DNA of 44,889 nucleotides. Source: Candidatus Sodalis sp. SoCistrobi (lineage in GTDB: Bacteria; Pseudomonadota; Gammaproteobacteria; Enterobacterales; Enterobacteriaceae). Made by a program: the position numbers and the translations under genes. Positions 1 through 44,889 of this stretch are shown here, piece by piece. The stretch lies in contig NZ_FRDB01000005.1 in assembly GCF_900143145.1 (NCBI RefSeq), positions 1 to 44,889 of the forward strand, written 5' to 3'. Every line of letters begins with the position of its first letter. Within the stretch, counting starts at the first letter, position 1. The notes under the pieces were generated by a model that was not told the origin of the DNA, ran no database searches, and saw only the letters and a program-made list of their open reading frames with translations.

Positions 1-87
1 CTGCTCGGGCGGCTGGGTTACATCCCTCCTACTGAAGCCGAAATGAACTATTACGCTTTGCAATTAGCATCAGAGGAAGCGGCGTAG
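1..87 (+). CDS. IS3-family transposase (OrfB), C-terminal fragment
   Basis: An open frame enters from the left edge and ends at TAG 85-87, giving 29 residues. The stretch GYIPPTEAEMNYYAL resembles the C-terminus of IS3-family DDE transposases, which often end in an I-P-P-A-E-A-E...Y-Y-A motif. The catalytic core is outside the window, so whether the full gene is intact cannot be judged. An identical fragment lies on the minus strand at the other end of the window. Confidence 0.7.
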   Translation: MLGRLGYIPPTEAEMNYYALQLASEEAA

Positions 88-127
88 TATTGCCAAAATT
101 ACTCTCTAATAAACTCGGGGTTATTCA
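1..127 (+). mobile_element. Right terminal part of an IS3-type insertion sequence (left copy)
   Basis: Positions 2-127 are an exact reverse complement of 44764-44889, and identity stops abruptly at 127. The element ends in CA at 126-127, matching the TG...CA termini usual for the IS3 family. It contains the 3' end of a transposase gene (stop 85-87) and about 40 bp of terminal non-coding sequence. The rest of the element lies outside the window to the left. Family assignment rests on a short C-terminal peptide and the terminal dinucleotide, so it is moderate; the existence of a repeated element boundary is directly visible. Confidence 0.8.
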
Positions 128-327
128 ATACAGCCTAGAAGCGGCAAGGCTTATATCTTATAAATGTTATTATTACCTCGGACTGGGATTGAAATAATAA
201 CCAAGTTCAAGGCCAAAACAAGAAGCAGAATAAGAAAGGGGGAATTAAAAATAGTGAATCAATATGAAAAAAAAAGTAGACTTAATGCAACGCCCAACGC
301 CAATACATGAAGCTCAAGGCGAAGGCA

Positions 328-600
328 TCAGTCTTCGTCGAAGCCAGCGTTAAACAGTTCGATCACCGCCGCCAGCGCCGCGACCTCGTCCGGCCCGGTG
401 GCCTCGACTTCGATCATCCGCCCTTTGGCGGAATCCAGCATCAGCAAACCGATCACGCTGCTGGCCTCCGCCTCGGTACCGCTGTCGTTACGCAGCATCA
501 CTTCGGCATCGAAACTTTGTACCAGTTCAAACAGCTTCATTGCCGGCCGGGCATGCATACCCAGACGGTTTTTAATCTCTACCGTTTGTTTGACCGTCAT
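328..600 (-). CDS. ptsO: Phosphocarrier protein NPr of the nitrogen phosphotransferase system
   Basis: NPr (gene npr or ptsO) is an HPr-like protein that accepts phosphate from enzyme I-Ntr and passes it to PtsN. At 90 residues it has the normal family length. The phospho-acceptor His16 sits in the expected GMHARPA context. Its ATG overlaps the rapZ stop codon by 4 bp (ATGA, 597-600), so the two are translationally coupled. It is the last gene of the rpoN cluster. In E. coli yrbL follows; here about 200 bp of AT-rich DNA and then an insertion sequence follow. The gene appears intact. Confidence 0.96.
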
Positions 601-1451
601 GATTTGCGTTTTTCCAGAGTGCGGTGGCGGGACTGAACATTCTTGCCGCGAGAGCGAAAATAGTCCGCCAGCTGTTCGGCGATATACACCGAACGGTGTT
701 TACCGCCGGTGCAGCCTATCGCCACCGTGAGATAACTGCGGTTATTGGTTTCCAGCATCGGTAGCCACAGCTCCAGATAGCTGCGGGTCTGATAGATAAA
801 ATTATGGACTTCGGTATGGCGATCCAAAAACGCCGCCACGGGGCGATCCAGGCCGGTCATCGGTCTGAGCTTGGGATCCCAATGCGGATTGGGCAGAAAA
901 CGCACGTCGAACACGTAATCGGCGTCGATGGGAATGCCGTGCTTGTAGCCGAAGGATTCAAACACCATGGTCAGTTCCCGCTCGCGCTTGCCCAACAGGC
1001 GGGTACGTAGCATCTCGGCCAGTTCATGTACCGACATCTCCGACGTGTCGATCACCAGATCGGCGCGCGAGCGCAGCGGCTCAAGCAGCGAGTCCTCTTC
1101 ATCGATGGCGCTTTCCAGCGACAGGTTGCGGGCTGAGAGCGGGTGCAGCCGGCGGGTGTCACTGTAGCGGCGGATGAGGGTATTGCGATCGGCGTCCAGA
1201 AACAGCAACTGCGGGGCAAAGGCCTGCGGCAGGTTATCCATGGCCTGTTCAAAAATCTCCGGCGATTCGGGCATATTGCGCACGTCAATGCTCACCGCAG
1301 CGGAGATATTGCTCGCCGCCAGCGTGCTGGCCAGCTGCGGCAGCAGCACCACCGGCAGGTTATCAACGCAGTAAAAGCCCATGTCCTCCAGCGCGCGCAG
1401 CGCAACGGATTTACCTGAACCTGATCGACCGCTGACTATCATCAGCACCAT
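597..1451 (-). CDS. rapZ: RNase adapter protein RapZ
   Basis: RapZ binds the small RNA GlmZ and delivers it to RNase E, tuning glucosamine-6-phosphate synthase expression. The 284 residues match the family length. A Walker A motif GRSGSGKS lies at residues 8-15. The C-terminal domain has CTGGKHR at about 247-253. The basic tail (K270, K281, R282, K283) matches the RNA-binding tail described in E. coli. It lies between ptsN and npr in the usual order. No lesion is visible. Confidence 0.96.
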
Positions 1452-1543
1452 GACGATACACCCCTCTGCCTTGCTTATTCATCCTCTGGCGATGCGGCCA
1501 TGCCTCGCCCAACCTATCCCGCTTCCAGGACGGCGCCGCGGCG

Positions 1544-2023
1544 TCAGTCGCCGTCTTCCGTTTCGGTCATGATTTGATACAGCTCCTCATCGCTTTGCGC
1601 GGCGCGCAAACGGCGGCAGACGGTTTTATCCGCCAGCCGCTTGGCCACCAGCGACAGCGTGTGCAAATGGACTTTGCACTGCTCTGCCGGCACCAATAGC
1701 GCGAACAGCAGGTCCACGGGCTGATTATCGATGGCGTCAAACGCTATCGGCTGTTCAAGCCGGATGAAGACCCCGACCGCGCGCAGCGTGTCTTCTTCCA
1801 GCTTACCATGGGGAATGGCGATGCCATTGCCAATACCGGTACTGCCCATGCGCTCGCGCGTCAATACGGCGTCAAACACCACTTGCGGCGCCAGGTTAAG
1901 TTGTTTCGCCGCCAGTTCGCTGATAATTTCCAGCGCTCTTTTCTTGCTCTGGCAGTGAACGTCGCTGCGGGTACATTCAATGTTTAACACTGAATCGATT
2001 TGCATTGCTGTATCGTTCGTCAT
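1544..2023 (-). CDS. ptsN: Nitrogen-regulatory PTS enzyme IIA (PtsN)
   Basis: PtsN is the terminal phospho-acceptor of the nitrogen PTS and affects potassium transport and other regulatory partners. The protein has 159 residues; the E. coli protein has 163, the difference being a shorter C-terminus. The active-site histidine is His72 in GNGIAIPHGKL. It lies between hpf and rapZ; the 92-bp gap to rapZ carries no other gene. The frame looks intact. Confidence 0.95.
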   Translation of the reverse strand: MTNDTAMQIDSVLNIECTRSDVHCQSKKRALEIISELAAKQLNLAPQVVFDAVLTRERMGSTGIGNGIAIPHGKLEEDTLRAVGVFIRLEQPIAFDAIDNQPVDLLFALLVPAEQCKVHLHTLSLVAKRLADKTVCRRLRAAQSDEELYQIMTETEDGD

Positions 2024-2128
2024 TTCGGGTCACTTAGGCGCTGGTTAACCTTTAAGACTCATCGGCCCGTTACCGTAGGGATAACGAGCAGATGTCAGGT
2101 TTAGGTAGCGTTGTCGGCTACGGTTAAA

Positions 2129-2416
2129 TTAATATTGTTTCAGCTTCTCTTTATGCTTGTTCAACTGCCGCGTGAGTTTATCGATCAACAAATCGATGGC
2201 GGCATACATATCATCCGCTTCCGCAGTCGCGTGCAGCTCACCGCCGTTGAGGTGCACCGTCGCTTCGGCAATCTTCTGAACTTTCTCGACCTTCAGGACA
2301 ATATAAACCTGATTGATGCGATCGAAGAACTGTTCCAGCTTCGAGAATTTTGTCGTTACAAATTCCCGTAAGGCGTCGGTGATGTCAACATGCTGTCCGG
2401 TAATGTTCAGCTGCAT
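2129..2416 (-). CDS. hpf: Ribosome hibernation promoting factor HPF
   Basis: HPF binds the 30S decoding region in stationary phase and helps form inactive 100S ribosomes. The start is placed at MQLNITGQHVDIT (ATG 2414-2416) because it matches the family N-terminus and is preceded by an AAGGAA ribosome-binding site. The longer open frame from 2443 would overlap the end of rpoN. The 95-residue product has the length of the short HPF class. It lies immediately downstream of rpoN, as in other enterics. Confidence 0.94.
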   Translation of the reverse strand: MQLNITGQHVDITDALREFVTTKFSKLEQFFDRINQVYIVLKVEKVQKIAEATVHLNGGELHATAEADDMYAAIDLLIDKLTRQLNKHKEKLKQY

Positions 2417-2439
2417 AGTGTCTTCCTTCTCTGTAGAGG

Positions 2440-3873
2440 TCAAACCAATTGTTTTCGCTGGTTCGACGGCGGGATGGATAAAGACTCTCGGTACTTCGCT
2501 ACGGTACGCCGCGCCACCATGATACCCTGCTCGGAAAGCAGGTCGGTGAGCTTACTGTCGCTAAGCGGCTTCGCCGGGTTTTCCGCGGCGATTAATTTTT
2601 TCACCAGCGCGCGGATAGCCGTTGAGGATGCTTCGCCTCCCCCTTCGGTATTGACGTGGCTTGAGAAAAAATATTTCAGTTCAAAGATGCCGCGTGGGCT
2701 GTGCAGATATTTCTGGGTGGTGACGCGCGAGATCGTGGACTCGTGCATATCCACCGCCTGGGCGATGTCCGCCAGCACCATCGGCCGCATAAACTCTTCC
2801 CCCTGTTCAAAAAACGCCATCTGCCGCTCGACAATACAGCGCGTCACTTTAAGCAGCGTTTCGTTGCGGCTTTCCAGACTTTTAATCAACCAGCGCGCCT
2901 CTTGCAAATGGCTGCGGATAAACTGACCATCCGCATCGTTGCGGGTGTTGCTGCCCAGGGCCGCGTACTGCTGATTGATGCGCAGCGCGGGAATGCTGTC
3001 GGTATTGAGCTCCACCACCCAGCGGCTTTGCAGTTTGCGCACCAGCACGTCGGGGATCACGTATTGCGACTCGCCGGTGTTGATGGACTGCCCCGGACGC
3101 GGATCCAGCGACTGAATCAGCGCCATGGCCGGTTTCAGGACATCCTCTTTCAGCTTAGTCGAACGTAGCAGGGTGCGGAAATCATGGCTGCCCAGCAGGC
3201 TGAGATAATCGCTGACGATAAGCCGCGCCTCGGTGAGATAAGGCAAATCGGCCGCGAACTGCGAGAGCTGAATCAGCAGGCAGTCGCGCAGATCGCGTGC
3301 CGCCACGCCGACCGGATCGAAGCGCTGGATGCGTTTTAGTACCGCTTCCACCTCGTCCAGGGTGACGTTTTCGTCGCCGATGCTGTCGAGAATATCATCC
3401 AGCGGCACCGTCAGATAGCCGGTGTCGTCCACGGCGTCGACGATGGAGGTGGCGATCGCCCTATCGGTATCGGAGAAAGGAGTAAGCTCTACCTGCCACA
3501 TGAGGTAGTCCTGCAGGGTCTGGGTGGTTTCACCCTGATAGACGGGTAATTCTTCGTCGCGATAGTCGGTACCGGTTCCAGAGGGCGTCCCGGCGGAATA
3601 CATCTCGTCCCAGGTGGCGTCCAGCGGCAGCTCTTCCGGCATGTCCTTTTGTTCCATCGCCTCGCGGGTGTCGAGCGATTCGCTGTCGGGCGCGTCGTGT
3701 GCGTCGACCTCGTCATGTAAATCGGCCTGTTCAAGCAAGGGGTTATTTTCCAGCGCCGTCTGAATTTCCTGCTGGAGTTCAAGCGTGGACAATTGCAACA
3801 GACGGATAGCCTGTTGCAGCTGCGGGGTCATGGCTAACTGCTGACTCAGCCTGAGTTGTAAACCTTGCTTCAT
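2440..3873 (-). CDS. rpoN: RNA polymerase sigma-54 factor RpoN
   Basis: Sigma-54 directs RNA polymerase to -24/-12 promoters and requires AAA+ activators. The start is taken at [13 protein letters not shown] (3873), giving 477 residues as in E. coli. A Gln/Leu-rich activator-interacting region I covers about residues 1-50. A helix-turn-helix with HESTISRVT precedes the C-terminal RpoN box [10 protein letters not shown] at about 454-463. The gene is complete, so sigma-54 is probably active. It lies between lptB and hpf. Confidence 0.97.
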
Positions 3874-3920
3874 AAAATGCGTCAACTATCCTCACGAACC
3901 ACGGCAATAACGCCACCATA

Positions 3921-4646
3921 TCAGAGGCGGAACTCTTCGCCCAGATAAACCCGTTTGACCTGCTCGTCGAGCATGACGTCGGCCGGGGAGCCGTGGGCGA
4001 TGAGCTTGCCCTGGCTGACGATATAGGCCCGTTCGCACACGTCGAGCGTCTCACGCACGTTATGGTCGGTGATAAGCACGCCAAGGCCGCTGTCGCGCAA
4101 ATGTTCGATGATTTTTTTGATATCGATGACCGAAATCGGATCGACGCCGGCGAAGGGTTCGTCAAGCAGGATAAATTTAGGATTGGCGGCCAGCGCCCGG
4201 GCGATTTCTACCCGGCGTCGTTCACCGCCGGACAATGACTGGCCGAGGTTGTCGCGCAGATGGTTGATATGAAACTCTTCCATCAGCTCTTTTGCGCGGT
4301 CGTTGCGCTGTTCGCGGGTGAGATCATGGCGGATTTGCAACACCGCCATCAGGTTGTCGAATACGCTCAGGCGGCGGAAGATCGAGGCTTCCTGCGGCAG
4401 GTAGCCAATTCCGCGGCGGGCGCGGGTATGCAGCGGCAGGAGGCTGATATCGTCATCATCGATGACAATACGCCCGGCGTCGCGCGGGATGATGCCTACT
4501 ACCATGTAGAACGTGGTGGTTTTGCCCGCCCCGTTAGGCCCCAGCAATCCCACAATTTCGCCAGAGCTTACCTTCAGGCTGACGTCTTCCACCACGCGGC
4601 GCCCTTTATAGGCTTTAGCCAAATTTTCTGCGATTAATGTTGCCAT
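3921..4646 (-). CDS. lptB: Lipopolysaccharide export ABC ATPase LptB
   Basis: LptB is the cytoplasmic ATPase of the LptB2FG transporter that extracts LPS from the inner membrane and drives it along the Lpt bridge. The 241 residues include Walker [10 protein letters not shown] (36-44), Q-loop Gln85, signature LSGGERRR (138-145), Walker B ending at Asp162-Glu163 and the H-loop His195. All are intact. It follows lptA by 15 bp in the conserved lptC-lptA-lptB order. lptF and lptG are not in this window. Confidence 0.97.
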
Positions 4647-4661
4647 GGATCTTATACCCGA

Positions 4662-5213
4662 TTATTTGGCCGATTTCGCCGGCGCCTTGGCGCCGCTTTT
4701 ATCCTGCAGCTGCGCCGGTACCAGTACGGTGGTGACCCGTTTGCCTTTGTCGCTGAACGCCTCCATCTGCTGTTTCTTGACCAGATAGGTTATGCGATCG
4801 CCTTTCACGTTGCTGTCCAACTGCTCCAGATAGGCATTGCCCGTCAAGATAATCAGATCGTTGGCGGTTTCGTAGCGCACCTTCTGCGAATGACCGCGTA
4901 CCGGCTTGCCATCGTCCTGCAACTGATAGAAGGTGACCGGATTGCCGTAACCTTCCACGACTTCGTTACCGTCCTTGCCGTCGGGACGAGTGATGACCAC
5001 CTTATCGGCGCGAATATCGATTGAACCGCGCTTGACCACCACATCACCGGTAAGGGTTACGGTATTGGTCGCCATATCCACCGCCTGCTGCGCGGAGTCG
5101 ATATGAATCGGCTGCTGGTTGTCGCTGGTCAGCGCCTGCGCCTGCGCACTGGCCAGCATTAAGCCGCCGGCCAGAAGCAGGCTAGGGCGTACGTTGTGAA
5201 TTCTGGATTTCAT
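4662..5213 (-). CDS. lptA: Periplasmic lipopolysaccharide transport protein LptA
   Basis: LptA forms the periplasmic beta-jellyroll bridge that carries LPS between LptC and LptD. The start MKSRIHNV (5213) is chosen over an upstream in-frame ATG because it gives a normal signal peptide, with predicted cleavage after about AQAQA, and a 183-residue precursor close to the usual 185. The start lies inside the end of lptC (32-bp overlap), an arrangement also seen in E. coli. Conserved OstA-fold stretches such as DKVVITRPDGKDG are visible. Confidence 0.94.
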   Translation of the reverse strand: MKSRIHNVRPSLLLAGGLMLASAQAQALTSDNQQPIHIDSAQQAVDMATNTVTLTGDVVVKRGSIDIRADKVVITRPDGKDGNEVVEGYGNPVTFYQLQDDGKPVRGHSQKVRYETANDLIILTGNAYLEQLDSNVKGDRITYLVKKQQMEAFSDKGKRVTTVLVPAQLQDKSGAKAPAKSAK

Positions 5214-5760
5214 AAGAGGTCTTAACCTTTTCAATCAACTCGGCGGTCTTGTTGCGCAGATTGCCGCGCATCTTCATGCCGGTGGAGTTAAAGCCGGTAC
5301 CATATAAGGTTACCTCATCATCCGAGGAGACGTCCTGCGTGACCAGGTTAACCACCGCGTTATCTGTTGTTATGCGTTTAAGCTGTGAGGCATCGTTCAG
5401 GCTGTCCACCTGAACATGGCCATACAGGTAAAGCATCTTGTCCTGGGTCAATTTGGCCTTATCGGCCTTCACCGTCCAGGTCGGCACTTTGCTCTCATCG
5501 AACGTAGTGGCGACCGGCCGGGTAAACCAGGTGATCTGCTGCTCGGCGAAATGATTCACGTGATCGGCCACCAGCTTGTAATTGAGCCCCCCCGCCGGGT
5601 TATAAACCACCGTGGTGGTATATTCGCTCTGATAGGTGGGCTCGCCGGTGTTCACCGGCGTCTGGGCCGGCGACGTGTCGGTATCCGCCAGGTTCCAGCC
5701 GATAAGCACCAACACCAATAATCCCAGCAGCGCCGTGGTCCAACGCGTTGTCTTGCTCAT
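5182..5760 (-). CDS. lptC: LPS export system protein LptC
   Basis: LptC is a bitopic inner-membrane protein that receives LPS from LptB2FG and hands it to LptA. Starting at MSKTTRW (5760) gives 192 residues, against 191 in E. coli, with one transmembrane segment at about residues 8-25 and a periplasmic beta-jellyroll. The start overlaps the kdsC stop by 4 bp (5757-5760), indicating coupled translation. The C-terminus ELIEKVKTSYEIQ is highly conserved. No lesions are seen. Confidence 0.94.
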   Translation of the reverse strand: MSKTTRWTTALLGLLVLVLIGWNLADTDTSPAQTPVNTGEPTYQSEYTTTVVYNPAGGLNYKLVADHVNHFAEQQITWFTRPVATTFDESKVPTWTVKADKAKLTQDKMLYLYGHVQVDSLNDASQLKRITTDNAVVNLVTQDVSSDDEVTLYGTGFNSTGMKMRGNLRNKTAELIEKVKTSYEIQNSQRTP

Positions 5761-6320
5761 ACCGACTGCCCTTTGGCATCCTCCAGCTTTCCCTGTGCCA
5801 GCAGCAGCAGGTCGCAAACTTCCCGCACCGCGCCGCGACCGCCGGCAATGCGGGTAACGTAATCGGCCCTGGGCCGCAATAGCGGGTGCGCATCCGCCAC
5901 CGCCACGCTCAGGCCGACCTGGTCCATGACCGGGGCATCAATCAGGTCGTCGCCCACGTAGGCGACCTGTTCCGCCGTTAACTTAAGTTTACTCAGAAGC
6001 GCTCTAAAGGCCAAAGTCTTATCCGATTGCCCCTGGTAAAGATGCGTAATGCCAAGCGTGGCGCAGCGGTCCTCCAGCAGCCTGGCCGAGCGGCCGGTAA
6101 TAATAGCGACCTCAATGCCTGATGTCAGCAGGCAGCGAATGCCGTAGCCATCGCGCACGTTGAACGCTTTAAGCTCTTCACCATGATTGCCCATATAAAT
6201 CAGGCCGTCGGACATGACGCCATCCACATCGCAAATCAACAGACGGATAAGCCGGGCGCTTGCCAGCACCTGCAGCGCTACCGGCCCGTAGCATGTGTCG
6301 ACGGTGGGGGTCTGTTGCAT
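5757..6320 (-). CDS. kdsC: 3-deoxy-D-manno-octulosonate-8-phosphate phosphatase KdsC
   Basis: KdsC removes phosphate from Kdo-8-phosphate to release Kdo for the LPS inner core. At 187 residues it is a C0-type HAD phosphatase without a cap domain. The motif I nucleophile and acid are Asp31 and Asp33 in CDVDGVMSDG. Motif III/IV residues are visible in VAYVGDDLIDAPVM. It lies between kdsD and lptC and completes the Kdo precursor pair together with kdsD. Confidence 0.96.
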   Translation of the reverse strand: MQQTPTVDTCYGPVALQVLASARLIRLLICDVDGVMSDGLIYMGNHGEELKAFNVRDGYGIRCLLTSGIEVAIITGRSARLLEDRCATLGITHLYQGQSDKTLAFRALLSKLKLTAEQVAYVGDDLIDAPVMDQVGLSVAVADAHPLLRPRADYVTRIAGGRGAVREVCDLLLLAQGKLEDAKGQSV

Positions 6321-6334
6321 GACGTTGTTCCTTG

Positions 6335-7321
6335 TTATATCACGCCGGCGCGTAGCATATCATGCATATGCACGACACCTAATAGATGGTCATCTTGCGC
6401 CACCAGCAGCGAAGTGATGTGGCGCGCCTGCATGAGATTAAGCGCTTCCACCGCCAGGATGTCGGGCGCGACGCGTACGCCGCCCGGGGTCATGACATCG
6501 GCGATACGCGCCTCTTTGAGGTCAATGTCCATATCGAACACCCGCCGCAAATCGCCATCGGTAAAAATCCCGACGATGACGTTGTGCGCATCGCAAATCA
6601 CCGTCATGCCGAGGTTTTTGCGGGTAATCTCCAGCAGCGCATCGCGCAGCGAGGCCGTGCGGGCGGTCAGCGGCATTTCATCGCCGCTGTGCATGATATC
6701 GCTTACGCGCAGCAGCAGTTTGCGTCCTAATGCGCCGCCCGGATGGGATAAGGCGAAATCCTCGGCGGTAAAGCCCCGCGCCCGCAGCAGCGCCACCGCC
6801 AGCGCGTCGCCCATGACCAGCGCGGCGGTAGTGCTAGCGGTCGGCGCCAGGCCCAGCGGGCAGGCTTCTTCCGGCACATGTACGCACAAATGAATTTCCG
6901 CCGCTTTCCCCATCGTACTTTCCGGTTTGCCGGTCAGGCAGATGAGGGGGATGTGCAGACGTTTGAGCACCGGAATCAACGCCAGGATCTCGTGGGATTC
7001 GCCGGAGTTCGACAGCGCGATAACGATATCCTGCGGCGACACCATGCCCAAATCGCCATGGCTGGCCTCGCCGGGATGGACAAAAAACGCCGGCGTACCA
7101 GTACTGGCGAAAGTGGCGGCCAGCTTGCGGCCGATATGGCCGGATTTGCCCATGCCCATCACCACCACTTTGCCGGCGCAGCGAAACAGCGCTTCGCAGG
7201 CGCGGCGAAAATCGTTGTTAATATATTGATCCAGCTGCGCCAGACCCGCCCGCTCAATAGCGAGAACTCCCTTGCCGGCGGCGATAAAGTCAAAGACCGG
7301 CGCTAATGTATTCTGCGACAT
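6335..7321 (-). CDS. kdsD: D-arabinose-5-phosphate isomerase KdsD
   Basis: KdsD converts ribulose-5-phosphate to arabinose-5-phosphate, the first step of Kdo synthesis. The start MSQNTLAP (ATG 7319-7321) is chosen because AGGA lies 7 bp upstream and it gives exactly 328 residues, as in E. coli; a longer frame would run into yrbG. An N-terminal SIS domain (GMGKSGHIGRK, SNSGESHE) is followed by two CBS motifs (IMHSGDEMP, VMTPGGVRV). It sits 14 bp upstream of kdsC. Confidence 0.95.
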   Translation of the reverse strand: MSQNTLAPVFDFIAAGKGVLAIERAGLAQLDQYINNDFRRACEALFRCAGKVVVMGMGKSGHIGRKLAATFASTGTPAFFVHPGEASHGDLGMVSPQDIVIALSNSGESHEILALIPVLKRLHIPLICLTGKPESTMGKAAEIHLCVHVPEEACPLGLAPTASTTAALVMGDALAVALLRARGFTAEDFALSHPGGALGRKLLLRVSDIMHSGDEMPLTARTASLRDALLEITRKNLGMTVICDAHNVIVGIFTDGDLRRVFDMDIDLKEARIADVMTPGGVRVAPDILAVEALNLMQARHITSLLVAQDDHLLGVVHMHDMLRAGVI

Positions 7322-7353
7322 AAACATATCCTGATTATTCGCGGCGCAGGGAG

Positions 7354-8310
7354 CTAGATTAATAGCACCGCGAGATAGGCGATGAACCCACACACCAGCA
7401 AGGCCCCCGACAGACGATTTATCCGGCGCCGTTTGCGCAGGCACAGGGCGGCGAGGATCACGCTCGCCGCCAGCATGACCCAATAATCGCGGGCAAAAGC
7501 AGCGGGATTGAACGGGCCGGGGGAGAGCAGCGCGGGAACGCCCAGCACAATAACACTATTGAAGATATTGGAGCCAATAACATTCCCCAGCGCAATATCA
7601 TTTTCTCCCTTGAGCGCGCCGGCGACAAGCGTCGCCAGCTCCGGCAGGCTGGTGCCGATCGCCAGCACCGTCAGGCCGACCACCAGATCGCTCAGGCCGA
7701 AATAGCGCGCCAGCACGCTGGCATTATCGATCACCATCCGCGCCGAGATAGGCAGAATAATAAATGCCAGCACCAGCCACAGGACGGCGACGGTATTGTT
7801 GCTATCCTGCGGCAGCTCCGCCAGTTGTTCGCGGGTTAGCGTGTCGCTGCCCTCGCGCAGCGCCAGCCGGGAGATGGTCACAATAATCATTAAATAGCCC
7901 GCCGCCGCCGCCAGTAGCAGGACGCCGTCCAGCCTGCCCAGACTGTGGTCCGCCAGCAGCAAGCCGCACAACAGGGTAATCAGCAGCAAGAGCGGCAGCT
8001 CGCGCCGCACGATCTCGGAGCGGAAGGTGACCGGGCGGATAAGCGCCGCGCCGCCGACGATCAGCATGATGTTGATAATGTTGGAACCCAGGATGTTGCC
8101 GACCGCCATGTCAGTCTGGTTGTTAAGCGCGGCGGTAACCGACACCAGCAATTCCGGCAGCGAGGTGCCGAAGGAGACGATGGTACAGCCGATGAGCCAG
8201 GGCGCAACGCCGAGCGAGCGGCTTAACACGGCCGCACTATAGACCAATCTGTCCGCGCCATAAACCAATAGAATGAGGCCAATAATGCATAATGACGTGG
8301 CAAAAAGCAT
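7354..8310 (-). CDS. yrbG: Inner-membrane calcium/sodium antiporter YrbG
   Basis: A CaCA-superfamily exchanger of 318 residues built from two homologous halves. Each half carries the ion-coordinating alpha-repeat: GTSLPELLVSV near the N-terminus and GTSLPELATLV in the second half, each followed by a GNxxGSNI motif. About ten hydrophobic segments are visible. It is the first gene of the minus-strand cluster and is divergent from mlaF, as in E. coli. The physiological substrate is not established; calcium/sodium is the family annotation. Confidence 0.92.
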   Translation of the reverse strand: MLFATSLCIIGLILLVYGADRLVYSAAVLSRSLGVAPWLIGCTIVSFGTSLPELLVSVTAALNNQTDMAVGNILGSNIINIMLIVGGAALIRPVTFRSEIVRRELPLLLLITLLCGLLLADHSLGRLDGVLLLAAAAGYLMIIVTISRLALREGSDTLTREQLAELPQDSNNTVAVLWLVLAFIILPISARMVIDNASVLARYFGLSDLVVGLTVLAIGTSLPELATLVAGALKGENDIALGNVIGSNIFNSVIVLGVPALLSPGPFNPAAFARDYWVMLAASVILAALCLRKRRRINRLSGALLVCGFIAYLAVLLI

Positions 8311-8408
8311 GATAAATCCTTGGCTTGAGCAAAAACCTGTTCCGTTGGCGCATCATAGCCCTTAAAGGGAGACGAAAGGCGGACAATAAACGCAAACTGG
8401 CATTAATT

Positions 8409-8436
8409 TTGACCGTCTAACGGCTAAAAGTAAAAC
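8409..8436 (+). promoter_or_regulatory. Candidate sigma-70 promoter for the mla operon
   Basis: TTGACC at 8409-8414 and TAAAAC at 8431-8436 are separated by 16 bp in the 248-bp divergent yrbG-mlaF region. They lie about 120 bp upstream of the mlaF start and point toward it. The match is reasonable but was found by eye; other promoters in the region cannot be excluded. Confidence 0.35.
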
Positions 8437-8558
8437 GCGACGATAAAGTTATCCGCGGCGACGGGCCTGATTGGTCGAGAAAAGTTCGATGAAATGGTCT
8501 GCTTGCTTTACTATCATCACTGCAGACCGTGGGTGTAGGAAGAAAAGGGCAGTCAACT

Positions 8559-9368
8559 ATGAACCAGAGCGACAACCTGGTCGAGATTCGCGGATTAAGC
8601 TTTCGTCGGGGCGATCGCGTTATTTTCGATAATATCAGCATGCAGTTTCCGCGCGGTAAAGTAACGGCGATCATGGGACCGTCGGGCATCGGTAAAACAA
8701 CGCTGCTGCGCCTCATCGGCGGCCAGTTGCCGCCGGACAGCGGCGAAATTTGGGTAGACGGCGACAATATACCCACCTTGTCGCGCCGCCGGCTCTATGA
8801 GGTGCGAAAAAAAATCAGCATGCTTTTCCAGTCCGGTGCGCTGTTTACCGACATTAACGTCTTCGAGAATGTGGCGTTCCCGCTGCGGCGGCATACGCGT
8901 TTGCCGGAGCCGGTGCTGCGCAGCACGGTGCTGATGAAGCTTGAGGCGGTGGGGTTGCGCGGGGCGGCATCGCTGATGCCGGCCGAGCTGTCCGGTGGTA
9001 TGGCGCGCCGTGCGGCGCTGGCCCGGCCTATCGCATTGGATCCCGAGCTGATTATGTTCGATGAGCCGTTTGTGGGACAAGACCCGATCACCATGGGGGT
9101 GCTGGTCAAGCTCATTGACGAGCTGAATCATGCGCTGGGCGTTACCTGTATCGTGGTGTCGCATGACGTGCCGGAGGTCTTGAGCATCGCCGATTACGCC
9201 TATATCGTGGCCGAGCAGCATGTCGTGGCGGAAGGGACGCCGGCCAGCCTGCGTGACAATCAGGACTCGCGGGTGAGGCAATTTCTCGACGGTATTGCCG
9301 ATGGGCCTGTTCCCTTTAACGTTCCCGCCGAAGATTATCAGACCCAGCTATTGGGCGCAGGGAGTTAA
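8559..9368 (+). CDS. mlaF: Phospholipid transport ABC ATPase MlaF
   Basis: MlaF is the ATPase of the MlaFEDB inner-membrane complex, which maintains outer-membrane lipid asymmetry. The start [12 protein letters not shown] (8559) gives 269 residues as in E. coli. Walker [10 protein letters not shown] spans 40-48, the Q-loop is Gln91, the signature LSGGM 144-148, Walker B Asp168-Glu169 and H-loop His202. One oddity is Pro157 (ALARPIAL) where E. coli has Ala, directly after the signature helix. The gene is open, but downstream mlaD and mlaC are broken. Confidence 0.95.
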
Positions 9369-9376
9369 CCTTAGTC

Positions 9377-10159
9377 ATGGTACGAGAAGCAATTGCGTCC
9401 TTCGGACGCCGGGGGATCAACATCTGCCACGGTTTTGGCCGGGCCGGTGTCATGCTGTTTAATGCGCTGATAGGCAAACCGGCGCTGCGCGAACAATGGC
9501 CGCTGCTGGTCAAACAACTGTACGGCGTCGGTGTATTATCGCTGGTGATTATTATGGTGTCCGGCCTGTTTATCGGCATGGTGCTGGGATTGCAGGGTTA
9601 CATCATTCTCACCACCTACAGCGCGGAATCCAGCCTGGGCATGCTGGTCGCGCTGTCGCTACTGCGCGAGCTGGGGCCGGTGGTGACCGCGCTGCTGTTT
9701 GCCGGCCGGGCGGGCTCGGCGCTTACCGCCGAAATAGGCTTGATGAAGGCCACCGAGCAGCTTTCCAGCCTGGAGATGATGGCGGTGGACCCGCTGCGCC
9801 GGATAGTGGCGCCGCGTTTTTGGGCCGGCGTTATCAGTATGCCGCTGCTGACGGCGATTTTCGTTGCGGTCGGCATCTGGGGCGGCGCCGTGGTCGGTGT
9901 CGAATGGAAAGGAATCGACAGCGGCTTCTTCTGGTCCGCAATGCAGGGCGCCGTGGACTGGCGGCAAGATTTGGTAAACTGTGTCATCAAGAGTGTGGTT
10001 TTCGCTATCACCGTCACCTGGATTGCGCTGTTTAATGGTTACGACGCAATCCCGACCTCTGAGGGGATAAGCCGCGCAACCACTCGCACGGTGGTGCACG
10101 CTTCGCTGGCGGTGTTGGGATTGGATTTTGTGCTGACGGCACTGATGTTTGGGAACTGA
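9377..10159 (+). CDS. mlaE: Phospholipid transport permease MlaE
   Basis: MlaE is the membrane permease of the Mla ABC complex. Its 260 residues equal the E. coli length. Several hydrophobic segments are visible, along with the permease core [22 protein letters not shown] and a conserved C-terminal end. It starts 8 bp after mlaF, consistent with a single transcript mlaF-E-D-C-B. The frame is intact. Confidence 0.95.
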
Positions 10160-10163
10160 GTGA

Positions 10164-10891
10164 ATGCAAACCAAAAAAAGTGAAATCTGGGTCGGCGCGT
10201 TTATGATTATCGCCCTTTGCGCCATCGTGTTTCTTTGTTTGAAAGTGGCGGATATCCGTTCGATGAGTAATGCGGCAACTTATCGGATCAGCGCTTCTTT
10301 CGACAATATCGGCGGTCTTAAAGTGCGCTCGCCGGTGCGGGTCGGCGGGGTGGTTATCGGCCGGTCGCGGATATTACCCTCGATCCTAAAACCTATACGC
10401 CGAAAGTCACCATGGACATCGAACAGACCTATAATCATATACCCGATACCAGTTCCCTGGCGATCCGTACCTCGGGCCTGTTGGGGGAACAGTATCTGGC
10501 GCTGAATATCGGTTTCGATGATCCAGAAATGGGCACCTCGATCCTGAAAGACGGCGGTGTTATCCAGGATACCAAGTCGGCCATTGTGCTGGAGGATCTG
10601 ATTGGTCAGTTCCTCTACAAAAGCGGCAGCGGCGACAACAATACCGCCGGCGCGGACAAGACTAACGGCGCCGATAACGGCAATGGCTCAGGCCAGACCA
10701 ACGGTGCTGATAACGGCAGCGGGTCCGGCACGGGCCAGACCAACGGCTCTGATGGCGGCAATGGCTCCGGCCAGACCAACGGCGCCAATAGCAACAATGG
10801 CTCCGGCGCGGGCCAGACCAACGGCGCTGATAACGGCAGCGGGTCCGGCGCCGGCCAGAGTCGCAGCAACGGCGGTGCGGTCGCGCAGTAG
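10164..10891 (+). pseudogene. mlaD: mlaD, MCE-domain lipid transport protein, frameshifted; expanded repeat tail
   Basis: MlaD is the periplasm-facing MCE hexamer of the Mla complex. The first frame gives a membrane anchor (about residues 9-28) and the start of the MCE domain to GGVVIGR, then leaves frame at 10362-10365. Restoring one G in a GG run there recovers VADITLDPKTYTPKVTMDIEQ and the rest of the MCE domain. The downstream frame is open to TAG 10889-10891. The restored protein would be about 242 residues, against 183 in E. coli; the excess is a Gly/Asn/Ser/Thr-rich tail encoded by tandem repeats at 10667-10864. As read, no complete MCE domain can be made. Confidence 0.9.
10667..10864 (+). 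repeat. Coding tandem repeat in the mlaD 3' end (36/42-bp units)
   Basis: Five units lie at 10667-10702 (36 bp), 10703-10744 (42), 10745-10780 (36), 10781-10822 (42) and 10823-10864 (42). They encode 12- or 14-residue peptides of the type GADNGSGSGxGQTN. All lengths are multiples of three, so the array is frame-neutral. It lies after the conserved MCE/helical part (LEDLIGQFLY) and has no counterpart in E. coli MlaD. Confidence 0.92.
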
Positions 10892-11033
10892 CGTTCTCCC
10901 CGCGGTCGGATAGGTTTTACCGCCGGCCGTCGCCTTATCATTGATACCGGGCGATGCGCGTTTGTCGTCAGCGTCGCCACCCGGTTGTCCCGCCCCGCCA
11001 GGCGCGGCGGCGCAACCCTAACAGGAGAAATGC

Positions 11034-11671
11034 ATGCTTAAACGTTTATTCATAGTGGCGCTGCTGGCGATTGCGCCGCTGACACAGGCTGCCGATCAGA
11101 CCAACCCTTATCGTTTAATGAATGATGCGGCGAGCAAAACTTTTACCCGCCTGAAGAATGAACAGGGCAAAATCCATCAGGATCCCAATTATCTGCGCAC
11201 CGTCGTGCGTGAAGAGCTGCTCCCCTATGTGCAGGTGAAATACGCCGGCGCGCTGGTGCTGGGGCGCTATTACCGGGAGGCGACGCCGGCGCAGCGCGAC
11301 GCCTATTTCAAAGCGTTCCAGGACTATCTGGAACAGGCTTACGGCCACAGGCGCTGGCGCTTTACAGCAACCAGACCTACCAAATCGCGCCGGAAAAACC
11401 GTTCGGTGATGCCACGATTGTGGCTATTCGCGTGACAATTATCGACCAGGGCGGCCGGCCGCCGGTGCGCCTTGATTTCCAGTGGCGTAAAAACAGCGTC
11501 TCTGGCAACTGGCAGGCCTACGACATGATAGCCGAAGGGGTCAGTATGATTACCACCAAGCAAAACGAGTGGGCTTCCACGCTGCGCACCAAGGGCATCG
11601 ACGGGCTGACTCAGCAATTGCAGGCCGCCGCCAGGACGCCGATTACTCTGGATAAGCAGCGCAATGGCTGA
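11034..11671 (+). pseudogene. mlaC: mlaC, periplasmic phospholipid-binding protein, frameshifted
   Basis: MlaC ferries phospholipid across the periplasm between the outer-membrane MlaA-porin complex and MlaFEDB. A signal peptide (residues 1-19, ending LTQA) and the first half to YLEQAYG are in one frame; the frame is lost at about 11346-11349. Removing a CA dinucleotide there restores [20 protein letters not shown] and the second half to the TGA at 11669-11671. The family is otherwise fully conserved (about 211 residues). The 142-bp gap to mlaD is longer than in E. coli. The mlaB start overlaps the mlaC end by 8 bp. Confidence 0.9.
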
Positions 11672-11972
11672 GGGACTGAGCTGGCGTACGCAGGGGCAAA
11701 CGTTAATCCTGCAAGGAGAGCTGGATCGCGACACGCTGCTAACACTCTGGCAGCAACGGCAGCCGTTGCTTGACGGTGTCCGTTTCCTGGATGTCTCCGA
11801 CCTGCGGCGCGTCGATTCCGCCGGGGTGGCGCTGATGCTGCATTTTTATCATTATCAGCAGCAGCGGGGCGCTGTGCTTGCGCTTACCGGCGTCACCGAT
11901 AGGCTGCGTACGCTTATCGCGCTGTACAAACTGCAGGCGATCCTGCCCTGCACGCCGGCTGTGGGCGCCTGA
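11664..11972 (+). CDS. mlaB: STAS-domain phospholipid transport protein MlaB
   Basis: MlaB is the small cytoplasmic STAS subunit that supports assembly and activity of MlaFE. The 102 residues contain the STAS motif [13 protein letters not shown], with Ser52 at the position of the conserved Ser/Thr. It overlaps mlaC by 8 bp. Its stop codon TGA (11970-11972) coincides with the start of a GC-rich tandem array that fills the next 280 bp. The gene is open, but its partners MlaD and MlaC are broken. Confidence 0.9.
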
Positions 11973-12256
11973 CCCATCACTGCGGCGCCTCGCATGCTGC
12001 ATTGACAGGCTGTCGCGTCACTGTGGCGCGTCGCATGCTGCGATGACAGGCTGTCACTGTGGCGCCTCGCACGCTACGTTGACAGGCTGTCGCGTCGCCG
12101 TGGCGTCTCGCACCCTGCGGTGACAGGCTGTCACTGCGGCGCCTCGCATGCTGCGATGACAGGCTATCGCGTCACCGTGGCGCCCTCGCACCCTGCGGTG
12201 ACAGGCTGTCACTGCGGCGCCTCGCATGCTGCGATGACAGGCTGACGTATCACTCC
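11970..12256 (+). repeat. Tandem array of alternating 36/41-bp units downstream of mlaB
   Basis: A first truncated unit (11970-12002) is followed by units at 12003-12043 (41 bp), 12044-12079 (36), 12080-12120 (41), 12121-12156 (36), 12157-12198 (42), 12199-12234 (36) and a partial from 12235. Every full unit begins TGACAGGCT. Long and short units alternate, giving a ~77-bp higher-order period. TGACAGGCTGTCA is an inverted repeat around one G, and TCGCATGCTGCGA is a second dyad. The remainder of the 508-bp mlaB-ibaG gap (12257-12480) shows no gene; a TAAGAT at 12437-12442 could be a -10 for ibaG. Confidence 0.93.
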
Positions 12257-12480
12257 GCCGGCATCACACGTACCGTTATCATCCCTGCTTTTTTGGCAAA
12301 CGTCGCGCACGATGCTTTAACAGGTCGTCGCGGCGTCTCTCCGCTGCCTTGTCTACCGTCATAGTGATCCCGGGCGGGGCGACGTAAAGAATCGCGGTTA
12401 ATTGCTTTGCCTGTTCCCGAGCGCGGCGGATTCCTCTAAGATAGCGGTCTGATTCCCGACCCTGAAAAGACAGAATTTAT

Positions 12481-12735
12481 ATGGAAACAAGTGAAATCAA
12501 AGCGGTGCTGATGAAAGCCCTGGCGTTGGACGAAGCCCACGTAAGCGGCGACGGCAGCCATTTTCAGGTTATTGCGGTCAGTGAGCAGTTCGCCGGCATG
12601 AGCCGGGTAAAAAAACAGCAGACGATATATGCGCCGCTGATGGAGTATATTTCCGATAACCGCATCCACGCCTTATCGATCAAAGCCTACACCCCCGACG
12701 AGTGGCAGCGCGATCGCAAGCTGAACGGTTTTTAA
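12481..12735 (+). CDS. ibaG: BolA-family acid-stress protein IbaG
   Basis: IbaG is a BolA-type protein that works with monothiol glutaredoxin in iron-sulfur homeostasis. The 84 residues equal the E. coli length, with the conserved [13 protein letters not shown] (His27), MSRVKKQQ and the C-terminal IKAYTPDEW. It lies 53 bp upstream of murA and is probably co-transcribed with it. The frame is intact. Confidence 0.95.
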
Positions 12736-12770
12736 ATGTTGACCCTGGCGGCCAACAGCCTTCCCGTTAA

Positions 12771-14048
<1,278 letters not shown>

Positions 14049-14066
14049 AGCCGCGCTGCCGCTTTG

Positions 14067-14266
14067 CTCACGGGGGCGCGCGCTGCGGTTTGGCGTCTCG
14101 CTCGCCGGGGCGGCCTTGGTGGCTTGATATCTTACTGGCCGGGGCGGTCTTGGTGGCTTGATGTCTTGCTCGCCGGTGCGGCTTTGGTGGCTTGATGTCT
14201 CGCTCGCCGGGGCGGCCTTAGTGGCTTAATGTCACGCTCGCCGGGTCGGTCTTGGTGGTTTAGCGG
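14067..14266 (+). repeat. 34-bp tandem array between convergent murA and degS
   Basis: Units start at 14067 (diverged), 14101, 14135, 14169, 14203 and 14237 (partial), an exact 34-bp period. A typical unit reads CTCGCCGGGGCGGCCTTGGT followed by GGCTTGATGTCTCG. The 363-bp murA-degS gap has no open gene; 14267-14411 is GC-rich and featureless to the eye. Because 34 is not a multiple of three, a coding role is unlikely. Confidence 0.93.
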
Positions 14267-14411
14267 CCGGCACGGCCGTAAGCCGCTTGTCGTCCGCCAT
14301 GCTACCTTCTGCCGCTCGCCCTATGCTGCCGCCGTGTGCCAGCGGGCCGAGCGCTTTACCTGCCACTATGCCCTGCCGCAGCCATAACGGCACTGTCGCG
14401 GACACGGCAGG

Positions 14412-15476
14412 TTAATTCGAGGCCGGGTATTCCTGGATAGTGACTTCCACCGTCAATTTCTTGCCGTTGCGCAGGATCTCTACCGGAATGCGTGAGCCGG
14501 GACGAATTTCCGCCACCTGATCCATCGTTTCAATGGCGGAGATGGCCGGCTTGTGATTGACGCTCAGGATCACATCCTCAACCTGAATGCCGGCTTGCGC
14601 CGCCGGGCCGCCGGGGGTCACTTCGTTGACGATGATCCCCTGTATACGATCGAGGCCGCCGCCGTTATGCATCGGCGCCACTTCACGGCCGCCGATACCG
14701 ATATAACCGCGGATCACCCGACCATCGCGAATCAGCTTGTTCATCACCTTGGTGGCCAGCGCGGTGGGAATGGCAAAACCGATGCCTTCCGGCGTCTCGC
14801 CGTTGTTGCTCTTATCGAACGACAGGGTATTGATGCCCACCAACTCACCCAACGTGTTAATCAGCGCCCCGCCGGAGTTGCCGTGATTGATGGACGCGTC
14901 GGTCTGCAGGAAATTTTGCCGCCCGGATGGACTCAGACCAATGCGGCCGGTGGCGCTGATAATGCCCTGGGTAATGGTCTGTCCCAAATTATAGGGGTTG
15001 CCGATCGCCATCACCACGTCGCCGATGTGAGGCTGACGGTTGGGATTGATAGGGATCACCGGCAGGTTGCTGGCATCAATTTTCAGTACCGCCAGATCGG
15101 TCAGGCTGTCCGAACCGACCAGCAGCGCTTCAAATACCCGGCCATCCTGCAGCGCGACGATGATCTGCTCGGCGTCGTTAATGACATGCTTGTTGGTCAG
15201 CAAATAGCCTTTCTGATTCATAATCACGCCGGAACCCAGCGTGCGGATTTCCAGCTGATTATGGGCGCTGCTGTTCATGCTGCGGTTATAGACATACACC
15301 ACCGCCGGCGCGGCGCGGCGTACTCCCTGATTGTAACTGACGGGCTGTTCGCTATCGCTATTATCGGCGGGGTGCAATAACTGGCCGGTCGTGGAGCGAA
15401 GCGTAGGCACCAGTACCAGCAGCAGGGCTGCGACAATGAAACCGATTATCACGGCACGAAGCAACTTTAGGAGCAT
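14412..15476 (-). CDS. degS: Inner-membrane serine protease DegS
   Basis: DegS senses misfolded outer-membrane porins through its PDZ domain and starts the sigma-E response by cutting RseA. The 354 residues comprise one N-terminal membrane anchor (about 5-27), a trypsin-like domain with His97 (TNKHVIN), Asp127 (SLTDLAV) and Ser201 (HGNSGGAL), and one PDZ domain near the C-terminus. It lies 86 bp downstream of degQ, both on the minus strand. No lesion is seen. Confidence 0.96.
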   Translation of the reverse strand: MLLKLLRAVIIGFIVAALLLVLVPTLRSTTGQLLHPADNSDSEQPVSYNQGVRRAAPAVVYVYNRSMNSSAHNQLEIRTLGSGVIMNQKGYLLTNKHVINDAEQIIVALQDGRVFEALLVGSDSLTDLAVLKIDASNLPVIPINPNRQPHIGDVVMAIGNPYNLGQTITQGIISATGRIGLSPSGRQNFLQTDASINHGNSGGALINTLGELVGINTLSFDKSNNGETPEGIGFAIPTALATKVMNKLIRDGRVIRGYIGIGGREVAPMHNGGGLDRIQGIIVNEVTPGGPAAQAGIQVEDVILSVNHKPAISAIETMDQVAEIRPGSRIPVEILRNGKKLTVEVTIQEYPASN

Positions 15477-15522
15477 GAGACTCGCAGGGGTAGTGGAAAA
15501 TAGCGGCAGGATAGCACGAGTT

Positions 15523-15556
15523 AAACGGACACCGCAGCGCCGGCGTCCGTTTTTTT
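15523..15556. terminator. Hairpin between degQ and degS
   Basis: ACGGAC (15525-15530) pairs with GTCCGT (15545-15550), extended by CCG/CGG past one mismatch. A run of Ts follows on the plus strand and only three Ts on the minus strand, which is the direction of degQ transcription. It could attenuate read-through from degQ into degS. Rho-independent activity in the useful direction is uncertain. Confidence 0.4.
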
Positions 15557-15562
15557 AAATGC

Positions 15563-16933
15563 TTAGCGCAATAACAGGAAAATCCTCTCGTCGCCGCGCA
15601 CGATTTTCAGCGCCATCACCGTCGGTTTGGCCTCCAGCACTTTGCGTAGCTGCGCGACGCTTTGTACCGATTCAAGGTTCAGAGCGACGATCACATCGCC
15701 TTTTTGCAGACCGATTGCGGCGGCGGGGGAGTCTTTTACCACCTCTTCCACCTTAGCGCCCTTGGTGCCGTCTTTCGACTGACCATTGCTGAGGGAAGCC
15801 CCCTGCAGCGCCGGGGTGAGGATCTCTTCGCTGGTGGTGGCGGATGAACTGTCATCCAGAACCACCGAGGCCGTTTGCGGCTTGCCGTCGCGCAGCAGGC
15901 CAAGCTTGACGGTTTTACCGGGTGCGGTAGTCCCGACCTTGACCCGCAGTTCGGCGAAACTCAGAATCGGCTTGCCTTCCACCGAAACAATGATATCGCC
16001 GGCTTTGATACCGGCCTTGGCGGCGGCGGAATTCGGCAGCACTTCGCTGACGAAGGCGCCACGCTGAGCATCGGTATTGAAGGCTTTGGCAATATCGGCG
16101 GTCAGCTCGGTGCCCTTGATGCCCAATTGGCCACGTTTGACTTCGCCAAATTCAATTAATTGCTGACTCAAGTTTTTGACGATATTGCTGGGGATAGCGA
16201 AACCGATACCGATGTTACCGCCCCCCGGCGCCAGAATGGCAGTATTGATACCAATCAGCTCGCCGTTGAGATTGACCAGCGCGCCGCCGGAATTGCCGCG
16301 GTTAATGGACGCGTCGGTCTGGATGAAGTTTTCCAGGCCTTCCAGATTGAGGCCGCTGCGGCCCAGCGCGGAAACAATCCCGGACGTGGCGGTCTGGCCG
16401 AGACCGAATGGGTTGCCCACCGCGATGGCAAAATCGCCGACTTTCAGGGTATCGGAGTCGGCCATGGTCACCTCGCTGAGGTTTTTCGGCGCCGGCAGCT
16501 GCAATAGCGCCAGATCGGTCTGCTCATCGTGCCCGACCAGTTTGGCATCGAACTCACGGCCGTCATTAAGCTGCACTTTGATCTTATCCGCGCCGTTGAC
16601 CACATGATTGTTGGTGATCACATAGCCTTTCGCGGCGTTGATGATGACCCCCGAACCCAACCCTTCAAACGGGCGCGTTCCAGCGGTGCCCCCCGGGGTG
16701 TCGGGCCCGAAGAAGTATTTGAACTCCTTGGGCAGCGCGGGACGTCGGACCTGCTGGGAGCCTTCGACGTGAACGCTTACTACCGCTGGCAGAACTTTAG
16801 TCAGCATGGGCGCCAGGCTTGGCATGGATTGCCCCGCCACTTCGGCCGGCAGCGCCGCCCGCGACGCCGCAAAGGGAATCAGGCTCAGCCCGATGCTGAG
16901 TGCCAGTGCGCTGAAGAGTGGTGTCGTTTTCAT
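15563..16933 (-). CDS. degQ: Periplasmic serine endoprotease DegQ
   Basis: DegQ is a HtrA-family protease-chaperone of the periplasm. The 456 residues include a signal peptide ending about SRA (26), a protease domain with His110 (TNNHVVN), Asp140 (EQTDLAL) and Ser215 (NRGNSGGAL), and two PDZ domains, the second ending KIVRGDERIFLLLR. The first residues after the signal peptide and the single-copy position next to degS favour DegQ over DegP. The gene is intact. Confidence 0.94.
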   Translation of the reverse strand: MKTTPLFSALALSIGLSLIPFAASRAALPAEVAGQSMPSLAPMLTKVLPAVVSVHVEGSQQVRRPALPKEFKYFFGPDTPGGTAGTRPFEGLGSGVIINAAKGYVITNNHVVNGADKIKVQLNDGREFDAKLVGHDEQTDLALLQLPAPKNLSEVTMADSDTLKVGDFAIAVGNPFGLGQTATSGIVSALGRSGLNLEGLENFIQTDASINRGNSGGALVNLNGELIGINTAILAPGGGNIGIGFAIPSNIVKNLSQQLIEFGEVKRGQLGIKGTELTADIAKAFNTDAQRGAFVSEVLPNSAAAKAGIKAGDIIVSVEGKPILSFAELRVKVGTTAPGKTVKLGLLRDGKPQTASVVLDDSSSATTSEEILTPALQGASLSNGQSKDGTKGAKVEEVVKDSPAAAIGLQKGDVIVALNLESVQSVAQLRKVLEAKPTVMALKIVRGDERIFLLLR

Positions 16934-17074
16934 TGTAACCTTAACTCGCTCGTTTTCGTATCAGATACCCTGGTCCAGGCACCCGGTGACGGCATCATAA
17001 TCGCCACTATGACCCTGCCGGGCGGGGAAAAGTTCAGCCCGTGGGGGCGCCGGCGCACCCACGGGTTGGGGACG

Positions 17075-17479
17075 CTATTTGCGCAGGCCACGCGTCGTGC
17101 GCAGTAAGCCGCTGGCGCTTTCCGGGTAATCCCGCGGTTGCATTTCCGCCGGAATTTGATCGTTGTCCGCTTCCGCCTCGGTGATGCGATAGCGGAACGG
17201 ATTATCCTCGCTGCGCTGATCCGGCAGTAGGCTATTAGAGCTCTTGGCCATATGTTGATAGAGCTGACGGTAATCGTCGGCCATATTGTCCAGCAATTCT
17301 GCGCTGCGGGCGAAATGGCTGGTCAGCTCTTGACGATACTCGTCCAGCTCGGCTTTGCTTTTCTCCAGCTCGTGCTGAAGCGTTTGCTGCTGACGCAGCT
17401 TACGGTTACCGAAACGCATGGCGACCGCACCGATGATAATGCCCACCACCAATCCGATCAGCGCATATTCCCAGGTCAT
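17075..17479 (-). CDS. zapG: Cell-division/envelope protein ZapG (YhcB)
   Basis: A 134-residue membrane-anchored protein with one N-terminal transmembrane helix (about residues 3-20) and a charged coiled coil at about 24-80. The family (DUF1043) has been linked to divisome and envelope-growth control. The C-terminal tail is polar and low in conservation. It lies between degQ and the divergent zapE, as in E. coli. The 213 bp to the zapE start must hold both promoters. Confidence 0.9.
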   Translation of the reverse strand: MTWEYALIGLVVGIIIGAVAMRFGNRKLRQQQTLQHELEKSKAELDEYRQELTSHFARSAELLDNMADDYRQLYQHMAKSSNSLLPDQRSEDNPFRYRITEAEADNDQIPAEMQPRDYPESASGLLRTTRGLRK

Positions 17480-17692
17480 AATGACTCCTATTTTTGACTT
17501 CGTTGTCCCGTAGGGTTTACTACACAGCTAGCTTCACTATAACCGCTAACGCGCCATCAGTGGAACCGGAGAGTGTGACGACGGGTTACCAGCCGGGGCG
17601 CCGGGCTATTGTGTTCGACCGCGCCGCTGTTTAGGATGTGCGGCACGCGCTTTTTTTTAACCTTTCATTTTCATTCAGGGAACGTCAGCCAC

Positions 17693-18814
17693 ATGCAAGC
17701 CACTTCGCCGTTGTCCCTTTATCAGCAGATGCTGGCGCAAGGGGAATATCAACCCGATGACGTCCAGGCCGCCGCCATCGCCCGTTTGGACCACATTCAC
17801 CAGCAGTTGAGCGCGGCGCAAACCGCCGCCAGCGCCCCATCGGGCCTGCTCGGCCGGCTGGGCAAAAGCGAGTGCGCAACCGACGAACCGGTCCCGGGTT
17901 TATATATGTGGGGCGGGGTGGGCAGAGGCAAGACCTGGCTGATGGATTTATTTTACCGCAGCCTGCCCGGTGAGCGTAAACTGCGGCTGCATTTCCACCG
18001 CTTTATGCTGCGGGTGCATGAGGAGATGACCCGTCTGCAGGGCCACCAGGATCCGCTGGAGATCATTGCCGACGGCTTTAAGGCCGAAACCGACGTGCTC
18101 TGTTTCGACGAGTTCTTCGTGACCGATATTACCGACGCGATGCTGCTTGGCACCCTGATGCAGGCGCTGTTTGCGCGCGGAATCACGCTGGTGGCCACCT
18201 CCAATATTCCACCGGACGACCTTTACCGCAACGGCCTGCAGCGCGCGCGTTTTCTGCCGGCCATTGAACTTATCAAACGCCACTGCGCGGTCATGAATGT
18301 GGATGCCGGCATTGATTACCGCCTGCGCACCCTGACGCAGGCCAATTTGTGGCTCACCCCCCTCGGTAACGAGACCGACCGGGCGATGGCGCGGATGTTC
18401 AGCGCGCTGGCGGGGAAACACCTCGCCCTGGACGGCGATGCGCCGGCGCTGGAAGTCAATCATCGCCCGCTGCCGACTTTAGGCGTGACCGATGGCGTGG
18501 TGGCGTTGGATTTCGCCGAATTATGCGGCGGCGCGCGCAGCCAAAACGACTATATCGTGCTCTCCGAACGCTTTCACAGCGTTCTGCTGCATAATGTGCA
18601 GCCGATGGGCGGCGATCAGGAGAATACCGCCCGCCGCTTTTTGGCGCTGGTGGATGAGTTCTACGAACGCCACGTCAAGCTGGTGGTCGGCGCCAGCGTG
18701 CCGATGTCGGCGTTATATCAGGGGCAGCTGCTGCGCTTTGAGTATCAGCGCTGCCTGTCGCGTTTGCAGGAGATGCAGAGCGAGGAGTATCTGAGACTGG
18801 CGCATCAGCCTTAG
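17693..18814 (+). CDS. zapE: Cell-division AFG1-like ATPase ZapE
   Basis: ZapE is an AFG1/LACE1-type P-loop ATPase that associates with the Z-ring. The start MQATSPLSLYQQ (17693) gives 373 residues, close to the 375 of E. coli. Walker A is GGVGRGKT (74-81) and Walker B ends at Asp139-Glu140 in VLCFDEFF. The C-terminal RCLSRLQEMQSEEYL is conserved. Its stop codon lies inside a 32-bp near-duplication, so the last few residues and the following non-coding sequence are imperfect copies of one another. Confidence 0.94.
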   Translation: MQATSPLSLYQQMLAQGEYQPDDVQAAAIARLDHIHQQLSAAQTAASAPSGLLGRLGKSECATDEPVPGLYMWGGVGRGKTWLMDLFYRSLPGERKLRLHFHRFMLRVHEEMTRLQGHQDPLEIIADGFKAETDVLCFDEFFVTDITDAMLLGTLMQALFARGITLVATSNIPPDDLYRNGLQRARFLPAIELIKRHCAVMNVDAGIDYRLRTLTQANLWLTPLGNETDRAMARMFSALAGKHLALDGDAPALEVNHRPLPTLGVTDGVVALDFAELCGGARSQNDYIVLSERFHSVLLHNVQPMGGDQENTARRFLALVDEFYERHVKLVVGASVPMSALYQGQLLRFEYQRCLSRLQEMQSEEYLRLAHQP

Positions 18815-18852
18815 CAAGGCGTCTCAGGCTGGCGCATCAGCCCTGATGGCGT
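18789..18852 (+). repeat. 32-bp two-copy tandem repeat spanning the zapE stop codon
   Basis: CTGGCGCATCAGCC occurs at 18797-18810 and again at 18829-18842, a period of 32 bp. Flanking bases also match (TCTGAGACTGG against TCTCAGGCTGG). The first copy is coding (zapE C-terminus and stop 18812-18814) and the second is non-coding. It looks like a young or decayed version of the larger arrays seen elsewhere in the window. Confidence 0.75.
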
Positions 18853-18868
18853 AAAAAAGGGTCGATCT

Positions 18869-18900
18869 TTGCGGTCGACTTCTCTATAATCTTGCGACCC
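18869..18900 (+). promoter_or_regulatory. Promoter of rplM-rpsI
   Basis: A perfect -10 hexamer TATAAT lies at 18895-18900. The -35 is weak; TTGCGG at 18869-18874 would give a 20-bp spacer. The resulting leader to the rplM ATG would be about 150 nt. In E. coli, L13 is reported to repress its own operon at the mRNA leader, so the conserved spacing may carry that control. Confidence 0.6.
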
Positions 18901-19037
18901 CACGTTACATTGAGGTTTTTTCCCAAAACTTCAATTGCGCCAGCAACGGCTACTCGAAGGGGTAGGTTTGCTGGACTGAAAGCCGTGTGAGCCTCATAAC
19001 TGTTCATTGAAGCGTTTGGGTGTTCACCAACGTGTAA

Positions 19038-19487
<450 letters not shown>

Positions 19488-19499
19488 TCGGGATTATAG

Positions 19500-19895
<396 letters not shown>

Positions 19896-19916
19896 TTTCG
19901 CAGTATTCACTGCAAC

Positions 19917-19947
19917 AAAAAGCCCGGGACCCGTCCGGGCTTTTTTA
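19917..19947 (+). terminator. Intrinsic terminator of rplM-rpsI
   Basis: AAAAGCCCGG pairs with CCGGGCTTTT around a short loop and is followed by a T-run to 19947. This is a canonical Rho-independent terminator directly after rpsI. Confidence 0.93.
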
Positions 19948-20162
19948 TTTATCGCGTCCTGACCCGCCTGGAATATCAACCGCAGCCAGTTATTCACGCT
20001 GATTTGCCATATCGTGCCCCACAAAACAGGCAAAATCTGATAAACTAGCCAACGCTTATATGCCTGTTTACTTGGCTGGCGTTTTGTTTACCGGCTGCAA
20101 GCTTTCCGGCTCCGGTTGCAGCGGGCAAAGTGGCTACGGGTCAACGGCGGACAAATCAGGAA

Positions 20163-20185
20163 AATAACCCTGGGTTAGGGTTATT
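20163..20185 (+). promoter_or_regulatory. Perfect 9-bp hairpin in the sspA leader
   Basis: AATAACCCT (20163-20171), loop GGGTT, and AGGGTTATT (20177-20185) form a perfect stem ending 33 bp before the sspA ATG. There is no T-run, so it is not a standard terminator. It could act as an mRNA 5' structure or a protein-binding dyad. Function unknown. Confidence 0.5.
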
Positions 20186-20218
20186 CGCGGTATTTTCTCA
20201 ATAAACTTGGAGGTTTTC

Positions 20219-20860
20219 ATGGCTGTCGCTGCCAACAAACGTTCGGTGATGACGCTGTTTTCCGGCACGACCGACATTTTCAGCCATCAAGTGCGCATCG
20301 TGCTGGCGGAAAAAGGGGTGAGTGTCGAAATTGAGCAGGTTGAGATGGATAATCTGCCGCAGGACCTGATTGACCTTAACCCTTACCGCACCGTGCCGAC
20401 GCTGGTTGATCGCGAGCTGACGCTTTACGAATCCCGCATTATCATGGAATACCTGGATGAACGGTTTCCTCATCCGCCGCTGATGCCGGTTTATCCGGTG
20501 GCGCGTGGTACCAGCCGCCTGATGATGCACCGCATCGAGAACGATTGGTATACGCTGATGCGCAAAATCGAGCAAAGCAGCGGCGGCGAAGCGGACAACG
20601 CCCGCCGTCAGCTGCGCGAGGAACTGCTGGCGGTGGCGCCGGTGTTCAACGAAGCGCCGTTCTTCATGAGCGAAGAGTTCAGCCTGGTTGATTGCTACCT
20701 GGCGCCGCTGCTGTGGCGTTTACCGCAGCTGGGTATTGAACTGGCCGGCGTGGGCGCCAAGGAGCTGAAAGGGTATATGACGCGCGTATTTGAACGCGAT
20801 GCCTTCCTGGCCTCGCTGACCGAAGCCGAGCGCGAAATGCGCCTGCAGACGCGGGGGTAA
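20219..20860 (+). CDS. sspA: Stringent starvation protein A
   Basis: SspA is a GST-fold protein that binds RNA polymerase and affects stationary-phase and stress gene expression. The start MAVAANKRSVMTLFSG (20219) has GGAGG just upstream and gives 213 residues. The thioredoxin-like N-terminal domain and helical C-terminal domain (LVDCYLAPLLWRLPQLGIE) are conserved. It is followed 4 bp later by sspB. The frame is intact. Confidence 0.96.
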   Translation: MAVAANKRSVMTLFSGTTDIFSHQVRIVLAEKGVSVEIEQVEMDNLPQDLIDLNPYRTVPTLVDRELTLYESRIIMEYLDERFPHPPLMPVYPVARGTSRLMMHRIENDWYTLMRKIEQSSGGEADNARRQLREELLAVAPVFNEAPFFMSEEFSLVDCYLAPLLWRLPQLGIELAGVGAKELKGYMTRVFERDAFLASLTEAEREMRLQTRG

Positions 20861-20864
20861 TGGG

Positions 20865-21365
20865 ATGGAGGTGACTCAGCTCTCGCCGCGCCGACCTTAT
20901 CTGTTGCGGGCTTTTTACGAATGGCTGCTTGATAATCAGCTGACGCCGCATCTGGTGGTGGATGTCACCGTGGATGGCGTGATGGTGCCGATGGAATTTG
21001 CCCGCGACGGGCAAATCGTGCTGAATATTGCGCCGCGCGCCGTAGCAAATCTGGCGCTGGGCAACGACGACGTGCAGTTCAATGCCCGCTTTGGCGGTGT
21101 ACCGCGGCAGGTAGTCGTGCCGATGGCGGCCGTGTTGGCTATTTACGCGCGCGAAAACGGCGCCGGCACCATGTTCGAGCCCGAAGTGGCCTACGAGCAG
21201 CTGGCCGTGGCGGACGACGACAGCGCTAGAGAACCGGCGCCGGAAACCGTCATGTCGGTGATCGATGGCGACCGGCCGGATAATGCACAGGCTGACGACC
21301 CCGAGGACGAGCCGCCCACGCCGCCGCGCGGCGGTGGCCGGCCATCATTGCGCGTGGTGAAGTAA
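20865..21365 (+). CDS. sspB: ClpXP protease specificity-enhancing factor SspB
   Basis: SspB tethers ssrA-tagged proteins to ClpXP. Its 166 residues comprise a conserved N-terminal substrate-binding domain (RPYLLRAFYEWLLDNQLTPH), an acidic flexible linker and the C-terminal ClpX-binding tail RPSLRVVK, all present. It forms an operon with sspA. A 73-bp tandem repeat begins at the base after its stop codon. Confidence 0.95.
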   Translation: MEVTQLSPRRPYLLRAFYEWLLDNQLTPHLVVDVTVDGVMVPMEFARDGQIVLNIAPRAVANLALGNDDVQFNARFGGVPRQVVVPMAAVLAIYARENGAGTMFEPEVAYEQLAVADDDSAREPAPETVMSVIDGDRPDNAQADDPEDEPPTPPRGGGRPSLRVVK

Positions 21366-21544
21366 GCACCCGCGGCGCCGGGGCGTTTTCGCCGCAGTCG
21401 AAACGCTAGCTGAGCTTTACCACAGATATTTGAAAGCCGAACCCGCAGTTCCGGGGCGTTTTCGCGGCAGCCGAAACGCTGCCCGAGCTCTACCCTAGAC
21501 ATTAAAAAGCCGCACCCGGCATCGCCGGGGCGGCTTTTTTTTCG
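21366..21544 (+). repeat. 73-bp tandem repeat downstream of sspB, ending in a terminator
   Basis: Copies begin at 21366, 21439 and 21512 (partial), an exact 73-bp period. Shared blocks include CCGGGGCGTTTTCG and CGAAACGCT, then GAGCT and TTTACC or CTACC. The third, partial copy is the terminator between convergent sspB and gltD. The duplicated block starts directly after the sspB stop codon (21363-21365). Confidence 0.85.
21503..21542. terminator. Bidirectional terminator between sspB and gltD
   Basis: AAAAAGCCG (21505 region) and CCCGGC pair with GCCGGG and CGGCTTTTT around an ATC loop. A-rich and T-rich flanks on both sides allow termination of both sspB (plus) and gltD (minus). Confidence 0.85.
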
Positions 21545-21565
21545 ACTCAACCTAGAGAAGTGCGT

Positions 21566-27455
<5,890 letters not shown>

Positions 27456-28145
27456 ATCGTGAACCTCCCCAGGCTCCAGCTAACTCACACAACCTGCTGC
27501 GAGGAGGCGAATCGGTATGGAACGGCAGCGGATGGCAGGATGAAACCATCTCTGCGCTCTGCTGTGCCGCTCTCACTCAATACCTCTCGTGGCGGTCAGA
27601 CACTGATAAACGACTAGTATTAAGAAGGAGTCTTCAATAACTGCATAAATATGACGAGTCGTTGCCCCGTCAGGATTTCTTCCAGCGGCCTTCCAAATTA
27701 ACGATAATCACCACGCAGGTCAAATATCCATGTAAAGGGCGGTGATAAGGGAAATTTATGGATTAACTATTTGATAAATAATAATAAATAGTGCTTTTTA
27801 CTCCCTTTGCAGGGGGGTGAAGGGGGGGGAGTGATGCAATGTCTCACTATAGTGCAGCGTCGTCATCTCTGCACCATGCTAGTGCTCGGTGTTTTTTTAG
27901 CATGATATTCTGCTATACGAATTTTTTCCGATGCATGACACTGTATTACAGGATTAGTGCGCTTTTGAATGAATCATAGGGGTGGAATAAGAATTATTAA
28001 TCCAGGGTAAAATGATTTAATTATCGATTTCAATGCATAATTATGCCGATATTGTGAGTCCGGCAGGGTAATTGATCCCGGTCAGCCTTTGGCGGTGGGA
28101 AAAAGCGTAAGCTGCGGGGCGATAAAAACACCGGATCCCTAGACT
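27456..28145. other. 690-bp divergent regulatory region between gltB and yhcC
   Basis: No convincing gene is present. The region is AT-rich compared with its neighbours and must hold the promoters of gltBD (minus) and yhcC (plus). TGCACCATGCTAGTGCT at 27870-27886 resembles the 17-bp NtrC-binding dyad (TGCACYA-N3-TGGTGCA), and TAGTGCA at 27850-27856 repeats one half-site. Two adjacent G-runs of 6 and 8 bases lie at 27812-27829. E. coli gltBD is controlled by Lrp, IHF, Crp and ArgR, but I could not place those sites by eye with confidence. Confidence 0.5.
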
Positions 28146-29087
28146 ATGCAGTTACACCAATTAGTCAATATGTTTGGCAACGATCTTCAACGTCGCTACG
28201 GCGAGAAGATCCATAAACTCAGCCTGCACGGCGGGTTTAGCTGCCCTAACCGCGACGGCACGCGGGGACGCGGGGGCTGTACATTTTGCAATGTCGCGGC
28301 GTTTAGCGATCCTGCGCGGCAGGATTATCCTGTGGCCGAACAGCTTGCCGGCCAGAGGGCGGGCGTAGATCGCGCCAAACGCTATCTGGCTTACTTCCAG
28401 GCCTATACCAGTACTTATGCAGAAGTGCAGGTGTTGGACCGTCTGTATCGACAGGCGCTAGGCCAGACCCAAATTGCCGGCTTATGCGTCGGGACCCGAC
28501 CGGACTGCGTGCCCGCCTCAGTGCTGGATCTTCTGGCCGGTTACCGCGATAGAGGGTATGAAATTTGGCTGGAGCTGGGACTACAGAGCGCACAGGATAA
28601 AACCCTGCGGCGCATCAACCGTGGCCATGATTATGCCTGTTACCAACGCACCGTCGCGCAGGCGCAGGCGCGCGGGCTGAAAGTCTGCACGCACCTTATT
28701 GTCGGTTTGCCCGGCGAAGACGCGACGGCGTGCCTCGACACCCTTAACAAGGTGGTGGCGGAGGGCGTGACGGGCCTGAAATTGCATCCGCTACATATTG
28801 TTGATGGCAGCATACTTGCGCGCGCATGGCGGGCGGGCAGGCTGACGACGCTGACGCTGGATGCCTATGCCGCCATCGCCGGCGAAATGATCCGCCATAC
28901 GCCGCCCGACATCATTTTTCATCGGGTGTCCGCCAATGCCCGCCGTCCCGTGCTGCTTGCGCCACAGTGGTGCGAGAACCGATGGCATGGCATGCTGGCC
29001 GTCTACCACTACCTGCAGCAACGGGGACCGCAGGGGAGCGCCCTCGGCAGACCCTGGCGGCTCCCGGTTGCCGAAGACCATGCGTGA
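28146..29087 (+). CDS. yhcC: Radical SAM protein YhcC (TIGR01212 family)
   Basis: A 313-residue radical SAM protein, about 309 in E. coli. The cluster cysteines are Cys33, Cys45 and Cys48 in CPNRDGTRGRGGCTFC. The SAM-barrel motifs GTRPDCVP, ELGLQSAQDKTL and HLIVGLPGED are present. The substrate is not established for the family. It is divergent from gltB and upstream of arcB, as in E. coli. The C-terminus is slightly longer than in E. coli. No lesion is seen. Confidence 0.93.
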   Translation: MQLHQLVNMFGNDLQRRYGEKIHKLSLHGGFSCPNRDGTRGRGGCTFCNVAAFSDPARQDYPVAEQLAGQRAGVDRAKRYLAYFQAYTSTYAEVQVLDRLYRQALGQTQIAGLCVGTRPDCVPASVLDLLAGYRDRGYEIWLELGLQSAQDKTLRRINRGHDYACYQRTVAQAQARGLKVCTHLIVGLPGEDATACLDTLNKVVAEGVTGLKLHPLHIVDGSILARAWRAGRLTTLTLDAYAAIAGEMIRHTPPDIIFHRVSANARRPVLLAPQWCENRWHGMLAVYHYLQQRGPQGSALGRPWRLPVAEDHA

Positions 29088-29606
29088 TCTCTTGCTATTA
29101 CTCATGCAGATTCTGTTGAGCACCCATGAGCCGCTCGTACGGCTGCTTTGCCGCCTGTGCCGCGCGCTGCTGCCGGCGCCGCGTCATGCACAGACGCCGC
29201 GCCAATACTTGCGCCCTATCATGGGTTAATACCCCGTCAGTAGCATGCGCCCGGCCTGAGCCGGCACCGCGCCGATAGCTTGCGTCCGGCCTCAGCCAAC
29301 ACTGCGCCGCTAGCTTGCGCCCGGCCTCAGCCAACACTACGCCGATAGCTTGCACCCGGCCTGAGCCGGCACCGCGCCGATAGCTTGTGCCCGGCCTCAG
29401 CAATCACCGCGTCGATAGCTTGCGCCATAGTCCAGGCAGACGCTGCGCCCGGGTCCGGCATCCAGGCATCACCGGCCTTGCCGCAGCCCCACGTACGCTT
29501 TCGCCGCCACGGGCGGTTGCGCCAACGACGGCAGCGGCGCACACGGACTGGTTCAGTGGGAAATATTTACGGTATGATTCAACTATTGTCCTTAAAGGAA
29601 TCTCTC
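29088..29606 (+). other. 519-bp yhcC-arcB spacer with tandem array
   Basis: The spacer contains a 35-bp tandem array (listed separately) and no convincing gene. A 49-codon frame at 29080-29229 overlaps the yhcC stop but has no supporting feature. The arcB promoter should lie in 29430-29590; I cannot place -35/-10 hexamers with confidence. A ribosome-binding site AAAGGA at 29594-29599 precedes arcB. Confidence 0.5.
29241..29427 (+). repeat. 35-bp tandem array between yhcC and arcB
   Basis: Units start at 29241, 29276, 29311, 29346, 29381 and 29416 (partial), an exact 35-bp period. A unit reads TAGCTTGCGCCCGGCCTCAG then a variable CCAACACTGCGCCGA or CCGGCACCGCGCCGA block; both variants occur more than once. 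The sequence is unrelated to the other arrays, but period and composition are similar. Confidence 0.94.
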
Positions 29607-31954
29607 ATGAAGCAAATTCGCCTGCTGGCCCAATACTACGTCGATCTGATGGTGAAGCTCGGTCTGGTGCGCTTCTCCCTGCTGCTGGCCTCGGCGCTGG
29701 TGGTGCTGGCGATGATCGTGCAGATGGCGGTCACCATGGTGCTCAGGGGCGAGGTGGAGAATATCGATGTGGTGCGCTCAATCTTCTTTGGCCTGTTAAT
29801 CACCCCGTGGGCGGTCTATTTCCTGTCGGTGGTGGTGGAGCAGCTTGAGACGTCACGCCAGCGGCTGTCGCGCCTGGTGGATAAACTGCAGGAGATGCGT
29901 AACCGCGATTTACAGCTCAACGCCCAATTGCAAAATAACATCGCCCAGCTCAATCAGGAGATGGCAGATCGTGAAAATGCCGAAGAGGCGCGGCGCCGGG
30001 CAATGGAAAAGTTGACCGAAGAAATGGCGCGGCGCGAACAGGCGCAAATTGAGCTTGAACAACAATCATCGCTGCTGCGCTCTTTCCTCGATGCATCGCC
30101 GGACCTGGTGTACTACCGTAATGAAAACAAAGAGTTCTCCGGCTGTAACCGCGCCACGGAGCTGCTGACCGGCAAAAGTGAAAAACAGCTGGTGGGGTTG
30201 ACGCCGCGCGATGTTTATTCCCCGGATATTGCCGAAAAGGTGATCGAAACCGATGAAAAGGTGTTTCGCCATAATGTCTCGCTCACCTATGAGCAATGGC
30301 TGGAATACCCCGACGGTCGCAAAGCCTGTTTTGAGCTGCGTAAAGTGCCGTTTTACGATCGCATCGGCAAGCGCCACGGCCTAATGGGCTTTGGTCGCGA
30401 TATTACCGAGCGTAAGCGCTATCAGGACGCGTTGGAAAGCGCCAGCAGGGAGAAAACCACCTTTATCTCAACCATCAGCCACGAGCTGCGTACGCCGCTT
30501 AACGGCATCGTGGGTTTAAGCCGTATTTTGCTGGATAGCCGATTGACGCAAGAGCAACACAACTATCTGAAAACCATTCATGTCAGCGCGGTGACCCTGG
30601 GCTATATCTTCAACGACATTATCGAAATGGATAAGCTGGAGCGCCGTAAGGTGCGACTGGATAATCAGCCGTTGGATTTCACCGACTTCCTGATGGATCT
30701 GGAAAACCTGTCCGGCCTGCTGGTGCAACCGAAGGGGCTGAAACTGGTGATGGCGCCGCGCCAGCCGCTACCCCGCAGTATCATCGCCGACGGCACCCGC
30801 CTGCGGCAAATCTTGTGGAACCTTATCGGCAATGCCGTGAAATTCACCCGCCAGGGCGAGATTGTGATTCGTATCTGGCGTGAACAGCCGGACCGTTTAT
30901 GTTTTGACGTACAGGATTCCGGTATCGGTATTCCCGAAGAGGAGCAAGAGAAAATCTTCGCCATGTACTATCAGGTGAAAGGGCAGCACGGCGGTAAGCC
31001 GGCGACCGGTACCGGGATCGGACTGGCGGTATCCAAGCGGCTGGCGCAGGCCATGGGGGGCGATATCACCGTCAGCAGCCTTCCCGGCCAAGGCTCCTGC
31101 TTCTCGTTATCAATTGTGGCGCCGGAAGTGGCGCACGAGCCGGAACAGACCGAGGACGAGGAAGAGATGCCGCTGCCGGCGCTGAACGTGTTGCTGGTGG
31201 AAGATATTGAACTTAACGTGCTGGTGGCCCGTTCCGTGTTGGAAAAACTCGGCAGCAGCGTGGAGGTCGCGATGACCGGTAAGGACGCGCTGGCGATGTT
31301 CGACCCCGACGAGTTTGACCTGGTGCTGCTGGATATCCAATTGCCGGATATGACCGGCCTGGATATCGCCAGCGAACTGAAAATCCGCTATCAGGGACGG
31401 CAGATGCCGCCGCTGATTGCCCTAACCGCCAATGTAATGTATTGAAGGATAAGCGGGAATATCTGGCGGCCGGCATGGACGATGTGCTGAGTAAACCCCT
31501 GGAGGTCGCGGCGCTCACCCACGTGATAAAGACGTTCTGGGATCATGCCGACAGCGTCGGCGCCGAGGCGCCAACAGTGCAATCCGCAGTGGACAAAAGC
31601 CGGCAGGTATTGGACACCGCCATGCTGGAGCAGTACATGGAACTGGTGGGGCCGTCGTTGATTCATCAAAGCCTGGCGATGTTTGAAAAAATGATGCCCG
31701 GCTATCTGGCGATCCTTGACTCCAACATGACCGCCCGCGATCGGCAGGGCATTGCGGAGGAGGGGCATAAGATCAAGGGCGCGGCAGGTTCGGTGGGCTT
31801 ACGCCATTTGCAGCAGTTGGCGCAGCAGATCCAAAGCCCCGAGTTGCCGGCCTGGTGGGATAACGTCCAGGAGTGGATTGATGAGTTGAAGCAGGAATGG
31901 CGTCATGATGTGCAAACGTTGCGTGATTGGGTTCAGCAGGTAGAAAAAAAATGA
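29607..31954 (+). pseudogene. arcB: arcB, aerobic respiration sensor kinase, split by a 5-bp duplication
   Basis: ArcB is a tripartite hybrid kinase that phosphorylates ArcA under anaerobiosis. The start MKQIRLLAQYYVDL (29607) has a good ribosome-binding site. Two membrane helices, redox cysteines Cys180 and Cys241, a PAS domain, His292 (ISHELRTPLNG), the ATPase domain and receiver Asp576 (LLDIQLP) are in the first frame. At 31431-31440 AATGT is duplicated, giving a stop at 31443-31445. Removing 5 bp restores 780 residues (778 in E. coli), including receiver Lys628 (SKPL) and HPt His719 (EEGHKIKGAAGS). As read, the receiver is incomplete and the HPt domain is detached. Confidence 0.9.
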
Positions 31955-31974
31955 CCCCGACTTATGCCGGGGTG
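31953..31974 (+). terminator. Hairpin just after arcB
   Basis: ACCCCG and CGGGGT pair around a short loop, starting at the arcB stop codon. There is no T-run, so it is a weak or Rho-dependent terminator candidate. Confidence 0.3.
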
Positions 31975-32186
31975 CGCGAAGATTGCGCCAACACCAGGGA
32001 AACTGACTCCCGCCGCTATTGCTTAACGGCGGTTGAGGGACGGGGAAAAGACGTCACCAGCATTCATGAATAAACCATAGCAAAACAACAGAATAATGTT
32101 ACAAGATCCATTAAAATTTGGGATGTAATACAGATTTTGTCAATGGAAATAACAAGTTCACCTACCAAACAGAAGGAATGTAGCCA

Positions 32187-32840
32187 ATGAAACGGATCGG
32201 TATCGTGTTGAGCGGCTGCGGCGTCAATGACGGCAGTGAAATACAAGAGGCGGTGCTGACGCTGCTGGCCATCGATCGCGCGGGGGCCGATGCGGTCTGT
32301 TTTGCGCCCGATAAACCGCAGTTGCAGGTGGTCAACCATTTAAGCGGCGAGCAGACCGATGAACGGCGCAATGTGCTGGTGGAGGCGGCGCGGATCGCGC
32401 GCGGCCAAATCCAGCCGTTGTCGGCCGCCAACGCCGACGATCTCGATGGGCTGATCGTCCCCGGCGGCTATGGTGTGGCAAAAAATCTCAGCAATCTAGC
32501 GCAAACGGGCGCCGATTGTGAGGTTGATGCCGAGCTGGCGCGACTGGTGCAGGCCCTGCATCTGCAGCGTAAACCCCTGGGTTTTATCTGTATCGCGCCG
32601 GCGCTATTGCCTAAAATACTTGCTGTGCCGTTACGGTTAACGCTGGGCACCGATGTCGACGCCGCCGAGATGGTGGACGCCATGGGGGCCATCCATGTCA
32701 CTTGCCCGGTGGACGACATCGTTATCGATGGCGATAACAACATCATCACGACGCCGGCCTATATGCAGGAAACCTCCATCGCCGAGGTGGCTAAAGGGAT
32801 TGATAAGCTGGTGGCGCGCGTGCTGGAATATATTCCATGA
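32187..32840 (+). CDS. elbB: DJ-1/PfpI-fold glyoxalase ElbB
   Basis: A 217-residue class-I glutamine-amidotransferase-like protein of the DJ-1 superfamily; E. coli ElbB has weak glyoxalase activity. The nucleophile-elbow cysteine is Cys135 in [11 protein letters not shown], and [13 protein letters not shown] and [11 protein letters not shown] are conserved. The ribosome-binding site AGAAGGA lies upstream. Its end overlaps the mtgA start by 4 bp (ATGA), so the two are coupled. Confidence 0.94.
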
Positions 32841-33568
32841 AGCGTCGCAGCGGCGATCCGTTCCTGCTGCGGCGCCTCTGGCGCTGGCTGTTGAGAGGCT
32901 GCCTGGCCCTGGTGGCGCTGTGGCTGCTGGCGATAGTGCTGTTTGCTTTTGTACCGGTGCCGTTCACCGCCGTCATGGCGGAGCGGCAGATAGACCACTG
33001 GCTGCGAGGCGATTTTCACTATGTCGCCCACTCGCGCTGGGTGCCGATGCGGGCGATTGCGCCGCCGATGGCGCTAGCGGTGATGGCGGCCGAAGATCAG
33101 AAATTCTCCCGCCACTGGGGATTTGATATCACCGCTATCCGCGATGCGCTCAATCACAATGCCCGCAGCCGGCATATCCGTGGTGCGTCCACCCTGTCAC
33201 AGCAGACGGCGAAGAATCTGCTGCTGTGGGACGGGCGCAGCTGGCTGCGTAAAGGGCTGGAAACCGGACTGACGCTCGGGCTTGAGGGGGTATGGACCAA
33301 GCGGCGCATACTGACCGTGTATTTGAATATCGCGGAATTCGGCGAGGGAATTTTTGGCGTCGAAGCGGCGGCGCAGCGGTTTTTTCTTAAACCTGCCAGC
33401 CGGCTGACCGCCGAAGAGGCGGCCCTGCTGGCGGCGGTGCTGCCCAACCCGCTGAGTATGCGCGCCGACGCGCCCAGCGCCTATGTCCGCCAGCGGCAGC
33501 GCTGGATCCTGCGCCAGATGCGGCAAATGGGCGGCGATGCCTATCTGGCGCAGGCGGGCCTGCGCTAA
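32837..33568 (+). CDS. mtgA: Monofunctional biosynthetic peptidoglycan transglycosylase MtgA
   Basis: MtgA polymerises lipid II into glycan strands. The 243 residues comprise one N-terminal membrane anchor (about 19-40) and a GT51 domain with catalytic Glu86 in [27 protein letters not shown] and [14 protein letters not shown]. It is coupled to elbB. It ends 7 bp from the convergent dolP. No lesion is seen. Confidence 0.95.
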
Positions 33569-33575
33569 ACCCTGG

Positions 33576-34151
33576 TTACTGCAAGTAGGTAAAGGCGGTG
33601 GTGACGTGTTTCACGCCGTTTACCTTACTGGCGACTTCGGCCGCGGCTTTGCCTTCGGCGTTGGTCACAAGCCCCAGCAGGAAGACTTCGCCGTTCTCGG
33701 TGGTCACCTTCACGTTGGACGATTTGACCGCGTCGCTGGCCAGCAGCTGCGAACGGATCTTGGTGGTGATCCAGGTATCCATGGACGCGCGTCCCAGCGA
33801 CACCGGTTGCCCCTGGCGAATCTCGTTATACACCTCGGTGGCGCCGTCGACCCCCACCGCAATCTGCTTGGCACGCTCGGCAAGCTCGGGGGTCGGTGCC
33901 TGGCCGGTCAGCAGGACTTTGCCTTGATAAGCCGTATTGACAATGCGCGCGTCTTTCTTCAGCTGCTGATCTTTGGCCAGCGCGTTGGCGACCCGCGCCT
34001 CAAGGGTGCCGTCATCGACCTGCGTGCCGACGGTGCGGGGATCGGTGGCGGTTTTGGTGGCGACCGCGGCGGTGCCAACCACCACCGCGCCGACGCATCC
34101 TTGCAGCATCAGGGCGGTGCACAGCAATACTAATGGCGTATGTACCTTCAT
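33576..34151 (-). CDS. dolP: Outer-membrane BON-domain lipoprotein DolP (YraP)
   Basis: DolP is an outer-membrane lipoprotein that supports envelope integrity and BamA function. The 191 residues begin with a lipoprotein signal and lipobox LQGC (Cys19), followed by two BON domains (about 47-115 and 125-191) and the conserved C-terminus VTTAFTYLQ. It follows diaA by 9 bp in the usual lpoA-yraN-diaA-dolP order. The gene is intact. Confidence 0.95.
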   Translation of the reverse strand: MKVHTPLVLLCTALMLQGCVGAVVVGTAAVATKTATDPRTVGTQVDDGTLEARVANALAKDQQLKKDARIVNTAYQGKVLLTGQAPTPELAERAKQIAVGVDGATEVYNEIRQGQPVSLGRASMDTWITTKIRSQLLASDAVKSSNVKVTTENGEVFLLGLVTNAEGKAAAEVASKVNGVKHVTTAFTYLQ

Positions 34152-34160
34152 CTGGGCTCC

Positions 34161-34751
34161 TTAATCGTCCAGGTGGGGAAACAACTTATTATCTATCAAA
34201 TCACATAAACAGTTCACGGTGAGCATATGCATCTCCTGGATCCGCGCGCTGCGATGGGATGGGATGCGAATTTCAACGTCCTGTTGACCCAGAAGGCCAG
34301 CCAATTCGCCGCCGTCGTAGCCCGTCAGGGCAACAATTTTCATGTCCCGCGTCACGGCCGCCTCGACGGCTTTCACGATATCACGGCTGTTGCCGCGGGT
34401 GGAGATCGCCAGCAGAATATCGCCGACCTGTCCGAGCGCGCGCACCTGCTTGGCATAGATTTCGTCATGCTGGCGATCGTTGGCGATGGCGGTCAAGACG
34501 ACGGTATCCGCATTCAGCGCCATTGCCGGCAGGCTCGGGCGCTCGGCTTCATAGCGATTCAGCATGCAGGCGGCGAAGTGCTGCGCGTTGGCGGCGGAGG
34601 TGCCGTTGCCGCAGCATAAGATTTTTTTATCGTCGAGCAGCGCCTGCGCCAGCACGTTGGCGGCATGGGCGATGGCGTCCGGCAGGGCCTCCGCCGCCGC
34701 AATCTGAGTTTGAATACTCTCGGTAAAACAGCCTTTTATTCTTTCCAGCAC
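34161..34751 (-). CDS. diaA: DnaA initiator-associating protein DiaA
   Basis: DiaA binds DnaA and promotes its assembly at oriC for timely replication initiation. A GTG at 34749-34751 is chosen because [12 protein letters not shown] matches the family start and gives 196 residues; the longer frame would need a TTG. The SIS-domain motifs [13 protein letters not shown] and [11 protein letters not shown] are intact. Confidence 0.93.
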
Positions 34752-34789
34752 GTTTAACAACCTGATAAGTCACAGATGAATGGGCGTCA

Positions 34790-35182
34790 TTACGGTGCGC
34801 CGAAGGCGTCTTTCAGCCATTCTACCCGGCTTCCGGTAATGGCGATAATATCGAAACGACAAGCGGCGGTGTCGAAACTGGCGTCGCGCTGTGCCAGCCA
34901 GACCTGCGCGGCCCGCAGCAAACGGCGGCGCTTGCGCGGCGTTACGCTTTTGGCGGCGCTGCCATAGCTGTCGCTGCGACGGTAGCGCACTTCGACGAAC
35001 ACCCAGGTAAAGCGATCCCGCATGATCAAGTCAATCTCGCCGCCGCGGATATGCATATTGGCGGCGACAAAGCGCAGGCCGGCCTGCTCAAGGCGGCGGC
35101 GCGCGAATAGCTCCGCCTGCGCGCCACGTGAGCGGCCGCTTACTGCGCTGCTATGAGCTGGCCCCGCTGGTATTTCAGCCAT
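34790..35182 (-). CDS. yraN: UPF0102 family endonuclease-like protein YraN
   Basis: A 130-residue protein of the UPF0102 family with a restriction-endonuclease-like core: [10 protein letters not shown] followed by VFVEVRYR, the usual metal-binding Asp/Glu-X-Lys-type arrangement. Its cellular role is not established. The start MAEIPAG (35182) lies 43 bp inside the ancestral lpoA 3' end. That end is now untranslated because of an amber codon upstream, so coupling from lpoA may be lost. Confidence 0.88.
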
Positions 35183-37260
35183 GACAACGTCCTGTTGATC
35201 ACGCAATCCGGCGTCGCCGACAGCGTGCCGGTTTCGCCTGCGACCTGGAAGCCCTGTATTTGCCGCATTTCGCTGAAGTGATTAGCCAGCGTCCAGGCAT
35301 CCATACCCATGGCGTACAGCCGCACCAGCTAATAATCACCGTGGAACTGGCTAATTATCTGCGACAGCAGCGCCGGGTGGGCGCCGGTCAGCAGCGGAAT
35401 ATCGCTGAATTCCAGCCCCTCCATCTCCAGCCGGTAATCGGGACCGGCATCGGCCTGATAGCTGCGCGAACTGGCATACAGCGCCAGCCGGGCGCGCGAG
35501 CTGACGCGCATATCGATCATCGGCTTAATCAGCGCCAGTTCGTCAGGGGTGGCGATGATATAAACCGCGTCAATACTGCCGCCGGCGCTGCCGGACGGCG
35601 AAACCGCGCCATTATCCTGCGGCGCGGGGATGGTCAGGCCGGCAATGGTCACCGCCGCATTGGCCGGAGCCTCGCTCGCGGCCACCGGCGTGCCGGTCAG
35701 CTGAATACCGGCGCCGCTGTTGATGTTCTGTTTCAGCTCGGCGGAGGAGCCGAAGCGCTGTTCCAGCACCGTGGCGCCGCCAGCCTGACGCCAGGCGTCG
35801 GAAAACGCTTTCGCCACCCTATCGCCCAGGGCGCCGCGCGGCAACAGCGGCTGCTGCCGGCCCTGCTGGTGAATATGGTTGGCCGCATCGCGTGCCTCAT
35901 CTTCTGGAGACAGGGCAAAATAGCAGATGTTAGGCCGCGACTGCAGGTGCTCCGGCTGGTTGAGCGCCAGGATGTTCAGCGTGCCGGCGGACGCGGCGCC
36001 GGGTTTATCGTTATACAGCGGCTCAACGTCGTTTTTCAGCAGCGGACCGATTATCATGCTGGCGCCATCGCGCTGCGCCTGGGCCAGCAGCGGCTGGCTT
36101 GAGGTATCATAAACCTTGACCGGCACGCCGCTGGCGGCGGCGGGCGCTGCCGACGGTTGGCCGCCGGCGCTCTGCCCGCTGAGGGTCGTCGCCTGGGGCG
36201 CATTATCCGCGGCGGCGGCCTGCCCGTCGACGCCCGATACAGCGGGGTCAGGACCGGTACCGGGAGCGGTCACCGGTCCGTCCTGATTGGCGCTGCCGCC
36301 GGCCGGTTCTGTCCCCGCCGTCCCGTCGTTCTGAGGAACGCCATCGGCGGACTGGCCCGCGGCGCTCGCGTCCTGTTCCGGCGCGCTTTGTTGCGTCGTC
36401 AGGCCGTTTTTCGCCGCCGAGAATCCTTGCTGAATCGCGTTGGAGAAAACCTGCGCCTGGCCGTTAAGCGGCAACAGCAAAGCAATGCCCCCCACCGAGG
36501 ACGAGGCGTAGTTTAGCACCTGGCTGAGCGGTGTGGGCAGCGTTTTCGCCGCCGGGTTTTGCGGATAGCGGGTCTGCCAGTCTTTGATGGCCGCCTGCAA
36601 CAGCGTGGGATCCTGACGATTGTCCTGATATACGCGCAGCAGATCCAGCCAGCCCTGCAGAACGTTTTCATCGGCGTTAATTACCAGATTGTTCTGCGGG
36701 GACGGGAGCGACACCAGCGTTTGCCAGGTTTTATCGATATTTTGCTGGCGCGCCGCCGGATCGGTCAGCAACGGCGCCTGGGCGATATAGGCGCGTACCA
36801 GATCCAGCGAAGGCCGGCTCTGGCCGGCATCGATCATCGCCTGGGTATAGCGCAGGCGCTGCGGCGCGTCGAGGGAGGCGCTGTCGATTTGCTGCAGGGC
36901 GGCGGCGGCGCTTTGCGGCTGATGCGACGCCAGCGCAAATTCCGCGCTCAGCAGCAGGCGTTCACGCTGGCGCGCCGCATCAAGCTGGGGCGGCAGGGCG
37001 GCGAGCTGCTGCTGCGCCTGCGGCAGGCGCCCTTCTTTGATCAGCGCGCGAATGGCAAGTAATTGGTAGTCGGTCTTGGTATCATTGCTACTTTGCTGCA
37101 TCTGCTGCAAATAATAGTCGGCATTGGCGTTGGCCGGGATGGCCGCGCGGCCGGTCTGGCTTTCCGGACCCTGGGCGGTACAGGCGGCCAGTATCAACGA
37201 GGCCAGCACGACAGGAAGGAGACGTCCTGTTTTAAAACCCAATACATAAGAGGAAAGCAT
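35140..37260 (-). pseudogene. lpoA: lpoA, outer-membrane activator of PBP1a, truncated by an amber codon
   Basis: LpoA reaches from the outer membrane to activate PBP1a. The start MLSSYVLGF (37260) gives a lipobox LAAC with Cys27. The N-terminal helical domain ([13 protein letters not shown]) and C-terminal domain ([23 protein letters not shown]) are conserved, with a long Gly/Ala/Gln-rich insert between them. TAG at 35329-35331 interrupts the frame after SQFHGDY; the same frame continues as [12 protein letters not shown] to the normal end at 35140. About 63 of 706 residues are lost unless the codon is suppressed. No frameshift is needed to restore it. Confidence 0.88.
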
Positions 37261-37322
37261 ACTGTATCCAGTGATGTTTTTTTCAAGATGCTCAATATTA
37301 AATCGGCAATCCGGATGAAACA

Positions 37323-38189
37323 ATGAATCAACACCAACAAGCGGATATTTCCGCATCAACGCTTTATGTGGTACCGACTCCCATTGGTAATCTGGAGGAC
37401 ATCACCCGGCGGGCGCTGTCTGTCCTGCAGGGCGTTGATCTTATTGCCGCTGAGGATACCCGTCATACCGGTCTATTGTTACAACATTTTGCCATAAATG
37501 CGCGGCTCTTCGCGTTGCACGACCATAACGAACAGCAAAAAGCGGACATTTTACTGGCGAAGCTGCAAGACGGACAGAGTATAGCGCTGGTGAGTGACGC
37601 CGGCACGCCGCTTATCAACGACCCGGGATACCATCTGGTGCGCCGCTGCCGCGAGGCCGGAATCCGCGTGGTGCCGTTGCCGGGCGCCTGTGCGGCCATC
37701 ACCGCGCTGTCGGCCGCCGGGCTGCCGTCCGATCGGTTTTGCTATGAAGGCTTTCTGCCGGCGAAGCGCAAAGGGCGTCTCGATTCCCTGCAGGCGCTGA
37801 CGCAGGAGCCGCGTACGCTGATTTTTTACGAATCCACCCACCGGCTGCTGGAGAGCCTGGAAGATATGGTGACCGCCTGGGGGCCGCTGCGCTATGTGGT
37901 ACTGGCGCGGGAGCTGACCAAAACCTGGGAGACGCTATATGGCGCGCCGGTTGCTGAGCTTCTGGCCTGGGTGCAGGAGGATGAGAAGCGTCGCCGCGGC
38001 GAGATGGTACTTATTGTCGAAGGCTATCACGCGCCGGACGACGTGCTGCCCCCCGAGGCCCTGCGCACCTTAGCGCTATTGCTGGCCGAATTGCCGCTGA
38101 AAAAAGCCGCAGCGCTGGCGGCGGAGATCCACGGCGTGAAAAAGAACGCGCTGTATCGCTATGGCCTTGAACGGCAGCAAAAAGCGTAA
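37323..38189 (+). CDS. rsmI: 16S rRNA 2'-O-ribose C1402 methyltransferase RsmI
   Basis: RsmI methylates the ribose of C1402 in the 30S decoding centre. The 288 residues carry the tetrapyrrole-methylase-fold motifs [33 protein letters not shown] and the C-terminal helix [10 protein letters not shown]. It is divergent from lpoA across 62 bp. The gene is intact. Confidence 0.96.
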
Positions 38190-38226
38190 TGCGGCACTAA
38201 CCTGTTGCCGGCACCGTATATCGCAG

Positions 38227-38255
38227 ATGACAAGCGCCGGGAAAGTCCCTATACT
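38227..38255 (+). promoter_or_regulatory. Promoter of rnpB
   Basis: ATGACA at 38227-38232, a 17-bp spacer, and TATACT at 38250-38255 place the transcription start about 38263, exactly where the mature RNase P RNA begins. Confidence 0.85.
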
Positions 38256-38262
38256 GCGCCCC

Positions 38263-38640
<378 letters not shown>

Positions 38641-38651
38641 CTTGCGTTAAC

Positions 38652-38683
38652 CCCGCGCCTTATGCTGGCGCGGGTTTTTTTTT
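38652..38683 (+). terminator. Intrinsic terminator of rnpB
   Basis: CCCGCGCC (38652-38659) and GGCGCGGG (38667-38674) form an 8-bp perfect stem with a 7-nt loop, followed by nine Ts. It ends 20 bp before the convergent yhaK stop. Confidence 0.95.
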
Positions 38684-38702
38684 GCCGTTGGCGGGTGCCG
38701 GT

Positions 38703-39419
38703 TCAGGATGTCGAGCGGTCGTCGCCGGCCAAATCAATCAATAGCGCCCGCAGCGGTGCGGCGGCACGCAGCGTAAGCGGTTGCTCGTCATAGACAAAGG
38801 CGCCGTCGCCGCAGGCAAGCCGTCCGCGCGCGCCCTGCGGCCCGTCAATCTCCCCTTGACCGTAGACCGATTGCAGATAAGCACGCCGGCCGTTGAGCGG
38901 CACCGTCAGGCTTTCTCCCGCCGCCAGCGTTACCTGGTGTACCCACGCCTGCTGACGTAATTGCAGGCTGCCCTGCTCGCCCTGCGGCGAGGCCAACAGG
39001 ACGTGGGCGGCCGCAGGCAGCGTAAGCGATTGCACGGCGGGGTTGTCCCGCGTGGGGCAGGCGTCGAGCCATAGCTGCAGTCGGGTCAGCGGCACGGCGC
39101 CGACGTTGTGCTCGCTGTAGCTGACGCCGGGGCGTGCGGCCAGCATCAGCGCCGCGCCGGCCGCCACCCGGACGGCGTGGCCGTTGCTATCGCGGTATTC
39201 GGCTTCGCCGCGCAAGATGATATTCAGCACATCGACCGGCGGGTAGGTCCGCGGCTGAAAGGCGGCGCCGACCGCCAGCACTTCCTGATTCAGCGCCCGC
39301 AGCGAGGCGTAATGTAAGAAGGCTGGATCGAAATAGTGGCCGAACGAAAAGGTATAGCGTGCCTGTAACCAACCGAAGTCCGCCTGGCCGCATTGTTGGG
39401 CTGTTCTGCAAGTAATCAT
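38703..39419 (-). CDS. yhaK: Pirin-like bicupin protein YhaK
   Basis: A 238-residue pirin-family bicupin; E. coli YhaK is a redox-sensitive cytosolic protein of unclear substrate. The conserved FSFGHYFDP, PRTYPPVDVLNIILRGEAEYRDS and QLWLDACP are present. It is divergent from yhaJ, which encodes a LysR regulator, as in E. coli. The gene is intact. Confidence 0.92.
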   Translation of the reverse strand: MITCRTAQQCGQADFGWLQARYTFSFGHYFDPAFLHYASLRALNQEVLAVGAAFQPRTYPPVDVLNIILRGEAEYRDSNGHAVRVAAGAALMLAARPGVSYSEHNVGAVPLTRLQLWLDACPTRDNPAVQSLTLPAAAHVLLASPQGEQGSLQLRQQAWVHQVTLAAGESLTVPLNGRRAYLQSVYGQGEIDGPQGARGRLACGDGAFVYDEQPLTLRAAAPLRALLIDLAGDDRSTS

Positions 39420-39528
39420 GGCGTAATCTGTTTTCGCGGGGTCTTTACAAAGTGTAAGCGGCTGGACGGCGGATTGTTAGCAAGTTAATCTGGACGCCAT
39501 ATTCAAAAATCCTGAATGAGAACAACCG

Positions 39529-40419
39529 ATGGCCAAAGACCGGGCGTTAACGCTGGAAGCCTTGCGGGTGATGGACGCTATCGACCGCCGAGGCAGCTTC
39601 GCCGCCGCCGCGGACGAGCTGGGACGTGTTCCTTCGGCGTTGAGCTACACAATGCAGAAGTTGGAGGAGGAGCTGGATGTGGTGCTGTTCGACCGTTCCG
39701 GCCACCGCACCAAATTCACCAATGTCGGCCGCATGTTGCTGGAGCGCGGGCTGGTGCTGCTGGAAGCGGCCGACAAGCTTACCACCGATGCAGAAGCGCT
39801 GGCGCGCGGCTGGGAAACCCACCTGACGCTGGTGACCGAAGCCCTGGTCCCCGCCGAGAAATTGTTTCCGCTCATCGAGAAACTGGCGCGTAAAGCCAAC
39901 ACCCAGGTGTCCATTATCAATGAAGTGCTGGCCGGCGCCTGGGAGCGGCTGGAGCAAGGGCGGGCGGATATCGTCATTGCGCCGGATCTTCACTTCCGCG
40001 CGTCGTCCGAAATTAACAGCCGCAAACTGTACCGCTTGCTTAATGTCTACGTCGCCAGCCCCGACCATCCGATCCATCAGGAGCCGGAGCCGCTGTCCGA
40101 GGTGACCCGCGTCAAATATCGCGGCATCGCCATCGCCGATACCGCCCGCGAGCGGCCGGTGCTGACGGTGCAGCTACTGGATAAACAGCAGCGCCTGACG
40201 GTGAGTACCATGGCGGATAAACACAAGGCGCTGCTCGCCGGGCTGGGGGTGGCGACCATGCCTTATCCGCTGGTGGAGGCGGATATCGCCGCCGGGCGTC
40301 TCAGGGTCGTTAGCCCGGAGTACAGCGCCGGGAGCGATATCATCATGGCCTGGCGCCGCGACAGCATGGGGGAAGCCAAATCCTGGTTTCTGCGCGAAAT
40401 TCCTAAACTGTTCAGCTAA
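39529..40419 (+). CDS. yhaJ: LysR-type transcriptional regulator YhaJ
   Basis: A 296-residue LysR-type regulator with an N-terminal winged helix-turn-helix (RRGSFAAAADELGRVPSALS) and a substrate-binding-like domain. In E. coli YhaJ activates yqjF in response to quinone-like products of nitroaromatics; yqjF is present nearby here. It is divergent from yhaK (109 bp) and convergent with yqjG (30 bp). The frame is intact. Confidence 0.92.
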   Translation: MAKDRALTLEALRVMDAIDRRGSFAAAADELGRVPSALSYTMQKLEEELDVVLFDRSGHRTKFTNVGRMLLERGLVLLEAADKLTTDAEALARGWETHLTLVTEALVPAEKLFPLIEKLARKANTQVSIINEVLAGAWERLEQGRADIVIAPDLHFRASSEINSRKLYRLLNVYVASPDHPIHQEPEPLSEVTRVKYRGIAIADTARERPVLTVQLLDKQQRLTVSTMADKHKALLAGLGVATMPYPLVEADIAAGRLRVVSPEYSAGSDIIMAWRRDSMGEAKSWFLREIPKLFS

Positions 40420-40449
40420 AGTCCTGCGGCCGTCCCAGGCGGTAGGGGA

Positions 40450-41447
40450 TCATTCCTCGTCGACGCCGAAACGCTGCCCGCGGCAGTGGGGTTCGTCAAG
40501 ACTTTGCTGCGGTCCGATGGAAATAATGCCGTGGGGATTGAGGGTCGGGTGGCTGCGGAAATAATGATGGCGAATATGGGCAAAGTCCACCGTTTCGGCC
40601 ACGCCCGGCAACTGATAAATATCGCGCAGAAATCCCGAGAGATTTAAATAGTCGCTCAAGCGTTGTTGATCGCATTTAAAGTGGGTGTGATAAACCGCAT
40701 CGAAGCGGATAAGCGTGGTCCACAGCCGTAAATCCGCCTCGGTCAGGCGGGGACCGGTCAGGTAGCGATGCCGGCCGAGAAGCGTCTCCAACCGTGCCAG
40801 TGCGCGAACACGCCCGCTACCGCCTCATCATAGGCCTCCTGACGGGTGGCGAAGCCGGCTTGGTAGACGCCATTATTCACCTGCGGATACACCCAGCCGT
40901 TAATTTCATCAATGGCGGTGCGCAGATGGGCGGGATAATAGTCGCCGGCCAACGCGCCAGCGCCATCGAACGCGCTGTTGAACATGCGCATAATATCCGC
41001 CGATTCGTTGCTGACGATGGTCTGCTGCTGCTTATCCCACAGCACCGGTACCGTGACGCGGCCGCTATAGCCGGCGTCCGCCTGCAAATATAGTTGATAC
41101 AGAAAGGCCTTATCAAACAGGGGATCGCCGGTGGTGCCGGGGAAGTCGCGGCTGAAGGTCCAGCCGTTCTCAAGCATGAGCGGATGCACTACCGAGACCG
41201 GGATCAAACGGTCCAGGCCTTTCAGCTGGCGCATCAGCAGGGTTCGGTGCGCCCAGGGGCAGGCCAGCGAAACATAAAGATGGTAGCGACCGGCCTCAGC
41301 GCGAAAGCCGCCGCGTCCTTCCGGCCCGGCGCTGCCGTCAGCGGTGATCCAATTGCGGAACTGGGACGCCGAGCGTTGAAAACGTCCGCCGCTGGCGGCG
41401 GTATCGTACCACTTGTCCTGCCACTGCCCCTCTACCAGTAATCCCAT
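40450..41447 (-). pseudogene. yqjG: yqjG, glutathionyl-hydroquinone reductase, frameshifted
   Basis: YqjG reduces glutathionyl-hydroquinones. The start MGLLVEGQWQ (41447) has AAGGAG upstream. The catalytic cysteine is Cys63 in LACPWAHRT. The frame is lost after DEAVAGVFA near 40800-40804; adding one base (GCGCACTGG to GCGGCACTGG) restores ALARLETLLGRHRYLTG and the C-terminal GST domain to the stop at 40450, about 332 residues in total (328 in E. coli). As read, the product would keep the thioredoxin-like domain and lose the last third of the GST helical domain. Confidence 0.9.
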
Positions 41448-41471
41448 CTTTTCACTCCTTCCAACGTCATG

Positions 41472-41618
41472 CCGCTCGGCGGCATATACCGACGGCTTAT
41501 GCAGTGCCGGCCCGTCGCGTCGATGAATTGCCAAAACCGGCGCAGCGCCGGCTTTGTGCCCCGTTGCGCCGATGAATTGCCTCGACCGGCGCAGTGCCGC
41601 CTTACCGAACGAGCTCGC
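41472..41618 (-). repeat. 49-bp tandem repeat downstream of yqjF
   Basis: CGATGAATTGCC recurs at 41521 and 41570, a 49-bp period, with a more diverged copy before it from about 41472. Each unit carries ACCGGCGCAG-GCCG; the middle copy contains a perfect dyad CCGGCGCAGCGCCGG (41537-41551). The array abuts the yqjF stop codon (41619-41621), so it lies at the 3' end of yqjF and upstream of yqjG. Confidence 0.8.
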
Positions 41619-42056
41619 TTATCGCAGCACGGAACCGGCGGAAGGCGCCGTTGCCCGGGGTGATCTTTTTTTCTTCAGCAGATAATCCAGGCTGAAGGCG
41701 CCGGGGCCGCTTACCGCCAACAGCAAATAGCCACCGGCGATGGTCAGGTTTTTCATAAAGTTGATCTGGTTGCCCGCCTGAGCAAAGTCCGCATGGAAAA
41801 TAAACGCCGTCAGCAGCGTAAATACCACGGTGACCAGCGCTACGCTGCGGGTAAGCAACCCGAATAGCACCGCCAAACCCCCGCCGACTTCCAGCAGAAT
41901 GGTCAACGGCAGTAAAAAGCCCGGCACGCCCATCGCCGCCATGTATTGCTGGGGGGCGGCGTAACCGGCGCCCAATTTGCCATAACCGGCCACAATAAAC
42001 AGTATAGGCATCAATACACGCGCCAGCAGCAGGGCAGTATCATCTAATTTTTTCAT
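41619..42056 (-). CDS. yqjF: DoxX-family membrane protein YqjF
   Basis: A 145-residue DoxX-type membrane protein with four hydrophobic segments; conserved ARVLMPILFIVAGYGKL, EVGGGLAVLFGLLTR and FMKNLTIAGGYLLL. E. coli YqjF is about 130 residues; here a 15-residue polar tail (ending SAGSVLR) has been added at the C-terminus, directly before a tandem array. Function is unclear, but expression in E. coli responds to quinone-like compounds through YhaJ. TTAGACC at 42071-42077, just upstream, matches half of the operator of the neighbouring TetR gene. Confidence 0.88.
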   Translation of the reverse strand: MKKLDDTALLLARVLMPILFIVAGYGKLGAGYAAPQQYMAAMGVPGFLLPLTILLEVGGGLAVLFGLLTRSVALVTVVFTLLTAFIFHADFAQAGNQINFMKNLTIAGGYLLLAVSGPGAFSLDYLLKKKRSPRATAPSAGSVLR

Positions 42057-42307
42057 GGTTCTCTCTCGGGTTAGACCAGCCGGCGCGACGCACGGCCAGG
42101 GCTTGAACAGGATGCTTTCCGGCCAAGGGTACGGCGGAAGGTCATCGGATGCAGGCAGTGTAATGCGCGGCTATGTCCGGTGATAGCGAGTAAAACTGTC
42201 AGGTTTTATCAGAAAATTTGAACGATTTGGTCATGCGACTTCCGATCTTTAGAGTAAAGGGGGACGGCAACCGAGTCAGGCCAGAAGCAGGCGTGGATAA
42301 GTCGCAC

Positions 42308-42324
42308 TAGACGACCGGTCCAAT
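42308..42324 (+). promoter_or_regulatory. Candidate operator 1 (upstream of the NemR-like repressor)
   Basis: AGACGACCGGTCCAAT lies 18 bp before the repressor ATG and contains the perfect 8-bp palindrome GACCGGTC. Fifteen of 16 bases recur upstream of the DJ-1-like gene. The position fits autorepression. The spacer 42057-42342 holds no gene. Confidence 0.7.
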
Positions 42325-42342
42325 TAATGCTACTGTCATAGG

Positions 42343-42948
42343 ATGAATAGCGCGATAACCATCGAAACCAACCCTGTGCGGGACTACATTCTGGCTACCG
42401 GCATGCGTATTATGGCCGGCAAGGGCTTTTCCGCCGTAGGGCTTAACGAAATTCTGACCGCCGCAGGTGTGCCGAAGGGGTCGTTTTATCACTATTTCGG
42501 TTCCAAAGAGGCCTTCGGCGAAGCGCTGCTTGAGCGTTACTTTGCGGATTATCTGGCGGAGCTGGACGCCACGCTTTGCGTTCCCGGCCTGACCATGGCG
42601 CAGCGCCTGATGAATTATTGGCAGAATTGGCAGGACACCCAGTCTTTTCACGACTGCCAGGGCAAATGTCTGGCGGTCAAGCTGGGCGCCGAGGTTGCCG
42701 ATCTGTCTGAGGCCATGCGTCATGCGCTCCAGCGTGGGACCTCAGGTATCACCGATCGTCTGGCGCGGGCCATTGAGGGCGGTGTGGCGGAAGGGTCGTT
42801 GTCCGTCAACGGTTTGCCCGTTGAGGTTGCACAAAGCCTTTACCAGCTGTGGCTGGGCGCCAGCGTGATGGTTAAGATCGTCCGCCACACCCAGCCCTTT
42901 GCCACGGCGATGATAACCACGCGTCACATCTTGCATCTTTGCCCATGA
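42343..42948 (+). CDS. NemR-like TetR-family repressor
   Basis: A 201-residue TetR-family protein with an N-terminal helix-turn-helix (LNEILTAAGVPKGSFYHYF). The segment GKCLAVKLGAEVADLSEAMR aligns with E. coli NemR, placing Cys109 at NemR Cys106, the electrophile/oxidant-sensing residue; Cys105 is nearby. NemR represses nemA-gloA. The linked target here appears to be the next gene. No good ribosome-binding site is visible before the ATG. The gene is absent from this position in E. coli K-12 (between yqjK and yqjF). Confidence 0.85.
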   Translation: MNSAITIETNPVRDYILATGMRIMAGKGFSAVGLNEILTAAGVPKGSFYHYFGSKEAFGEALLERYFADYLAELDATLCVPGLTMAQRLMNYWQNWQDTQSFHDCQGKCLAVKLGAEVADLSEAMRHALQRGTSGITDRLARAIEGGVAEGSLSVNGLPVEVAQSLYQLWLGASVMVKIVRHTQPFATAMITTRHILHLCP

Positions 42949-42967
42949 CCGGGGGGAAAGATAACAG

Positions 42968-42990
42968 CACTTCTGTGGAAGTGTTTTTTT
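42968..42990 (+). terminator. Intrinsic terminator of the TetR gene
   Basis: CACTTC (42968-42973) and GAAGTG (42978-42983) with a 4-nt loop are followed by seven Ts. It separates the repressor transcript from the DJ-1-like gene, which has its own operator and promoter. Confidence 0.85.
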
Positions 42991-43002
42991 AGCTGTAGTT
43001 TC

Positions 43003-43021
43003 AAGACGACCGGTCTAATAT
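43003..43021 (+). promoter_or_regulatory. Candidate operator 2 and -10 of the DJ-1-like gene
   Basis: AGACGACCGGTCTAAT at 43004-43019 repeats operator 1 with one change and overlaps a likely -10 (TAATAT, 43016-43021). AGGAGA at 43037-43042 is the ribosome-binding site for the ATG at 43049. Binding here would block transcription. Confidence 0.72.
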
Positions 43022-43048
43022 AAACTTTCTATCTTTAGGAGAAGCACA

Positions 43049-43741
43049 ATGAAAATAGTAATGGTCCTGACTTCGCATGACAGACTGGGCGATACCGGCC
43101 GCAAAACCGGCTTCTGGTTGGAAGAATTAGCCGCACCCTATTATGCCTTTCAAGATGCCGGCGCCGAGATCGTGCTGGCCTCGCCCAAAGGTGGCCAGCC
43201 GCCGCTTGATCCCAAAAGTAATGAACCGGCTTTCCAAACCGATCTTACCCGCCGTTTCGAGGCCGACGCCCGGGCAATGGCGCAACTGGCTGCCACCGTG
43301 CGTCTGGACAGCGTCGCAGAGGCCGACTTCGACACGGTGTTTTACCCGGGCGGTCACGGCCCATTGTGGGACCTGCCTGTAGACACGCACTCGCGCGCGC
43401 TTATCACGTCGTTCCTTGCCGCCGGTAAGCCGGTTGCGTTGGTGTGCCATGCGCCGGGCGTGCTGCGTCACGTTCAGACCCCGGCAGGGCGGCCGCTGGT
43501 CGAAGGCAAAAACGTCACGGGTTTTAGCAACACCGAAGAAGAGGGGGTAGGGCTGACTCACGTCGTGCCGTTCCTGGTGGAGGATGAGCTGAAGGCCCTG
43601 GGCGGTCTTTATAGCAAGGGGGAAGACTGGGCGCCTTATGTTGTGAGTGATGGCCTGCTGATAACCGGCCAGAACCCGGCGTCATCCGCTTCGACGGCGG
43701 CCTTGTTGCTTGAGCAACTTAAGGCGGGCAAACCCGCCTGA
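43049..43741 (+). CDS. DJ-1/PfpI-family protein, glyoxalase III-like
   Basis: A 230-residue class-I glutamine-amidotransferase-fold protein of the Hsp31/glyoxalase III-like branch. Putative catalytic residues are Cys133-His134 in ALVCHAPGVLR with Glu25 or Glu26 in TGFWLEELAAPYY; FYPGGHGPLWDLP forms the oxyanion and turn region. Such enzymes convert methylglyoxal to lactate without glutathione or act on glycated products; which applies here is not shown by sequence. It follows a NemR-like repressor and shares its operator. The gene is intact. Confidence 0.88.
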   Translation: MKIVMVLTSHDRLGDTGRKTGFWLEELAAPYYAFQDAGAEIVLASPKGGQPPLDPKSNEPAFQTDLTRRFEADARAMAQLAATVRLDSVAEADFDTVFYPGGHGPLWDLPVDTHSRALITSFLAAGKPVALVCHAPGVLRHVQTPAGRPLVEGKNVTGFSNTEEEGVGLTHVVPFLVEDELKALGGLYSKGEDWAPYVVSDGLLITGQNPASSASTAALLLEQLKAGKPA

Positions 43742-43934
43742 GTCCGGGGGGCGGTGATGGGTGTAACCGTGCCGCGCCCATCAACACTACGCACAACGCC
43801 GGTCGGCGGCGTGCGGGCGAAAACCCGAACCTGGTGGCGGGGGCCGGACTGGATCTAGCCAAACTTGCGGGGCGCGCCGACCTTATCGGCAGCCTGCACG
43901 GCCTGCGCTCCAGAATAGGCCACCGGGGGGCAAT

Positions 43935-43959
43935 AAAAAAGCGGCGCCGGGCCGCTTTT
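43935..43959. terminator. Bidirectional terminator between the DJ-1-like gene and yqjK
   Basis: AAAAGCGGC and GCCGCTTTT form a stem with A-rich and T-rich flanks, serving both the DJ-1-like gene (plus) and yqjK (minus). The rest of the 239-bp gap shows no gene. Confidence 0.82.
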
Positions 43960-43980
43960 GACGATAATCTGCGCCCGGCG

Positions 43981-44268
43981 TCAGCGGCTTTCGAGCGCTT
44001 TGCGCACCATTTTGACCGCGCCCAGAATGCCGATGCCGCGTTTGGCCCAGCGCATCAGACGGCTGGGGTGGCGCACGTTATACAATGCCAGCAGGCTGGT
44101 ACCGGCAATCAGGTAACGGCGAAGGCTTAATACACGTATCCAGCGCCGATCCCAAGGAGCGACAGCAAGCTGCCACTGGCGACCTTGCACGCCCAGCGCC
44201 TGTCGCTGCTGCTGGATTTGACGTAACAGCAGTAACTTCTTGGCGCGTTTCGGATTGCGTTCGCTCAT
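43981..44268 (-). CDS. yqjK: YqjK-family protein
   Basis: A 95-residue protein matching E. coli YqjK: a basic N-terminal helix (KLLLLRQIQQQRQAL), WDRRW, a central hydrophobic segment, then NVRHPSRLMRWAKRGIG. The function is unknown. Its ATG overlaps the yqjE stop by 4 bp (44265-44268), so it was translationally coupled to yqjE, which is now frameshifted. Confidence 0.85.
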   Translation of the reverse strand: MSERNPKRAKKLLLLRQIQQQRQALGVQGRQWQLAVAPWDRRWIRVLSLRRYLIAGTSLLALYNVRHPSRLMRWAKRGIGILGAVKMVRKALESR

Positions 44269-44740
44269 TTCGCCTCCGCAATCCTGTCGCGCTGCTTATT
44301 TTTTACCTTTTCATCGTGCTTGCGTTCGGCTTCTTCGTTCTTAATTTCATCCTGCAGTTTTTCAAGGATGTTGCGATCCACCTGCAGCTCCTCACGCGTG
44401 GAGCCGAGCAACGAAGATTTACGCGCTTTGGCCAAGGTCACCACCGCGCCGACGATCGCCAGCAATAGCAGATGCCGGTGGTGGTGGCGATCGCCGTCAG
44501 GCGGTACTGCGGATCGATGGCCAGGATCACCAATACCAACAGGCTCATCAGACCGAACGCGGCAAACAGCAGCGTGATACCGGCCATCATCAGCATCTGA
44601 ATGATATTGGATTTCTCTTCCTCCAGCTCCACGACGGCCAGGCGCAGGCGGGTCTCTACCATACCGACGACAATAGTAAGGATTCGCTGGGCGATATTGA
44701 ATAAGCCATTACCGGGGCCCTGGTTTTGCTGTTCGATCAT
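44265..44740 (-). pseudogene. yqjE: yqjE, phage-holin-superfamily III membrane protein, frameshifted
   Basis: YqjE is a small inner-membrane protein associated with the ribosome-binding YqjD family. The first frame gives GPGNGLFNIAQRI, VETRLRLAVVELEEEK and one membrane helix to QYRLTAIATTTG. It is then lost near 44475-44485; adding one base recovers LLLLAIVGAVVTLAKARKS, the second helix, and an extended charged tail. The restored length is about 158 residues against about 134 in E. coli. The IS right end lies 23 bp upstream of the start, where yqjD would be expected. Confidence 0.85.
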
Positions 44741-44763
44741 AATGATTAACGCCGTGTGATAAG

Positions 44764-44889
44764 TGAATAACCCCGAGTTTATTAGAGAGTAATTTTGGCA
44801 ATACTACGCCGCTTCCTCTGATGCTAATTGCAAAGCGTAATAGTTCATTTCGGCTTCAGTAGGAGGGATGTAACCCAGCCGCCCGAGCA
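44764..44889 (-). mobile_element. Right terminal part of an IS3-type insertion sequence (right copy)
   Basis: Exact reverse complement of positions 2-127. The element boundary is at 44764 (TG), directly upstream of yqjE. The copy extends out of the window to the right. Together with the left copy it forms an inverted pair whose transposase 3' ends point inward. Confidence 0.8.
44804..44889 (-). CDS. IS3-family transposase (OrfB), C-terminal fragment
   Basis: Stop codon at 44804-44806; the same C-terminal peptide as the left copy (ending QLASEEAA), running off the right edge. Only about 28 codons are visible, so intactness is unknown. Confidence 0.7.
   Translation of the reverse strand, partial: LGRLGYIPPTEAEMNYYALQLASEEAA

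Follow-up and report, generated by a model that had tools for sequence, protein, structure and literature searches.

The closest described relative of the locus analyzed here is the CurR-curA system of P. aeruginosa (PA2196-PA2197), in which a TetR repressor lies beside its target, the curcumin reductase CurA, and whose repressor PA2196 has been crystallized on its operator (4l62). CurR reportedly senses hypochlorite and N-ethylmaleimide, going by the title of a paper. In the NemR/nemA-gloA system of E. coli, Cys106 of NemR is described as critical for the response to reactive chlorine in a passage of a review that also presents a Cys106-Lys175 sulfenamide (PMC5297802). AltR of Pantoea ananatis, a NemR-homologous repressor with a key cysteine, answers thiosulfinates and not N-ethylmaleimide or diamide. 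A more distant relative is AcuR of the AcuR-acuI system, for which an excerpt of the Rhodobacter study gives the half-sites TAATAGAC-n6-GTCTATTA, with mutational support, and acrylate as inducer (PMC3017554).

The window, that is, the whole 44,889-nucleotide stretch of DNA that was analyzed, holds a module in which a TetR-family gene precedes a DJ-1/PfpI gene, each with a putative operator of the form TAGAC-N5-GTCTA upstream (Table 1). Like CurR, the window repressor lies beside its putative target, but this is a DJ-1 enzyme instead of CurA. With NemR it shares the equivalents of Cys106 and Lys175, the recognition helix and the half-sites TAGAC/GTCTA, whereas the E. coli nemR box has a 6-nt spacer and NemR has other targets and falls in a separate clade. 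The likeness to AcuR lies in family and half-site, with ~31% identity, acrylate as inducer and a published n6 spacer setting AcuR apart, and AltR differs in its box, CAATCTAC-N6-GTAGATTG. The module belongs to a known kind of system; the part that could surprise is the reach of its near-invariant, directional box across two phyla and, within proteobacteria, several unrelated detoxification enzymes.

Layout and distribution of the module

Table 1. Features of the module and its flanks, in window coordinates
Feature	Coordinates	Strand	Details
yqjF (DoxX family), left flank	41619..42056	-	
Operator 1 (putative), AGACGACCGGTCCAAT	42309..42324	+	context TAGACGACCGGTCCA, 5-nt spacer; TCCAAT as putative -10
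TetR-family repressor, CurR/NemR kind	42343..42948	+	201 aa, intact ORF; C109, K178, recognition helix 44-52 PKGSFYHYF
Hairpin and T run, modest intrinsic-terminator-like element between both genes	42966..42990	+	T7 run
Operator 2 (putative), AGACGACCGGTCTAAT	43004..43019	+	context AAGACGACCGGTCTA; right half TCTAAT as putative -10
DJ-1/PfpI superfamily, Hsp31/Glx3-like enzyme	43049..43741	+	230 aa, intact ORF; E25, C133, H134
yqjK, right flank	43981..44268	-	

Operator 1 starts 34 nt before the ATG of the TetR gene and operator 2 starts 45 nt before that of the DJ-1 gene. A repeat search recovered the two sites de novo as a direct repeat, 695 bp apart and alike at 15 of 16 bases, one before each gene, in line with an earlier sequence-only reading of this DNA that had proposed two near-identical sites serving as matched operators for a single repressor. 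The same reading had placed a strong terminator between the genes. That strength is not borne out: a hairpin with a T run exists there, but its folding energy of -9.5 kcal/mol (z -0.24 against shuffled sequences) makes it modest. A similar intergenic hairpin, judged by eye, is found in genomes of two other genera, G026 and G004.

In E. coli K-12, zero annotated genes lie between yqjK and yqjF, so the module is indeed absent there, as had been claimed. It is nevertheless no local novelty, since the gene pair with both sites spans proteobacteria and actinomycetes, occurs on a plasmid and stands beside yqjF in the two other genera. In G004 it lies directly between yqjK and yqjF, while in G026, where the second box has one mismatch, ~2.3 kb reading like transposase genes come before yqjK; no convincing similarity was found between this stretch and the 239-nt gap separating the DJ-1 gene from yqjK in the window, a comparison that lends no support to insertion by a mobile element. 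All three genomes have the GGTCCAAT variant of operator 1 in common. Among plasmids, 447 records hold a DJ-1 relative at an E value of 1e-60 or better, and one Chimaeribacter plasmid, typed as non-mobilizable, carries a complete copy, with repressor, enzyme and both boxes arranged as in the window.

In a careful tree, the window repressor clusters with those of G026 and G004 in a single clade (100/97), which is not starred in a quick tree. From this shared clade and the position beside yqjF in G026 and G004, we conclude that acquisition probably predates these three genera. Transfer into the window genome alone was rejected on the same grounds. The Pantoea, Erwinia and Rahnella copies form another clade. 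Supports around the Mesorhizobium, Rhodoferax and Pantoea/Erwinia rows are 81/74, and because the deeper order is weakly supported we name no donor.

Identity of the repressor and the enzyme

Among the 16 NCBIfam models listed for the repressor, CurR (NF058643) scores best with 240 bits against a cut-off of 300, followed by AcuR (NF051457) with 120.6 bits against 247; the Pfam TetR domains PF00440 (50.8 bits, gathering threshold 24) and PF16925 (50.5, threshold 27) are clearly present. The predicted structure (pLDDT 84.8; 24 rows, as for the enzyme) has operator-bound PA2196 (4l62) as its best PDB fold match, with a Z of 24.4 to PA2196. Sequence and predicted structure agree on the closest solved structures: PA2196 comes first, both free and on operator DNA, and reduced E. 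coli NemR follows, with identities in the structure matches of 54-55% to PA2196/CurR and 42-44% to NemR. Similarity thus points to CurR as the nearest relative. curA, the adjacent target in that system, is not the neighbor here: the neighbor is of DJ-1 type, and the assembly holds no further exact box.

The residues of the NemR switch are retained. In an alignment of 114 repressors (the window, E. coli NemR and 112 others, with identity to the window down to ~42%), C109, which aligns with NemR Cys106, and K178, the equivalent of Lys175, are invariant in all 114 rows. This confirms that the repressor keeps the sensor cysteine of NemR, as the sequence-only reading had noted. The recognition helix is equally invariant except at H50, which is kept in 112 of the rows.

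The description of the repressor as NemR-like stood only in part. The Cys106 and Lys175 equivalents favor it, but score and identity are closer to PA2196/CurR, and the box is 1 bp shorter than that of E. coli nemR. In the careful tree, whose bootstrap has not settled, three nemA-linked repressors of enterobacteria join E. coli NemR in a clade (100/100) that leaves the window outside. In the quick tree, to which PA2196 was added and where the NemR and PA2196 labels come from annotation and a title, these two fall in one starred set of 30 rows with the window outside it, across a starred branch from both. L130, a long branch, was omitted from the second tree built. The window repressor is an orthologue of neither CurR nor NemR, and the DJ-1-linked group forms a third branch.

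As for the enzyme, its membership of the DJ-1/PfpI family (PF01965) is clear, with 49.9 bits against a gathering threshold of 26.6, while the HchA model (NF003168) gives 42.6 bits against a cut-off of 365. The predicted fold (pLDDT 90.3, pTM 0.89) is nearest to Francisella REP24, 1u9c, yeast Hsp31 and Candida glyoxalase III, with TM scores of 0.86-0.91 by query length; E. coli Hsp31 is further off, at 0.76-0.80. Aligned with yeast Hsp31, E25, C133 and H134, which we take to carry out catalysis in the Hsp31/Glx3 type, are present in all 63 aligned proteins; these come from the fetched loci and include some that are not under a box. The window enzyme therefore shares the fold (TM 0.87-0.91) and the aligned Glu, Cys and His of yeast Hsp31, Candida Glx3 and Francisella REP24, whereas its identity to them is 28-37% and its activity a predicted one. 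To this extent, the earlier assignment as a glyoxalase III-like enzyme holds. A second DJ-1 paralogue in the same genome (L228, G000:C122:5836-6510) is 64% identical and has no exact 12-mer box.

The box, its direction and its targets

Counts in the window's own genome say little about regulation. In the 3.08-Mb assembly, 82% complete, the 12-mer shared by both operators has two exact copies against three for a reversed control, and ten matches with one mismatch against 55. The search for the site elsewhere in the genome, which the sequence-only reading had suggested, left the exact 12-mer confined to the module and brought out no enrichment, so we rejected this count as proof of regulation. 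No third exact 12-mer that would indicate a larger regulon was found in the assembly, and the eight one-mismatch places, scanned for homologues of the window TetR, DJ-1, yqjF and yqjK genes, gave none. The evidence for the box is instead its position before a co-directional gene pair together with phylogenetic footprinting.

For the latter, 80 loci were chosen by repressor-protein similarity alone (identity to the window from 80% down to ~52%), and ~200 nt upstream of each repressor gene were scanned. The 13-mer AGACGACYGGTCT was present with at most one mismatch in 72 of the 80 (none in 60 loci, one in 12); three loci had two mismatches, four had four to five, and one was without upstream sequence. 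By class, sites with at most one mismatch were found in 15/15 alphaproteobacterial, 23/23 betaproteobacterial, 21/27 gammaproteobacterial and 13/14 actinomycete loci, and in 0/1 unclassed. The reversed pattern occurred upstream of none of the 80 repressors at two mismatches or fewer, its best match having three.

The 15-mer TAGACGACYGGTCTA gave a similar picture at the scale of genomes: 71 sites in 46 of 197 genomes of the order (control 1) and 70 sites in 45 of 398 genomes of the phylum (control 5), these samples having genomes in common and the sums being taken from printed rows. In 36 genomes picked for holding a relative, there were 62 sites in 34 (control 1). The window genome itself has no copy of this 15-mer because each of its two sites differs from it at one base near an end. 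Text searches of the open-access literature by sequence and by topic returned no description of the box, with no match for the 15- and 16-mers and matches of 11- and 12-mers to, for example, a primer and a construct sequence; since the operator DNA in 4l62 and the key NemR/YdhM and CurR papers lie outside the scope of these searches, we do not imply that the box is unpublished.

The box is directional and reads towards the gene at 157 of 161 exact sites. These sites lie in 112 loci; for 154 of them, a listed target begins within 300 nt on the reading strand alone, for three on both strands, for one on the opposite strand only and for three on neither. Nothing requires the operator of a homodimer to be directional, and the fixed direction of this box raises the question why. 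Base frequencies were taken over 213 non-redundant sites, which include loci found by the 15-mer and 16-mer patterns, so that the columns within the box are partly selected whereas positions +15 and -3 lie outside the patterns. At +15, where TCTANT ends, 97% of the sites have T, against 56% for the mirror A. A weak TTGACA-like signal peaks over the same sites at spacers of 17-19, and at spacers of 16-18 at least four matches to TTGACA occur in 32% of them, against 12% with shuffled flanks and 16% on the mirror strand. The right half of the box thus looks like a -10 hexamer, in which case bound repressor would cover the promoter. For the DJ-1 gene, whose -10 had been said to overlap the second site, TCTAAT is a plausible hexamer, but no good -35 was found at either window site, nor did scanning of the region under strict criteria return a promoter.

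While the window has a spacer of 5 nt at both sites, E. coli nemR carries TAGACCGACTGGTCTA (TAGAC-N6-GTCTA), one base pair longer, and nemA of E. coli K-12 is preceded by AGACGACCGG only. Among the 80 relatives, the 6-nt form was found nowhere with fewer than three mismatches. Six enterobacterial nemR loci (L132, L133, L143, L144, L178 and L180) have a 6-nt box before nemR and a 5-nt box, with no or one mismatch, before nemA. The group seems to tolerate both spacers, and such loci suggest that a single repressor recognizes either spacing, which raises the question of how NemR-like proteins combine the two. G041 has 5-nt boxes at both a TetR relative and an AcuI gene. The window's own genome holds, at another locus (L229, G000:C334), a TetR gene 31% identical to the window repressor with an acuI-like frame of 172 aa; because TAGACGATCAGTCTA lies just upstream of this acuR-like gene, cross-talk between it and the window repressor is conceivable.

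The enzymes under the box vary. A target was linked if it lay under a box with at most two mismatches or directly downstream of the repressor, and over 115 loci this gave DJ-1 in 51, CurA in 24, iron-dependent alcohol dehydrogenase (Fe-ADH) in 15, NemA in 10, quinone-reductase-like proteins in four, and an MFS protein, an amidase and AcuI in one each, the seeds for these last three being drawn from the loci themselves. Three loci have two linked targets and 11 none. When linked by the box alone, the counts are 45, 24, 12, 9 and 3 in the same order, plus the three singles. Nearly all linked targets are oxidoreductases or DJ-1 enzymes of carbonyl, enone or quinone type. Family scans of one example each gave CurA 558.8 bits (cut-off 440), AcuI 576.3 (440), the Ohr family 155.8 (88.85) and the old yellow enzyme (OYE) 257.8 Pfam bits (27), all above their cut-offs, whereas the best Fe-ADH match, the alcohol dehydrogenase PRK15138, which we take to be YqhD, scored 581.7 against 645.

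On the quick tree, the target label (104 of 114 rows labeled, rows with two targets counted as DJ-1) needs at least 19 changes, where the least possible is 4 and shuffled labels need 46.9; well-supported branches force 3 changes for DJ-1, 4 for CurA, 6 for Fe-ADH, 2 for NemA and 2 for the quinone-reductase-like proteins. Exchange of the enzyme is seen in proteobacteria only, because the 14 actinomycete loci link only DJ-1 (11) and one amidase, with two unlinked. In one further locus (L237), a gene for an Ohr-family peroxiredoxin (407-832, minus strand) has a perfect box, and a TetR gene of this type beside it has another box. In eleven genomes of one genus (L149-L159), a CurA-like gene follows a perfect box, with no such repressor within ~1.5 kb or less on each side; its regulator may be encoded elsewhere.

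Proposed mechanism and alternatives

Starting from what is observed here, namely the genes, the key residues and the conserved, directional sites, we infer binding, the -10 role, the inducer and catalysis, and consider it likely that the module is a self-contained electrophile or chlorine sensor of CurR/NemR type derepressing a glyoxalase III-like enzyme. A TetR homodimer would bind TAGAC-N5-GTCTA at its own promoter and at that of the DJ-1 gene, and since the right half of the box would be the -10 hexamer, bound repressor would block RNA polymerase at both. An electrophile such as methylglyoxal, a quinone or N-ethylmaleimide, or else hypochlorite, would modify or oxidize Cys109, with Lys178 nearby, and release the repressor, for which the proposed Cys106-Lys175 switch of NemR serves as a model. 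The DJ-1 gene would then be transcribed from its own promoter, and its product may remove a reactive carbonyl in a glyoxalase III-like reaction by Glu25, Cys133 and His134.

We further incline, with rather less assurance, to the view that TAGAC-GACYG-GTCTA and a Cys/Lys-switched TetR make up a portable "electrophile response element" whose targets have been swapped in proteobacteria among DJ-1/Hsp31, CurA, iron-ADH, OYE/NemA and quinone-reductase-like enzymes and, singly, AcuI and Ohr, while one nearly invariant, directional box that also serves as the -10 element was kept across two phyla. If this holds, new targets would be recruited by gain of a box, and repressors of different hosts would be interchangeable. 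One short box would then predict which genes for the detoxification of carbonyls, enones, quinones and peroxides respond to a cysteine-switched repressor, offer a broad-host sensor part and make a phylum-crossing regulon testable. The box also suggests a function for DJ-1 genes that are widespread yet carry no annotation beyond "type 1 glutamine amidotransferase domain."

The same locus could be read as an ordinary ligand-binding TetR system, in which a metabolite, quinone or aldehyde binds non-covalently, the cysteine is structural and the DJ-1 protein has a part in catabolism or protein repair instead of electrophile defense. In favor of it, acrylate is the inducer of the distantly related AcuR, whose half-site is similar, the activities of DJ-1 superfamily members are several and disputed, and AltR illustrates that inducers differ within the group; by analogy with AltR, a conserved cysteine alone would not fix the inducer. 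This reading is nonetheless unlikely in view of the invariance of C109 and K178 in all 114 rows down to ~42% identity, and of the linked targets of the 115 loci, nearly all of which act by kind on carbonyls, enones or quinones. That the module is simply a direct NemR orthologue relocated in the genome is very improbable: the 42-44% identity to E. coli NemR, the same fold and the shared cysteine and lysine would fit, but the present trees oppose it by grouping NemR with its nemA-linked trio apart from the window, the neighbor is not nemA, the spacer is 5 and not 6 nt, and CurR outscores all the other NCBIfam models listed.

A last possibility, that the module is a decaying remnant whose genes are open but out of use in a shrinking genome, draws on the state of its surroundings. 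The flanking yqjG (40465-41447) and yqjE (44358-44731), both on the minus strand, each match the E. coli protein in two frames; they look frameshifted, or else reflect assembly errors, while the two genes of the module they enclose are open. Added to this are a small, fragmented assembly and one deviation from the 15-mer in each box. We regard decay as quite improbable all the same. Both genes are open, with dN/dS against G026 and G004 of 0.12-0.13 for the repressor and 0.07-0.08 for the enzyme, the frameshifts of the neighbors could be assembly errors, and the variant of box 1 is not recent decay because it is shared with G026 and G004. The sensor reading set out above is the one we prefer.

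Two minor observations concern the wider surroundings. From reading only, the window end (44800-44889) looks like the last part of a minus-strand insertion-sequence gene. The module also lies near yqjG and a yhaJ-like LysR gene (39529-41534); yqjG encodes glutathionyl-hydroquinone reductase in E. coli, where we take the yqjG/yhaJ neighborhood to be quinone- and dinitrotoluene-responsive.
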